From: Chloroflexota bacterium
GTDB lineage: Bacteria; Chloroflexota; Dehalococcoidia; Lucifugimonadales; UBA3495
Direction: 5' to 3'
Assembly (NCBI GenBank): GCA_028875055.1
Contig: JAPPGG010000050.1
Location: 1-59,406 of the forward strand
DNA length: 59,406 nt
Part shown: positions 1 through 59,406 of the stretch, piece by piece
How the letters are laid out: each line of letters starts with the position of its first letter
Position numbering within the stretch: the stretch's first letter is position 1
Position numbers and translations under genes: made by a program
Notes under the pieces: generated by a model
What the model was told of the DNA's origin: nothing
The model's input: only the letters and a program-made list of their open reading frames with translations
Databases searched by the model: none

Positions 1-31
1 CTCCGAGTTCATCCCGACTGTGCCGGGGATC

Positions 32-352
32 CTATGCCGCGTGACGCGGCGCACTGACGTTGCCCTGGTAGACAATCCGCTGGGCCATTACCTGGTTGCG
101 GGTGTTCAAGAGCAGCACTCGGAGCTGTTCCTGGGCCAGGGCCGACATCTCCGGCCCCAGCAGGTTGTGAACGTCCTGGGGGCAGCTGATGGCCGGGCGG
201 TCGGCGGGGCGCTCCGGCTGGAAGGACACCTCGTAGTGGGCCGCCAGCTCCCCCAGCAGGGCCAGGTTGGAGCGCAGGGCCTCAAGCACCGCGTGGCTTT
301 CCAGGCTCACGGCGGGAGTGTCGGCGGTCTTGGTCTGCATCTTTCGTGGCAT
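32..352 (-). CDS. RadC-like (JAB/MPN) protein, N-terminal part only
   Basis: The 106-residue product reads like the start of the RadC/JAB domain: an 'ISCPQDV' segment, then 'EQLRVLLLNTRNQVMAQ', then 'IVYQGNV' near residue 93. In RadC proteins this stretch is followed by the HxH-containing metal site, which is not encoded here: a TAG stop at 32-34 ends the frame right after 'GNVSAPRHAA'. Only 31 bases remain to the window edge, so a frameshifted continuation cannot be tested. It is the last visible gene of the leftward replication operon, 114 bases after ssb, with a GC hairpin in the gap. RadC-like proteins are common on phages and conjugative elements, with unclear roles. It is either truncated or frameshifted. 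Confidence 0.6.
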   Translation of the reverse strand: MPRKMQTKTADTPAVSLESHAVLEALRSNLALLGELAAHYEVSFQPERPADRPAISCPQDVHNLLGPEMSALAQEQLRVLLLNTRNQVMAQRIVYQGNVSAPRHAA

Positions 353-390
353 GGTTCACTTCCTTGCAGGTCGGATTGGGAAACGAAAGC

Positions 391-422
391 GGGGCCGTTC
401 CCTGTCGGCAGGGAGCGGCCCC
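391..422 (-). promoter_or_regulatory. Intergenic GC hairpin 1 (ssb / RadC-like gap)
   Basis: The arms GGGGCCGTTCCCTG and CAGGGAGCGGCCCC pair over 14 positions with one G-T wobble around a TCGG loop. On the transcribed (minus) strand the hairpin is followed by GCTTTCG and then the ribosome-binding site of the next gene. Related hairpins with a GGGGCC core occur in the other open gaps of this operon. RNA processing, stability or translation control are possible roles (inference). Confidence 0.75.
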
Positions 423-466
423 GTGGTACGTCCGCCGGTGGCGGGTGTCGCTATTCAGTTGTCCGG

Positions 467-862
467 TTAGAAGGGAAGGTCGTCGTCGGCTGGGGTGCTG
501 GCGTCGGAGTTGCCGTACTCGTTGGAGCCGTTGCCGTTGCGGGAGGGGTCCAGGAACACCACCTCATGGGCGTGAACCTCGGTGCGGTAGCGCCGCTGCC
601 CGTCGTCACCCTCCCACGACGATTGCACCAGCCGCCCCGCGACGTAGAGCCGCTGGCCTTTCTGGACGTACTCCGCCACGGCCTCCGCCAGCTTGCCCCA
701 GACTGCGACACTGTGCCAGTCGGTCTCGGGCTCGCCGTCCCTGCGCCCCCGGTCCGTGGCCAGGCGCAGCTGGGTGACGGCGATGCCCGACGCCGTGTAG
801 CGCATCTCGGGGTCGCTGCCGACCCGTCCCAACAGTTCCACCCTGTTGATGGTCTTCGCCAT
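467..862 (-). CDS. ssb: Single-stranded DNA-binding protein
   Basis: At 131 residues this is a typical bacterial SSB: an N-terminal OB fold beginning 'MAKTINRVELLGRVGSDPEMR' with the usual 'YVQKGQRLYVAGRL' strand, then a short Gly/Asn/Ser linker and the acidic tip DDDLPF that recruits partner proteins. GGAGG lies 7 bases before the ATG, which fixes the start. SSB coats single-stranded DNA during replication and recombination. Here it sits with a primase, a Rad52-type annealing protein and a nuclease, so it is most likely the element's own SSB, used during replication or conjugative transfer, not the housekeeping copy. Confidence 0.95.
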   Translation of the reverse strand: MAKTINRVELLGRVGSDPEMRYTASGIAVTQLRLATDRGRRDGEPETDWHSVAVWGKLAEAVAEYVQKGQRLYVAGRLVQSSWEGDDGQRRYRTEVHAHEVVFLDPSRNGNGSNEYGNSDASTPADDDLPF

Positions 863-932
863 GATCGTTCCTCCGTAGTGTTGTGTGATTGAGGGTTGCC
901 GTGGCGAGGCCGCATCCCGTAGCAGAAAGGCG

Positions 933-962
933 GCCCCGTGTCGCGCCCCGGCCTGCGGGGCG
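933..962 (-). promoter_or_regulatory. Intergenic GC hairpin 2 (nuclease / ssb gap)
   Basis: CGCCCCG at 944-950 pairs perfectly with CGGGGCG at 956-962 around a 5-base loop. The adjacent GGCCCCG at 932-938 keeps the motif shared with the other gap hairpins: GAAAG, then a GGGGCC/GGCCCC block. It lies between the nuclease gene (upstream in transcription) and ssb. Confidence 0.6.
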
Positions 963-973
963 GCAGGGATTCC

Positions 974-2029
974 CTAGCTCACGCGCAGGTACCGGGAGAG
1001 GTTCTCGGTGACAATGGTGGCCCGGGTCTCCGGGTCCAGCAGGGCGTTCAGCCGCTTGTGATCAACGTTGTAACGGGTGGTCTTCACCATCCCCACGGTG
1101 CGGGTCTTCCTGCCGCCCTCCAGCCTTGCCTTGTCCTCGCCTCGCTGCCTGAGCCAGGACTGCAGTCTCCCCAGCGCCCACTGCTTGTCCTCCTCGATGG
1201 CCTTCAGCATCTCCTGGGCCTGCTCGTACTCCAGCAAGGCGGCTTGAGCCTCTTCGTCGCTGACCAGCTCGGCGTCAACGGCGGGTTCATCCCCCGGTTC
1301 CACCGCCGCCGACCCCGGCAGGCAGGCGTTGAGGAAGGGGCAGCGTCGGCACTGCCAGTCGTCGGCGGTGAAGTCTCGCTCCGGCAGGGCATAGGGGTCC
1401 GGCCCGTTGACCAGGTGGTGGGACGCCAGTTCGCCCAGCCGGGCGCAGGCTTGCTCGAAGGCCCGCTCCACCCTATAGGCGGGTATTACCTCGTAGTCCC
1501 AAACCCGGTTGCCCGTGTCCAGGGTGGCGATCACCACGTCCCGGGCCTCATCGAAGGCGCCGTAGGTGTAGCAGGCGGCCTGCCACACCGATTCCGGGTG
1601 GCTGCACTCCGCGCCCAGAGTCCGCCACTTCTTGAAGGCTTCCGGCCCCCGGGTCTTCACCTCGACGATGCCGGGTTCGTTGCCGAAGATGGGCGCCACG
1701 CCGGCGGCGTCCACGTGGCCGCTGACCGCCAGCCTCGCCCCGAGGCGCAGGGAGACCATCCGGGGGTTGTCCCGGTCGGTGGGGGTGATGTCCCAACCGG
1801 CCCGCGCCATGGCCCGCAGCACCACCGGCTCCAGGGCGTTGCCCGCCTCCAGCATGGTCAGGGAGTCGTCGTTGCGGGGGTTGGTGACCTGGTGGCCGGT
1901 GGCCTCGTACCAGAGGGCGCGGCGGCAGTTGCCCACCGCCGAGGCCCGGATCTCCAGGGTCCCGTCGCCACCGAAGCGGGCGTTGGGCCGGGAGTAGACG
2001 TCGGCCTGCTGGTCAATGGTGGTAGTCAT
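974..2029 (-). CDS. PD-(D/E)XK nuclease with a predicted Fe-S cluster (Cas4/RecB-like)
   Basis: The 351-residue protein carries the PD-(D/E)XK metal site: D107 in 'SGHVDAAG' and E123-V-K125 in 'GIVEVKTRG'. One cysteine at 35 and a C-terminal set at C227, C230 and C236 ('CRRCPFLNAC') match the split four-cysteine pattern that holds a 4Fe-4S cluster in Cas4 and AddB nucleases. A helical Glu/Gln-rich stretch follows (about 250-310). GGAGG precedes the ATG. The expected activity is DNA end resection, which would feed the Rad52-like annealing protein encoded upstream, a pairing like phage exonuclease/annealase modules. The assignment is from motifs; substrate polarity cannot be told. Confidence 0.85.
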   Translation of the reverse strand: MTTTIDQQADVYSRPNARFGGDGTLEIRASAVGNCRRALWYEATGHQVTNPRNDDSLTMLEAGNALEPVVLRAMARAGWDITPTDRDNPRMVSLRLGARLAVSGHVDAAGVAPIFGNEPGIVEVKTRGPEAFKKWRTLGAECSHPESVWQAACYTYGAFDEARDVVIATLDTGNRVWDYEVIPAYRVERAFEQACARLGELASHHLVNGPDPYALPERDFTADDWQCRRCPFLNACLPGSAAVEPGDEPAVDAELVSDEEAQAALLEYEQAQEMLKAIEEDKQWALGRLQSWLRQRGEDKARLEGGRKTRTVGMVKTTRYNVDHKRLNALLDPETRATIVTENLSRYLRVS

Positions 2030-2073
2030 GGTTGTCGTTCCTCCGTAAGTTTCTGTGTCCGGTAAATGAGAGC

Positions 2074-2102
2074 GGGGCCGCCCTCCGTGGAGAGTCGGCC
2101 CC
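2074..2102 (-). promoter_or_regulatory. Intergenic GC hairpin 3 (TSCPD-like / nuclease gap)
   Basis: GGGGCCG at 2074-2080 pairs with CGGCCCC at 2096-2102, and an inner CTCC/GGAG helix closes around GT. On the minus strand it is followed by GCTCTC, as in hairpin 1. It lies between the stop of the TSCPD-like gene and the start of the nuclease gene. Confidence 0.7.
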
Positions 2103-2131
2103 GTGCGCCCCTATGGGTCGTTTCGGAATGT

Positions 2132-2539
2132 TCAGTCGGCGGCGATGGGCAGTTCCGCCGGTTCCGCATCCTCCTGTTGGGTTGCCAGGTAGTCCCGCAG
2201 GACCAGGGCAATGGCGTCGCCCAGCCCTCTCACGTACACCGTGCTGCCGTCCTCCATCCGGTTGGGCCAGGGCTGCATTTCGGAAATGCCCTGTATCTGC
2301 CCGATCATTTCAACCAGTGGCGTCCCCCGCCGCAGGTGCAGGGAGACCAGGCGGCAGGCCATTTCGGTCATGCCGTGCTGGAGGCTTCCCGCCTTGCCGA
2401 GGCTGCCGAAGACCTCGAAGGGTTGCCCGTCTTCGTCCAGGCCGACGGTGATGTAGAGGCTGCCCAGCTCGGTGGACAGCTTCGTAGTTACGCTGGGCAG
2501 GCAGCGGGGCCGGCGTCGAGTGGTGGTGTCGGCGTTCAT
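2132..2539 (-). CDS. TSCPD-domain-like protein
   Basis: The 135-residue product resembles the TSCPD domain known from adenosylcobalamin-dependent ribonucleotide reductases and small stand-alone proteins: 'LGSLYITVGLDEDGQPFEVF', 'LGKAGSLQHG', then 'RLVSLHLRRGTPLVEMIGQ'. The Cys-containing tail of true TSCPD domains is absent. The chosen ATG (2537-2539) overlaps the TGA stop of the upstream gene by one base (TGATG) and is preceded by GGGAGG, so the two are translationally coupled. An in-frame start 36 bases upstream has no such support. A role in nucleotide supply is possible, but nothing in the sequence shows it. Confidence 0.65.
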   Translation of the reverse strand: MNADTTTRRRPRCLPSVTTKLSTELGSLYITVGLDEDGQPFEVFGSLGKAGSLQHGMTEMACRLVSLHLRRGTPLVEMIGQIQGISEMQPWPNRMEDGSTVYVRGLGDAIALVLRDYLATQQEDAEPAELPIAAD

Positions 2540-3027
2540 CACCCACCTCCCCGTGAGCAGTGGGCCTTGCCGCACTCGATGGCCTCCATCCGCCCGTGGT
2601 CCCGGATGTTGTCCCTATCGGAGGCGAAGGCTTCCGCTTCCTCCCCGGTGTCGAACCGTCCGAAGGGCTCGGTGGCGTAGCCGCCCCAATAGGCGATGAC
2701 GTGGAAGTGCGGGCCAGGGATGAGTTCCCGCAGGTAGGGCAACGTCGGAGCGTAGCGGTCGAAATAGCCCGCTATCTTCAGGGCCAGTTCCCGTTCCCTT
2801 TCGTCGCCCAGACCCAGCAGGGTCCTGGCGATGGGTTCCTCGCAGTCCTCCTCCGCAAAGGTCGGGTTGAGCATGGCGTCCCGCACCACGTCGGGCAGCG
2901 AGTACCACCGCTCCCGGCTCAGCTTCAGTCCGCCGTGTCCGGCGGTGGAGACCCGCCAGACGCCCTCGGCCAGTTCCTCGATGTCCTGGGGGCAGCCCCA
3001 GGGGGTGTGCATGGTGGTTGCCGTCAT
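2539..3027 (-). CDS. DUF7007-like hypothetical protein
   Basis: The 162-residue product starts with 'TPWGCPQDIEELAEGVWRVSTAGHGG', which fits the pattern of DUF7007 (TPWG near the N-terminus, then 'STxGHGG'), a domain seen on plasmids and mobile elements with no known function. The C-terminal half has 'HFHVIAYWGGYATEPFGRF', a compact beta-rich region. AAGGAGG lies before the ATG. Its stop overlaps the next start. No catalytic motif is evident, and the family match is from memory of the pattern. Confidence 0.65.
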   Translation of the reverse strand: MTATTMHTPWGCPQDIEELAEGVWRVSTAGHGGLKLSRERWYSLPDVVRDAMLNPTFAEEDCEEPIARTLLGLGDERERELALKIAGYFDRYAPTLPYLRELIPGPHFHVIAYWGGYATEPFGRFDTGEEAEAFASDRDNIRDHGRMEAIECGKAHCSRGGG

Positions 3028-3067
3028 TTCCGTTCCTCCTTGTGTGGTGAAGTCCGGTAGATGGAAA

Positions 3068-3099
3068 GCGGGGCGGCCCCGCGTGGGAGACGGCCCCGC
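3068..3099 (-). promoter_or_regulatory. Intergenic GC hairpin 4 (Rad52 / DUF7007-like gap)
   Basis: GCGGGGC at 3068-3074 pairs with GCCCCGC at 3093-3099. A competing pairing inside 3068-3082 is also possible. As in hairpins 1 and 3, the minus-strand hairpin is followed by TTTCC and then a strong ribosome-binding site. Confidence 0.65.
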
Positions 3100-3122
3100 C
3101 GGAAGGTCTTGGCCCAGGTGTG

Positions 3123-3971
3123 CTACCCGTTGCCGTTGCCGCCCTCAGCGCTCCTGGCCTCGTTGACCTTGCGGGCAGCATTCTCCACCAGGAGCTTGAG
3201 GTCCTTGGCCGGCAGGTCGTCCAGTTCCCGGCCCGTCTGCTTCTTGACCGCCTCCCGCACCCGGTCCTCGTCGAAGCCCTGCTCCGCGCCCAGGGCGATG
3301 AGCCGCCCCCGCAACTGCTGGAGGTAGGAACCCTCCCGCCGGCCGTTCCCGCTGTTGCCCGTCTGCTGGCTGGAGTTGCCGTTGCCCCTGGGGTTGGGAA
3401 CCTGAGCGCCGGCCCTGCCGTTGGCATTGGCCGTAGGCTGGTCCCCGTAGAGGCCGTTGCCGAATCTGTCGCCGAAGCTGCGCAAGGCCCGCTTCAGCCC
3501 GTCGGTCACCGAGCCCTTGGCGGCGGTCTCGTGCCCCTCGGGGGTGTCCTCGGCCACGATGTGGAACCCGATGTCGGTGCGGGGCGGCGCGCCCACCACG
3601 CTGACCCGCACCGGCGCGCTGTAGGCGTAGTTGACCTTGACCTCCCCGGTCCTGACGTCCACCTTCTCGATGCGGCGCAGGCTCACGTCGCCGACCAGTT
3701 CGTAGCCCCAGCCCCCAAAGCCAAAGATCCGGTTGGCCTGGTCGATGACGGTGTGGCCCTCGATGTAGTCGTACTGGCGGTTGCCGCGGCCGTCGCGGCG
3801 GGAGACCAGGGCCGGGTCCAGGGGCTGCTCCAGGGCGTTGACCACGGCGGGGGTCAGCCCGTCCCACAGGAGGTCGTGGCCACCCATGTCGGCGACGCCG
3901 TTGCCGTTGGGGTTGACGCTCCCGTTGGGGTGGTGGCCGTTGGTATTGTGGTTGCCGTTCTCGTTACCCAT
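3123..3971 (-). CDS. Rad52/Rad22-family single-strand annealing protein
   Basis: The 282-residue product has the Rad52-type core at about 25-170: 'YIEGHTVIDQANRIFGFGGW' followed by 'KGSVTDGLKRALRSFGDRFG', the two most recognisable blocks of the family. The N-terminus is a short Asn/Gly-rich tract, and the C-terminal third is a low-complexity linker plus a small helical domain that could bind SSB or another partner. AAAGGAG precedes the ATG. Such annealing proteins pair complementary single strands and often work with an exonuclease and SSB, both encoded downstream. On a mobile element the likely uses are replication, recircularisation or recombination with related elements. Confidence 0.9.
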   Translation of the reverse strand: MGNENGNHNTNGHHPNGSVNPNGNGVADMGGHDLLWDGLTPAVVNALEQPLDPALVSRRDGRGNRQYDYIEGHTVIDQANRIFGFGGWGYELVGDVSLRRIEKVDVRTGEVKVNYAYSAPVRVSVVGAPPRTDIGFHIVAEDTPEGHETAAKGSVTDGLKRALRSFGDRFGNGLYGDQPTANANGRAGAQVPNPRGNGNSSQQTGNSGNGRREGSYLQQLRGRLIALGAEQGFDEDRVREAVKKQTGRELDDLPAKDLKLLVENAARKVNEARSAEGGNGNG

Positions 3972-4019
3972 GAGTTCGCTCCTTTACGTTGTGATGTTGG
4001 GTATGCCGTTGGTTGCGGC

Positions 4020-4060
4020 GGCTTCCCTGGCGGGAAGCCGTAAGCGGGGCCGCAGGCCCC
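4020..4060 (-). promoter_or_regulatory. Intergenic GC hairpins 5 (primase / Rad52 gap)
   Basis: Two hairpins stand side by side. GGCTTCCC (4020-4027) pairs with GGGAAGCC (4032-4039), and GGGGC (4046-4050) pairs with GCCCC (4056-4060). The second keeps the AAGCGGGGCCG motif common to the gap hairpins of this operon. Confidence 0.65.
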
Positions 4061-4092
4061 GTGGCGCCGTCGGGTTGGTTGGGAAAAGGAAA

Positions 4093-4114
4093 GGCCCGCC
4101 GGTGAGGGCGGGCC
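4093..4114 (-). repeat. GC-rich hairpin just after the primase gene
   Basis: GGCCCGCC (4093-4100) pairs perfectly with GGCGGGCC (4107-4114). It lies about 30 bases past the primase stop on the transcribed strand. The minus strand continues into TTTCCTTTTCCC, so it could act as a weak terminator or an RNA 3' end. Confidence 0.5.
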
Positions 4115-4144
4115 GGTAGTGGAAAGGTTGAGGAGGGTAGTGGA

Positions 4145-5203
4145 CTAGCGAAGGCGTTGGGCTGCCCTGGCCAGCAGGCGGGGGAAGCGCAGCCGGCCGT
4201 CGGGCCGCGTCGCCAGTTCGCCCACGTCGCCGACCCCCTGGGGCAGGTTGACCACGGCGGCCCGGTTGCCCAGCAGTTGCTTGAGTTCCTGGGCCGCCGC
4301 GTTGCCCGCGCCGTCGTTGTCGAAGGCCAGGAATACCCGTGGGCAGCCCCTGAGCGCCATCGCCACCCTGTCCATGCCCTTCGTCCCCAGGGCGGCTACG
4401 GCGGAATGGCCCCACGCCGTGAGGGTCAGCCAGTCGAAGACCCCTTCGGCGACAATTACACACGGCGGCGCGGAACCCAACCGGGCCATCCCCAGCAGTG
4501 GCTTGGGGCCGGGCAACGCCTGGAAGCGGGGCCGGGCGTCGGGTTCCACGGCCCGTCCCACCAGCCAGACGGCCAGCCCGCTGGCGAGTTCGGGGACCAC
4601 CACCATTCCGGCGAACCGTTCCCTTCCGTGTTCCAGGAACAGGCCGCTGGCCCGGAGCCGCTGGGTTGTGAAGCCGTTGGCCTGCAGGTGTTCCCGCAGG
4701 CCGTGGCCCGGCGCGTAGCCCAGACCCAGCCGCCGGGCCGCCTCCAGGCCGATGCCCCGGGAGGCCAGGTACTCCAGGGCTGCCCGGTTGCGCCGCAGTT
4801 GCCCGCCGTAGAACCGGACCGCCGCCGTCAGAAGGGCCGGGTTTCGGGGCGGAATGACCGGGACAGTGGGTTGAAGAGATGAAACGGGGCGGTTGAACGG
4901 CGCCCGTGGCGGCGGAGTTGATCCGTCATCCAGCCGCCGGATGGCCTGGGGCAGGGTCAGGCCCTCCATGCGCCCCACGAAGTCCAGCACGTCGCCGCCC
5001 GCTCCGCAGCCGAAGCAGTAGTAACGCTGGCTGTCGCCGTACACCGTGAAGCTCCCCTCCGCCTCGTCGTGAAAGGGGCAGACGCCCTGGCGCACCCGGC
5101 CCCTGCCGTGCAGGACCACCCCGGCAGCCTCCACCGTGTCCCCCAGGGGATGCCGCGCCTTGAGTTCGAGAATGTCCACCTTGTCCGATGTCGCCAGCAC
5201 CAT
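4145..5203 (-). CDS. DnaG-like primase (CHC2 zinc finger plus TOPRIM)
   Basis: The 352-residue protein has a CHC2-type zinc site at C42-P-F-H45 and C63-F-G-C66, an N-terminal helical region, and a TOPRIM domain with the glutamate of 'VIVAEGVFDWL' near residue 252 and D-N-D near 294 in 'FLAFDNDGAG'. It is much shorter than chromosomal DnaG (about 600 residues) because the C-terminal helicase-binding region is missing, as in many phage and plasmid primases. GGAGG precedes the ATG, which overlaps the upstream stop by one base (TAATG). It would make RNA primers for element replication or for the complementary strand after transfer. Confidence 0.9.
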   Translation of the reverse strand: MVLATSDKVDILELKARHPLGDTVEAAGVVLHGRGRVRQGVCPFHDEAEGSFTVYGDSQRYYCFGCGAGGDVLDFVGRMEGLTLPQAIRRLDDGSTPPPRAPFNRPVSSLQPTVPVIPPRNPALLTAAVRFYGGQLRRNRAALEYLASRGIGLEAARRLGLGYAPGHGLREHLQANGFTTQRLRASGLFLEHGRERFAGMVVVPELASGLAVWLVGRAVEPDARPRFQALPGPKPLLGMARLGSAPPCVIVAEGVFDWLTLTAWGHSAVAALGTKGMDRVAMALRGCPRVFLAFDNDGAGNAAAQELKQLLGNRAAVVNLPQGVGDVGELATRPDGRLRFPRLLARAAQRLR

Positions 5204-5679
5204 TACGCACCTCCTTCTTTCTTGCTACCCAGGGGCTTCAACCCACGCAGGCTGCGCCTGGAGACAACCTTTCCCACCGGCCAGGGCATCCCCAGGACCG
5301 CCGCCGCTTCCAGGCTGCCGTCCTCGCGTTCCAGCAGGGCCGCCGCCTTCCCCGCGGCCGGGCTGTAGAGCAACGACCTTTCACCGGCGAACCGGCGCCG
5401 GGCGATGTCCATCCACTCGGCATACAGCCACCGCAGTTCCGAGTCATTGGCCTGCCCGGGGGCGACGTCCGCCAGCATCGCCAGGGCGACGTCCAGGTCG
5501 CCCGACTGCCGCAGCCGCCGGGCCTGGTGGACAATTCGCACTAGGCTGGCAGCCGACGCCTCCGCCTCCAGCGCAGCGTCGCCCAGCAGCGTCGCCAGCA
5601 GCCGGTCCACCAGTTCCTCCAACCGGCGGACCGACGCCGTGGTTTCCAGTGTCATCGTTTCAATTGCTGTCGTGGTCAT
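5203..5679 (-). CDS. Hypothetical protein of the replication operon
   Basis: The 158-residue product is not recognised. It is mostly helical: an N-terminal 'RRLEELVDRLLATLLGDAALEAE' segment, then 'LRWLYAEWMDIARRRFAGERS', and a basic tail ending 'KPLGSKKEGGA'. The start at 5679 is chosen because GGGAGG lies 5 bases upstream and the ATG overlaps the stop of the preceding gene (ATGA). It is coupled on both sides, with its own stop overlapping the primase start, so it is probably made in step with the primase. Confidence 0.6.
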   Translation of the reverse strand: MTTTAIETMTLETTASVRRLEELVDRLLATLLGDAALEAEASAASLVRIVHQARRLRQSGDLDVALAMLADVAPGQANDSELRWLYAEWMDIARRRFAGERSLLYSPAAGKAAALLEREDGSLEAAAVLGMPWPVGKVVSRRSLRGLKPLGSKKEGGA

Positions 5680-5966
5680 GGCGTACCTCCCTGTTGTTGA
5701 GTGTTGGCCTTCCGCCGGTTGCAGTTGCACCGGCAAGTGGTACGGTTCCGGCTCCCGGCCCGAGCGATCCGCCAGACCACCAGGGCGGAGATGCCCAGGC
5801 CCACCAGGTTGAGGAAGAAGGTCCCGCCGCCGCTGCCAGCCAACAGCGGCAGGACGATGAGCAGGCCCACCGCCAGCGCCAGGATCAGCCGCCGGTGCTC
5901 CCTGATGAACCCGCCGACCGGGACCGCCCTTGCTTTGAGTTGCACGAGTCTATCCTTGATGCCCAT
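5676..5966 (-). CDS. Small two-helix membrane protein
   Basis: The 96-residue product starts at an ATG (5966) with GGGAGG upstream; longer in-frame reading toward 6308 has no such site. It has a basic N-terminus ('MGIKDRLVQLKARAVPVGG'), two hydrophobic stretches at about 27-43 and 50-66, and a Cys/Arg-rich tail 'NRTTCRCNCNRRK'. It is the first gene of the leftward operon and overlaps the next by four bases. The function is unknown. The CxCxC tail could bind a metal. Confidence 0.55.
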   Translation of the reverse strand: MGIKDRLVQLKARAVPVGGFIREHRRLILALAVGLLIVLPLLAGSGGGTFFLNLVGLGISALVVWRIARAGSRNRTTCRCNCNRRKANTQQQGGTP

Positions 5967-6914
5967 GGACACCTCCCTGTTGAATTTGTGAATAAGCTTG
6001 GGAACCAGATCTGCCCGGCGCCCCGCGCCCTGGGCCCAGGGACCGGCTCCGCGTCGGAAAACGCGGGGTTGCCGGCCTGGCCAGAGACGCGTTCGTGCCG
6101 GGTCTTGTTTGGCATACTGGGGCCGGGACCTGTCACGGAGACGAGGGAGCCGAAGGAGAGCGCATCCCGGTCTGGGAAAGGCGCGTTGCCAGAGGAGGTT
6201 CCGGCCTGCCGGAACCTGGTGCACCGAAGCGTGTTTGACCTGCGGACCGGCTACTCCCGCTGAGCAGCAGTTCCGCAGGCCATGCATGATCAGGCGGCGG
6301 AGGGCCAATGGCTTTCCGACGCCAGTGAGCGGAACGCCCGGGGGATTGGCCGCGCCGCGGCAAGAAGGGAATCCAGGGCCCCCTTGCCGGGTGGGGAGAT
6401 TCCTCCCGGAGTTGGCATTGCAGGGGTCCTGTGCCTGCCTGCGTTCAGGGACTCGGGGACGTGGTTGGTGTCTGGACCGCCACCTCCTCAGTGAGAATTA
6501 TGCGCCGTTGGTTTGAGGCGCCGCCGTGGGATGGATTACCAGGGGTAGTGCGCCGTATGCCACTGGGAGCTGGCGCAACCGGCTTCGGCAAGAGCGACTA
6601 CAACGCCGTTGCGTCCGCTATATCCCTTGCGGAACCTCATCCGGAGAGCAAGGCTCAATCCTTCTGAGAAGTTCCAGCGGGGCGGGCCGTTCGGAGAGCA
6701 GGGCTCGATCCTATGCGACCAATCCCGGATCCAGGGACGGGACCCTCCAGGTTTCTAGGGCGGGAAACGCTGGAAAAAGCCTGACAACGCAATCCAGTAT
6801 CCGGCCCCGGTTGGCGGCCACGCAAGGGTTTCCCGCCCCCTCAGCCCAAAGTGTTGCCTTTTTTTGACCTGGACGCCAACACGCCGCCGGCCGGCGCCAC
6901 CCTTTTCACCTTTT
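5967..6914. other. 948-base noncoding region, candidate origin
   Basis: I see no convincing gene here. It separates the HTH gene from the leftward operon and so holds that operon's promoter. It contains a 21-base direct repeat with a 50-base period (6642-6662 and 6692-6712, differing at two positions) and a widely spaced inverted repeat, GGGCGGGAAAC at 6758-6768 against GTTTCCCGCCC at 6828-6838. Such arrangements are typical of replication or transfer origins, but no known origin motif is recognised. Confidence 0.4.
6642..6712. repeat. Two 21-base direct repeats, 50-base period
   Basis: The units at 6642-6662 and 6692-6712 share the core CGGAGAGCA and GATCCT-type end and differ at two positions (A/G). 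Five turns of DNA separate the unit starts, so a protein bound at both would lie on the same face. They could be iterons (inference). Confidence 0.5.
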
Positions 6915-7763
6915 TCAGCGGCCGCGCCCGTCCCTAGCCCATCGGCCCAGGGTCAACAGCCGCAGCGCCCGTCGCAACAGCTCCAGCCTGGCCCGCCGCC
7001 GCCGGATTCCCGCCAGTTCCCGCAGTCGCCAGGACAGCTGCTCGTTGCGGTCAAGGCCCCGGAGCGGCGCCGTCTCCCGGGGTAGGGTCAGGCCATGTTC
7101 CTCCAGCATCGCCAATTCCAGCTCCAGGATTCTTTGCCGGGTTGCCACCCAGGCCAGTCCCCGGCCCGTGGGGGAATGCCCGGTCCACCGCCTGCGCCAC
7201 TCGTCCACCAAGGGCCAGGCGGCACCGTACGCCGCTTCATCGTCGTCGGCAGGTCGCCAGGCAACCACCTCGGGGTAACGCCGCCCTGGGCCATGGCGTC
7301 CCGTCCGGGAACCGCCACGGGAGAGCGGGGGCGCCGTACCCCGCAGCCCCTCCTGCCGGTCCAGCCTCCCCTCCAATCGCTGGATTTCCTGGGTAAATTG
7401 CCGCTGCAAGGCGGCAATAGCCGCGTGTCCCGCCGGCCCGTCATTGCCGCCCCCGCTCTTCCCCGACAGCAAGTGCGCCAGCTGCCGCTCCAGGTCGTCG
7501 ACCCGATCTTCCAGCGCTGCCACCCTCTGCCCGTCCGCCGCTGCCCGCTCTAGCAGCAAACGCTCCAACGCTTCGACCAAGCGCGCCGACATCTCGCCCG
7601 CTCCCTCGTTGCGCCACAGGGTCTTGCGGTCAATGCCCAACCTCTCCGCTGCTTTCACCGGCCCCAGGTCGTGAACCAGGTCGTTGAGCAAGGCCCGCAG
7701 CCGCAACTGCCGCAGGCTCTCCAGGCTGGGAGTGCCATCCGCGGGGCCACCCGATCGCGTCAT
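6915..7763 (-). CDS. HTH and coiled-coil DNA-binding protein
   Basis: The 282-residue product starts at 7763, where GGAAGGAGGG precedes the ATG. Residues about 20-45 read as a helix-turn-helix ('LGPVKAAERLGIDRKTLWRNEG'). Then a leucine-rich coiled coil (about 50-90, 'ALEDRVDDLERQLAHLLSG') is followed by a second helical segment and an Arg-rich C-terminal half with 'WPLVDEWRRRWTGHSPTGRG'. Two parS-like palindromes lie 22-93 bases upstream, so it may regulate itself or act as a centromere-binding or origin-binding factor. No family is recognised with certainty. Confidence 0.6.
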   Translation of the reverse strand: MTRSGGPADGTPSLESLRQLRLRALLNDLVHDLGPVKAAERLGIDRKTLWRNEGAGEMSARLVEALERLLLERAAADGQRVAALEDRVDDLERQLAHLLSGKSGGGNDGPAGHAAIAALQRQFTQEIQRLEGRLDRQEGLRGTAPPLSRGGSRTGRHGPGRRYPEVVAWRPADDDEAAYGAAWPLVDEWRRRWTGHSPTGRGLAWVATRQRILELELAMLEEHGLTLPRETAPLRGLDRNEQLSWRLRELAGIRRRRARLELLRRALRLLTLGRWARDGRGR

Positions 7764-7784
7764 CCGTTCCGCCCTCCTTCCTGA

Positions 7785-7800
7785 TGTTCCTTGTGGAATA
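7785..7800. promoter_or_regulatory. parS-like imperfect palindrome, copy 1
   Basis: TGTTCCTTGTGGAATA is the imperfect partner of the perfect palindrome at 7841. The two starts are 56 bases apart, upstream of the HTH gene. Confidence 0.5.
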
Positions 7801-7840
7801 TTTCCAATAGGGATGGGGAACCTCGTCGCCGCTATCGCCG

Positions 7841-7856
7841 TGTTCCCTGTGGAACA
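7841..7856. promoter_or_regulatory. parS-like perfect palindrome, copy 2
   Basis: TGTTCCCTGTGGAACA has perfect 6-base arms around CTGT. It differs at two central positions from the parS-type sequence TGTTCCACGTGGAACA bound by ParB proteins. It could be an operator or partition site for the adjacent HTH protein. Confidence 0.55.
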
Positions 7857-8041
7857 TTTTGTAGCTGGACCCGCCACAAGACCATGGAACCCGCCCTTCC
7901 CGGAAAGTGTTGCCCGATTTCGCCCAAGACCCTTGGATTCTCCCCTTTTCCCATATGAACATGGCCACCGGTTCCCCTCTTTCCAAACTGATACCCCTGT
8001 ACACGCCTATGACACCACAGCCCGGCCGACGGACGTCAGGT

Positions 8042-8079
8042 CTTATAGGGGGATTCACGGCTGAACCACCCTATAAGGG
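8042..8079. promoter_or_regulatory. Palindromic element shared with the recombinase promoter region
   Basis: CTTATAGGGGGATTC (8042-8056) pairs with GAACCACCCTATAAG (8063-8077) at 13 of 15 positions. The segment CTGAACCACCCTATAAGGG (8061-8079) recurs with one change at 28547-28565, upstream of the recombinase. Both copies also carry TTCA-N4-TGAA. A common operator for transfer and excision is the simplest reading (inference). Confidence 0.55.
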
Positions 8080-8153
8080 CTTGGAGCGGCTTCCGGATGT
8101 CTCCAAACTTGTGTGACGAACATAAGTTCGAATAACCAGGAAGGGAGGTCATC

Positions 8154-8768
8154 ATGTTCCGGTGTCTCATAACCAATTACTGCAGAGCCCAACGACTGGC
8201 CCTGCTTACGGCGGCGCTGGCGATTTCAGCCACCGTTGCCATACCTGTTACCGGCCTGGTCCTGGCCCAGTCTCCCCCCGCCGACGCCATCAGCCTGGTC
8301 AACCGGGACCGTCAGATGGTGGAACGCAAGAAGGACGGCGACTTCGTGGCCCGCCCCATCTTCAGCCGCCAGGTCGGCGTCCTCTACTACGCCATCCGCC
8401 ACCCGGACTCCGGCGACTGGCTGACCAACACCTACCGGGTCCAGGGCGGCGAGAACCATCTTGCCGAAGGCTGGGAGTACACCTTCGAGTATCCGGCCCT
8501 GGGCGAGCAGCCCGACCTCCATCCCGAGGAAGTCTTCCTGCTGATGCTGGCCGTCCCCCGCCAAGGCGGCGGCGACCACCACACCTTCTACGCCCTGGTC
8601 CCCGTCCACCAGCCCAAGGGCTTGTGGGACCGGGTGCTGGGCTCCCTGGACCCGGACCGCTGGGCACGGGCCGCCGCCAAATGGGTGGTCCAGGGGGTCC
8701 ACGGAACGTTGTGCGGCGTGTTCGAGGGCGTGTTCCAGACCGACATCGCCAACTGCAGGGGAGGGTAA
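8154..8768 (+). CDS. Secreted protein of the transfer operon, unknown function
   Basis: The 204-residue product starts after GGGAGG. It has a signal-peptide-like N-terminus: basic residues, a hydrophobic core at about 15-38 and a likely cleavage after 'VLAQS'. The mature part has alternating charged and hydrophobic strands ('GVLYYAIRHPDSGDWLTNTYRV') and a C-terminal helical region with two cysteines. It is the first gene of the rightward operon, followed directly by a TrbL/VirB6-like gene. A periplasm-facing or surface accessory role in the mating channel is likely from position only. Confidence 0.6.
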   Translation: MFRCLITNYCRAQRLALLTAALAISATVAIPVTGLVLAQSPPADAISLVNRDRQMVERKKDGDFVARPIFSRQVGVLYYAIRHPDSGDWLTNTYRVQGGENHLAEGWEYTFEYPALGEQPDLHPEEVFLLMLAVPRQGGGDHHTFYALVPVHQPKGLWDRVLGSLDPDRWARAAAKWVVQGVHGTLCGVFEGVFQTDIANCRGG

Positions 8769-8773
8769 AGAGC

Positions 8774-9736
8774 ATGGGAGACATCCTCACCGGAACCCCG
8801 CCGGGCCTCACCTACGCTCATCCCTTCGTGCAGCAGGCGTGGTGGGCGGTTTGGGCCGTCACCACCGCCGCTCTCTCCGTGATCCTGGGTTGGATGGGCC
8901 TGAGCTTCATGGTCCAGGAACACCTGGGCAACCACCACTCGGGCTGGCGGGAGATGGTGCCCCGCCTGGTGCTGGGACTGACCGCCGCCGCGTCTTCGTT
9001 GTGGTGGTGCGCCCTGGTCATCGACGTGGCCCACGCCGTTTCCCAGTTCATCGCCGCCACCCTGAACGTCACCCCCGGCGACCTGCTGCGGGCGCCTTTG
9101 TTCGCGCTCCTGGCCGCCGTGGAGACCGGAGAGGTGGGGGTGGCCGTCTTCATCGCCCTGCTCTACCTGGTCTTCGGCTTCTTCCTGCTCTACCTGCTGG
9201 TGCAGATGATCCTGCGCCTGGCCCTGATAGACATCCTGCTCTGCCTGGCCCCCATCGCCCTGGGGCTGTGGATCCTGCCCCACACAGCGGGCTGGGGCCG
9301 CCACTGGCTGCGCCTCTTTATGACCACCGTGTTCCAGCAGGCGGTGCAGCTCATCGCCGTGGCCCTGGGCTTCGCCTTCCTGGGGGAGTTCGCCGCCATC
9401 GGCGAGTTCGAGCCGGTGCAGGACCTGGTGTGGAAGCTGCTGATGGCCATCGCCTTCATGTACCTGGCGGGGCGGGTCCCCTCGATGCTGGGCAACCACG
9501 GCACCTTCGACGCCTGGCTGCACACCCTCTACTTCGGGATGTCCCTGCCCGGCTCCATGGTCCGCTCGGCCCGTTCCCTGGGCCTGATGGTCGGGGGGGC
9601 CGCCGGCGGCCCGGCGGGAGCGGCGGGAGGGGCAGCAAGCGCGGCCAGCGCCGCCGGGGGCGCGGCGAGTTCGGCGGCCCAGAACTCCACGCCATCAGGC
9701 CAAAACAACTCTTCTCCCAGGAGCCAGACGCCCTAG
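8774..9736 (+). CDS. TrbL/VirB6-like membrane protein of a type IV secretion system
   Basis: The 320-residue protein has about six to seven membrane segments (near 18-42, 62-85, 100-140, 145-170, 180-215 and 225-245) and then an Ala/Gly/Ser-rich tail from about 275. Multi-span topology plus a low-complexity soluble tail is the hallmark of TrbL/VirB6 channel components. It starts at the ATG at 8774, five bases after the upstream stop. It lies in the usual place next to the VirB2-, VirB3- and VirB4-like genes. Sequence conservation in this family is weak, so the call rests on topology and context. Confidence 0.75.
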   Translation: MGDILTGTPPGLTYAHPFVQQAWWAVWAVTTAALSVILGWMGLSFMVQEHLGNHHSGWREMVPRLVLGLTAAASSLWWCALVIDVAHAVSQFIAATLNVTPGDLLRAPLFALLAAVETGEVGVAVFIALLYLVFGFFLLYLLVQMILRLALIDILLCLAPIALGLWILPHTAGWGRHWLRLFMTTVFQQAVQLIAVALGFAFLGEFAAIGEFEPVQDLVWKLLMAIAFMYLAGRVPSMLGNHGTFDAWLHTLYFGMSLPGSMVRSARSLGLMVGGAAGGPAGAAGGAASAASAAGGAASSAAQNSTPSGQNNSSPRSQTP

Positions 9737-9873
9737 CCGAAGTGGCGATGACAACTGGAGGGGAGGAAATACGCGCCGACCCAAGGAGGTGAACCATGTG
9801 CCGGTAGGGAAATTGGACTACTCCAAACGCGAACGAAACAGCCGAGCGAGGCAACAAAAAGGAGAAGAAGCTT

Positions 9874-10173
9874 ATGGAAGACCTGACACAGACCATTTCG
9901 AACCTGGTGGGGATCCTGCTGGGGCTGGTGGGCGTGGTAGGCGTGGGCTATTTCATCTACGGCGCCTACCTCTACCTCACCGCCTCAGGCGCCCCCAACC
10001 AGATGGAGCGAGGCAAGGCGGCCATGATGACCGCGCTGGCCGGCGTGGTTCTTGCCCTGGTGGCCTACGGAGTGGTGGAACTGGTGATCAATGCCGTGGT
10101 GAGCCCACCGGTGGAACTGGAACTTCCGGACCCCGGCAGCGGTGACGGTGGCGAGAGTGAGAGCGAGGGCTAG
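9874..10173 (+). CDS. VirB2/TrbC-like pilin
   Basis: The 99-residue protein has two membrane helices (about 8-32 and 48-74) joined by a short loop 'ASGAPNQMERGKA', the layout of VirB2/TrbC pilins, and an acidic Ser/Glu/Gly tail. No long signal peptide is evident. AAAAGGAGAAG precedes the ATG. The loop pattern 'GxPxxxxxGKxxMxxAL' is common in pilin-like proteins of Gram-positive-type and related systems. A second pilin-like gene lies at 11761. It would form the extracellular pilus or line the channel. Confidence 0.75.
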   Translation: MEDLTQTISNLVGILLGLVGVVGVGYFIYGAYLYLTASGAPNQMERGKAAMMTALAGVVLALVAYGVVELVINAVVSPPVELELPDPGSGDGGESESEG

Positions 10174-10183
10174 GAGGAAAGGA

Positions 10184-11791
10184 ATGAGAGAGCATGAAGT
10201 ACCCACTCACGTCCAGGCCGAGGACAAGGCCCTTCTATGGTTCACCTTTCCCCAGATCGTGGCGGTGGTGGCAACCTGCGCCATGGCCTACGGCGTATAT
10301 CGCTACTTCCCCTTCGGACCCTCGGGGCTGAAGCTGGGCTTGGCCATCCTGCTGGGCATTGTCGGCATCGCCATGACCGCGGGCAGGGTGGGCGGCCGGG
10401 GGCTGCCTCTGGTGTGCGCCGACCTGCTGAAGTTCAAGCTGGGCGCTCGGCGCTACGCCGGCTCCCCGTCGGAACTGGCGGTGAGCGAGCCGCCGCCCCA
10501 GCCCGCGGCCAGGCCCGACCCCCTGCGCCTGCTGGCGAAGAAGGCCGCCTACGGTATGGGCAAGGCCATGAAGACGGCAAGGCGAAAGGACCGGGCTCCC
10601 TTTAGACCCCACGGCTGGTTCGGCAAGCGGCGCCGCGCCCGCGGGGGCGACCAGGCCAAACGGAACGTCCGGGAGGCTAGAACCCGCAAGCCCTGGTACC
10701 GGCTGCTGGCGGTGGCGGGGTTGCTGGGGCTGAGCCTGCTGGCCATGCCCTCCTCGGCGTCGGCCGACGACCCGGATGACAACCCCTACGGCGACGCCTG
10801 GCGGCTGGAAGAAATCTATTTTGTGCCGCCGGACCCCGTATCGGGCCGCCGCATCTACGTCGAAAAGCTGGCCGTCACCGGAAACACCGCCGCCGTCACC
10901 CTGCGGGCCGCCCAGGAACTGGGGCTGAAGGGTCGGGTATATGGCGGACGGAAGGGCAGGACCCTGAAGATGGGCGTGAATTCAACCTTCAACGCCGGCC
11001 AGGCCAGGACCTACAACCTGACCCTGAACGGTCCCTCCCCGTCCTTCACCTTCTCCTGGCTGGATGCCCTGGGCTTTGCCGGCGCGACGTCCCTGAAGCG
11101 GAACCAGATTCCCCACCCCCTGCCCTCCGCCGACGGGGATCTCTGCGACCTGGAGGTCACCTCCCTGGAGTGGACTCCGGGACAGATCCAAGGAGTCATC
11201 GCTTCGGATTGCATCACCAATACACGGCACGAGGAGGACCTGCGAGTGTACGGCGGCCACTTCAGCCAGAGCGTCCCCGCCCTGCTGGACGCTACCGTCA
11301 CCGCGGTCGCGGGAACGGTCGCCGTCGCGTGGGGCGGACACTCTACCACGGCGCCCCTCGTCCCGGGCGGCGAGACCGCCTTTACCCTGGCCGTAGCCAA
11401 CGACCGGGCGGTTAGCGAACTGGAAATCGCGGCGGACCTGACGGCCACCCTGACCGTGCCCCGGCCGCCCATGTTGCAGACGGTCCATCACCCGGCCCGC
11501 ACCGACGTGTACACCCGCCGCGTGACCTGCACCTGTGGCGAGAGCAGCACCGTCAAGACCGTCCGCATCTACGTCCACCACCCGGAGCACGTGCGGGCGA
11601 CGGAGCGCCAACGCGCCGACGTGACTCGCACCCGGACGGAAAGCGTTCTCCTGCCGCCCGGCTTGGGATTAGGGGCCGACGCCCCCTACCAGGCCCTGCG
11701 CGTGCCCCCGCCCCAGCCCCCACCGCCCAAGGCGGAACAGTCGCCGGTGGGCGATTCCGGTTGGTGGAACTGGCTGTGGCCCGGCGATTGA
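10184..11791 (+). CDS. PrgI/VirB3-like protein fused to an extracellular domain
   Basis: The 535-residue protein begins at the ATG at 10184, with GGAGGAAAGG upstream. Residues 1-95 look like a PrgI/VirB3 protein: 'MREHEVPTHVQAEDKALLWFT' and two membrane helices (about 20-37 and 44-62). A basic linker (about 130-175) leads to a third hydrophobic helix near 183-200 that ends 'AMPSSASA', like a signal peptide cleavage site. The remaining 330 residues are predicted extracellular and beta-rich, with a 'CTCGESS' motif and a Pro-rich C-terminus 'PPPQPPPPKAEQ'. VirB3/PrgI proteins are normally about 100 residues, so this is a fusion, or two genes joined in frame. Confidence 0.75.
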   Translation: MREHEVPTHVQAEDKALLWFTFPQIVAVVATCAMAYGVYRYFPFGPSGLKLGLAILLGIVGIAMTAGRVGGRGLPLVCADLLKFKLGARRYAGSPSELAVSEPPPQPAARPDPLRLLAKKAAYGMGKAMKTARRKDRAPFRPHGWFGKRRRARGGDQAKRNVREARTRKPWYRLLAVAGLLGLSLLAMPSSASADDPDDNPYGDAWRLEEIYFVPPDPVSGRRIYVEKLAVTGNTAAVTLRAAQELGLKGRVYGGRKGRTLKMGVNSTFNAGQARTYNLTLNGPSPSFTFSWLDALGFAGATSLKRNQIPHPLPSADGDLCDLEVTSLEWTPGQIQGVIASDCITNTRHEEDLRVYGGHFSQSVPALLDATVTAVAGTVAVAWGGHSTTAPLVPGGETAFTLAVANDRAVSELEIAADLTATLTVPRPPMLQTVHHPARTDVYTRRVTCTCGESSTVKTVRIYVHHPEHVRATERQRADVTRTRTESVLLPPGLGLGADAPYQALRVPPPQPPPPKAEQSPVGDSGWWNWLWPGD

Positions 11792-12108
11792 CCATCCTCC
11801 TGTTTTCCCTCGGGGCGGCCCTGGCGTCGGTGGCCGCTGACACGCCGGAAGATAGGAAGGAACTGCTGGTGGCAGCCATCAACCAGGTGCTGACGGGCAT
11901 GGCCTATGTGGGGGCGGGCCTGTGCCTCTTCGGCATCGTGTGGGCCGGTTTCCTGCTGATGGCCGAGGGCGCCGAGGGCGAGGGAAGAGGAAGCCGGGCG
12001 CGCAACGCAGTGATCATGGCCGTGGTCGGTTTGGTGTTTGTGCTGATGGCCAAGGGCATCGCCGCCGGCTTACTGGGCAGGGTCATCACCGTCCTGCCCG
12101 GAGCATAG
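11761..12108 (+). CDS. Second VirB2-like pilin
   Basis: The product (115 residues if it starts at the TTG at 11761, about 106 from the TTG at 11788) has a cleavable signal-like N-terminus ('LTILLFSLGAALASVAA'), then two membrane helices (about 45-67 and 84-108) with the loop 'AEGEGRGSRARNAVIMA'. It overlaps the end of the preceding gene, so translation is probably coupled. Size and topology match VirB2/TrbC pilins and resemble the gene at 9874, but the loop sequences differ. No good ribosome-binding site is visible, which leaves the start uncertain. Confidence 0.65.
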   Translation: MVELAVARRLTILLFSLGAALASVAADTPEDRKELLVAAINQVLTGMAYVGAGLCLFGIVWAGFLLMAEGAEGEGRGSRARNAVIMAVVGLVFVLMAKGIAAGLLGRVITVLPGA

Positions 12109-12128
12109 AAACAGGAAAGGAGCTGTAA

Positions 12129-14384
12129 ATGGCAAAACCCAGATTTCCCAATCCGAACAACCTGAAAGACCTGGCCCGGCGCTGGCCTCCGGGCCCCTCA
12201 CGACACCAGGTCGCTGGCGGAGGAGAGGAGCCCGTTGCCGGGGAACCCAAGCCACCGCCGGACCTTAATCTGTTCTTCATGCTTTCCCACCTGGAGGAGG
12301 ACGGCCCGGTGCGGCTGGACGGGGTAAAGCTGGCGGTGCTGGAGGTGATGGGTTTGGAGCTGGACGAGCCCAAGCTGGGCGCCTTCGCCGGTTCCCTGAA
12401 CGCGGTGGACTTTCCGGTGCAACTGTCGGTCAGGCAGCACCCGCCGGTCCTTTCAACCTTGCGCAACAACTTGATGGCGGCCCAGCCCGAAGACCTGCCC
12501 CAACAGACCAAGGATGCCGCCGACAGCCTGGGGCGGTTGCTGACCACCCTGGAAACCCGGGAAGGCATCCTGGACCGGCGTTTCTATACCGTATGCGAGC
12601 ACAGCCGCAGGGATGAACTGCATGGCCTCCTGGTCCGAGCCGGCTTGGGAGTGTTCCCCCTGGTGGGCGAACCCTTGCGCCTCTTCTGGCTATCGGCAAC
12701 CCTGGGCGGTTCGCCCAACCAAAGAGACGAGCAGACCCAAATGGAGGTGCAAGTGAACCGAAGAGACATCCGCATCGGGGAGCGCCTGGTCTGTTCCCTG
12801 CACCTGGGCAAGTGGCCCCGCAGTCTCGCGCCCGGTTTCCTGCAAGGGCTGATGGCCGCCGGCGCGCCCATGGATCTGTCGGTGCACCTGGGGGCGATAC
12901 CGGCGGAGCAGGCGGCCCGCACCCTGGAATGGCAGAAGGTCAGGTTTGAATCAGCCCAGAGCCTGTCCTTCAAGCGGGGCCGCTCCATGTCGCCCGAGGC
13001 GGAGATCGCCCTGGAGGACGTGAGCCGTCTCAGGGACGAGGTTCAGCGGGGCCGGGAGCGACTGTTCCACGCATCCCTATCCGTCACGCTTCACGCCGAC
13101 AATGCCGACACTCTGAAGGACCTGACCCAGAAGGCCCGGGCCCACTTCGCCGCCACGTTGGGCAAGCTGGACAACCTGGCCTTCCGCCAGCGGGAGGGCC
13201 TGCTGTCCACCTTGCCTCTGGGCCTGAACGCCGTGGCGGTTTGGCGTACGTTGGACACATCATCGTTGGCGCGGTTGTTTCCCTTCTCGCCGCCGGACCT
13301 GGACACCCGTTCCGGCACCCTCTACGGCATCGACCTGCGGGCCTGCGCCCCCATCGTCTACGACCCCTTCGACGGGACCCACCTGAACGCCAACACCGCC
13401 GTCCTGGCGAGGTCGGGTTCAGGAAAATCCTTCGCAACCAAGCTGGGAGTGCTAAGGGGCCTATGCCGGGGGGTGCGGGCCTACGTGATAGACCCGGAGG
13501 GGGAGTACGCCGACATGGCCCGCGCCGCTGGCGGACGGGTACTGTCGCCCGGCGTCCCGGGACAGGGCATGAACCCCTTCGTCATCGACCGGGGCGACAG
13601 CGAGGAACTGTTGCAGCGCATCGGCAGCCTCAGACGGCTCATCGAGGTGATGGTGGGGGAACGCTTGAGCGCCGAGCGGCGTTCCAGCCTGGACCACGCC
13701 CTGGCCGGTTACTACTCCGAAAGGCGGGAGCGCACCGGCTTCCGCGATTTCTACGCCTACCTGCAGGAGGAGACGCCGGAGATCGCCCACCTGCTGCGCC
13801 CCTTCGCCACCGGCAGCCTGCGCGACCTGCTCTCCGACGAGGGCGACGACCTGCTGGCCCGCGAGGCCCTGGTGACGGTGTTCGACCTGCACCTGCTGGA
13901 GCCGGAGCTGAGACCGGCGGCGGCCATGGTCTGCACCGAGACGGTGTGGGCGGCCGCCGCCCAGGACCCCCGGCCAAGACTGCTGGTGGTGGACGAGGTG
14001 TGGAGCATCATGCAGCACCCGGAGGGCGCGGCCTTCATGGTCAGCATGGCGAAACGCGCCCGCAAGCACCGGCTGGGGCTCCAGTTCATCACCCAGGACG
14101 TGCAGGACCTCCTCAGCGAGGACTCCTCCCGCGCCATCACCGGCCACTCCGGCCGGGCGCTGTTGCAGAACGCCGCCTTCAAGCTGCTTTTGCAGCAGGA
14201 CGCCGCCGCCGTCAGCACCGTGGGCGAAGCCTTCGACCTGCCCGAGGAACTGCAACGGTGGCTGCTGTCCTGTCCCAGGGGCGACGGGCTTCTCCTGGCC
14301 CGGGGCAACCGCTTTCCCGTGCGCATTGAGGCCACCCCCGAGGAGACCCAAGTAATCGAGTGGCGACCCGGCCCCCGGCGCTAG
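12129..14384 (+). CDS. VirB4-family conjugation ATPase
   Basis: The 751-residue protein carries a Walker A motif near residues 428-437 ('ARSGSGKSF') and a Walker B near 618-625 ('LLVVDEVW'). Between and after them come typical VirB4 blocks, for example 'DPEGEYADMARAAGGRVL' and 'LQFITQDVQDLLS'. AAAGGAG lies before the ATG, and the gene follows the second pilin by 20 bases. VirB4 ATPases energise assembly of the type IV secretion channel and pilus from the cytoplasmic side. With the PrgI-like, TrbL-like and VirD4-like genes this makes a nearly complete minimal mating-pair apparatus. Confidence 0.92.
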   Translation: MAKPRFPNPNNLKDLARRWPPGPSRHQVAGGGEEPVAGEPKPPPDLNLFFMLSHLEEDGPVRLDGVKLAVLEVMGLELDEPKLGAFAGSLNAVDFPVQLSVRQHPPVLSTLRNNLMAAQPEDLPQQTKDAADSLGRLLTTLETREGILDRRFYTVCEHSRRDELHGLLVRAGLGVFPLVGEPLRLFWLSATLGGSPNQRDEQTQMEVQVNRRDIRIGERLVCSLHLGKWPRSLAPGFLQGLMAAGAPMDLSVHLGAIPAEQAARTLEWQKVRFESAQSLSFKRGRSMSPEAEIALEDVSRLRDEVQRGRERLFHASLSVTLHADNADTLKDLTQKARAHFAATLGKLDNLAFRQREGLLSTLPLGLNAVAVWRTLDTSSLARLFPFSPPDLDTRSGTLYGIDLRACAPIVYDPFDGTHLNANTAVLARSGSGKSFATKLGVLRGLCRGVRAYVIDPEGEYADMARAAGGRVLSPGVPGQGMNPFVIDRGDSEELLQRIGSLRRLIEVMVGERLSAERRSSLDHALAGYYSERRERTGFRDFYAYLQEETPEIAHLLRPFATGSLRDLLSDEGDDLLAREALVTVFDLHLLEPELRPAAAMVCTETVWAAAAQDPRPRLLVVDEVWSIMQHPEGAAFMVSMAKRARKHRLGLQFITQDVQDLLSEDSSRAITGHSGRALLQNAAFKLLLQQDAAAVSTVGEAFDLPEELQRWLLSCPRGDGLLLARGNRFPVRIEATPEETQVIEWRPGPRR

Positions 14385-14446
14385 ACCGGACCGGCAAACC
14401 GAGTAAACCGAATCCAATAAACAATTAGAAGGAGAAAACGACTCTT

Positions 14447-17038
14447 ATGAGTATCAACGTAAAGCACCTCCTGTTCGGCGAAAAGCCGGCCACGAGGCCC
14501 CCCGCATTGCTGGCAGTTGTGCCTCACCGTACCGGGGAGCGCACCCTTCTGGGTGTGGAAAACCTGCTCCAGTCCGTCGCTGTCCCTGAACCCTTTTCCC
14601 TGGAACTGGCCGGAGACATGGACGGCGTGACCCTGCTGGCCCGCTGCATGGATGACCGAGTGGTAAAGCAGCAATTGGCCTCTCACTATCCCCAGGCCCG
14701 CGTCCGCGAGGTAGTTCCCGAAGACGATCCCATGCGTCGCAGGCAGGGAGAGCTGGCCTGGGGACTGACCCTTCGCGCCGGAGGGCCGGAGTACGTGCCC
14801 CTACGCTGCTTTCGGGACGAGGACCTGCTGGATCCGGGCTCCGATCCCCTGCTGGCGGTCATCGGCGCTCTGTCCTCCCTGCGGCCCGGAGAGCGCATTG
14901 TCTCCCGTTTGCTGCTGCGCTCCCTGGGTCCTGAATGGTCCCAAGCCCACCAGGCCAAGGCTCATAAGCGTGCCGTCCCTGATCCACGGGATCCGTCCTA
15001 CACCTACCACACTCGGCCTCTCCAGGTGGATGGCGTGACTATGGCCGTGCTGGGCGCCGGGGCTCTTGCCGCCCTGCGGGGCTACCTGTGGGTACAAGAC
15101 GGAGAAATTTTCAAGGCGTCTCTGCTCGGCCTGGGCAGCATCCTGGGCATGGTGCTGGCCGGCTGGGCTTGGTGGCGCTGGAAGCAAACCCGAAGCCGGG
15201 TCTACGACCCGCTGTTAATCCGGGAAAAGGTCTCCCGCATCGCCTTCGACGCCGAGCTGCAGCTCACGGCGTTCCTGCCTGCCGAAGCCGGCGAGGAGCG
15301 GGCATTCGACCTGCTGGAAAGCGTCGCCGCTGCCTACCGCCACTACGACCATCCTGCTGGCGCGCGGTTCAAGGCTGGGAAGATCAAGCCTCTCTACCCG
15401 ACTGCCGCCATCCACCCGGCGGGGCCGGGGATTTTCGGCAAGCGCAGCGTTTTGGGAGTCAGGGAGGCGTCAGCCCTGTGGCACCCTCCTGGCGCGGGGG
15501 ACGAGACGCCGTTGGTGGAGCGTTCGGGCTCCAGGTCACTGGCCCCCCAGCCCCGCAACGTCCGAATCGGCGCGCCGGTGGGCGAGGCCCCTGGGTCTAT
15601 CCCCGGCGATGTCCATTTCTCCGACGACCTCCTGCGCCGCCACCATCTCTATGTAGCCCGCACCCGCATGGGCAAGTCAACGTTGATGCAACACGTCGTC
15701 GCCCACAAACTCAGGGAGAAGGCGGCGGGCCGGGACAGGGACTCCATCATCGTGGTGGACCCCCACGCCGACCTGGTGGCGAGTCTGCTGGAGCAGGTAC
15801 CCGCGTCCATCGTAGACCGGGTAAGACTCATCGACCTGGCCGACGACCGGGGAGCGCCGGGCATCAACCTGCTGGACACTCGTATCTTCGCCGACCGGGA
15901 CCGCACCGCCGACTCGGTGGTGCGGGTGGCCCGTGGACTCTGGGACCAATGGGGTCCTCGAATGCAGTCAATCCTGGAACACACCGTCAAGACTCTCCAC
16001 GAAGCCAACGAGAGTCAGGACGCCGCCGAGCAGTACACCATACTGGACGGGATGCGGCTCATTTCCGACGGCAAGTTTCGTGCCGACGCGCTGGCCAGAG
16101 TCACCGACCCCTACCTGCTGGAATGGTGGGCCCGGGACTTCAACAACTGGCACCGCCAGTACCGCTCCGAGGCCATCGCCCCGGTCCAGACCCGGCTGGC
16201 CTACTATGCCTCCTCCAAGAAGGCCCGTTCCATCTTGGGCCAGTCCCGTTCCACCATTGATATTCGACAGACTGTGCTGGAGGGCGGCATTCTCTTCGTT
16301 TCCACTGCCCAGGGAACGGTGGGCCGGGACGTGGCCGCCTTGGTGGGAGCGTCCCTGCTCAACCTGGTGGACTCGGTGATCCGGGAGCAGGAGGGCATGC
16401 CCCAGGCACAGAGGCGGGGAGCGCTGGTGGTAGTCGACGAGATGCAGTCCATGCCCGGCGTGGACTACGAGTCCATGCTCAGCGAGCTGGGCAAGTACGG
16501 CGCCAGCTTTATCCTGGCCACCCAGAGCTTGGCCAAGCTTGACGACATTTCCCGTACCTTGCAGGACACCATCCTGGCCAATGTGGGCTGCCTGGCCGTG
16601 TTCCAGGTGTCGGGTGGCGACGCCCGCCGGTTGGTGTGGGAGCTGGGCAAGGACCGGGTAAGCGAGGACGATATCACCTCCCTGCCGGTACATCACTGCT
16701 ACGTGCGAGCCACGGTGGGCACCGACCGATTGCCCTCCTTCTCCATGATGGTCAGGAAACCTGAGCCTGGCGACGCCCAAATCGCCGCCAGTATCCGCGC
16801 TTCCGCCACCGGCTACACCACCAGGACGGGGGAGATCGCTACCGCCAGCGCAGAGGGAGAGCGGAAGCTCAGCGCTTACCAGCGGCAGTTGCTGGAACTG
16901 CCGAACGGCCACCAGCCCGACCTGCAGCAAGGGGAGCCCGAGCCTGAACCCGGGCGCAACAAGCAGCGCAGCAGGCGTAGCCCGGCGGTTGAGGACGTTG
17001 GAGAGACATTCTGTGGCTCGGAGGATGGGGAAGAATGA
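14447..17038 (+). CDS. VirD4/TraD-type coupling ATPase
   Basis: The 863-residue protein has two hydrophobic segments near 196-213 and 222-243, a Walker A near 403-413 ('ARTRMGKSTL'), a following 'IIVVDPHADLV' block and a Walker B near 658-667 ('ALVVVDEMQS'). The order membrane anchor, Walker A, all-helical insert, Walker B matches type IV coupling proteins that pump the relaxase-DNA complex into the channel. The region between 270 and 400 is not recognised. Helix and linker near the C-terminus end in a charged tail ('GEPEPEPGRNKQRSRR'). The stop overlaps the next gene. Confidence 0.88.
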   Translation: MSINVKHLLFGEKPATRPPALLAVVPHRTGERTLLGVENLLQSVAVPEPFSLELAGDMDGVTLLARCMDDRVVKQQLASHYPQARVREVVPEDDPMRRRQGELAWGLTLRAGGPEYVPLRCFRDEDLLDPGSDPLLAVIGALSSLRPGERIVSRLLLRSLGPEWSQAHQAKAHKRAVPDPRDPSYTYHTRPLQVDGVTMAVLGAGALAALRGYLWVQDGEIFKASLLGLGSILGMVLAGWAWWRWKQTRSRVYDPLLIREKVSRIAFDAELQLTAFLPAEAGEERAFDLLESVAAAYRHYDHPAGARFKAGKIKPLYPTAAIHPAGPGIFGKRSVLGVREASALWHPPGAGDETPLVERSGSRSLAPQPRNVRIGAPVGEAPGSIPGDVHFSDDLLRRHHLYVARTRMGKSTLMQHVVAHKLREKAAGRDRDSIIVVDPHADLVASLLEQVPASIVDRVRLIDLADDRGAPGINLLDTRIFADRDRTADSVVRVARGLWDQWGPRMQSILEHTVKTLHEANESQDAAEQYTILDGMRLISDGKFRADALARVTDPYLLEWWARDFNNWHRQYRSEAIAPVQTRLAYYASSKKARSILGQSRSTIDIRQTVLEGGILFVSTAQGTVGRDVAALVGASLLNLVDSVIREQEGMPQAQRRGALVVVDEMQSMPGVDYESMLSELGKYGASFILATQSLAKLDDISRTLQDTILANVGCLAVFQVSGGDARRLVWELGKDRVSEDDITSLPVHHCYVRATVGTDRLPSFSMMVRKPEPGDAQIAASIRASATGYTTRTGEIATASAEGERKLSAYQRQLLELPNGHQPDLQQGEPEPEPGRNKQRSRRSPAVEDVGETFCGSEDGEE

Positions 17039-18669
17039 TGTTCAGCGATTGCGAGAAAGAACTGCTGGGCCTGTTGGCGGAGTTGCCTTTCGCCGACCGG
17101 CTTGACCTGACGGCCCTCTCCGGATGGTCCCGGGGAGCAGTGTACGCCGGTATGGACAGATTGCAGGAAGGGAGGTTGGTTGACGCCATCCCCCACGCTA
17201 CGCCTTTGCTGCCGAGGTACTGTCTCACCTCACGAGGACTGCTCTGCCTGGCAGACATCGCGGCCATGCCACAGGAGGAAATGCTGCGCCGGCGTCCAGT
17301 ATCGGCCCAATGGCAAAGGGTGTTGTTGCAACGGCTTGACGCCCTGGCCGTGATCTATCGTTTGGTTGCCGCCGTCTCCAACGCGGCATTTCCCATCAGA
17401 GTACGACTGTTCCGGGCAGGGCCGGTGGACGCAGCAATAGTGCTGCCCGAGGGAAGGACGGTGGCCGTGGTCCGGCAGGGATTGACCGTGGACCGCACTG
17501 GCTTTTCCAAGCGGCTGTGGCGTCTCAGGGAGGGAACGCCGCCGGGTGGCCTCCTGGTGCTGGCCCCCGACGACGTACGGCTGCGCCAGGCCCGCCGTAT
17601 GCTGAACGGCGCGAACTTTCCCGTGTTTCTGGGCCTGGAACGCGATGCCACCGTGGCGGGCTTGGACTCCCCCGTGTGGCGTCCCCCCACCATCGCCGTA
17701 GATCTGGACCTGCGTTACATCCTGACCCACCTGGACCCACGCGGTAGTTTGCCAAAGGAGTCCCAGTTCACCCGTCACGCTTCGCCCGTCGGCATCACCT
17801 CGGACACGCGGGGACCGGACTGGCTGCTTCCCTCCGTGCTCGGCCCTGCCGAGAAGCGCGTCCTGGACCTGGTCTCCGACTGGCCCTGGGTTTCTCGGCG
17901 GGACTTGGCGGGAATTATGGGGGTGTCGGTACGGAGGGTGGCCCAGCTGGTTGGCCGGCTGAAGGATATGGGCCTGGTTCACCAGGCCGATGATGGACGC
18001 CACGGACGACTGGTTCTTAGCGACCGGGGGCTGGGGCTCCTGGCCCGACGGGATCGCGTCTCCGTCGGCGCGGCGCGGCGGCGTTGGAGCGCGGCCTCTT
18101 TGAACCCGCCTGCGCCACTGTCCTGGCGCAACGTCTCAGGATCCCGCAGCCGACAGTTGCTTCGCAACCTGGACCACACCAGCGCGGTTCACCGGTTCCT
18201 CGTTGCGCTGTGCGAACAGGCCCGAGCCGCGGGCTGGGAGGCTGTTGAGCTGGACCCGCCCTGGCGGGCGTCGCGCTACTTCCGGTACGAAGGACGGCTC
18301 CATTCGGTATTGCCCGACGCCTTCGGAGTCTTGCGCCTGGGCAACAAGACTCTACCCTTTTTCCTGGAGTGGGAGCGGCGGGCGGTACGGCCCGTCACCA
18401 TGGCGGCAAGGCTGGCCCCCTACTTGCGCTACTACTCTTCCCCCAGACCCCTGGACGACCACGGCGCGGAGCCCGTCGTCCTGGTGGTTTTCGACGAAGA
18501 GCTGGCCGCCAGCCACTTCCCCCGCCTGACCCGTCGGGAGATGGACCGTTCCGGTGTTGATGTTCCCCTGCGGATATCCCACCGGAAGGCATTGGAACAG
18601 TTGGGTCCCCTGGGGCGGGCCTGGCAAATCCCCGGCCTCTGGCAGCCGCACTATGCCTTCGAGGGCTGA
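17035..18669 (+). CDS. Replication-relaxation family protein (likely DNA processing for transfer)
   Basis: The 544-residue protein overlaps the coupling ATPase gene (ATGATG at the junction). Two winged-helix regions are visible: residues about 5-65 ('LSGWSRGAVYAGMDRLQEGRLV') and about 280-340 ('WPWVSRRDLAGIMGVSVRRVAQLVGRLKDMGLV'). The C-terminal third follows the replication-relaxation pattern (Pfam PF13814): 'LDHTSAVHRFLVAL', then 'PDAFGVLRLGNKTLPFFLEW', then 'LAPYLRYY', a restriction-nuclease-like fold. No classical relaxase (MOB) gene is seen, so this is the best candidate for the element's origin-processing protein, though nicking activity in this family is not established to my knowledge. 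Confidence 0.75.
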   Translation: MMFSDCEKELLGLLAELPFADRLDLTALSGWSRGAVYAGMDRLQEGRLVDAIPHATPLLPRYCLTSRGLLCLADIAAMPQEEMLRRRPVSAQWQRVLLQRLDALAVIYRLVAAVSNAAFPIRVRLFRAGPVDAAIVLPEGRTVAVVRQGLTVDRTGFSKRLWRLREGTPPGGLLVLAPDDVRLRQARRMLNGANFPVFLGLERDATVAGLDSPVWRPPTIAVDLDLRYILTHLDPRGSLPKESQFTRHASPVGITSDTRGPDWLLPSVLGPAEKRVLDLVSDWPWVSRRDLAGIMGVSVRRVAQLVGRLKDMGLVHQADDGRHGRLVLSDRGLGLLARRDRVSVGAARRRWSAASLNPPAPLSWRNVSGSRSRQLLRNLDHTSAVHRFLVALCEQARAAGWEAVELDPPWRASRYFRYEGRLHSVLPDAFGVLRLGNKTLPFFLEWERRAVRPVTMAARLAPYLRYYSSPRPLDDHGAEPVVLVVFDEELAASHFPRLTRREMDRSGVDVPLRISHRKALEQLGPLGRAWQIPGLWQPHYAFEG

Positions 18670-19088
18670 AATGGAACCTCAATGCCAGCGAATCGCACTT
18701 CACCTCGGCTGAACCGCCTTAGTTGGCAATTTCCGGGCTAACCCTCCACCTCCCCGTGGGCCGCCAGGTGGAATTTTGCCCAACGGTCAGCGCAGGGCAT
18801 CCGGACGAAGGGAAATGGTAGCCTTGGTAGAAAGGATAGCAGGAAAATATCGAACTTATAGCAGGTTAACCGTCATGGCGTACGGAGATGCTGATTGCGA
18901 ACCAACCTCTTGCGGACGCGGTTTATGACGAGAATATCAGGTGGTGATATAGGGAAGGTCAATACTCTTGCCTGATTCCGCCCTAACATAGTGAGTCAAG
19001 GATAACGAAAGAAAAGCAACCGCCCCGCCGATTGGCGGGGCGGCTACATTTCTACATCAACCACCAATGAATCTTGTGCTTTACCTGT
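18670..19088. other. 419-base region without a recognised gene
   Basis: The stretch after the transfer operon is less GC-rich than its neighbours. It holds an inverted repeat ATATCA-GGTGG-TGATAT at 18934-18950 and the terminator at 19020-19043. No coding sequence is supported. Confidence 0.5.
19020..19043 (-). terminator. Rho-independent terminator for the small leftward gene
   Basis: CCGCCCCGCC (19020-19029) pairs perfectly with GGCGGGGCGG (19034-19043) around GATT. On the minus strand it is followed by TTGCTTTTCTTTC, a T-rich tail, so it ends leftward transcription from 19319. Confidence 0.75.
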
Positions 19089-19319
19089 CTAAGGGAGTCG
19101 TTTCGTAATCTCCGACCGGGGAATAACATATCCACTGCCTCCGTCTAAAGAAGTGAATCTTGGAACCTCTTGCGTCCAACCATCGCACGAAGCTCCGTAG
19201 AACCGGAACGGATCGGGAACACTCTTAAAGCATAACTCGTCTGTTTTCTCGTATTTCACATGGAAAGAATACCATTGGCCCAACTCGTGTCGGTCTAGTC
19301 GCACTTTATCCACTACCAC
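19089..19319 (-). CDS. Small hypothetical protein
   Basis: The 76-residue product begins at a GTG with only a weak AAAGGG upstream, but a strong terminator lies 45 bases after its stop on the same strand, which supports a real gene. The sequence looks protein-like and non-repetitive ('QWYSFHVKYEKTDELCF', then 'FYGASCDGWTQEVPRF') with two cysteines about 19 residues apart. Its lower GC content sets it apart from the operons on both sides. No family is recognised. Confidence 0.45.
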   Translation of the reverse strand: MVVDKVRLDRHELGQWYSFHVKYEKTDELCFKSVPDPFRFYGASCDGWTQEVPRFTSLDGGSGYVIPRSEITKRLP

Positions 19320-19484
19320 AATATAGGCCCTTTCCGAGCCCGACTACGTACAGGCCGAGCTGGCTGCCCATCATCGAGCAAGGTCGACTTCACTGGAATC
19401 CGACAACTCCTGCCGCTGACAAATTTCTGCGACATTTCACCTCTATCGTGAGTCTTGTCAAGGGAACTTCACGAAAGGAGCGGA

Positions 19485-20972
19485 ATGATGATACGCAGGA
19501 AGTTGATGAAGGGGACTATCCTGGTAGGGCCGGTCATGGCGGCCCTTATCGGCGGCGGCGTGGTCCTGGGCTGCACCAACGACACAGGAATTGTGGACGG
19601 ACGTGACTCCGGCAACGGTCCAGTGGCGACCCAGGAGATTTCCGAACCGGGAGGCGGCGAGCATGGTCCCGGTGGTGAAGGCGCTGGTGGAGAAGGCGGG
19701 GGATCGCCGGGCAGCGAGGAAGCCAGCGCTGCCAACCTGGCTCCCGATGAGACCTTCGACGCAGTGCGGGGCGGCGCCCGCCTCATCCTGAACTACGACG
19801 CGGCCATCAATGCCTTCACTGGCACGGTGGAGAATACCACCGGCAATGTCCTCACCAACGTGAGGATCGAGGTACATCTCTCCAACGGCACGGAGCTTGG
19901 CCCGACCGCTCCGGTTGACCTGGCTCCGTGCCAGGTACTGGATGTCAACCTGCCCTCGACGGCGGCGTCCTTCACCGGCTGGATCGCCCACGCCGAGGTT
20001 GGCAGCGGGGCCGAGGGAGGCCAGGCCGGCGGCGTGGGCAGCGGCGGCGAGAGCGGGCCGGACGGCCCCGAGGGCGCCGAGAGCGGAGGAGCGAGCAACG
20101 AGGCCGCCATGGAAGCGGCCATGTCCAGCCCGATCATTCCCCTGGACCAGACCTGGAACGGCGTCCTCGGCGGTTTGGGCATCTCCGCCAATTACGATGC
20201 GGCAACCCAGTCGGTCAATGCGACGGTGCAAAACACCACCTCGCAGACCCTGTGCTACGTGCAGGCCGAACCACACCTGAAGTCGGGAACCCAGACGATG
20301 GGGGAGCTTGGCCCGGACGTACTGGGAGACCTGGCCCCTGGACAGCAGGCATACTCCAGCGCATCGGTCTCCAGCGAGCCTAGCCTGGCGGGAGTCGTCT
20401 TCGACGGATACGTGGTTCACATGGAGGTGTTCGACTGCGGCGGCCCTGGACCCCAGCCACACACTGGAGGGGAGGGCGCCGAAGGCCCCGGCGGCGAGGG
20501 GCATGGCCCCGGCGGAGAAGGCGGCAGCGAATCCGGCAACGAATCCGGTAGCGAGAGTGGCGGCTCCGGCAGCGAAGAGGGTAGCGGCGCTAACTTGGCC
20601 CTGGATACAACCTTCGACGCGGTTCGGGGCGGCGCCCGTCTCATCCTGAACTACGACGCGGCCATCAATGCCTTCACTGGCACGGTGGAGAATACCACCG
20701 GCAATGTCCTGAACAACGTGAGAATCGAAGTGCACCTCTCCGACGGCACGGAGCTTGGGCCGACGACTCCAGTGGACATGAACCCGGGCGAGGTGCGGAT
20801 GGTCAACCTGCCGGCTACGGCGGCATCCTTTACCGGTTGGATAGCCCACGCCGAGGTCGGCGGGGGAGAGGGCGGCGGCGAACACGGTGGGAGCCAATCC
20901 GTTGGAGAACATGGTGGCGGGGAAGGTGGCGGTGAACACGGCTCCGGCGGCGAACGCAGGGGAGGCGGCTAG
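19485..20972 (+). CDS. Lipoprotein with repeated beta domains and Gly/Glu/His-rich linkers
   Basis: The 495-residue product starts at 19485 (AAAGGAG upstream) and has a lipobox near residue 30 ('GGVVLGC'), so it should be lipid-anchored outside the membrane. Two nearly identical FxLYD-like domains (about residues 87-172 and 374-459, 'FDAVRGGARLILNYDAA') and a more divergent middle one (about 221-315) are joined by linkers made almost only of Gly, Glu, Ser and His. The near identity extends to the DNA (about 19760-19860 against 20628-20728), which indicates recent internal duplication. It lies directly ahead of a two-component system. Metal or envelope-stress sensing is a guess from the His/Glu-rich linkers. 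Confidence 0.7.
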   Translation: MMIRRKLMKGTILVGPVMAALIGGGVVLGCTNDTGIVDGRDSGNGPVATQEISEPGGGEHGPGGEGAGGEGGGSPGSEEASAANLAPDETFDAVRGGARLILNYDAAINAFTGTVENTTGNVLTNVRIEVHLSNGTELGPTAPVDLAPCQVLDVNLPSTAASFTGWIAHAEVGSGAEGGQAGGVGSGGESGPDGPEGAESGGASNEAAMEAAMSSPIIPLDQTWNGVLGGLGISANYDAATQSVNATVQNTTSQTLCYVQAEPHLKSGTQTMGELGPDVLGDLAPGQQAYSSASVSSEPSLAGVVFDGYVVHMEVFDCGGPGPQPHTGGEGAEGPGGEGHGPGGEGGSESGNESGSESGGSGSEEGSGANLALDTTFDAVRGGARLILNYDAAINAFTGTVENTTGNVLNNVRIEVHLSDGTELGPTTPVDMNPGEVRMVNLPATAASFTGWIAHAEVGGGEGGGEHGGSQSVGEHGGGEGGGEHGSGGERRGGG

Positions 20973-21047
20973 GGTCAGCCTATCCTCGTGAGTGAAGCCA
21001 TGGAAACCCGGTGAAGTAAAATCTGATTGCGGGAGTACCCCGCAGAC

Positions 21048-21077
21048 GGACGCGGCGCCACTGACAGCGCCGCGTCC
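21048..21077 (+). promoter_or_regulatory. Perfect 11-base-pair hairpin before the response regulator
   Basis: GGACGCGGCGC (21048-21058) pairs with GCGCCGCGTCC (21067-21077). A smaller hairpin, GCGGG-AGTA-CCCCGC, lies just upstream. There is no T tract, so attenuation, mRNA stability or a partial stop between the lipoprotein gene and the regulator are all possible. Confidence 0.5.
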
Positions 21078-21101
21078 ACGATGGCTTTCATGGGAGCGGA
21101 G

Positions 21102-21779
21102 ATGAGCGGCAGAGTATTGATAATCGAGGACGACACGAGGATCGCCAACTGGGTCAAGGTCTACTTCGAGCGGGCCGGGTATTCCGCCGAGGTCGCCCAC
21201 GACGGCGAGACCGGTCTGGCCCTGGCCCGCGACCTGGCTCCGGACCTGGTGATCCTAGACCTGATGCTGCCCCGTCTCGATGGGGTGGAGCTGTGCCGGA
21301 TACTCCGCCAGGAGTCGGAGGTCCCCATCATCATGCTGACGGCCAGAGAAACCCACGCCGACCGGATTATGGGCCTGGACACCGGCGCCGACGATTACAT
21401 CGTCAAGCCCTTCGACCCCGGGGAGGTCATCGCCCGCGCCCAGGCTGTGCTCCGCCGGGTCAAGGGCAAGGTGCAGCGGGTACTTACCAGGGGCAACATC
21501 ACGCTGAACGAGACGACCCGGAGCGTGACGGTGGACGGGGAGCCGGTGGTCCTGAGCCAGGCGCAGGCCGCCCTGTTGTCCACGCTCATGCGCCATCCCA
21601 ACCAGGTGCTGACCCGCGACCAGTTGATCTCGTTGACCTTCAGCGACGACTTCGACGGGCTGGACCGAGCCATTGACAGCCAGATCGCCCGCCTGCGCCG
21701 GCAGATCAGCCGGGACGGCCGGCAGCCCATTCAGACGGTCTACGGGGCCGGATACCGGTTCGTGGCCGAGGAGGAGTGA
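21102..21779 (+). CDS. OmpR/PhoB-family response regulator
   Basis: The 225-residue product starts at the ATG at 21102 with GGAG upstream. The receiver domain has the acidic pair in 'LIIEDD', the phosphoacceptor D53 in 'LVILDLMLP', and the conserved Lys in 'DDYIVKPFDP'. The C-terminal half is the winged-helix DNA-binding domain ending 'QTVYGAGYRFV'. It overlaps the kinase gene (stop TGA at 21777-21779 within GTGATG), so the pair is co-translated. Its likely targets include the lipoprotein gene just upstream. Confidence 0.93.
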   Translation: MSGRVLIIEDDTRIANWVKVYFERAGYSAEVAHDGETGLALARDLAPDLVILDLMLPRLDGVELCRILRQESEVPIIMLTARETHADRIMGLDTGADDYIVKPFDPGEVIARAQAVLRRVKGKVQRVLTRGNITLNETTRSVTVDGEPVVLSQAQAALLSTLMRHPNQVLTRDQLISLTFSDDFDGLDRAIDSQIARLRRQISRDGRQPIQTVYGAGYRFVAEEE

Positions 21780-23185
21780 TGTCCCTGCGCTGGCGAATCA
21801 TGGGAGCCACCGTCGTTGTGGTGCTCCTCACCGTCCTGGCCAGTATCGGCGTGGGCTATTACGCGACCCAGGCCCGCCTGGGCGTCTTCGTGGACCGGAT
21901 AGGGCAGGACGAGGCGGTCCAACTGGCCCGGAACCTGAGCCGGGAGTACACCGATGCCGGAGGCTGGGCAACGGTGGACGTTGTGCTTTCCCAGGCAGGA
22001 TACATCTACCCCGGAGTCCAGGAAAGGGAGCGGTCCGAAGAGGGAGAGGGAGAGCACCTGGAGGGCTTCCACCAGGACCCAGTGCGAGTGGTCATCGTCG
22101 GCGTTGACCGCCGTGTCGTGCAGGACAACTTCTCGGAGCTTTCACCTGGAACCCCTGCCCTCGAGTTGAGCGGGCACCGCGAGACAGTGTTCGACTTGGC
22201 CTCCAACCAGTCGGTGGGCGAAGTCTACGTGGACGTAAACCGCGAACTCCTGTCGTCAGAATCCCACGGGTTTCTCAACGCCCTACTGTACATCACCATC
22301 ATTGGAGGGACACTGACCATAGGCGTGGCAGTGCTGCTGGCCGCGTGGCTCTCAAAGCGGATTACCGCGCCCGTCACGGCCTTGACAGAAGCGACCCAGG
22401 CCATCGCGCAAGGGGATTCCACCCGGCTGCCGGTCAGGTCCTCCGACGAACTCGGACAAATGAGCGCGGCATTCAACGAGATGTCCGCCGCCCTGGAGAC
22501 CCAGAGGGAGCTCCGCAGGCGCTTGATCAACGATGTTTCCCACGAGCTGAACACGCCCCTCAGCGTCATACAACTGGAAGCGGCGGGGCTGCGAGACGGC
22601 CTCCAGACACCCGAGGACGCCTCGGATCAAATCATACGGGAAGTGGAACGGCTCCGGGGCCTGGTGACCGACCTCAACTGGCTGGCGGAGACCGACCATG
22701 GCGAGTTGCGGCTTGCCTTCGAGACCAGTCCGGTCCGTGAACTGCTCGCGAAAGAGGTGGAGCGGTGGCAGCCACAGTCCCAGGCCCGTCAGGTCGAACT
22801 CTCGCTGGAAGTATCCGGCGAACTGCCGCACCTGGCTCTGGACCGGCTGCGCCTGAGCCAGGCCTTGGGAAACGTCATCGGCAACTCTCTGAATTGCACC
22901 GGGGCCGGAGGGAACATCGTTCTCAGGGCGGGGCTGGAAGGCGACGAGGTACTGGCTATCTCCATTACGGATGACGGGATAGGCATCGACGTCGCCGACC
23001 TTCCCCACGTCTTCGACCGCTTTTACCGTACCGACCAGTCTCGCAGCCTCGGACTGGTCGGGACCGGGCTGGGACTGTCTATCACGCGGGCCATAGTCGA
23101 GGCTCATGGAGGCACGGTTACAGTTGAAAGCAACGGACCTGGGCAGGGTGCCGCTGTCACTATTAGCCTGCCTCTGAACAGGTGA
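21779..23185 (+). CDS. Sensor histidine kinase
   Basis: The 468-residue kinase has a membrane helix at about 7-29, an extracytoplasmic sensor region (about 30-160) containing the acidic stretch 'ERERSEEGEGEHLEGFHQD', a second helix at about 162-190, a HAMP linker, the phosphoacceptor His near residue 254 in 'VSHELNTPLS', and ATPase boxes 'ITDDGIGI' and 'GTGLGLSI'. The acidic, His-bearing sensor stretch is similar in composition to the linkers of the adjacent lipoprotein, which suggests they respond to the same signal. It is the partner of the response regulator it overlaps. Confidence 0.93.
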   Translation: MSLRWRIMGATVVVVLLTVLASIGVGYYATQARLGVFVDRIGQDEAVQLARNLSREYTDAGGWATVDVVLSQAGYIYPGVQERERSEEGEGEHLEGFHQDPVRVVIVGVDRRVVQDNFSELSPGTPALELSGHRETVFDLASNQSVGEVYVDVNRELLSSESHGFLNALLYITIIGGTLTIGVAVLLAAWLSKRITAPVTALTEATQAIAQGDSTRLPVRSSDELGQMSAAFNEMSAALETQRELRRRLINDVSHELNTPLSVIQLEAAGLRDGLQTPEDASDQIIREVERLRGLVTDLNWLAETDHGELRLAFETSPVRELLAKEVERWQPQSQARQVELSLEVSGELPHLALDRLRLSQALGNVIGNSLNCTGAGGNIVLRAGLEGDEVLAISITDDGIGIDVADLPHVFDRFYRTDQSRSLGLVGTGLGLSITRAIVEAHGGTVTVESNGPGQGAAVTISLPLNR

Positions 23186-23426
23186 CCGCCGCCCTGGAGC
23201 GAGCGCTGGCAGGGGCCGTTACGGTCTGGAGCCGGGACGGAGTGCCGGCGGCGCTGCATTGTGAGAGACAGTGAGCCTTAGCTACAGGACCGGTAGATTC
23301 CAAAGGAATGTCAGCCATCACCCCTGTCGCCCCTCTCCTAGTAGTGGGTCAAACTGGTAATTACAGACCTATCAAGTGTTGACTGGGAGGTGGTAAGGTT
23401 GCCAGAGAAGCCGTGTTGGGTGAGGT

Positions 23427-23864
23427 GTGGCAACCGTGGTTCAGGAGAAGTATCAGGTCAAGCTTACATCGGAAGAAAAGAGACATTTACGGAAGGTGGT
23501 GCGCTCGGGCCGGAGCTCGGCCCAGGCCAACACCCGGGCCCGGGTTCTGCTGAAGCTGGACGAGGGATGGACCGCTCCCCAAGTGGCGTCGGCAATGGAG
23601 GTGACGGAGCGGACGGTGTTTCGCATCAAGCGGCGTTTCGCCGAAGAGGGACTGGCAGAGACCTTACACCGTCGCAACCAGGTCAACCGTTACCGGAAGG
23701 TGGACCAGCGGGTGAAGGCCCATCTAATTGCCCTGGCCTTCTCTCCAGCCCCAGAGGGGCACGACCACTGGGAACTGCGGCTGCTGGCAGACCGGATGGT
23801 GGAACTGGGAGTGGTGGAGTCTTTGTCCCACGAGACGGTGCAACCCTTATCAAGCCAGTTCTAA
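23427..23864 (+). pseudogene. IS630-family transposase, N-terminal fragment
   Basis: The 145-codon frame encodes the two-part helix-turn-helix of IS630 transposases ('SSAQANTRARVLLKLDEGWT', 'QVASAMEVTERTVFRIKRRF') and ends right after 'ESLSHETV', where the family continues into the DDE catalytic domain. That domain is missing. The frame stops a few codons into unrelated, lower-GC sequence. The insertion is therefore a remnant, broken near 23840. Confidence 0.8.
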
Positions 23865-24207
23865 TGGATTTGGAGTCATAGATACCGGCACAGACATAAC
23901 AGTAATCAACGAGACTAAGGTTCCTCTTTCCTTGTTTCAGCCGGGCCACGCTGCCTTTCTATCGTCCATTAACCGGAATCAACCAATACGGCAAACAGCC
24001 GATGTCATCATTCAATTACGGACAAACAGAAATGAGCCATCTAGGGAATTCACATTGCGGGCGTGTTTTGCCGCTCTTGACGGTGTACCACGTGCCAATC
24101 CTACTCTCCCTCTTATAGGGCAAGATATTCTTAGCCAAGCGGACTTGGCTTATGATGGGCCAGGTGAGATGGACCCCATTGGTTGGACAGGATTAGGCCG
24201 CAATTAA
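23845..24207 (+). pseudogene. Retropepsin-like aspartyl protease remnant
   Basis: In the frame that ends at 24207 the sequence reads 'GVIDTGTDITVINE', the DTG active-site motif of single-domain aspartyl proteases, followed by 'LPLIGQDILSQADLAYDGPG', the usual C-terminal block (LIGxDxL, YDG). The residues normally preceding DTG are absent: the IS630 fragment joins a few codons upstream in another frame. No start codon or ribosome-binding site belongs to it, so it is a 5'-truncated gene. Base composition is noticeably less GC-rich than the surroundings, which suggests a different origin. Confidence 0.6.
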
Positions 24208-24318
24208 GTGGGACTCCTGCACTCCCTGGTATGATACCAAGACCGGTTGGTCCGAACACCTCCTCTCTTTGGACTCCTTTGCTACAGGCTCTCCATGGAA
24301 TACCTCTGCCGGAGTCCG

Positions 24319-25115
24319 TTAGCACAAGGCTTGATGCGGCCTGCGGTTGTTGTAGAACCGGAAGTATTCTCCCAGTTCCCGGCGGGCCTCAGTGGCGTTG
24401 CCGTAGGCTTTCAGGTAGACCTCCTCGTACTTCACCGTCCGCCATAGCCGCTCCACGAAGATGTTGTCAGCGTAGCGCCCCTTCCCGTCCATGCTGATCC
24501 TCACCCCGCTGTCCGCCAGCACCTGGGGAACTCCCGGCTGGTGAACTGGCTTCCCTGGTCCGTGTTGAACACCTCCGGCCTTCCGTGGCCCAACGCCTCC
24601 CTCAGCGCCTCGTCACAGAAGCCGGCTTCCAGGGTGTTGGACAACCACCAGGCCAGCACGTACCGGCTGTGCCAGTCCATGACCGCCACCAGGTACAGGA
24701 ATCCCCGGGCCATGGGCAAATAGGTGATGTCTGCCGCCCACACTTGGTTGGGCCGGGTGATACTGGCACCCCGCAGGAGGTAGGGATAGACCCGTTGCTC
24801 CGGCGCCGGTTGGCTGGTGCGAGGCTGTCGGTAGATGGCCCGCAGCCCCATGACCCGCGTCAGCCGCTGCACTCGCTTTCTGCTTACCGGCTTGCCTTGC
24901 CGTTCCAGCGAGGCCTTCATCCGCCTGGACCCGTAAAAGGGCGTCTCCAAGTACTGGCGGTCCAGTTCCCTCATAAGGGACAGGTCCTGCTGTGAGGCCC
25001 CCTTGGGACGATAGTAGAGGCTGGAGCGGCTGACGCCCAGCAGTTGGCACTGCCGCACTATGGACAGGCGCCGGTGTCGCCGGTCCACCAACTCGCGTCG
25101 CCGTGCCAGCGTCAT
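24319..25115 (-). pseudogene. IS3-family transposase OrfB, frameshifted and 3'-truncated
   Basis: Two frames (25115-24501 and 24522-24319) together make an IS3-type integrase. The first holds 'VWAADITYLP' and 'FNTDQGSQFTS' with the first two catalytic Asp residues. The second holds 'SMDGKGRYADNIFVERLWR' with the catalytic Glu. The shift lies at a run of C near 24524-24529, where one extra C would restore 'TSREFPQVLADSG'. The protein also stops at 'RPHQALC', before the usual C-terminal 'GYxTP' block. It is inactive as read, although the one-base change could be a sequencing error. Confidence 0.8.
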
Positions 25116-25414
25116 GGACCGGACCTTTCCTCCAAGAAATCCCGCTCCACCTTGAGCTGGCCGATCTGCTGGTACAGCCGGGCCACCAGAGCGTCGTTGT
25201 TCCTGCTCTTCTGACCCTTGTCCTTACTGGTCCCGTTGCCTTGCTCAAAGATGGCGGCCGCCCCATCGGCCAGAGCCTTCTTCCACGTTTGAATCTCGTT
25301 GAGGTGAACCTCGAACCGGGCAGCCAACTCGGCCACCGTCTGCTCTCCCTTCATTGCCTCCAGTGCAACCTTGGCCTTGAAGGCCGGGGTGTGCTTTCTT
25401 CTCTCTCTGGACAT
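25112..25414 (-). CDS. IS3-family transposase OrfA
   Basis: The 100-residue protein has the helix-turn-helix of IS3 OrfA ('RRKHTPAFKAKVALEAMKG', 'ELAARFEVHLNEIQTWKKA') and a C-terminal leucine-zipper-like helix ('ALVARLYQQIGQLKVERDFL'). Its end overlaps the start of OrfB by four bases, as is usual for the programmed frameshift in this family. OrfA itself looks intact. Confidence 0.88.
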   Translation of the reverse strand: MSRERRKHTPAFKAKVALEAMKGEQTVAELAARFEVHLNEIQTWKKALADGAAAIFEQGNGTSKDKGQKSRNNDALVARLYQQIGQLKVERDFLEERSGP

Positions 25415-25551
25415 TTCCCGCTCCTCCTCGACAGCTGTCGCTGCCCTCAGTCTAGGAGCAGGATTCCCACTTGGCTACCTGTCCAGTTTCTTGGGTCCAC
25501 CTCAAAATTTACCTGCTAGGCTTTTTACCAAGGCTAGAAATGGGGGTTCTG

Positions 25552-25579
25552 TTGCATTTATCGGGGTAGCCTATATAAT
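25552..25579 (+). promoter_or_regulatory. Sigma-70-type promoter of the 50-residue gene
   Basis: TTGCAT (25552-25557) and a perfect TATAAT (25574-25579) are 16 bases apart. Transcription would start about 20 bases before the ribosome-binding site of the small gene at 25610. Confidence 0.75.
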
Positions 25580-25609
25580 GGATGGGTATTTTCATTAAGG
25601 AGGCTAAAT

Positions 25610-25762
25610 ATGGTTCAGTCAGCTACAATGCGTGGTGGCCGGGGTGGTGGCAAGTCCGGCGGCGGTTCCAAGGGTGGTCGCCCTGCCAACGCTCCCAGCA
25701 CTACCGGGAATCCTTCCGGCGGTAACCGGGGCAACAACCCTCCCAGTTCACCACGCAAGTAA
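25610..25762 (+). CDS. 50-residue Gly/Ser/Asn-rich basic peptide
   Basis: The ATG is preceded by TTAAGGAGG, and the frame runs 50 codons to TAA. The peptide is low-complexity and basic: 'MVQSATMRGGRGGGKSGG' at the start, then Pro/Asn/Gly/Ser-rich sequence ending 'NNPPSSPRK'. It has no membrane helix or cysteine. A promoter lies 30 bases upstream and a perfect terminator 24 bases downstream, so this is a complete single-gene transcription unit. RGG-like and KSGG repeats suggest nucleic-acid or protein binding, but no family is known to me. Confidence 0.7.
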   Translation: MVQSATMRGGRGGGKSGGGSKGGRPANAPSTTGNPSGGNRGNNPPSSPRK

Positions 25763-25785
25763 CCCCACAGGTTAGCTGTTCCAAG

Positions 25786-25828
25786 AGTGTATACGCTTTG
25801 ATACCCTGTCAAAGCGTATACACTTTTC
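25786..25828 (+). terminator. Strong rho-independent terminator
   Basis: A perfect 16-base stem (25786-25801 with 25809-25824, arm AGTGTATACGCTTTGA) is followed by TTTTC. It ends the transcription unit of the 50-residue gene. Confidence 0.85.
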
Positions 25829-26634
25829 TGCTATTACTCTGTAGGTGCAGGAAGATCCACAAGCCACCAATTATTGTCGCCCAAGTTTCGGAACCTCTTT
25901 GTTGACTTCCTCAATATACCCCTTACTTGTTAGGCTCGTGCGTCAGTCCCATTACCGGTCTTTACGCTGGGGCCTGCTAAAACAACCCCTCGCTGAGTCA
26001 AGGCGACCACAATGTCCGAGATGTGCATCGGGCTGCCATTCTCTTTAAGGATCTCCTCGACTATTAGGGGTCTCGGCTTGCAATTGGGTTTAGTTCCTTC
26101 CTCCTCTTCGGTGGCAGAATCTTAAGGCGGTAAACCGGACAACTCGGAGGCACGGTCCCGCCCGAACACGGTACGCCGACCCCTCGGGACCATAGAGACG
26201 TAAATCACAATGGAGGTTATGACTTGCTCCAGGACCGGTCCTTCGGAGAAAACAGCAAGCTATCAAGTGGACGTTCACGGCGCCCCGTGGATCACGGCGA
26301 AAGGGTTTCGCCACGCTGGGTGGACGCGCCCCGCGCTGGTGTATCGGGTAATGGGAGACATCTGTTCCGGCTTCCGGATCGCCGGTGAAACTGGGATGGG
26401 CCGCCTAATCCTCCCCGGCTGACCATGGGTGCTGGATCAGACATGCTTTCGATTTGACCACGGACATGGCCAAATGTCTTTCGGCGGGCCCAGACCTTTG
26501 ATATAGATAGCCGGAATGTGGGCTATTTTGGCCGGTAGTGGACCTGTTAAAAAACGAGATAGACTTGGTTGGTCAAAGGGTTGACCGCTGTTTTGCCGAG
26601 TTCAGGCGATCCCTTCGGGGCTGGAAAATTTCAG
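25829..26634. other. 806-base region without a supported gene
   Basis: Short open frames (for example 26210-26422) lack ribosome-binding sites and family resemblance. The region has mixed base composition and may be remnant DNA. One perfect palindrome, GGTCAA-AGGG-TTGACC, lies at 26571-26586. Confidence 0.5.
26571..26586. promoter_or_regulatory. Perfect palindrome near the ImmA-like gene end
   Basis: GGTCAA-AGGG-TTGACC has 6-base arms. It lies about 50 bases past the stop of the ImmA-like gene. It could be an operator or the base of a weak terminator. Confidence 0.35.
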
Positions 26635-27090
26635 CTATGAACCCACCGATTCGTCGGCCCGGCCCCGGAACCCCAGCGGGGCCTGGAGGCGGACAAACTC
26701 CTCGGGCACCCCGAAGTAGTGGGCCACTTCCAAGGAACAGGTGAGGCCCTCTTTGATGGCTTCCCAGTCGTCGGTGAGCAGGTTACGGGCAAAGTCGTTG
26801 GCTTCCCGCTCATACTTGCAGCCCAGCATGGAGTTCCGGTAAACCCACAGGTGGTTGCCCGGATGCATCAACTTGTGCCCGAGAGAGTGGGCAATGTACC
26901 AGCGGGTATCCTCCGGCCCCAGCCGGTCGGCGATGCCGATGTACCCGTCAACCTCCAGCTCCTTTTGGATCAACAAAGGCAGCCTCTGCACCGCAAACCC
27001 GTGCAAATTTGCCACGGTCTCGGCGTCCACCCGGCCCGTCAGCCCAAGCTTGCGCCTGAGGTCTGCGCCTCTTCGCCGCGCCCTGGTCAT
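26635..27090 (-). CDS. ImmA/IrrE-like metallopeptidase with altered HExxH
   Basis: The 151-residue product starts at 27090, where its ATG overlaps the regulator's stop (ATGA). It matches ImmA/IrrE peptidases in size and order: 'DTRWYIAHSLGHKLMH' for the zinc helix and 'YEREANDFARNLL' for the ExxAxxFA helix with the third ligand (E94). The zinc motif reads H68-S-L-G-H72, so the catalytic Glu of HExxH is Ser. In ICEBs1-type elements ImmA cleaves the partner repressor and induces excision. Whether this variant can cleave is uncertain. Confidence 0.82.
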   Translation of the reverse strand: MTRARRRGADLRRKLGLTGRVDAETVANLHGFAVQRLPLLIQKELEVDGYIGIADRLGPEDTRWYIAHSLGHKLMHPGNHLWVYRNSMLGCKYEREANDFARNLLTDDWEAIKEGLTCSLEVAHYFGVPEEFVRLQAPLGFRGRADESVGS

Positions 27091-27455
27091 TCCCCGGCCT
27101 CCGTCCGCCGCCGCCTTTCCTGTCGAACGAAGTTTATGAAATTCTGGATGGTCTCGATGTCTTCCAAGGGCAGGCCCTCCAAAGCGTCGTGAAACGAAAC
27201 GCTGGCTTCCCTGAGCAATTCCGCCTCCAGCACGTCCCGACCGAGAATCCAAGCGGTGCTGACCTGGCAGCTGAAGGCTAGCTCCTCCAGGTGTTCGTGC
27301 CTCGGCTTGACCCGCCCCGCCTCCCAGGCCCACACAGTTTGGGAGCTGACTCCTACCTGCCGACCAAGCTGGGCCTGGGTCAAGCCCAGCTTGATACGGG
27401 CTTCCTTGATCCGGTCACCGATGTTTTTCCACTGGCGTTCCCTGGCCTCAGGCAT
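27087..27455 (-). CDS. XRE-family repressor (ImmR-like)
   Basis: The 122-residue protein has a Cro/cI-type helix-turn-helix at about 10-65 ('IKEARIKLGLTQAQLGRQVG', 'SSQTVWAWEAGRVKP') and a C-terminal helical region ('LPLEDIETIQNFINFVRQE') that may be the target of the peptidase encoded next to it. Gene order and overlap with the ImmA-like gene are those of ImmR/ImmA modules that keep conjugative elements and phages silent. It is transcribed away from the three HTH genes at 27619-28451, like a cI/cro switch, with a likely operator in between. Confidence 0.88.
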   Translation of the reverse strand: MPEARERQWKNIGDRIKEARIKLGLTQAQLGRQVGVSSQTVWAWEAGRVKPRHEHLEELAFSCQVSTAWILGRDVLEAELLREASVSFHDALEGLPLEDIETIQNFINFVRQERRRRTEAGE

Positions 27456-27509
27456 GAGGTTTGTACCTCCCGGCGTTGGTCTGGCTCCCGCTGGTTACCC
27501 GGCCCAATA

Positions 27510-27527
27510 ATAGCATATATGTTCTAT
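27510..27527. promoter_or_regulatory. Candidate operator between divergent regulators
   Basis: ATAGCATATATGTTCTAT is an imperfect palindrome (ATAG/CTAT ends, CATATATG core) ending seven bases before the -35 box of the rightward promoter. It also covers the likely leftward promoter of the XRE gene. Confidence 0.45.
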
Positions 27528-27533
27528 TTTCTC

Positions 27534-27563
27534 TTGACAGGCGGGGGCGTAGCCGCGTAGAAT
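27534..27563 (+). promoter_or_regulatory. Sigma-70-type promoter for the HTH trio
   Basis: TTGACA (27534-27539) and TAGAAT (27558-27563) are 18 bases apart, about 55 bases ahead of the first HTH gene. Confidence 0.7.
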
Positions 27564-27618
27564 AATTTAAATCACACTCTAACTGAGCTTAGACTACACC
27601 AGGACTCGCAACTGCGCA

Positions 27619-27864
27619 ATGGCACGCCGACGACGCACCGTAGTGAGGCTTAAACCCTTGGCCCTTTGGGACCGACTGGCCCTGCTGCACCGTTCCCAGA
27701 ACTGGCTGGCTGACGAGCTGGGCATCAGCCGCAGCCATCTGTCCCGGCTGGTCAACGGCGAGCGCGCCGCCTCGAGCCGGCTGCGCCGGCGTATGCAGCG
27801 CGTCCTTGGTGAGGAGGATTTCCATGAGTTGTTCTTCATCGAGCGCCACGAGGATGGCGAGTAA
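27619..27864 (+). CDS. Small XRE-type HTH protein 1
   Basis: The 81-residue protein is a single helix-turn-helix domain: 'RSQNWLADELGISRSHLSRLVNGERAASSRLRRRMQRVLG', preceded by a very basic start 'MARRRRTVVRLK'. It is the first of three tandem small HTH genes transcribed away from the ImmR-like repressor, the position of Cro or of an excision activator. Its end overlaps the next gene by 41 bases. Confidence 0.8.
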   Translation: MARRRRTVVRLKPLALWDRLALLHRSQNWLADELGISRSHLSRLVNGERAASSRLRRRMQRVLGEEDFHELFFIERHEDGE

Positions 27865-28174
27865 CCCGGCCCTTGTCGCCCACCGGAGCGGGCCGCAACT
27901 CATCATCGCCGGAAGACCCTTCCTTTACGGGTCGGGCGTCCTGCCCGAGGACTTCCCCAAGCGCCTGTACCGCCTGAGGCGGGCCACCCACCTAAGCGGC
28001 AATGGCTTTGCCGACGCCCTGGGAGTGGACCGCAAGCAGGCACAGCGCTGGGGTGATGGCACCGAGCCCTGCGGAGGGGCCATGCTCTCCATCGTGCGCC
28101 TGGCCGGGGTGGTGCCGGGTGGTCTGGACCTGATCGTGGGGGAAGGCTTCCTCGCCTCATTGTGGAGGCCGTAG
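27824..28174 (+). CDS. Small HTH protein 2
   Basis: The 116-residue product starts at the ATG at 27824, with GAGGAGG upstream, inside the end of the previous gene. A helix-turn-helix is visible at about 55-95 ('SGNGFADALGVDRKQAQRWG', followed by 'MLSIVRLAGVVPGGLDLI'). The layout (LRRATxLSGxxFAxALGV) is that of antitoxin/XRE regulators, but no toxin gene is next to it. Confidence 0.7.
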   Translation: MSCSSSSATRMASNPALVAHRSGPQLIIAGRPFLYGSGVLPEDFPKRLYRLRRATHLSGNGFADALGVDRKQAQRWGDGTEPCGGAMLSIVRLAGVVPGGLDLIVGEGFLASLWRP

Positions 28175-28178
28175 GTCT

Positions 28179-28451
28179 ATGCCCCGTCAGAAGATGCGCC
28201 ACCAACGGGGGCTCTACCAGTTTCCCGACGACTTTCCTGATTGCCTGCAACGCATCAAGGAGGCCAGCGGGCTTTCCTGGAGCGAGCTGGCTCGCCGGCT
28301 GGGAACCAGCCCGCTCACCATCCGGCGCTGGCGGCGGGGGGTCCAACCCTCCGCTCACTATCTGCTGGCTCTCCAGGATCTGACTGAAGAGTTGGGGTTG
28401 GCCCACCTGCTGCCCAGGGCCAAGGCGCTGCACCGCCAGTTGGTGAATTGA
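28179..28451 (+). CDS. Small XRE-type HTH protein 3
   Basis: The 90-residue product contains a clear helix-turn-helix ('IKEASGLSWSELARRLGTSP', 'LTIRRWRRGVQPSAHYLLAL'). It follows the previous gene by four bases. A perfect 14-base palindrome (28450-28463) overlaps its stop codon, a possible self-regulatory site. Confidence 0.78.
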   Translation: MPRQKMRHQRGLYQFPDDFPDCLQRIKEASGLSWSELARRLGTSPLTIRRWRRGVQPSAHYLLALQDLTEELGLAHLLPRAKALHRQLVN

Positions 28452-28463
28452 CATTGCAATGTC
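28450..28463. promoter_or_regulatory. Perfect 14-base palindrome
   Basis: GACATTGCAATGTC overlaps the stop of the third HTH gene and lies upstream of the recombinase promoter region. It has the size of an operator for a dimeric HTH protein. Confidence 0.45.
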
Positions 28464-28538
28464 CCCTCACCGCCCTCGGTGCATCGTCGGACCGTCATTC
28501 GTCTGTATCCTTTGGAGTCTACAATTCTACCTCCGATA

Positions 28539-28565
28539 GTTCATCCCTGAACCACCCCATAAGGG
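28539..28565. promoter_or_regulatory. Element shared with the transfer operon promoter region
   Basis: CTGAACCACCCCATAAGGG (28547-28565) matches 8061-8079 at 18 of 19 positions, and both copies have TTCA-N4-TGAA at the left. Here it lies about 94 bases before the small gene that precedes the recombinase. Confidence 0.55.
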
Positions 28566-28658
28566 ATTCCATTCGTCTCTCCGGTGCTTAAGATTCTAAT
28601 GGTACATTTGTTCCAAAATGTCGGGAAACCAATTCCTATCAGTCTGGAGAGACAGTCA

Positions 28659-28838
28659 ATGAGTGCCAAGAGGAAGCAACAGGAGTTGCCGCCGGACCTT
28701 CGGGCTTTCCTGAGAGAAGTTGGCGAGGCAGTGACGGAATACCTGGAGACGAAACACAAGGAAAGCCGTAAAATAGGAGCGATGCCAAAGGATGGTGAAA
28801 AACGTGATGAGAGCAGCCGGCTACTTCCGGGTCAGTGA
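28659..28838 (+). CDS. Small charged protein overlapping the recombinase gene
   Basis: The 59-residue product starts at 28659 with GGAGA upstream. It is highly charged: 'MSAKRKQQELPPDLRAFLRE', then a Glu/Lys-rich helix. It overlaps the recombinase start by about 47 bases in another frame, which suggests coupled translation. Small charged proteins next to serine integrases can be directionality factors, but this one has no recognised motif. Confidence 0.5.
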   Translation: MSAKRKQQELPPDLRAFLREVGEAVTEYLETKHKESRKIGAMPKDGEKRDESSRLLPGQ

Positions 28839-30393
28839 CGAGGACCAAGTAGAAGGATACTCCCTGGATGCCCAGCGACGGGCATTCGGGGAGTTTTGCC
28901 GAAGCAAGGGTTGGGAACCCGTGGCAGAGTATTCCGAGGAGGGCCGTTCCGCCTGGCTTGAGTCAATGGCAAAAAGACCTGCATTTCGCCAAATGCTGGA
29001 AGACGCCCAAGCCAGAAAGTTCGATGTTCTCGTGACCCATACTTTGGACCGGTTTTCCAGGAACCTTCGGGTCATGCTGGATGCCTTTCACACTTTCTCC
29101 CAGAGTGATGTTACTTACGTTTCCATTACCCAGGAGATCGACTACTCGAAACCTGAAGGCAAGTTGTTTATGACCATGTTGGGAGCGTTTGCCCAATACT
29201 TTTCTGATGCTCTCTCGGGCCACACAAAGAAGGGGATGCGGGAAAGAGCGCAGCAGGGAATGTTCAACGGTGAACCTCCCTTCGGATACGAGCGTTGTGA
29301 CGTTGAATGCTTTGGCTTGAGCGAGGCCCACACCGGATGTCACGTGGAACAGGAAAAGGCATCAAGGATACTCGCTCTTTTCGAACGCTACGCCAGTGGC
29401 ACCGAATCCATGTCATCCCTGGCCGAGTGGTTCAATGAGCAGGGATTTCGCACGAAGGGCAAGCGAAGGGCCGAGTTTTTCAAGGAACTGGTGGAGGTTG
29501 ATGGCCGCCGCTTCACTCATTGGGCCATTCGGGACATTCTCAAGAACCCTTTCTACGTCGGCAAGGTCCGCCACAAAGATGAGCTTTTCGAGGGTCGCCA
29601 CCAAGCCATAGTCAGCCGGGAGCTGTTCGATGAAGTCCAGGAGCAGATGGCCAAGAACCGTTCCCGCAAGAGTTCAGCCAGTAACAGTAAGAGGCCGAAC
29701 CCTCACTTGCTGGCCGGGCTATTGCGCTGTCATGAGTGCGGGACGGTTCTCTGGTCTCAAAAGCAGGGAACTCAAACCGGAACCTACTATAAGTCCCCGG
29801 ATAAGGGTCTGGACACACCCTGCAGGCACAAGGGAAGGACCTTCGTGGGTCGGCAAATCGACGCCCAAACGGACCAGTTGTTTTGCGGTTTCACACTGCG
29901 GGAAGATTGGGTGGAATGGATAGTCGAGAACCATGTAAAGGAAGCCGATCCTAAAGCGGCAATCCGGCAGCGGCGCTCCATAGAAGAAAAAATTGAAAGG
30001 GCCCGCCACCTCTACATCACCGGGGATCTTACGTGGCAAGGATTCACGAAGATCAAGGACGAGGCGGAGGCCGCGATGGTCAGCATCTACATACCGGAGT
30101 ACGACGATGCTGTGGAAGCTGGCAATCTACTTAACGACTTCGGAGCCGTATGGGCATCGGCTTCTGTAGGAAGAAAAAACCGACTGCTAAGATCGATGCT
30201 TCAAGCAGTCTACGTGGACTTGGACAAGAGAGAGGTTGTTGGTCTGTTGCCGAAAAAATCCTTTATGGCGCCCATCCTGGCCATGTCGGACAGACGCGAC
30301 GTAGCTGTGATTGACGCCAAAAAGGAGTGTTTTAGAAGGGAAGGTGGAGACGGGGGAGAGTCGAACTCCCCGTCCAAAAGGCCCCCTGGCTAG
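28792..30393 (+). CDS. Large serine recombinase (element integrase)
   Basis: The 533-residue protein has the resolvase catalytic domain (catalytic S15 in 'YFRVSDEDQ', 'LDRFSRNLR'), the recombinase domain at about 165-290 ('WAIRDILKNPFYVGKVRHKD'), a zinc-ribbon region starting with C-H-E-C near 314, and a helical C-terminal part with a coiled-coil-like stretch. ATG at 28807 is an alternative start. The last 16 codons and the stop (30343-30393) are read from the antisense of the tmRNA 3' end, so its C-terminus is made by host DNA after integration. It would catalyse attP/attB recombination at ssrA. Confidence 0.93.
   Translation: MVKNVMRAAGYFRVSDEDQVEGYSLDAQRRAFGEFCRSKGWEPVAEYSEEGRSAWLESMAKRPAFRQMLEDAQARKFDVLVTHTLDRFSRNLRVMLDAFHTFSQSDVTYVSITQEIDYSKPEGKLFMTMLGAFAQYFSDALSGHTKKGMRERAQQGMFNGEPPFGYERCDVECFGLSEAHTGCHVEQEKASRILALFERYASGTESMSSLAEWFNEQGFRTKGKRRAEFFKELVEVDGRRFTHWAIRDILKNPFYVGKVRHKDELFEGRHQAIVSRELFDEVQEQMAKNRSRKSSASNSKRPNPHLLAGLLRCHECGTVLWSQKQGTQTGTYYKSPDKGLDTPCRHKGRTFVGRQIDAQTDQLFCGFTLREDWVEWIVENHVKEADPKAAIRQRRSIEEKIERARHLYITGDLTWQGFTKIKDEAEAAMVSIYIPEYDDAVEAGNLLNDFGAVWASASVGRKNRLLRSMLQAVYVDLDKREVVGLLPKKSFMAPILAMSDRRDVAVIDAKKECFRREGGDGGESNSPSKRPPG
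30330..30360. other. Right attachment junction at ssrA 3' end
   Basis: The tmRNA acceptor stem ends with ACC at 30345-30343. The next base on that strand is T, not the A of a CCA end, and element DNA (the recombinase gene) begins there. The crossover point must be within a few bases. No second copy of the ssrA 3' end was found in the window, so the left junction lies further left. Confidence 0.65.
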
Positions 30394-30695
30394 ATGTGCT
30401 ACAAGCTTGTCCGGCGATTAATGTCTCACCTGATGGCGCTTCCGCCGGCGAAATTTCCTTCAGGCCAGCCGAAAAGTCTTAGACAGCCCCTATCGGCATC
30501 GAGGACGCCGCATCCCGGTCTGTTGGCGCCCGTAGCCCCGCATCCGGGAATAGCAGGGTACGGACGTAGCCGCGCTTAGGCGGCTAGAGCGAATTCACGT
30601 TCGCCAGTTATTTGTGTGCCACCTGATTAACGAGGGCGGTGGCGCCTCGGCTTGCAATCTGCCACAGGACGCTCCTGTCGAACCCGCGCGTCCCC
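30343..30695 (-). ncRNA. ssrA: tmRNA
   Basis: The 353-base RNA has paired ends: GGGGACG at the 5' end (30695 down) with CGTCTCC before ACC at the 3' end, one G-U pair included. The T arm is GGGAG-TTCGACT-CTCCC. Near the 5' end is the typical GGGTTCGACAGG of the D-arm-like region. The tag frame ends GEREFALAA then TAA (30605-30576). The exact resume codon cannot be fixed, but the last nine codons resemble the Dehalococcoides tag. The A of the terminal CCA is not encoded, so the CCA enzyme would have to complete it. tmRNA rescues stalled ribosomes and marks their products for proteolysis. Confidence 0.93.
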
Positions 30696-30707
30696 ATAAC
30701 ACTCCCT

Positions 30708-30737
30708 ATTATACCATCCAGCGCCCGCTTCCCCCAA
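30708..30737 (-). promoter_or_regulatory. Promoter of ssrA
   Basis: TATAAT (30713-30708 on the minus strand) lies 12 bases before the mature 5' end of tmRNA, with a TTGGGG-like -35 about 18 bases upstream. Confidence 0.65.
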
Positions 30738-30975
30738 GAGCGACGGACGCCCGGGAAGCGTCCCATTGCAGGGAAGCCTTCCATTGCAGGTAATATGGCA
30801 CAGGCGGAACGGTCGAAATGCAGCCAGGGCTGGTCTGAAACCCGACCCGGCGAAGGCAAACACCCCATCGAGAGCCCGGCCGACCAGGTGAGGGCTGGCT
30901 TTATCGGCTCATTCCCCGGCCGGGGCTATAATTGCGGCCACAGGTACTCGACACCTGGCTTGAAGGAGAGGCGCG

Positions 30976-32121
30976 ATGAAACGCAGCACTTCCAGAATTC
31001 TCACCACCCATACCGGCAGCCTGCCCCGTTCTCCAGACCTCCAGGAGTTGCTCCGCCAGCGGGAGGAACAGGGGGATTTCGACGAGAACCTCTTCCGCAC
31101 CAGCGTCAGCGAGGCGGTGTCCGGGATTGTCGAACGGCAGCGGGCCACCGGCATTGACGTTGTGAACGATGGCGAGCAGGGACGTTCGCAGTACGCAACC
31201 TATGTCAAGGAGCGGCTGACCGGCTTTGAGGGGGAGCGCCTGGTACGGTCTCGCCCCCGGTTGGACGACGCCGACTTTCCCGAGTTTGCGGCCACCCAGG
31301 CTCATATGTCCTCCCGCAGCATGCCCCAGCCTGCCTGCACCGGTCCCATCGCGTGGAAGGACTGGCCCGCCGTGGAACGGGACATCGCCAACCTGCGGCA
31401 GGCGGCGGAGGGTCAGAACGTGGAGGAGGTATTCATGACCGCCGCCTCCCCTGGCGTGATCGCCAACTTCCTGCCCAACGAGTACTACGGGACCGACGAA
31501 GAGTACCTTTACGCCCTGGCCGAAGTAATGAAGGATGAATACAATGCCGTCGCCCAGGCCGGACTGATCCTGCAGGTTGACTGTCCCGACCTGGCCATGA
31601 CCCGTGTTTCCCAGTTCTCCCACCTGTCGGTGGAGGAATTCAAGAAAATCGTGGAATTGCACGTTGAGGTGATCAATTTCGCCCTGAAGGATATTGATCC
31701 GGAGCAGTTGCGGCTGCACGTATGCTGGGGCAACACGGAGGGTCCCCACCATCACGACGTGCCTTTGCGGGAAATTGCGCCCCTGATACTCCGCGCCCGG
31801 CCCCTGGGACTCTCTATTGAGGGCGCCAACCCCCGACACGGCCACGAATGGCGGGTGTGGGAGGATATCCGCCTGCCCGAAGGGAAATTACTGATACCCG
31901 GGGTGCTGGACACCACCACCAACTTCATCGAGCACCCGGAACTGGTTGCCCAGCGCATCCTGAACTATGCCGGAACGGTGGGCCGCGAAAACGTAATAGC
32001 GGGCAGTGACTGCGGATTCGGCACTTCGGCCTGGGGCCGCAAGGTGGAGACCAACATCGCCTGGGCCAAGCTGGCGGCCATGGCTGAAGGGGCAAGGCTG
32101 GCGACCAGGGAACTGTGGTAG
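30976..32121 (+). CDS. MetE-like cobalamin-independent methyltransferase
   Basis: The 381-residue protein begins with 'RILTTHTGSLPRSPDLQELL' and matches the C-terminal catalytic half of cobalamin-independent methionine synthase (UROD/MetE-like fold). It is half the length of full MetE and lacks the N-terminal domain. Zinc ligands are likely H248 and C250 in 'LHVCWGN' and C346 in 'GSDCGFGT'. Stand-alone proteins of this type transfer methyl or alkyl groups to thiols, and some use substrates other than homocysteine. GGAG precedes the ATG. It is the first chromosomal protein gene after ssrA, so it is host DNA. Confidence 0.82.
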   Translation: MKRSTSRILTTHTGSLPRSPDLQELLRQREEQGDFDENLFRTSVSEAVSGIVERQRATGIDVVNDGEQGRSQYATYVKERLTGFEGERLVRSRPRLDDADFPEFAATQAHMSSRSMPQPACTGPIAWKDWPAVERDIANLRQAAEGQNVEEVFMTAASPGVIANFLPNEYYGTDEEYLYALAEVMKDEYNAVAQAGLILQVDCPDLAMTRVSQFSHLSVEEFKKIVELHVEVINFALKDIDPEQLRLHVCWGNTEGPHHHDVPLREIAPLILRARPLGLSIEGANPRHGHEWRVWEDIRLPEGKLLIPGVLDTTTNFIEHPELVAQRILNYAGTVGRENVIAGSDCGFGTSAWGRKVETNIAWAKLAAMAEGARLATRELW

Positions 32122-32718
32122 CAGGCATGGCATGGCATGGCATTGCAAGGCAACTATGGCGCATGCTGGCCCTCATTCCATGGTGGCGTGGAGCGGCTGC
32201 CTTAACTCCCTTCCCCGCGGATGTCATTGGCGGTGCAGGGGCCGTAAACGGCGGACTGCGGCTGACCTGCGCATCCTGAAGCCAGGGCAAAACACCCCTG
32301 GAAACACTGCACTTTTTGTCAACGAATTAGCTAACACATACAATTCCGAGCTTGCCGAAGAATCCAAGCTCTTCCCCACCAACTGGCTTTCGGAACCGTA
32401 GCGAGGCCGTGGGGAAGGACTTCAGGCCCTTCGGCAGGCTCAGGGCGACATAGCTTTGCCTTGTGGACATTAGCCGGCTTTAGGACGAATCTTTCATGCG
32501 ATAGCCCTGGAGCTGAAGCCTTCGGGGCTATTCCCCGCATAGCCCGGCGTGTATAATGCGTATTTCCTTCACACTTATATTGTGATATATTTAACAAATC
32601 GCCGGGCTGGGGCCCGGTAATTAAATTGTCAATACTTTTTATCGAAACATTTGACAGGTTTTGTGAGTCTGAAAGCCCCATGCTGACATCCAACGACCAC
32701 GAAGCGGGGGTTGAGTAA
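32122..32718. other. 597-base intergenic region before gltB
   Basis: It holds a short tandem repeat (GGCAT four times, 32124-32143), one copy of a dispersed repeat (32427-32450), and a TATAAT at 32552-32557 that may be the -10 of the gltBD promoter, although no clear -35 is seen. No gene is supported. Confidence 0.5.
32427..32450. repeat. Dispersed hairpin repeat, copy 1
   Basis: The 24-base segment, starting CCCTTCGGCAGGCTCAGGG, is identical to 39132-39155. In both cases it lies in a gap between chromosomal genes. The type (CTGAGCC/GGCTCAG-like hairpin) is known as a widespread dispersed repeat in bacterial genomes. Confidence 0.75.
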
Positions 32719-37255
<4,537 letters not shown>

Positions 37256-37263
<8 letters not shown>

Positions 37264-38710
37264 ACCTACTGGATTTATGGAATCCGGGCGTCAGCCTCCC
37301 AGGCGCCGCCCGGTGGCGGAAAGGAAAGGGGACTACAGGGAACTGTACCTGGATTGGCCCGAACCAGATGCCCGGGAACAGGGTTCCAGGTGCATGGACT
37401 GCGCCGTGCCGTTCTGCCACATGGGTTGCCCCTTGGGCAACGTAATTCCCGAGTTCAACCACCACGTTTACATGGGCGAGTGGCAGAAGGCCCTTGAAGT
37501 ACTGCTCAGCACCAATAATTTCCCCGAATTTACCGGCCGAATCTGTCCCGCTCCCTGCGAGGCGTCCTGCGTTCTCAGCATAAACGCGGACCCGGTTACC
37601 ATCGAGTACATTGAGAAAGAGATCTCAGACCGGGGCTACCGGGAGGGGTGGATCAAGCCCCATCCTCCCGAAAAGCGGACCGGCAAGAAGGTCGCAGTGG
37701 TGGGCTCCGGCCCTGCGGGCCTTGCCGCTGCCCAGCAGCTGAACCGGGCGGGACACTCGGTCACGGTGCTGGAACGGGCCGACTATATTGGCGGCCTGCT
37801 GATGCTGGGCATTCCCGACTTCAAACTGGACAAGGACGTTGTCCGGCGCCGAATCCAGCTTATGGCCGACGAGGGGGTGGATTTCCGCACCGGCGTCAAC
37901 GTGGGCGTGGACTATCCCGTGAAAGACCTGCTGGCGGAATACGACGCCGTATGCCTGACCGGAGGGTCCACCCAGGCGAGGGACCTCCCCGTTCCCGGAC
38001 GGGAGCTGGACGGCATTCACCTGGCAATGGAGTATCTCCCCCAGCAGAACAAGCTCCTGGCCGGAGAGGAACTGGACCCGGCGGAGCAGATTACGGCCGA
38101 GGGCAAGCGGGTGGTCATACTGGGTGGCGGCGATACCGGCGCCGACTGCCTGGGTACGGCCCACCGCCAGGGCGCCGAGGTGGTTTACCAGTTTGAGCTG
38201 CTGCCCGAACCGCCGGAGGAACGTACCGACAACAACCCCTGGCCCCAGTGGCCCATGATTCTGCGCTCCTCTCCGGCCCACGAGGAAGGGGGCATCCGCG
38301 ATTACAACATCCTCACCAAGTCCTTCTCAGGCAGCAACGGCCAGGTGGAAAAGCTCCACGCCGTCCGGGTGGAGTGGACCGCAGGGGAGGATGGCCGCTT
38401 CAATATGAGCGAAGTCCCCGACAGCGACATGGAAGTGGAGACGGACCTGGTCCTGCTGGCCATGGGCTTCCTGCACCCCGAGCACGAGGGAATGCTGACT
38501 GACCTGGGCGTGGACCTGGACGGTCGGGGCAACGTGCAGGTAGATGAGAACAAGATGACCAGTGTCCCCGGCGTATTTGCCGGCGGCGACATGGCCCGGG
38601 GCCAGTCACTGGTGGTCTGGGCCATCGCCGAGGGCCGCGAGGTAGCCCGGGGCGTTGACCAGTACCTGGTGGGCAGCTCAAATCTGCCGAGGTCAATGCC
38701 TACCCACTAA
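37256..38710 (+). CDS. gltD: Glutamate synthase, small subunit
   Basis: The 484-residue beta subunit has the N-terminal Cys-rich 4Fe-4S motifs ('CMDCAVPFCHMGC', 'CPAPCEASC'), an FAD-binding fold ('VVGSGPAGLAAAQQL') and an NADPH-binding fold ('VVILGGGDTGADC'). It passes electrons from NADPH through FAD and the iron-sulfur centres to GltB. It overlaps gltB by eight bases, so the two subunits are co-translated, and a terminator follows 50 bases after the stop. Confidence 0.97.
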
Positions 38711-38761
38711 CCGCTAGTTCCACGAGTAAGCGGAAATACTCACCAATGGGTCACAGTAGAA

Positions 38762-38789
38762 GGGGCGCCGAGCTTGGCGCCCCTTTTTT
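38762..38789 (+). terminator. Terminator of gltBD
   Basis: GGGGCGCC (38762-38769) pairs with GGCGCCCC (38776-38783) around GAGCTT, followed by six T. A classic rho-independent terminator. Confidence 0.9.
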
Positions 38790-39264
38790 GTGGGGTGAAA
38801 AAGAGAACGTACGCGCCCGACAGGACCCACCCGACCAATGTGAAAAGAGGCTCCAGCACCTGACGACGACCCGTAAGAAGGGAACTCCTCGAACGCCGCG
38901 CCTATTGCCGGCAGGGACTGGCACCACAGCCGCAGTTGATTTCCTGAGTCAGGGGCAGCCTTGATATCCGTAGTGTCCAGCTACGAGCAACGTCCCTTCA
39001 CGTAAAGAAAAAGCGCCATAGCCAAGGCTTTAGTTACCTGGCCAGCTTATGTGCGACTATAGTAATAGAGAGAGCAACCTTCTCTGAGAAGTGGACAGGG
39101 CATTCGCGCCTTAACTGACTGTCAATCTGAGCCCTTCGGCAGGCTCAGGGCGACAAGACCGCTGACAAAAGTATCAGCCTCCATTCAAGGCAGGATTGCC
39201 CTTTGAGAAGTGGACTTTCGACGGTCAACAGGCAAGGGGAAATATGGTATAAAATCCCCCGTGC
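38790..39264. other. Intergenic region between convergent gltD and pyk
   Basis: No gene is supported. It contains the second copy of the dispersed repeat (39132-39155) and two copies of TGAGAAGTGGAC (about 39088 and 39204). Confidence 0.5.
39132..39155. repeat. Dispersed hairpin repeat, copy 2
   Basis: It is identical to 32427-32450. Here the preceding CTGAG completes a hairpin CTGAGCC...GGCTCAG. Confidence 0.75.
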
Positions 39265-40707
39265 CTAAACCCCCGCCGCTGCTTCTACCATTTCCGAGTA
39301 GCGGGACAGGTACTCCTGGATGTCCAGCACCTGGATGGTGTTGGTGGTGCCCGAGACGCCGGTGAGGTTGCCGTGGACGATGGTCACTATGTCGGACTCG
39401 GTGACCAGGCCCGTTGAAAGCGCGCGACCAATGAGCATGGCCACCAGCTTGGCGATATCCTGCTCCGGAGGTATTACTCCGCTGGGCTGCAGTCCCCAGC
39501 TCAGGCTCAGCCGGCGCAGGGTAGCCACTTCGTGGGCAAATACTATAATGTCGCCTTCGGGCCGGTAGCGGGAGACTTCGTTGGCGGCCCGGCCGGTGCT
39601 GGTTACCACGATGGGCTTGGAATCCAGTTCCCTGGCCAGGCGGCTGGCTCCGGCGGCAATGGCCTGGGTGCGGTCCCGGGACCGGAAGTCCTTGTAGTAG
39701 GGGTAAATCTTCTCCGCCTCGCGGATGGTTATGTCCGCCACCCTGACCGCCTCTACCGGATAACCCCCCACAGCGATTTCATCGGAAAGCAGGATGGAAT
39801 CGCAGCCGTCCAGCACCGCGTTGCTGATGTCGGACACTTCCGCCCTGGTCGGGGTGGGCGAAACCACCATTGACCGCAACATCTGGGTGGCGATGCAGGA
39901 AGACTTGGCAGCCTCGTTTGCCTTGCGGACAATGTCCTTCTGGACCAGGGGCACCCGCTCCATGGGGATTTCCACGCCCAGGTCGCCGCGGGCTACCATC
40001 ACCCCGTCCACTTCCATTAGGATTTCGTCCAGGTTATCGATACCCTCGCCCCGCTCCAGCTTGGCCATTACGGGCGCCTGGCTGCCGATGCTCTGCAGAA
40101 ACTCCTTGGCCTCTCTTACATCCCTGCCCGTGCGCACAAAGGACACAGCCACCCAGTCCACCTCTTGTTCCACGCCAAAGCGGAGGGCTGCCTTGTCGTC
40201 CTCGGTGAGCACCGGCAGGTCAATGCTTACTCCGGGGAGGTTTACACCCTTGTAGGAGGAAACAGTGCCCCCGTTGCGAACCCGGGTCCTGACCTGGCGA
40301 CCATCGGTTTCCAGCACTTCCAGGCACACAATGCCATCGGAAATAAAGACAAGGTTTCCTTCGCGCAGGTTTCTGATAACGCCCGGCTCGGGGAAGGGGA
40401 TAATGCCGGGATTGCTGGCGGCGTCGTCCGCTGTAAGCCGGTATTCTTCGCCGTGATTGAGGTTAAGCACGTCGTCCATGTGGCCCAGGCGGAGCTTGAC
40501 CCCGCCCAGGTCCTGGAGGATGCTCACCTGCCTCCCGTGCTTTTCCGACAGGCGCCGGACGTGGTGGATGACTTCTTCGTGCTCGGGGAAGGTGCCGTGG
40601 GAGAAATTGAGCCTGGCGCAGTCCATACCGGCCAGGATCAATTGTTCCAGCGTATCGGGATCCCGGGAAACCGGGCCTATGGTTGCGATGATCTTGGTCT
40701 TGCGCAT
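39265..40707 (-). CDS. pyk: Pyruvate kinase
   Basis: The 480-residue enzyme starts at the ATG at 40707 (GGGGGGAG upstream). It has the N-terminal 'RKTKIIATIGP', 'DCARLNFSHG', the metal-binding 'MVARGDLGVEIP' and the 'ATQMLRSMVVSPTPTRAEVS' helix. The C-terminal allosteric domain is present ('PIVVTSTGRAANEVSRYRPE'). It makes ATP and pyruvate from phosphoenolpyruvate. The loop Met-Leu-Arg-Ser-Met replaces the common Met-Leu-Glu-Ser-Met, a small departure. It is a single gene in convergence with gltD. Confidence 0.96.
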   Translation of the reverse strand: MRKTKIIATIGPVSRDPDTLEQLILAGMDCARLNFSHGTFPEHEEVIHHVRRLSEKHGRQVSILQDLGGVKLRLGHMDDVLNLNHGEEYRLTADDAASNPGIIPFPEPGVIRNLREGNLVFISDGIVCLEVLETDGRQVRTRVRNGGTVSSYKGVNLPGVSIDLPVLTEDDKAALRFGVEQEVDWVAVSFVRTGRDVREAKEFLQSIGSQAPVMAKLERGEGIDNLDEILMEVDGVMVARGDLGVEIPMERVPLVQKDIVRKANEAAKSSCIATQMLRSMVVSPTPTRAEVSDISNAVLDGCDSILLSDEIAVGGYPVEAVRVADITIREAEKIYPYYKDFRSRDRTQAIAAGASRLARELDSKPIVVTSTGRAANEVSRYRPEGDIIVFAHEVATLRRLSLSWGLQPSGVIPPEQDIAKLVAMLIGRALSTGLVTESDIVTIVHGNLTGVSGTTNTIQVLDIQEYLSRYSEMVEAAAGV

Positions 40708-40736
40708 GACACTCCCCCCACAGCAACCGGCTGCAA

Positions 40737-41915
40737 TTACTCGCGGTTGGCGTAATAGGAATCGGTGGCCCGGCGCAGCCCCGCAACCCGGTTCTCCTGC
40801 AGGGCGGCCCGCCGGTCGGAGGCCCACTGATTTGAGGTCTGAATGCCTACCAGGCTGCCCTGGAAGTGGGGCATAACGTAGCGTGCCAGCAGTTCGTAGC
40901 TGTGCAGGATCTTCTCGCGGGGCGCCCAGTCCTCCACCCGAATCATAAAGCTTCCGAACCCGCCGCTTATCTCCTGCAGCCGCTCAATTCCGGCAATGCA
41001 GTCGTCGGGGGTGCCCACAATCCACTGGTTGTGTTCCATCATGAAGTCCACGATCTGGTCCTGGGGTACATCCGGGACTTCGTTGCCCAGGGTGTTGCCG
41101 AAGTATTCCGTGACCAGGCGGCCGCCGCCTACGCGAATATCCTCTACGGCTTCCTTCTTGCTCTCGGCCAGGTGCAGGCCCACCACCAGGCCCCAGTCTT
41201 CGCGATGGACCTCCTTGCCGTGCTCCGCCGCCGAGTCCTCGGCGATGGACCACAGCTCCTTGAGGCTGGTGGAACGGACGGTGTCGCGGGGAATGCTCAT
41301 GGACAGAACCGCCGCGCCGTGCTTGCCGGCCAGGGTGACTCCGGCCGGGGACTGCACCGAGGCAACGGCCACGGGAAGGTGCGGCTGCTGGTAGGGGCGC
41401 AACTGGAGAACGGCCTCATTGAGTTCGAACCAGTCGCTCTTGTAAGTCAGGGGTTCCGTCTCGTTGAAGAGGCGCAGGATGATGCCCAGGGATTCGTCCA
41501 TCATCTCCCGCTGTCGGGCCGGGTCAATGCCCAGCATCAGGGCATCGGAGGCCAGCGCTCCAGGCCCCACACCGAGGATGACGCGGCCACGGGTAAGGTG
41601 GTCCAGCAATACCATGCGGTTGGCAACCATGAGGGGATGGTGGTAGGGCAGGCTGACGACGCCGGTTCCCAGGCGAATGTTGCGGGTGCGCTCGGCGGCA
41701 GTGGCTATGAAGACCTCGGGCGAAGCGATGGTCTCCCAGCCCGCCGAATGGTGCTCACCGATGTAGGCTTCATCAAACCCCAGCATGTCCAGCCACTGGA
41801 GCAATTCCAGGTCCCGCTCCAGGGCCAGCGTGGGGTTTTCCCCAACCCTGTGGAAGGGGGCCATAAACACGCCAAACTTCATACGTTGGGACTTTCCGTT
41901 AGTTGACCCTGCCAT
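40737..41915 (-). CDS. LLM-class flavin-dependent oxidoreductase
   Basis: The 392-residue protein starts at the ATG at 41915 (AGGGAGG upstream). It has the bacterial luciferase-like fold: 'MKFGVFMAPFHRVGENPTLAL', 'GFDEAYIGEHHSAGWE', 'GTGVVSLPYHHPLMVANRM' and 'GRVILGVGPGALASDA'. Such enzymes oxidise organic substrates with FMNH2 and oxygen or with F420. They are expanded in SAR202-type Chloroflexota, where breakdown of recalcitrant organic matter has been proposed. The substrate cannot be read from sequence. It lies 29 bases ahead of pyk on the same strand. Confidence 0.9.
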   Translation of the reverse strand: MAGSTNGKSQRMKFGVFMAPFHRVGENPTLALERDLELLQWLDMLGFDEAYIGEHHSAGWETIASPEVFIATAAERTRNIRLGTGVVSLPYHHPLMVANRMVLLDHLTRGRVILGVGPGALASDALMLGIDPARQREMMDESLGIILRLFNETEPLTYKSDWFELNEAVLQLRPYQQPHLPVAVASVQSPAGVTLAGKHGAAVLSMSIPRDTVRSTSLKELWSIAEDSAAEHGKEVHREDWGLVVGLHLAESKKEAVEDIRVGGGRLVTEYFGNTLGNEVPDVPQDQIVDFMMEHNQWIVGTPDDCIAGIERLQEISGGFGSFMIRVEDWAPREKILHSYELLARYVMPHFQGSLVGIQTSNQWASDRRAALQENRVAGLRRATDSYYANRE

Positions 41916-42120
41916 GCTGTAGTCCTCCCTCTCTTCGCTGCCCGCGAAATACGTCTCTTGCTCACACCTTGCGACGTCTTTTGGCCATTCTAACACGGCT
42001 GGCCGGGCCATTGGTATATACGTGGCGCAACGCTAACGGCCTGTCCCTTCAGGGTAGCGGGCAGCCACCAAAAAGTGGTATCTTGACTCGTACCAACCAA
42101 TTGAAAAAGGGAGGGATAGC

Positions 42121-42546
42121 ATGCCCCAGATCAAGCACATCGCCATAGCCACCAATGATGCCGAGAAAACGGCCAAATTTTACTCCGAGGTGTTCGGCCT
42201 CAGGCAGGTTGCCAAGCTGGACAGCGGCAACGCCATAGGGTTTATGCTCAGCGACGGCAACGTCAACATGGCCATCCTGGACTTCCAGAACGACGCCGTG
42301 GCCGGCGAACGGGGCAAGGACTGGGAAGGCATTCATCACATCGGGTTTGAGGTGGAGAGCCTGGAGGAGATCGAGGCCCGCCTGCTTTCCGCCGGTTCCG
42401 AGGAGATGAAGTCGGTCAACGAGGCCCTCCACGCCGGCAACACCGGCCCGCGCCACCAGAACGTAGAAACCAAGTACGAGGGCCCCAACGGCGAGATGAT
42501 CGACGTCTCCCAGGTAGGCTGGGTGGGCACCCGGGGGTTTGACTAG
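42121..42546 (+). CDS. VOC-family (glyoxalase/dioxygenase fold) protein
   Basis: The 141-residue protein has two beta-alpha-beta-beta-beta modules: 'IKHIAIATNDAEKTAKFYSE' in the first, and 'GIHHIGFEVESLEEIEARL' and 'PNGEMIDVSQVGW' in the second. Metal ligands would be His 5, His in 'IHHIGF' and Glu near the end ('GEMIDV'). This size matches glyoxalase I, methylmalonyl-CoA epimerase and resistance proteins. The specific reaction is not evident. AAGGGAGG precedes the ATG. Confidence 0.85.
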   Translation: MPQIKHIAIATNDAEKTAKFYSEVFGLRQVAKLDSGNAIGFMLSDGNVNMAILDFQNDAVAGERGKDWEGIHHIGFEVESLEEIEARLLSAGSEEMKSVNEALHAGNTGPRHQNVETKYEGPNGEMIDVSQVGWVGTRGFD

Positions 42547-42577
42547 GCGTTCATCGTTATTTTCTCTGGATTGGCGT

Positions 42578-42616
42578 AAGAAAGACCCGGCGGAAGTGTC
42601 CCGCCGGGTCTTTCTT
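42578..42616. terminator. Bidirectional terminator
   Basis: A perfect 16-base stem (42578-42593 with 42601-42616; arm AAGAAAGACCCGGCGG) has T/A-rich ends on both strands. It serves the VOC gene and the leftward Nudix gene. Confidence 0.9.
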
Positions 42617-42633
42617 CTGGCTGCGGAAGGCGA

Positions 42634-43065
42634 TCATGCTGAGGGGAATAATTGCGCCTCAGCAAATTCCACGAAGCCCTCCAGCTTAACCCGCTCAATA
42701 ATCTCAACGGCAGAAGGTATAATCGCCATCTCCGTCTCTCCGTCCCACCAGCGGTAATCGCCAATCTCCTCTCGCAGCAACTCCACCTTGCCTTCCGTCT
42801 CAAGCAGGCAAACGTGGTGGCGCTGGCTGGGGCTTTCGTAGTGGAACAGGTAGGTGGCGGAGGTGGCGACCAGTTTGGTTTCCTCGTCCAGTTCGCGGCA
42901 AGCGGCGGTTACCGGGGCTTCTCCCTTCTTCATACCGCCGCCGGGGAGGCTCCAGCGCTTCGCGCCCCGCTCCCGCACCAATAGCAGCCTGCCCCCGTTC
43001 ATCACGAGGGCAGTAGCTCGGTTTCGCTTCTTCCTGGCCTTCTTTTCCACCATTGGCCCATCCAT
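42634..43065 (-). CDS. Nudix hydrolase
   Basis: The 143-residue protein has a Nudix box near residues 43-65: 'GGGMKKGEAPVTAACRELDE' followed by ETKL, with the metal-binding RExxEE intact. The last Gly position of the classical box is Thr. The N-terminus is strongly basic ('KKARKKRNR'). It hydrolyses a nucleoside diphosphate linked to some other moiety; the substrate is unknown. A start at 43053 (second Met) is equally possible. Confidence 0.87.
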   Translation of the reverse strand: MDGPMVEKKARKKRNRATALVMNGGRLLLVRERGAKRWSLPGGGMKKGEAPVTAACRELDEETKLVATSATYLFHYESPSQRHHVCLLETEGKVELLREEIGDYRWWDGETEMAIIPSAVEIIERVKLEGFVEFAEAQLFPSA

Positions 43066-43072
43066 GCAGATG

Positions 43073-43486
43073 CTACGCCGGCACGAAGGCCAGGGTGGGC
43101 CGGTCGCTTTCCATATCCTGCACGTCCAGGGTCAGGGCCATTCCCGTGGCTATATTCTGGGGATTAGCGGCGTCCACCCCCAGGACTAGCGCGCTGATGC
43201 GGGGCCCCTCTTCCAGGGTAACAATGCCGGAGCAGTAGGGATTGTTGCGTCCGAAACCTTTTTCGCCCATGGCGTTGGGCACCACGGAAATGCAGGTGAA
43301 GGCGCTCAACTGCCCCCGACCGCTGAATTGGAACCACTCCACGTCCCGGCTGTGGCAGGCCTGGCACATGGGGCGTGCCTCCGCCGACAGCTTGCCGCAG
43401 GACCTGCACCGTATCCCCGCCAACTGTCCTTCCTTGAGATAGGCAAAGAAGGAAGCGGCGTTGAAGGCTCGCGTTTCGGTCGTCAT
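43073..43486 (-). CDS. Zinc-ribbon OB-fold protein (DUF35), thiolase partner
   Basis: The 137-residue protein has a rubredoxin-like zinc ribbon C27-x2-C30 and C41-x2-C44 ('CRSCGKLSAEARPMCQAC') and a C-terminal OB fold. DUF35 proteins bind acyl-CoA and work as the partner of thiolase-like or HMG-CoA synthase-like enzymes. The gene follows the thiolase gene by five bases, in the usual order of this pair. Confidence 0.9.
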   Translation of the reverse strand: MTTETRAFNAASFFAYLKEGQLAGIRCRSCGKLSAEARPMCQACHSRDVEWFQFSGRGQLSAFTCISVVPNAMGEKGFGRNNPYCSGIVTLEEGPRISALVLGVDAANPQNIATGMALTLDVQDMESDRPTLAFVPA

Positions 43487-43491
43487 GCCCC

Positions 43492-44778
43492 CTACCCCCG
43501 CCTCAGGATGTTGACCACGCAGGTACCACCCGTGCCACCCACGTTGTGGGTCAGGCCCAATTCCAGGTTGGTGTTGGGCACCTGCCGGGGCCCCGCCTCG
43601 CCGCGCAACTGGTGGAAGGTCTCGATAACCTGGGCAACGCCCGAGGCTCCTACGGGGTGGCCCTTGGCCTTGAGGCCGCCGGAGGTGTTGATGGGACGGT
43701 CGCCGGTGAGGGCGGTGCGGCCCTCGTCAACGGCCCGGGGACCCTCGCCCGGCTCGAAGAAGCCCAGGTCCTCGGTGGCTATGATTTCGGCGATGGTAAA
43801 GCAGTCGTGGACCTCGGCCACCTGGATGTCCCGGGGAGTGACGCCGGCCATGGCGTAGGCCTGGGCGGCGGCCTCCCGGGCGGCGGACAGCGACGTCAGT
43901 TCCTCGGCATCGTGGAGGGGACGGCCCGAGGCCTGACCTGTGCCAACCACGTGCACCGGTTTGTCGGTAAAGTTGTTGGCTATCTCCGAGGACACCAGCA
44001 GGACGCAGGAGGCGCCGTCGGTAATGGGGGCGCAGTCGTAGAGACGCAACGGCCAGGCGATCCAGGGATTGGCCCTGGGGTCGTTGAGGAAGTCCATCTC
44101 GTCCCGCCAGTCGGGAACGGGCTGGCCCTGCTGTTCGGCGCGGGCCTTTCTTCGCTCCATCATATCCAGCAGGGTGGTGTTGAACTGGGCCTTGGGGTTG
44201 AGGGCGCCGTTGGTATGGTTTTTGATTCCAACCTTGGCCAGGTGGGCCAGGCTGGTCTCGTAGCGGTCCATGTGGGCCTTGGCCAGGGCGCCGTAAATGC
44301 CGGGGAAGGTCAGGCCGGCAGGTACCTCATAGAGGCCGTCAGCGGCCGAGGCCAGTACGTCGGTGACACCCTCGGTGGGCAGGTCGGTCATCTTCTCGAC
44401 GCCGCCCACCAGGACCACGTCGTACATGCCCGAGGCGATGGCCATGATGCCCTCGCGCAGGGCGCTGCCGCTGCTGGCGCAGGCGTTCTCAATGCGGGTG
44501 ATGGGCGTGGGAGTCATGCCCAGCCAGTCAGCCAGGATGGGCGCGGTATGTCCCTGGCCTTCGAACAGGTCGGAGGAGTAGTTGCCGATATACCCGCACT
44601 CAATGTCCTCGACGTCGATGCCCTGGTCCATGTGGTCAATCAGGTCCTGGAAAGCTTCGACAAACAGGTCTCGGGTGGTCATGTCGCGGAAGGCGCCAAA
44701 GCGGGACAGTCCGGCGCCCACGATGGACACGGGCCTGCCCAGCTGGCGGCGTTTGGCGGTAGAAATCGTAGCTGCCAT
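43492..44778 (-). CDS. Thiolase-family protein (acetyl-CoA acetyltransferase-like)
   Basis: The 428-residue product starts at 44778, where GGAGG lies nine bases upstream. It has the nucleophile Cys at about C100 in 'ENACASSGSALREG', 'VAEVHDCFTIAEI' and the oxyanion-hole block 'GGLKAKGHPVGASG'. These are the marks of the SCP-x/lipid-transfer-type thiolases, which pair with DUF35 proteins. It would cleave or form 3-oxoacyl-CoA. It is encoded with its OB-fold partner as a two-gene operon, likely for catabolism of lipids or sterol-like compounds (inference). Confidence 0.92.
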   Translation of the reverse strand: MAATISTAKRRQLGRPVSIVGAGLSRFGAFRDMTTRDLFVEAFQDLIDHMDQGIDVEDIECGYIGNYSSDLFEGQGHTAPILADWLGMTPTPITRIENACASSGSALREGIMAIASGMYDVVLVGGVEKMTDLPTEGVTDVLASAADGLYEVPAGLTFPGIYGALAKAHMDRYETSLAHLAKVGIKNHTNGALNPKAQFNTTLLDMMERRKARAEQQGQPVPDWRDEMDFLNDPRANPWIAWPLRLYDCAPITDGASCVLLVSSEIANNFTDKPVHVVGTGQASGRPLHDAEELTSLSAAREAAAQAYAMAGVTPRDIQVAEVHDCFTIAEIIATEDLGFFEPGEGPRAVDEGRTALTGDRPINTSGGLKAKGHPVGASGVAQVIETFHQLRGEAGPRQVPNTNLELGLTHNVGGTGGTCVVNILRRG

Positions 44779-44964
44779 GGGGAACATCCTCCAGGGGCGT
44801 TGTGTGGGTGCCATTATGGTGGGGCGAGGTGTATGCGTCAATGCTGGCGAATGGCCAGGGAAGCGCGTCCATTTCCTTGTTTACAACAGGCAGCTCAAAT
44901 ATACTGTCCGGCGAGTAGCAGCCAATCGAATTCTCTCCTCGCTTCTCTCCTGGAGCATTTTCCC

Positions 44965-46206
44965 TTGCAGCAATCACACGGACAGCAGGCTACCAACAGG
45001 TCTCACCTGGCACTGGGCGGCAGGACCATTCTGCCCGGGCTGTCCACCGGGCATGTGGTTTACCACTGGATTCTGCAGAGCTTCGTGGTGCTTCTGCCGG
45101 AGATACAGGCGGCCTTCAGCCTTAGCGCCGTGGGGGTAGGGGGCCTGGTCTCGGCGCGGGAACTGGCGGCAGGGGTTGTCGCCCTGCCCGGGGGCGTGGC
45201 AACGGACATGGTGCGCCGATACTGGGGCCGCCTACTGGTGGCATGCCTGCTGGCGTCGGCCCTCGGGGCGCTGGCAATGGGGCTGTCTCCCGTGTACGTG
45301 CTGCTGCTGGCCGGAATTGCCGTCCTGGCGGCAGCCCACTCCATATGGCACCTGGCCGCGTCGGGTTCCCTGTCCTACCACTATGAACGGCGGCGGGGAA
45401 CGGCCCTGTCCCTGCACGGAGTCGGGGGCAGCATTGGCGACGTGGCGGGCCCCCTGGTTACCGGCGCCCTGCTGCTCTTCCTGGCATGGCAGGACATAAT
45501 TAGCCTGTATGCGGCGGCGCCTATCCTCCTGGGGCTGGTGGCCATCTGGGCTTTCCGCAACATTGGCCACACCCGGGAGGAACTGCCGGCGGAAGACCTG
45601 GCGGCCCGGGTCCGAGTTACCCGTGAACTATTGAAGAGCCGCCTCCTCTGGGGCCTGACCCTGGTCCGCGGCTTTCGCGCCATGGCCCTGGCAGCGCTGG
45701 TTACTATCCTCCCGTTGTACCTCAGCAACGACCTGGGCATGAGCGAGTGGAACCGGGGCTTTCACATCGGGTTGCTGATCGCCGTTGGCCTGGTTGCCAA
45801 GACGGGCGCCGGCTATCTCTCGGACCGGTGGGGGCGGAAGCAGGTGCTGGTGCCGGGGCTGGCCTGGTCGTGCCTGATTGCGCTGGTCTTGCTGGTCTTC
45901 AATTCAGGGCCCATGCTGTCGGTCAGTATTGCGCTGCTGGGACTGTTCCTGTATCCGGACCAGCCAATACTGACGGCCACCATATACGACACCCTTGGCC
46001 GGGAAGTGGCTACGACCGGCCTGGGAGCGGTGGCCTTCGTCAGCTTCCTGATGGCGGCGGGTTCTTCCGTGGCGGCGGGAGCATTGTACGAGTGGACGGG
46101 TTTCCAAGGTGCGGTCTGGTACATTTCCGGACTCTTCGCGTTGGCGGCCGTCGTGTTCGCGGTATTGCCGCTGGCCGGCTGTCAATCCCGGGCGCCGGCG
46201 GGCTGA
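44965..46206 (+). CDS. Major facilitator superfamily transporter
   Basis: The 413-residue protein (start at the TTG at 44965 with GGAG upstream; uncertain) has twelve hydrophobic helices and MFS loop motifs: 'GGVATDMVRRYWGR' after helix 2 and 'GYLSDRWGRKQVLVPG' in the second half, the duplicated D-R-x-G-R pattern. The frame remains open far upstream as antisense of the thiolase gene, which is not coding. Substrate is unknown; organic anion or drug efflux is typical for such a stand-alone gene. Confidence 0.88.
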   Translation: MQQSHGQQATNRSHLALGGRTILPGLSTGHVVYHWILQSFVVLLPEIQAAFSLSAVGVGGLVSARELAAGVVALPGGVATDMVRRYWGRLLVACLLASALGALAMGLSPVYVLLLAGIAVLAAAHSIWHLAASGSLSYHYERRRGTALSLHGVGGSIGDVAGPLVTGALLLFLAWQDIISLYAAAPILLGLVAIWAFRNIGHTREELPAEDLAARVRVTRELLKSRLLWGLTLVRGFRAMALAALVTILPLYLSNDLGMSEWNRGFHIGLLIAVGLVAKTGAGYLSDRWGRKQVLVPGLAWSCLIALVLLVFNSGPMLSVSIALLGLFLYPDQPILTATIYDTLGREVATTGLGAVAFVSFLMAAGSSVAAGALYEWTGFQGAVWYISGLFALAAVVFAVLPLAGCQSRAPAG

Positions 46207-46388
46207 AGGCGCCCGTCCGGATGCCGGCGCTTCCCGGTCAGGATGGCCGGCCAGGAAGCTTTTCCGGAGGGACTGCCACCCCGTGGGGCCATGCTGCTTC
46301 CCCTTCCCGGGGAGGGAATACAGCCCGCAATCTTCGTTGACCCGCCTACCTGACGGGACTATACTACAAATTAAGAATACCAATAAAG

Positions 46389-46748
46389 TTGAGAGGTGTT
46401 GGTCTGAACTCTGCAGAAGTTGCCCAGCTGGCGGTAGAAGTGGCCTCGGAAAAGCTGGCCGAGGATATTGTAATGCTGGACTTGAGGGAACTGGCCCCCT
46501 TTACCGACTATTTCGTGATTATGTCCGGCAACTCGTCACGCCAGATAGAAGCCCTGGAAGAGGACATCACGGAAGCGATGAAGGAGGCCGGGGTGCGCCG
46601 GTTTCATCGAGAGGGCACGCCGGCTTCGGGCTGGATTCTGCTGGACTTCAGCGACATCATAGTCCACATATTCGGGCCCGAAGAGCGCGAGTATTTTGAA
46701 CTGGAACGTCTCTGGTTCCAGGCCCCGCAGGTCGTTCGCGTCCTCTAA
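46389..46748 (+). CDS. rsfS: Ribosome silencing factor
   Basis: The 119-residue protein matches RsfS/Iojap: 'KLAEDIVMLDLRELAPFTDYF', 'IMSGNSSRQIEALEEDI', 'REGTPASGWILLDFSDIIVH'. It binds ribosomal protein L14 and blocks subunit joining when nutrients are low. The start is uncertain: TTG at 46389, or CTG at 46404 which is better spaced from GAGAGG. Confidence 0.93.
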   Translation: MRGVGLNSAEVAQLAVEVASEKLAEDIVMLDLRELAPFTDYFVIMSGNSSRQIEALEEDITEAMKEAGVRRFHREGTPASGWILLDFSDIIVHIFGPEEREYFELERLWFQAPQVVRVL

Positions 46749-46802
46749 ACTGAAGCCAAAACGAAAACTACATTTGCAGGGATTCGCCGGGTCGGCATCG
46801 TC

Positions 46803-46890
46803 ATACCGGCTTTCGCCGGTATCCAGAGTTTCCCACTTTGATCGCGTCCGCTTTGTCCTGACCATACTGGTTTCCGGCCTGCGCCGGAAT
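46803..46890. repeat. Two REP-like palindromes between rsfS and ndk
   Basis: ATACCGGC-TTTC-GCCGGTAT (46803-46822) and TTTCCGGCCTGCGCCGGAAT (46871-46890) are of the ATTCCGGC-type found as dispersed repeats in many genomes. They stand 48 bases apart in opposite orientation, between two convergent genes, and may also help terminate both. Confidence 0.75.
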
Positions 46891-46934
46891 GACGGTCAAT
46901 GGCAAATGCACGTTCCGCCCTGGGTCTGGTTCAG

Positions 46935-47387
46935 TTACTCGACAATCCAGGGTTCCAGGGCCCTTTCGTAGCTGAGAAGCTCTTCAGGCCTGAAGAACAG
47001 GGCGACTTCCCGCTCGCCCGACTCCGGGCTGTCGGAACCATGCACCAGGTTGCGGCCGATATCGACGCCAAAGTCGCCGCGGATGGTGCCCGCCGGTGAA
47101 CCGGCGGGGTTGGTCTGGCCCATAGTATTGCGCGCAATTTCCGCCGCGTTGTTTGCTTCCCAGGCCATGGCCACTATGGGCGAAGTGGTAATGAACTGGA
47201 CCAGGCCGCCGAAGAAGGGGCGGTCCACGTGTTCGCCGTAATGCTGGCGGGCCAATTCATCGGAGACCTGCATCAGCTTCATCCCCACCAGCTTCAGGCC
47301 GCGCCGCTCCAGCCGGGTGATTACTTCCCCGACCAGCCCCCGCTGGACTCCGTCGGGCTTTACCAGTACCAGAGTTCGTTCTGCCAT
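46935..47387 (-). CDS. ndk: Nucleoside diphosphate kinase
   Basis: The 150-residue enzyme shows the whole family pattern: 'ERTLVLVKPDGVQRGLVGEV', 'RPFFGGLVQFITTSP', 'GDFGVDIGRNLVHGSDS' with the phosphorylated His near residue 116. It equalises NTP pools by phosphate transfer. AAGGAAC precedes the ATG. It lies downstream of tsaB on the same strand. Confidence 0.97.
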   Translation of the reverse strand: MAERTLVLVKPDGVQRGLVGEVITRLERRGLKLVGMKLMQVSDELARQHYGEHVDRPFFGGLVQFITTSPIVAMAWEANNAAEIARNTMGQTNPAGSPAGTIRGDFGVDIGRNLVHGSDSPESGEREVALFFRPEELLSYERALEPWIVE

Positions 47388-47512
47388 TTGGTTAAGTTCC
47401 TTCCTTTACTGTTCGACGAATGTATTGTTCCACGAATGTGCGCCAGGACGCCCTTTCCCGGAAGTCCTCTGGCCTGGGAATGGTGGCGCTGACGCTTCAG
47501 GGCCACCGGCGG

Positions 47513-48199
47513 CTACCCCTGGCGTACCCGGTCGCGTCGCTTGGGGCCCCCGATGGTGGGCATGCGCAGGTAGTAGGGCTGCAGGGTGGCAACATCATCA
47601 GCTTCGCCGGAGTCCAACCTCATCTGGCCCAGCTGCGCCAGCGCCCACAATCGGGATGCGGGCGAGTGGCCGGCAAGGACAGCATCGCTTCCCAGCCGTT
47701 CCCGCAGCGTTTCCGCGTGGGGCGGCGCGCCTTCGCCGCAAATCAGGAGCGGTCCTGCCAGTTCCGCCGTCAACTCCTCGGGGGGGCATATCCGGTCTTC
47801 CCGCAGCCGCTGACCGTCGGCCCCGAAGCGGCCCGAGGCTACTTCGCTGCGACCGGCATCCAAGAGCGCGCAGACCGGCAGCCCGGATTGCAGATAGGGC
47901 TGGGCCTCGGCATCCAGCGTCCCGATGCCTGCCAGGGGCTTGCCCGTGGCGATGGCCAGGCCCTTGGCGACGCTCATGCCCACCCTCAGGGCGCTAAAGC
48001 CGCCCGGGCCCAGGGCTACAACAATTCCTTCAAGGTCGTGGACTTTCAGGCCCGCGCCGTCGAGTATGTAAGACACCGCTGGCATAAGCTCGGAGGTATG
48101 GTTTACCGCCGAGCGCCAGGAGCGGGATGATACGACCCGCCCCTCCTGGGCCAGGGCTGCTCCGGCGTTGCGGGTTGATGTGTCAATAACCAGGATCAT
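47513..48199 (-). CDS. tsaB: tRNA threonylcarbamoyladenosine biosynthesis protein TsaB
   Basis: The 228-residue protein has the ASKHA-type start 'MILVIDTSTRNAGAALAQ', 'HTSELMPAV' and 'GPGGFSALRVGMSVAKGLA'. TsaB is the inactive paralogue that holds TsaD in the complex making the t6A modification of tRNAs reading ANN codons. tsaE and thiL lie directly upstream on the same strand. Confidence 0.95.
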   Translation of the reverse strand: MILVIDTSTRNAGAALAQEGRVVSSRSWRSAVNHTSELMPAVSYILDGAGLKVHDLEGIVVALGPGGFSALRVGMSVAKGLAIATGKPLAGIGTLDAEAQPYLQSGLPVCALLDAGRSEVASGRFGADGQRLREDRICPPEELTAELAGPLLICGEGAPPHAETLRERLGSDAVLAGHSPASRLWALAQLGQMRLDSGEADDVATLQPYYLRMPTIGGPKRRDRVRQG

Positions 48200-48287
48200 C
48201 GGTCTGTCTTTCGGCTATGGAAGCCAGGGATGCCGCGCAGGTTAGCGTCGGTCAGCTTGACCCAATAACCAGTCCGCACCGGTCCGG

Positions 48288-48767
48288 TCAGTCGGACGAA
48301 TGGCTCTTGAGCGACTCCAGCATGGGCAGGTAACGAGCCGGCGGGTCGGCAATGGTGATTGTCCGACCATCGCCCTCTTCCGCGTACTCCAGATCAATCC
48401 AGAGGCATTCGGGCGGAAAGACTTCCTCAGCCCGCTCCGCCCATTCCACAACGCACGCGCCATCGCCGAAAAGCTGCTCATCCAGGCCCAGGTCCCAGGC
48501 CTCCAGGGGGTCATTGATGCGGTACAGGTCAAAGTGGTACAGGGTCATTCGGCCAAGATAGCGAGTCATTATAACAAAGGTAGGACTACGGGCGTATTCC
48601 ACGACGCCCAGGCCCCAGGCAATGCCCTGGGTGAGGCAGGTCTTGCCGGCGCCCAGCGGACCGGAAAGCAGAAATACATCGCCAGGCTGCGCCTGCTCTC
48701 CCAGCAGCCTGCCGATGGCCTGGGTCTTCTCCGGCGACGCGGACTGAATGCTCAGAAATTCGGCCAT
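48288..48767 (-). CDS. tsaE: tRNA threonylcarbamoyladenosine biosynthesis ATPase TsaE
   Basis: The product (159 residues from the ATG at 48767) has the P-loop G36-PLGAGKT ('LLSGPLGAGKTCLTQGIAWG') and the family blocks 'RSPTFVIMTRY' and 'YHFDLYRI'. TsaE hydrolyses ATP to reset the TsaB-TsaD complex. An upstream in-frame extension to 48845 overlaps thiL and is less likely. Confidence 0.95.
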   Translation of the reverse strand: MAEFLSIQSASPEKTQAIGRLLGEQAQPGDVFLLSGPLGAGKTCLTQGIAWGLGVVEYARSPTFVIMTRYLGRMTLYHFDLYRINDPLEAWDLGLDEQLFGDGACVVEWAERAEEVFPPECLWIDLEYAEEGDGRTITIADPPARYLPMLESLKSHSSD

Positions 48768-48786
48768 AGACTCAGTTTTGCCCACC

Positions 48787-49794
48787 TTACCCGAAGTGGT
48801 CCCAGCCGGCCCTGCCGATGGCGGTTTCAATTCCGTTTTGCCCAACCAGGGATATGTGCCCGGGTTGACCTTCGATGACCTGCCCCACTACGGCCGCGCC
48901 TACAGGAAGGTCCGGAATGACCGAATTCATTACCGACCCGGGGGCGGTGAAGAGCAGGAGGTAGTCTTCGCCACCGTTCAGGGCCAGGTCCAGGCAGTCA
49001 TCGGGAAAGGCCTGCCGGAGGGCAGGGTGCATGGGAACCTGGTCGGCGAAAATGCGCGCGGCCACACCGCTGGCCAGGGTCAGCTTGGACAGGTCGTCGG
49101 CCAGCCCGTCGCTAACGTCCATGGCAGTTCCTACGCCGGCCCGGGAAAGCAATTGGCCCTCGGCCACCGCAGGGTAGGGGCGGCGGTGAGCGGCGCGCAG
49201 GTGCTCGGCCGCTTCCGCGTTAGCCGCCAGGCCTTCCAGCATCAGTTTCAAGCCCCCGCCCGACGAACCAAGGAACCCGGTAACCGCCACCTGGTCGCCA
49301 ACCCTGGCGGTGGACCTCAGCATGGGAGGCCCGCTGCGAACGCCGGTCAGGGCCACGGTAATGAATGCGACGGGAGAACGGACCATGTCTCCCCCAACTA
49401 TGGCCACACCGTAATGTTCGCCGATTTCCAGCATGCCCCGGTAAAGCTCTTCGATATCAGCAACTTCGGTTTCGGGGGGAAGGCCCAGGGTGATGAGGGC
49501 GTAGAGGGGAAGGCCGCCCATCGCCGCGATGTCGCTGATGTTGGAGGCGAGGGATTTCCAGCCCAGGTCGGCCCAGGGGGTGGTGTCGCGGGTGAAGTGC
49601 ACGCCCTCGACCACGGTGTCGGTGGTGAAGAGTTCGGTGGCATTGGCGGCAGCCCAGGCGGCGGTGTCGTCACCCGTATCCACCAACAGGCGGAAGTTGT
49701 GGAGGGCGCCGTTGTCCGGCCCGCGGCGCTCCCGGGTCACCATGCCGTTCAGCCTTTCAATCAGGCCAAATTCACCCAAATCCTTTATCTGCAT
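48787..49794 (-). CDS. thiL: Thiamine-monophosphate kinase
   Basis: The 335-residue enzyme starts 'MQIKDLGEFGLIERL' and carries the PurM/ThiL blocks 'GDDTAAW', 'NISDIAAMGGLP', 'IVGGDMVRS' and 'AMDVSDGLADDL'. It makes thiamine diphosphate from the monophosphate with ATP. It heads the thiL-tsaE-tsaB cluster, with tsaE starting 20 bases after its stop. Confidence 0.96.
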   Translation of the reverse strand: MQIKDLGEFGLIERLNGMVTRERRGPDNGALHNFRLLVDTGDDTAAWAAANATELFTTDTVVEGVHFTRDTTPWADLGWKSLASNISDIAAMGGLPLYALITLGLPPETEVADIEELYRGMLEIGEHYGVAIVGGDMVRSPVAFITVALTGVRSGPPMLRSTARVGDQVAVTGFLGSSGGGLKLMLEGLAANAEAAEHLRAAHRRPYPAVAEGQLLSRAGVGTAMDVSDGLADDLSKLTLASGVAARIFADQVPMHPALRQAFPDDCLDLALNGGEDYLLLFTAPGSVMNSVIPDLPVGAAVVGQVIEGQPGHISLVGQNGIETAIGRAGWDHFG

Positions 49795-49859
49795 GGTGGT
49801 CCGGTCAGGGACAAGCCTGGTGGGTGGGTAAGAAGGCGCCAGTCACGGCAGAAGCCCGG

Positions 49860-50327
49860 TCAGCACGCCGAGTCCCGGGCGGCCTTGAGTTCTTCCGCCA
49901 CCTTGCGGGCCTGCTTCTCGCACTGGCTCCAGCCCAGGGTCTCGGGGATCAGTTCCTTGTCGGGAAGGTGCCGGCGGAAGGTAACGATGGTGCCCATTCG
50001 CTTGGCATTGATGCCCAGGTCGCGCACCAGGTGATCGTTGAGGCTGTCCAGTTCCATGGAGCCTTCTTCCAGTTCGGAGCAAAGGTTGACCACGGCATCA
50101 CCCAGCTCCCACATCTTCCGAGCGGGAATGGGGGTGCGCTTGCTCTTGAGTTGCTCAATGTCGGCCTGAACGTCCCGCATAGCCTCCACCGCGCGGCGGT
50201 AGGCATTGCAGGCGATTTGCAGGCACTCCTCCGGCCTTTCACCCAGCCGCTCCAGCTGGGCCAGGGGCACAGAGGCTATGAATCCCTCGCCACGAGCTTC
50301 CAGGGCTATCATTGCAGGGGAACCCAA
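49860..50327 (-). CDS. Hypothetical helical protein
   Basis: The 155-residue product starts at a TTG (50327) seven bases after GGAGG. It is almost all helix: 'RRAVEAMRDVQADIEQLKSK', 'DAVVNLCSELEEGSMELDSL', 'SQCEKQARKVAEELKAARD', with two cysteines besides. No family or motif is recognised. It lies 65 bases upstream of thiL on the same strand. Confidence 0.65.
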   Translation of the reverse strand: MGSPAMIALEARGEGFIASVPLAQLERLGERPEECLQIACNAYRRAVEAMRDVQADIEQLKSKRTPIPARKMWELGDAVVNLCSELEEGSMELDSLNDHLVRDLGINAKRMGTIVTFRRHLPDKELIPETLGWSQCEKQARKVAEELKAARDSAC

Positions 50328-50574
50328 GTGTTTTCCTCCGTGTGGGGGTGTTGGTCAATCAGCCCAACGCTGACATCCCAGCCGCTCTTCTCTTACTGTG
50401 AGTGGAATTATAGCTTGGGCTGTAAGGGGGGACAAGGTGGACGTCCCAGGCGGGGGCGGCCCTGCCATGCAGGCGCACCCCGATCACATGGAGGCAGCCA
50501 CCGGGGTTACCCACGGCGATGCTGGCCCGAACTGGTCCGGACGGATTGCGGCGGTCAGAAACCTCCAGGACCCT

Positions 50575-51501
50575 TTACGCCCCGAAGAGCCGCGCGGCCC
50601 CGGATTCCGGTATCAGGCCCGAGAAGAGCTCGGGGTGGATCATTTCCGCCATGATTTCCAGGCCTACCACCAGGCGCGGCCCGGAGCGGCTGGTGTAAGC
50701 GCCGGCGTCTATGGCATAGACCCGGTTGTTCTTCACCGCCGGCAGGCTGGCCCACTCCTCCTTTTCAGACAGCAGGGGTACATCCTCCAGCGCCCTCCGA
50801 ACGTCGAAGCCACAGGGCATCATGATGATTACTTCGGGCTGGCTGGCCACAATCTCGTCCCACTCCAGGCGGAATGAGCCGGTCTCCTTGTCTCCGAAGC
50901 AGTTTTCGCCACCGGCCATTTCCACCATTTCCGGAACCCAGTGGCCTCCGCACATAAGGGGGTCAACCCACTCCAGGTGCAGCACCCGGGGCCGATGGGG
51001 TATGCCGGCAGTTTTGGCAGCGATACTGTCTATGCGCTGCTGCATCTCTCCGGTGATTCTTTCCGCCGCCTCTTCCGCGCCCGTGGCCTGGCCCACCCGC
51101 CGGATGTCTTCCAGCACATCCCCGACGTACTGGGGGTCCAGGGACAATACCTGGGGCTGCTTGGGGAGGCTGACGCTGACCTCGGCAACCTGCCGAGAGG
51201 AAATGGCTCAAACCTCGCAGATGGCCTGAGTCAGGAGGAGGTCCGGTTCCGCCGCCTCCATGGCGGGCTGGTCGATTTCGTAGATGCCCAGCCCCTGCTC
51301 CAGGCGTTCGGAGATGACCCGGCTGATTTCGCCGCTGCTGGGTTGAGGGTCCATTCCTTCGAATACGCTGCGGACCACCCAGGGCTTGTCCTTGGCTGAG
51401 GCGGGGTAGTCGCACTCGTGGGTTACGCCGTACAACTGGTCCTCAAGGCCCAGCATATAGACAATCTCGGTGGCGCTGGGCAAGAAAGAGCAAATGCGCA
51501 T
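50575..51501 (-). CDS. BtuF-like ABC substrate-binding protein with in-frame TGA (candidate selenoprotein)
   Basis: The frame from 51501 to 50575 encodes a Peripla_BP_2-type protein ('[20 protein letters not shown]', 'GVTHECDYP', '[20 protein letters not shown]') of the group without a signal peptide, often called cobalamin-binding. It is interrupted once, by TGA at 51210-51208 (codon 98), in '[18 protein letters not shown]', where homologues read CxVCAxS. Coding continues in the same frame on both sides, so the product would be 308 residues with a C95-E-V-U98 motif if TGA encodes selenocysteine. Ten bases after the TGA is a SECIS-like hairpin (51197-51181). If TGA is a plain stop, this is a broken gene whose second half could start at TTG 51147. 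Selenium-uptake-type genes lie 2.5 kb away. Confidence 0.75.
51181..51197 (-). promoter_or_regulatory. SECIS-like hairpin after the in-frame TGA
   Basis: On the coding strand CTCGGCA-GGT-TGCCGAG is a perfect 7-base stem (or 6 bases with loop AGGTT), starting ten bases after TGA. The loop begins about 17 bases from the TGA, within the 16-37 range used for bacterial SECIS, and the GGT in the loop resembles that of E. coli fdhF (loop AGGUC). Confidence 0.55.
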
Positions 51502-51566
51502 TGCAAACTCCTGACGATAGTGGGAACACGCCCATTATAAACCCGAATGCCCCTTACCCATAGTGG

Positions 51567-53426
51567 CTAATCGTCCGAGGGCTCAAATTGCTCGTGAAGG
51601 TTGCCATCGTGGGAGTATAGGTGGGAATCGTCGGGAAAGTAGTCCCACTTGTGCTCGTCATAGCGGTAGTGTTCGGAGGCTCCGAGAAAGGTGCGGCGGA
51701 AAACGTCCTCCAGGGTGCTGTGAATCTGGAAAGCCGCAAACGCCACCCCCGCGACTATTACCAGCAGGACAATCGCCACCAGCGGGGCAAACGCGCCCCC
51801 TTCAAGCAACAGACGGATAGTGAAGGGCAGGCTCCAGATGGCGGGCAGGATCAGGATAACGATTAACAGGCTGTTGCGGATTACCCGCCTCAGGTTCTTT
51901 CCGGTCAAGTTGTCCGGCGCCCTCCGCCAGGGAGGCAGGATGAACCCCATGACCTCTTCGGTCAATGCCCCAAGGTTGTGCCAGATGGCCAGAACCGCCG
52001 GAATGCAGAGCGCCACGACGGCCCCTCCCAGCATCAGGTCCACCAGCCACGGGCTTACTCCCACCAGCCGGGATGCCTGATGGACAAAGTCGTGCCCGAT
52101 GGTGCCAGCCGCGATAAGCACCACGATGATGCCCACATTAAGCATGATTCGCTGTACGGCATGGGTTACATCGTCCGCCAGCCTGGCTCCAAGTATGTGG
52201 CTCCGCCTGGTCGAGGTTAGCCAGACAAACACGACATCGGTGAACTGATGGAGCCAGTTGGGAGATACCCTGGAGATAAAGTTAGCCAGGGCCACGGGAG
52301 ACCGGAAAATGAAGGGATAAATCAGCGCGGTAACGGCAGTCGCCACGGTGAGGGCCGGGCTGAAATAGGCGGAAACCGACCCGTGGTCCACGCCGGTCTT
52401 GGCCATGGCCAGCGAGAACTCGCCAAGCTGGGGCATTCCCGTACCCACCTGGAGGGCTGTGCGTCCGTCCTGGCCGGCAAGCAATGTACCCACGGTGTCA
52501 GCCAGAACCTTGCCCACGATGAAAACACCGGAAATGATCAGGGCCGGGACGAGGTAGTCACCGATGTGCACCACGTCCATCAACATACCCAGCGAAACGA
52601 AGAACAGCGCCGCAAACATGTCCCGCAATGGATTCATCAACCGGCTGATCTGCTCGTGATGCTCCGTGTCCCCCAGGATCATGCCGATCAGGAAAGCGCC
52701 GGCGGCGGCCGACAACCCCAATTGATGGGCGGCCAGCGCCAGGCCGAAGCACAGGGTCAGGGTTGCTATCAGGACCATTTCTTCCGACTCGAAACGGGCA
52801 ATGTAGTTCATGAGCCGGGGCGCCAGCAGCGCTCCGATGGTCAGGACCGCCACCGCGAAAATTACCAGCCGCGTCGCCAGTATCCCGATGTCGCCCAGGC
52901 TGGCTCCACCCGTTGAAGCCACGCCGGCCAGTATGGTGAGCAGGATTACGGCAACGAAGTCCTCCACCAGGAGTATGCCTACGATCAGCTGACCTCGGAC
53001 GTGGAACAGGGACCCTGAATCCCGCAACATTTTTATCAGGATTGCGGAACTGCTGATGGAGAGGGCCGCCCCCAGGAAGATTCGTTCCGTCTGGGTCCAC
53101 CCCAGCCAGTGGGCGAGTTCATACCCCACCGCGAACATGGTGGCCATTTCCACCACGCCGATAATGACAACCTTCAGGCCCACCTGGCGGATTCGCTGCC
53201 ACCCAATCTCCAGCCCTATGCCGAACAGCAGCAGCACCAGCCCCAGCTCGGCCAACACACGGATGGTTTGCAGGTTCTGCACCGGCCCCTGAATGTTGGC
53301 CAGGGGGCCGAAGTTAATTGCTGCCAGGGTAAAGGGCCCGATTATGACGCCGGCCAGCAGGTAGCCCAGCACCGGGGGCATATTGATGGCCCGGAACAGC
53401 ACCAAAGCCGTACCGGCCACCGCCAT
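51567..53426 (-). CDS. CPA2/Kef-type cation:proton antiporter
   Basis: The product (619 residues from ATG 53426) has about 12 membrane helices with the CPA2 pattern: 'MPPVLGYLLAGVIIGPFTLA', 'LVLLLFGIGLEIGW', and 'GILLVEDFVAVILL', which carries the family's acidic transport residue. A soluble C-terminal part has two further hydrophobic stretches. Unlike KefC it has no clear Rossmann NAD-binding domain. The family's N-terminus extends further: in-frame sequence up to an ATC at 53501 fits ('ETLLALAGVGSAESIGLIRD'), and GGAGG lies seven bases before that ATC, so initiation may be at a rare ATC codon. Function: K+ or Na+ efflux in exchange for protons. Confidence 0.88.
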   Translation of the reverse strand: MAVAGTALVLFRAINMPPVLGYLLAGVIIGPFTLAAINFGPLANIQGPVQNLQTIRVLAELGLVLLLFGIGLEIGWQRIRQVGLKVVIIGVVEMATMFAVGYELAHWLGWTQTERIFLGAALSISSSAILIKMLRDSGSLFHVRGQLIVGILLVEDFVAVILLTILAGVASTGGASLGDIGILATRLVIFAVAVLTIGALLAPRLMNYIARFESEEMVLIATLTLCFGLALAAHQLGLSAAAGAFLIGMILGDTEHHEQISRLMNPLRDMFAALFFVSLGMLMDVVHIGDYLVPALIISGVFIVGKVLADTVGTLLAGQDGRTALQVGTGMPQLGEFSLAMAKTGVDHGSVSAYFSPALTVATAVTALIYPFIFRSPVALANFISRVSPNWLHQFTDVVFVWLTSTRRSHILGARLADDVTHAVQRIMLNVGIIVVLIAAGTIGHDFVHQASRLVGVSPWLVDLMLGGAVVALCIPAVLAIWHNLGALTEEVMGFILPPWRRAPDNLTGKNLRRVIRNSLLIVILILPAIWSLPFTIRLLLEGGAFAPLVAIVLLVIVAGVAFAAFQIHSTLEDVFRRTFLGASEHYRYDEHKWDYFPDDSHLYSHDGNLHEQFEPSDD

Positions 53427-53513
53427 GGTGATGGCAAAGTCGCGGATCAGGCCGATGCTTTCGGCGGAGCCGACTCCGGCCAGTGCAAGCAGGGTTTCGA
53501 TCCTGTTCCCTCC

Positions 53514-53996
53514 AATTGGGAAGAAGGTTGATGGATTCTCCGGCGAGCCGAACTGAAGGGTGGCGCCTGAAACAACGCCGGAAGCGCCAATCTCTGAAGA
53601 ACGAAGGGGAAGAAAGCCGGTTGAAACTCGCGAAAGTAAACGCCTGTAACAATTCTATAGGTTTCTTACATAAGCTGCATAGTTGTACAGGAAGGAGGTA
53701 TGGAGAGGTTTGCGACTATCCTGACGAAACGGGTAATATTCTTGACACCATATAAACCACGCTTTACACTCTCATTAACAATCCTCCAGGGAGCGAGAGA
53801 CGCCCGTCAGGCGCCTGACTGGTACGAACCCCATAGCTGGACTTCCATCCGGCCAATGGATGGTTAACGGCAGCCCGCAGCCTTCCTTCCCGACACCGCG
53901 ACGGTGGACTGCCAGGCCCGGTGGCTTCCCATCCCTGATTGCGCAAGCATCACAAATACGAACCGCGGTTCCGGCTGCTGTAAAACTAAGGACACC
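53514..53996. other. Divergent promoter region of the antiporter and importer genes
   Basis: It contains the importer promoter at 53742-53770. A 55-codon frame (53700-53867) after GGAGG is not supported as a gene because the promoter lies inside it. Confidence 0.5.
53742..53770 (+). promoter_or_regulatory. Sigma-70 promoter of the ABC importer operon
   Basis: A perfect TTGACA (53742-53747) and TACACT (53765-53770) are 17 bases apart. The transcript would carry a 220-base leader before the first gene, long enough for a regulatory structure. Confidence 0.7.
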
Positions 53997-54905
53997 ATGA
54001 ATTTCCCTTTCCAGACCAGTTGGGGCAAAGTTTGCCTGCTCTTCCTTGTGCTTTGCCTGCTGGTTGTTTCCCTGGCATGCGCATCTCCTTCGGATAGCCA
54101 GCCGGTCCTGAAAGTGGGTGGAATACCGGACCAGGACACCGCCCGCCTGGCCAGGCGTTACAGCATATTTTCGGACTACCTGCAGAAAGAACTGGGCGTG
54201 AACGTTGAATATGTGCCCAGCGCCAACTACGCGGCAGTGGTAACCGCCTTCGGGCAGGGCGAGTTGCACCTGGCCTTCTTTGGGGGGCTGACTGGTGTTC
54301 AGGCCAGGCAACAGAATCCCGGGGCAGTGGCCATCGCCCAGAGGGAGAACGATGCAACCTTCCACTCCAAGTTCATTTCCCGGGCCGACCTGGACCTGGA
54401 ATCGCTGGAGGATGTGAAGGAGAATGCCGCCGATTACACCATTACCTTCGGCAGCGAAAGCTCCACGTCGGGACACCTGATGCCCCGTCATTTCCTGGTG
54501 CAGGCGGGAGTTAATCCGGACGAAGACTTCCGCACCGCGCCCAGTTATTCCGGCTCCCACGACAATACCTGGCTTCTGGTCCAGTCCGGGTCTTACGATA
54601 TCGGAGCCCTGAACGAAGAGGTGTGGGATCGGGCCGTACGGGAGGGAAAGGCCGACCCGGCCAAGGTTAAGGAGTTCTACACCACTCCGGATTACTTTGA
54701 CTATAACTGGACGGCGCAGGGAAACCTGGACGAAGCTTATGGGGACGGCTTTACCTCCAGGGTGCAGTCGGCCCTGTTCAAGTTGAATCCCGAGGAGCAT
54801 GGCGAGATACTCGAACTGTTCAGCACCGAAAAGTTCATTGAAACCAACAACTCCAACTACGGCGCCATCGAAGACGTTGCCCGAGAACTGGGCATGATCA
54901 GGTGA
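53997..54905 (+). CDS. Putative selenate (phosphonate-type) ABC transporter binding lipoprotein
   Basis: The 302-residue product starts at 53997 and has a lipobox near residue 28 ('LLVVSLAC'). The rest matches, block by block, the PhnD-like family named putative selenate ABC transporter binding proteins (TIGR04553): 'GGIPDQDTARLARRY', 'FFGGLTGVQARQQNPGAVAI', 'TFGSESSTSGHLMPRHFL', 'GALNEEVWDRAV', 'NYGAIEDVARELGMIR'. That family was defined by its proximity to selD, but I cannot run the profile, and selD is not in the window. Phosphonate or phosphite binding is the alternative. It heads a four-gene importer operon. Confidence 0.87.
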   Translation: MNFPFQTSWGKVCLLFLVLCLLVVSLACASPSDSQPVLKVGGIPDQDTARLARRYSIFSDYLQKELGVNVEYVPSANYAAVVTAFGQGELHLAFFGGLTGVQARQQNPGAVAIAQRENDATFHSKFISRADLDLESLEDVKENAADYTITFGSESSTSGHLMPRHFLVQAGVNPDEDFRTAPSYSGSHDNTWLLVQSGSYDIGALNEEVWDRAVREGKADPAKVKEFYTTPDYFDYNWTAQGNLDEAYGDGFTSRVQSALFKLNPEEHGEILELFSTEKFIETNNSNYGAIEDVARELGMIR

Positions 54906-54907
54906 CC

Positions 54908-55738
54908 ATGCCGGCAGCGGGAGTACGTGACTTGCCCGATGGCGGCCACCGCACGCCGGGCCTGAGAGGCGCGACCGCTTCGCTGGCGGTGGTGGACAAC
55001 GTTACCAAGACATTCCCACGGGTAACTGCCCTGGACAAGGTTGACCTGGCAATCGGCGCCGGCGAACGGGTTGCCCTGGTGGGCCCCAGCGGCAGCGGCA
55101 AGACCACCCTGCTGAACCTTCTCTCCGGCATGGCTCAGCCGGACTCGGGAGTCGTGGCCGTAGGGGGTCGCGACCTGTCCCACAACCTGCCCAGGCGGGA
55201 ACTGTCGTCCCTGGTGGGGATAATCCACCAGCAACTGGACCTGGTTCCCCAGCTGCCGGTGGTTCACAACGTGCTGGCAGGACGGTTCGGGCACTGGGGC
55301 GTGCTGCGGTCGTTTCTATCCATGCTGTGGCCGCAGGACTACCACCTGGCGGTAGCGGCCCTGGAACAGATGGGCATAGCCGACAAGATCCAGGAGAGGA
55401 CGGGACATTTATCCGGGGGCGAGCAGCAGAGGGTGGCCATTGCCCGCACCATGGTGCAGTCCCCCCTGCTGGTGCTGGCGGACGAACCCGTCTCCTCGGT
55501 GGACCCGGGGCGGGCCCAGGAGATCCTGCAGCTGCTGGTGGCCCTGACGGAGGATACCGGGCGGGCCCTGGTGGCCAGCATGCATACCCCATACCTGGTG
55601 AGCCAGTTCTTCAGCCGGGCCATCGGACTGAAGGACGGCCAAGTACACTTTGACATCCCCGCGCCTGAATTGACTCAGGCCATCCAGTCGGACCTTTATG
55701 GCCTGGGCCAGGAAGAGTCCATTCCCCACCAAAACTAG
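54908..55738 (+). CDS. ABC transporter ATP-binding protein (PhnC-like)
   Basis: The product (276 residues from ATG 54908; GTG at 54902 is an alternative overlapping the upstream stop) has Walker A near residues 59-67 ('GPSGSGKTT'), Q-loop region 'HQQLDLVPQ', signature 'LSGGEQQRVAIART' and Walker B 'LLVLADEP'. The PhnC-type features fit the binding protein and two permeases on both sides. Confidence 0.93.
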   Translation: MPAAGVRDLPDGGHRTPGLRGATASLAVVDNVTKTFPRVTALDKVDLAIGAGERVALVGPSGSGKTTLLNLLSGMAQPDSGVVAVGGRDLSHNLPRRELSSLVGIIHQQLDLVPQLPVVHNVLAGRFGHWGVLRSFLSMLWPQDYHLAVAALEQMGIADKIQERTGHLSGGEQQRVAIARTMVQSPLLVLADEPVSSVDPGRAQEILQLLVALTEDTGRALVASMHTPYLVSQFFSRAIGLKDGQVHFDIPAPELTQAIQSDLYGLGQEESIPHQN

Positions 55739-55755
55739 ATACCGGTTCGGGTTCG

Positions 55756-56556
55756 ATGAGACCGGCGCGTCCCCTGTTGGAGAGTCCCCACTTTCTGAGC
55801 CTGCTGCTGCTGGGAGCAGTGGCGTGGAGCTTGACCGGAGTGGCATGGGGGGAGCCGCTGCTGCATACGGGCGGCGGCGACTCGGCCCTGGACATGCTGC
55901 TCGCCCTCTTCCCGCCGGACCTGTCCCCCGCCTTCCTGCTGGTCTGCCTGCAGGCGGCCTGGCATACCCTGTCCATTGCCCTGGCCAGCATCACCCTGGC
56001 CGTGCTGATCGGCTTTCCCCTGGGGGTAATGGCTTCGGGGGCGCTGGTCTCTCCGGACTCGCGGCTGCGGGCGCCGCTGATGCTGTCATCCCGCTTCGTC
56101 CTGGGGACTGTGCGGTCCATTCACGAACTGGTATGGGCAGTGCTGCTGGTAGCGGCGATCGGGCTGTCTCCACTGGCGGCCATTGTGGCGCTGGGTTTGC
56201 CCTACGCCGGCATCCTGGGACGCATCTACGCCGAGTTCCTGGAGGACACGCCGGAGGAGCCATTGACTGCCCTGCGGTCGGCCGGGGCTTCCTCGTGGCA
56301 GACGCTGATCTTCGGGCGCCTGCCCTTGTGCACACCCGACCTGGTCAGCTACACCTTTTACCGGTTTGAGTGCTCCATACGGTCGGCTGCCATCCTCAGC
56401 TTTGTGGGCATTCGGGGCATTGGCTACGAGATCCAGCTGTCACTGGGCGACCTGCTGTTCAGCCAGGTCTGGACCCTGCTGCTGGCGCTGCTGGCGATAG
56501 TGGCGCTGGTGGACTTCTGGAGCGGCCGGGTGCGGCAGAGCCTGCTGGAGTCATGA
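55756..56556 (+). CDS. ABC transporter permease 1 (PhnE-like)
   Basis: The 266-residue protein has about six membrane helices and the coupling-loop motif 'EFLEDTPEEPLTALRSAGAS', the EAA-type loop of binding-protein-dependent permeases, and 'RSIHELVWAVLL' typical of PhnE. It follows the ATPase gene by 17 bases. It pairs with the second permease, with which it overlaps by four bases. Confidence 0.9.
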   Translation: MRPARPLLESPHFLSLLLLGAVAWSLTGVAWGEPLLHTGGGDSALDMLLALFPPDLSPAFLLVCLQAAWHTLSIALASITLAVLIGFPLGVMASGALVSPDSRLRAPLMLSSRFVLGTVRSIHELVWAVLLVAAIGLSPLAAIVALGLPYAGILGRIYAEFLEDTPEEPLTALRSAGASSWQTLIFGRLPLCTPDLVSYTFYRFECSIRSAAILSFVGIRGIGYEIQLSLGDLLFSQVWTLLLALLAIVALVDFWSGRVRQSLLES

Positions 56557-57434
56557 TAGAGACGCAAGAACCGGCCCGCTACCGGCAGAGGCGGAGGCGG
56601 AAGCTTACCTTCGCACGGCTGTCCTTCTATGCCTTCCTGGCGCTGATAGCGGTCGCCTGGGCGTACATCTTCGTGGAGGGCGACAGCGGCTTCACGCTGC
56701 TGCTGGAAGGACGCACCTGGGAGAACGCGGGGAAGTTCCTGACGAGGCTGGCCGGCGCCGGCCAGGACGAACGGCCCGCCTTCCTGCAACCGGAGCAATG
56801 GTGGGCCACCGGACGGCTGGCCTACAACACCCTGGCCATGAGTGTGCTGGCCATCGGCATTGCCGGGCTTGGAGCCTTCCTGACCTTCATATTCGCCGCC
56901 CGCAACATCAGCTCGGGCAGCCTGGGCGGAACACCGTCGCGACTGGGCGCGGTGGTCTATTACTTCCTGAGGATTCTCTACGCCTTTACCAGGGCGGTGC
57001 CGGAACTGGTATGGGCCATGCTCATCGTCTTCTTTCTCTCGCCGGGCATACTGCCGGGGGCGCTGGCGCTGGGGGTGCACAACCTGGGCATTATGGGCAG
57101 GCTGGCGGCCGAGGTGGTGGAGGATATGGACCCGGCGCCGGCGCGGGCCATGAGGGCTTCGGGGGCGGGCATTTTCCAGATATTCCTTTACGCCATCCTG
57201 CCTCAGACCCTGCCTCACTTCATTACCTACCTGCTGTACCGATGGGAGGTGGTGATCAGGACGACGGTGGTGGTGGGGTTTGTCAGCGCGGGCGGGCTGG
57301 GGTTGGAAATGAGGCTGAATCTGAGCTTCTTCCACTACGACCAGGTGACGCTGCTCATCCTGTGGTACCTGCTGCTGGTTACCGGTGTGGACTTTCTGAG
57401 CGCATGGATGCGCAAGATGGCGCGCTTTGAGTGA
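56553..57434 (+). CDS. ABC transporter permease 2 (PhnE-like)
   Basis: The 293-residue protein starts at an ATG overlapping the previous stop (ATGA). It has a basic N-terminus, a first helix at about 20-40, the PhnE-like 'RAVPELVWAMLIVFFLSPG' and the coupling loop 'EVVEDMDPAPARAMRASGAG'. Two permease genes fit a heterodimeric channel for the same importer. Confidence 0.9.
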   Translation: MIETQEPARYRQRRRRKLTFARLSFYAFLALIAVAWAYIFVEGDSGFTLLLEGRTWENAGKFLTRLAGAGQDERPAFLQPEQWWATGRLAYNTLAMSVLAIGIAGLGAFLTFIFAARNISSGSLGGTPSRLGAVVYYFLRILYAFTRAVPELVWAMLIVFFLSPGILPGALALGVHNLGIMGRLAAEVVEDMDPAPARAMRASGAGIFQIFLYAILPQTLPHFITYLLYRWEVVIRTTVVVGFVSAGGLGLEMRLNLSFFHYDQVTLLILWYLLLVTGVDFLSAWMRKMARFE

Positions 57435-57588
57435 GTAAAGCGCGCTCCCTCGGGGCTGATGGCTGGGGCAACAGTGGCGGGACAGGGGCGCCCCTGTCCA
57501 GGATTCCCCCTCCCGGGGAAAGGCAACATTGTGTCCATCCTGGACTTTCCAGGCAGACGGCGGAGGGAAATCCCGGGCGGGCGACCGG

Positions 57589-58356
57589 TCAGAACTGGAC
57601 GGGGTAAACGACCTGAATTACCCGGCCGTCGCGCAGGGCGTCGAAGTAGCCGTGGGAACCGGACGGGTTCTGAAGCCAGCGGCGGGAGAAGTAGGCGCAT
57701 ATGTTGGAGAGCTGGGTGCAAACGGATTCGGCCGCGCCCGTGTAGCAGAAGTTTTCCAGAACGATGGGTGTGGGGATTTCCACCTCGGAGTGGAGGAACC
57801 GCGTCATGTAGTCGGGCTCCACCGACTTGCCAGTCTCGGCCACCACCAGGGCATAGTCCTGAATGGGGCCGGTGGCGTCCATGATGTGGTCGGCGGGGAC
57901 GTCGGCGATGGCGGCTTCGTCCATGTACATATTGAGGGCAAACAGGAACTTGCTGACAATTGCCTCGGAAGGCGTGTTCCAGTCGGCCACGGTGGGATTC
58001 CCCTCTTCGCGGGCCCGGTCAAGATCGACCTTGTTCACAAAGGTGACGATGACTGGAGCTTCGCGGCGGATCAAGAGGTTGAGGCAGTCCTGGATGAGTT
58101 CGGCGCGGCGGGCCGGTGACCAGGAACGGAAGAAGCCGCGACCCTGGTAAAGGTCGGCGGGACGGAGCCTGTCGGGGGTATCGCCGGAGCCGAGGGGAGA
58201 ACCAAAGTGGCGCCGGCACAGGGCATTGAACTCGCCGTTGATGGCAACGTACTGGTTTTCGTGGACCACCAGTCCGGTATAGACCTGGTGCTGCTGGTTG
58301 GGGTCGTTGCGGCTGCTGCCCGTATCCCCTGACTCACCGATGTAAACCAGATACAT
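57589..58356 (-). CDS. DUF3800 protein with altered first motif
   Basis: The 255-residue product begins 'MYLVYIGESGDTGSSRNDP', the DUF3800 start, where the usual 'YIDESG' has Asp; here it is Gly. Later blocks 'ADHIMDATGPIQDYALVVAE' and 'LENFCYTGAAESVCTQLSNI' fit the RNase H-like fold of the family. Loss of the first acidic residue may reduce or remove nuclease activity. Roles of DUF3800 proteins are not established; some are linked with defence. Confidence 0.8.
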   Translation of the reverse strand: MYLVYIGESGDTGSSRNDPNQQHQVYTGLVVHENQYVAINGEFNALCRRHFGSPLGSGDTPDRLRPADLYQGRGFFRSWSPARRAELIQDCLNLLIRREAPVIVTFVNKVDLDRAREEGNPTVADWNTPSEAIVSKFLFALNMYMDEAAIADVPADHIMDATGPIQDYALVVAETGKSVEPDYMTRFLHSEVEIPTPIVLENFCYTGAAESVCTQLSNICAYFSRRWLQNPSGSHGYFDALRDGRVIQVVYPVQF

Positions 58357-58537
58357 TTTGCCGCCTCCTGCAAGTCTCGGGGTACCTGGGACAGACTATG
58401 GGCCAATGGTGGCTGCCGGCCAGGCAACCTGCCAAATGCCAGCGGGGCCCTTGCTGTGCCTGGGGCGATATCCGTCCGGATTTCACCCCATCACGGCTTT
58501 CATCTCACAACAGGGAAAGGATTCTTGGGAAAGGTCC

Positions 58538-59194
58538 TTAATCTTCGCCGTCTTCTTCTGCGGCGGGGGCTTCCTCACCGCCTTCCGCAGGGGCTTCATC
58601 TTCGGCGCCTTCCACGCGGCCAAGGGCCATCCGGCCCGCATCAACCCGGACTACCATGGCTTCCGGGTCGGTCAGCATGGTTACGTTGGAGTCCAGTTCC
58701 AGGTCACCGGCGCGGACGACTGAATTGGAGTCCACCAGGATAGAGAGATCGATAACCACCTCGTTGGGGATCTCCAGGGGAAGGGCCTCGACGTCCAGGT
58801 TGTACAAGGCCTGGGCCACGGAGCCACCGGTTTCCCTGGCGGCGGGGGACTCGCCAATCAGGTTGATCGGAACCTGGGCGGTAACCTTCTCGGTAGCCGA
58901 CACGGCAAGAAAATCCACATGGAGTATCTCGCTGCGTATGGGACTCCACTGGATTTCCCGGGCGAAAACCAGCCTCTCGCCGGACTCACCGGAGACCGAC
59001 AGGTTTATTGGGTTGGTGCTGCCAGCCAGGGCAAGTACGCGGAGAAGCTGCCGGTTTTCGCACTGCAGGGAGCGGGGCTCTATGCCCGGGCCGTACATAT
59101 GGACCGGTATGGTGCCCTCCCGGCGCAGTTGCTTTACCTTTTTGCCAAGAACTGTCCGGGGTTCCAGTTCCAGCCTGATGGATTCGGTGGTCAT
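58538..59194 (-). CDS. rplY: 50S ribosomal protein L25 (CTC form)
   Basis: The 218-residue protein starts at 59194 (AAGGAG upstream). It has the L25 domain ('RLELEPRTVLGKKVKQLRRE', 'IPVHMYGPGIEPRSLQCENR') that binds 5S rRNA, then the CTC beta domain ('ETGGSVAQALYNLDVEALPL') and an acidic tail rich in Glu and Ala. The CTC-type extension is the usual form in many bacteria and is linked to stress. Confidence 0.95.
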   Translation of the reverse strand: MTTESIRLELEPRTVLGKKVKQLRREGTIPVHMYGPGIEPRSLQCENRQLLRVLALAGSTNPINLSVSGESGERLVFAREIQWSPIRSEILHVDFLAVSATEKVTAQVPINLIGESPAARETGGSVAQALYNLDVEALPLEIPNEVVIDLSILVDSNSVVRAGDLELDSNVTMLTDPEAMVVRVDAGRMALGRVEGAEDEAPAEGGEEAPAAEEDGED

Positions 59195-59406
59195 GAGTAT
59201 CAAATCTCCTTGACTGCAAGGCAACCCCTGGGTTGCCGCCTGATGGCTCTCGGGTTTACGCCGGTGGCTGGAAACAGAGGCCCGGCTTGGGGCGTAACCC
59301 TCTAATAATAGCACCGACCCTTGGTAAAAGGAAACTTCCGGGTTGCATAGGCAGGGCTATCGCATGGATGGATTGGCGAACTGGAGGAGCAAGGTTGTCA
59401 GGAAAG
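59195..59406. other. Leader region and window edge
   Basis: The 5' leader of rplY lies here. A rightward frame may begin near the edge (ATG at 59364 or a TTG after GGAGG at about 59392), but it is too short to identify. Confidence 0.3.

Follow-up and report, generated by a model that had tools for sequence, protein, structure and literature searches.

The window, the whole 59,406-nucleotide stretch of DNA that was analyzed, is contig C4 of genome G000 (75 contigs) and contains a single tmRNA gene, ssrA (ARAGORN and Rfam RF00023; 148.8 bits, E 1.6e-58), with the tag peptide GEREFALAA. Running into the 3′ end of ssrA from the opposite strand is a gene whose product contains a Resolvase domain (PF00239; E 3.8e-35) followed by a Recombinase domain (PF07508; E 2.2e-17) (Table 1). 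The zinc ribbon scores under the Pfam cut-off (18.8 versus 25.3 bits), with C313, C316, and C344 invariant, and the enzyme is a large serine recombinase (serine integrase). Recombinase codon 518 begins at 30343, the last base of the tmRNA 3′ end, and codons 518 to 533 (GGDGGESNSPSKRPPG) together with the stop codon are antisense to ssrA. A T follows the encoded CC of the tmRNA (30342 is A on the plus strand), so that the final A of CCA is unencoded. These three details of the overlap had been predicted originally, and ARAGORN, Rfam, and translation agree with them, the position of codon 518 to the base. The final A is encoded at the equivalent junction of G004, and its loss is therefore lineage specific. 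The overlap itself recurs in G003, G004, and related recombinases across the class and is therefore not a chance arrangement.

Of the open reading frames (ORFs) examined on the upstream side of the recombinase, one encodes an IrrE-like peptidase and the others are small, with an HTH or with no match. The ORF of about 59 aa that overlaps the recombinase start could be translationally coupled to it; a longer ORF containing 28659 to 28838 has no Pfam match. An inverted repeat at 28442 to 28471, considered as an operator, was rejected, as it straddles the end of the gene before it. In relatives, an empty ssrA has a terminator-like hairpin after it (compare L046:10825-10885 with window positions 30343-30720). 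Integration puts the recombinase gene in place of the hairpin, and the ssrA and recombinase transcripts may therefore overlap in antisense.

Table 1. Positions of the element, its genes, the att core, ssrA, and the chromosomal flank in the window
Feature	Position	Strand	Basis
Right-hand ICE part	1-30342		G001 and G002 (empty-site relatives) without match on this ssrA side
DnaG-like primase	4145-5203	-	Pfam Zn_ribbon_DnaG 3.4e-18, Toprim
VirB4/TraC-like conjugation ATPase	12129-14384	+	Pfam P-loop_TraG 2.3e-13, TraC_F_IV 3.5e-7
Type IV coupling protein	14447-17038	+	Pfam TrwB_AAD_bind 1.8e-7
Replic_Relax protein, probable relaxase	17035-18669	+	Pfam PF13814 3.4e-10
Small HTH_3 regulator upstream of recombinase	28179-28451	+	Pfam HTH_3 2.9e-7
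Small ORF, ~59 aa (MSAKRKQQELPPDLRAFLREVGEAV...), overlapping recombinase start	28659-28838	+	Upstream-region alignment: nucleotides conserved in G004
Large serine recombinase, integrated form, 533 aa	28792-30393	+	Pfam Resolvase and Recombinase, translation, AlphaFold
Right att core, 16-bp direct repeat GGTGGAGACGGGGGAG	30343-30358	+	Pattern search and junction comparison
Tail codons at or beyond ssrA side of repeat, ESNSPSKRPPG and stop	30358-30393	+	Integrated versus reconstructed circular frames
ssrA (tmRNA), integration target	30343-30695	-	ARAGORN and Rfam RF00023; 3′ end rebuilt by element
Meth_synt_2 family gene, chromosomal flank on ssrA 5′ side	30976-32121	+	Pfam Meth_synt_2 1.5e-13
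Glutamate synthase, conserved chromosomal flank	32719-37263	+	Pfam; syntenic beside ssrA in G001, G002, G004, G007

Junctions, empty site, and gene content of the element

The genomes compared are assemblies, several of them MAGs. A search of the whole G000 genome for the ssrA 3′ end hit ssrA and, in addition, contig C62 (23121-23138, minus strand). The C62 hit contains the second copy of the 16-bp repeat (C62:23123-23138, minus strand), which spans from the CC of the tRNA-like 3′ end into the T-arm and forms the left junction. The left junction reads TGGTGGAGACGGGGGAG followed by GCCTTGAGCC (in short form, TGGTGGAGACGGGGGAG followed by GCCTTGAG), and the right junction reads GAA, GGTGGAGACGGGGGAG, and then AGTCGAACTC (in short form, GGTGGAGACGGGGGAG followed by AGTCGAAC). 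In G002, a genome of the same genus, an empty ssrA site on contig C20 reads TGGTGGAGACGGGGGAG followed by AGTCGAACTC. A small gene lies about 190 bp from the C62 repeat, and its G002 counterpart adjoins ssrA directly with no recombinase between them. The junction pair of G003 is identical to that of G000. The original prediction was of an element integrated at ssrA, to be checked by finding the left junction and an empty ssrA site in a relative; both are present, the former in the same genome and the latter in the same genus.

Exact copies of the repeat number exactly two in each of G000, G003, G004, and G183, and therefore there is one element per site, a tandem of two being unlikely. Within the window, no second copy of the ssrA 3′ end was found, only chance-level 12-base matches, and a G000 sequence matching the repeat with one or two mismatches (C17:39042) was set aside as chance. 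On the 5′ side of ssrA, the Meth_synt_2 gene adjoins ssrA in G003 and G004 and is a fragment in G002. G001 was rejected as an empty-site relative: its ssrA has a different 3′ neighborhood, with a terminator-like hairpin directly after the gene, and so shows an unoccupied ssrA and not a matching flank. Genes conserved downstream of the G001 ssrA are located elsewhere in G000 (C14) and gave no route to the junction. At the left junction on G183:C52 (L272, L173), the chromosomal flank shares about 27 bp with the element's own right arm (ACCCCGTATGGGGAATxTACACGGGAT), a match that might be left over from an earlier integration.

The recombinase adjoins ssrA in three genomes of the genus, as it would if it were a fixed chromosomal neighbor of ssrA and no mobile element's integrase. 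It is, however, absent from ssrA in the same-genus genomes G001 and G002, the site in G002 being empty; the exact 16-bp repeat marks the far junction in G000 and G003; and related recombinases are found at ssrA in scattered lineages. We regard a fixed neighbor as extremely improbable.

The inserted DNA is an ICE, because a VirB4-like ATPase, a coupling protein, and a relaxase are encoded beside the serine recombinase. Integrase, relaxase, coupling protein, and VirB4-type ATPase lie between the att sites across a join of C62 to C4 that we infer; should these contigs be adjacent, the element would measure 53 kb or more. It runs past the start of the window contig, with 23.1 kb or more of its left end located on C62.

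Recombinases specific for ssrA

The ssrA-specific genomic islands of Dehalococcoides carry a serine recombinase of about 540 aa, DsiB, whose gene always overlaps the att site and has its stop codon in ssrA or in the next island; the islands have a 20-bp repeat, with insertion at the T-loop (McMurdie et al. 2011, PMC3146451). The overlap of a recombinase gene with ssrA is thus already known, having been reported in 2011 for DsiB. The window enzyme is 36 to 40% identical to DsiB-type relatives and falls with them in one ssrA-specific clade. Its best matches outside its own order are recombinases at ssrA in G223 and G258 (40% identity over the matched region, E 1e-115), genomes of 1.4 to 1.5 Mb with several rdhA-like ORFs, as in Dehalococcoides, which we take genomes of this type to be. 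In a phylogenetic tree, which carries a long-branch warning and from which a strict motif filter dropped 21 intended rows, the 15 tested recombinases located at ssrA or its repeat form one clade (100/100) apart from tRNA-gene relatives, and the window type is the sister of the DsiB-like group. Like DsiB, the window recombinase is of similar size, integrates at the ssrA 3′ end with insertion at the T-loop, has a short repeat ending in the T-arm, and is encoded by a gene running through its own att site. Identity and tree topology together indicate that the two share common descent. The original prediction had considered a large serine recombinase at ssrA to be less usual than a tyrosine integrase; within this class that expectation fails, as a whole ssrA-specific clade exists, DsiB relatives included. 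Unlike the DsiB islands, the window element has conjugation genes, and no DsiA partner was detected among the ORFs examined upstream of its recombinase, nor any ParB, Mom, or polymerase gene.

The ssrA-encoded tail was compared across the same clade. An AlphaFold model of the window recombinase, built with a 15-row alignment, is folded to about residue 500, and residues 512 to 533 have pLDDT below 50; with a mean pLDDT of 72.9 and a pTM of 0.37, the model is good enough only for the broad conclusion that the tail lies outside the fold. The wider clade reads the same ssrA DNA in three frames (GGDGGES..., VETGES..., and WRRGRVEL...), with differing tail lengths. All integrated window-type copies carry the 16-residue tail, its sequence fixed by ssrA, and the tail might itself, as originally proposed, be a signal altering the stability or activity of the integrated-state enzyme. 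Against this, the frames used in other subclades yield unrelated tails of widely varying lengths, and the low-pLDDT residues 512 to 533 include the tail, so that a signaling role is improbable. Because frame and length vary across the clade and the residues are predicted to be disordered, selection on the tail sequence in itself appears unlikely. The tail is probably not what matters, the larger difference between the two forms being an HTH domain gained in the circle.

Related large serine recombinases in G241, G254, and G278 (L257, L262, L268) end in antisense tRNA-Asp and tRNA-Gly genes, with C-termini such as RPRRDSNPRSRP, and the habit of 3′ overlap is therefore not confined to ssrA. The C-terminus of the L213 recombinase of G208 (DGIRTHDLRRDRPIC) resembles a putative antisense tRNA. 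Several genomes of the order carry five to nine exact ssrA 3′ end repeats, with multirepeat loci in G124 (L138-L143), G033 (L186, L193, L198, L200), and G031 (L187, L194, L199, L201). In G124, an identical-scoring 493-aa recombinase ORF precedes each of two repeats. Such repeat numbers suggest that islands are arrayed in these genomes as they are in Dehalococcoides, with recombinases of other types.

The recombinase frame across the attP of the circle

The attP of the excised form was reconstructed by joining the right arm of the element, the repeat, and the left arm in silico; only in G181 is the joined form natural. The recombinase frame stays open through the reconstructed attP and encodes 610 aa in both G000 and G003, so that after excision the enzyme would end differently, as had been predicted, with 610 residues instead of 533. 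In place of ESNSPSKRPPG, the circle encodes an 88-residue extension containing an HTH_3 domain above the Pfam cut-off. HTH_3 is found in frame after the repeat in G000 (1.4e-8), G004 (3.1e-8), and G183 (4.1e-13) and is encoded in the same frame in G003. The G004 copy, on C275, has 64% identity over the extension and repeat, and the G183 copy, on C52, is much diverged. In G181, recombinase C-terminus, repeat, and HTH (5.8e-6) constitute one ORF of 293 codons on a single contig, away from ssrA; this copy is a decayed remnant. An AlphaFold model of the natural G181 fusion fragment, made with no alignment, was of too poor quality and was discarded. On viral contigs, we detected no relative of the recombinase and none of the HTH tail.

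Beyond the repeat, G000 and G004 differ with a dN of 0.26 and a dS of 1.7. Third positions account for 16 of the 28 substitutions in the linker (p 0.008) and for 37 of 67 over the whole extension (p 0.0002). By these measures, the HTH extension is under purifying selection.

An absence of stop codons before the att core might have produced the long frame as read-through without function, the ssrA tail and attP extension being incidental and the HTH an independent regulator that happens to be in frame. Such read-through would fit the three frames in which subclades read the ssrA-antisense tail and the predicted disorder of that tail. It would also fit the short attP tails of Dehalococcoides-like genomes, in which the attP-side frame stops after about 18 to 20 residues (35 in one case) and lacks an HTH; the HTH part is therefore not essential in the wider clade. 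Possible start codons within the extension (in-frame ATG at positions 7 and 13 in G004, GTG at 17 in G183) mean that the HTH ORF could be translated separately. However, the linker between repeat and HTH keeps the frame open through to the HTH in four lineages, its length varying by whole codons, and has the third-position bias described above; the candidate internal starts of G000 and G003 (TTG at codon 16, GTG at codon 17) are TTA and GTA in G004; and the G181 fusion is one ORF. We consider read-through without function unlikely, and the simplest reading of these sequences is that the extension would be translated as part of the recombinase. Two other sets of conserved attP-side tails were set aside: those from further ssrA islands within the order (frame 2, WRRGRVELGLKHGL...) and those of Dehalococcoides-like genomes (VETGEGWL...) show no recognizable HTH and may stem from att-arm DNA.

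The window type differs from DsiB in that its attP extension encodes HTH_3, whereas the DsiB-like tail is about 15 to 20 residues. Relative to DsiB, two things are new: the set of ICE genes and the extension with an HTH across attP.

Proposed mechanism, comparable systems, and cargo

The element is likely to be an ICE whose ssrA-specific recombinase gene holds its own crossover site, with the form of the protein set by the free or integrated state. The crossover site lies inside the recombinase gene, and therefore the protein made would depend on that state. In the excised circle, the gene would encode 610 aa in which a short linker, running through the 16-bp att core, joins the recombinase to HTH_3, and this long form would be translated there. 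Integration would remove the predicted DNA-binding HTH domain from the recombinase, leaving it the 16-residue antisense-ssrA tail, and the element would supply the end of the tmRNA gene. The integrated form keeps its catalytic and DNA-binding domains intact (Pfam, AlphaFold), and the clipped recombinase would serve in the integrated state. We infer that the HTH domain controls expression or directionality of the recombinase in the circle, most likely by autoregulation or by favoring integration. The fuller proposal, that the recombinase-HTH fusion of the free element integrates it and controls its own expression or direction until the crossover deletes the control domain, we hold to be about evenly balanced between true and false. 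Switching of integrases between integration and excision usually needs separate directionality factors. If the proposal is true, DNA rearrangement itself edits the enzyme.

SSV-type suicidal tyrosine integrases have attP inside the integrase gene, and only the circle encodes the full protein; recombinases that disrupt their own gene are stated to be exclusive to archaea (reviewed in PMC8371274). The window recombinase likewise has attP inside its frame (reconstructed in G000 and G003, natural in G181), and its full protein is encoded only by the circle. It is, however, of the serine family and bacterial rather than an archaeal tyrosine integrase, and integration leaves the SSV-type enzymes as fragments that are presumed inactive, whereas the window recombinase loses no more than the added domain and retains an undivided serine core. 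If the window recombinase does signal whether its element is integrated, it would be a bacterial, serine-family equivalent of the archaeal suicidal integrases, one that leaves an enzyme still able to work. Gene splitting upon integration, described for archaeal tyrosine integrases, would then also occur among bacterial serine recombinases.

In integration-dependent immunity, attP lies in a phage repressor gene (PMC6109161), and there, as here, integration exchanges the C terminus of a protein encoded across attP. In that system the repressor is altered and its free form is degradation tagged, whereas in the window element the recombinase is altered and its free form gains an HTH. Engineered fusions of serine integrases to RDFs show that a covalently attached domain changes the direction of recombination (PMC5737554); those fusions are artificial and the attached part is an RDF, whereas the HTH described here is natural and might act in this way by analogy. 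In the literature searched, which covered few subscription papers, no serine recombinase is described in which the frame across attP encodes an HTH domain. The authors of the DsiB study suggested that only the circular form might give fully functional DsiB (PMC3146451), and the question raised in 2011, of whether the enzyme differs on the circle and whether such a difference matters, can now be put directly to the test, given defined proteins and att sites.

The left part of the ICE (G000:C62:13626-21155; L095, L270) encodes a squalene-hopene cyclase, an HpnH-like radical SAM protein with DUF3463, a phosphorylase, and an NAD epimerase, a hopanoid-type cluster, plus a cytochrome P450. In G004:C275 (L132), too, DNA of the HpnH region comes after the HTH end. 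Membrane-lipid genes would be unusual as ICE cargo. Related conjugation modules are present on three further contigs of G000 (C15, C35, and C67; L084, L085, and L086) at 77 to 81% nucleotide identity, and G000 therefore contains several sibling ICEs.
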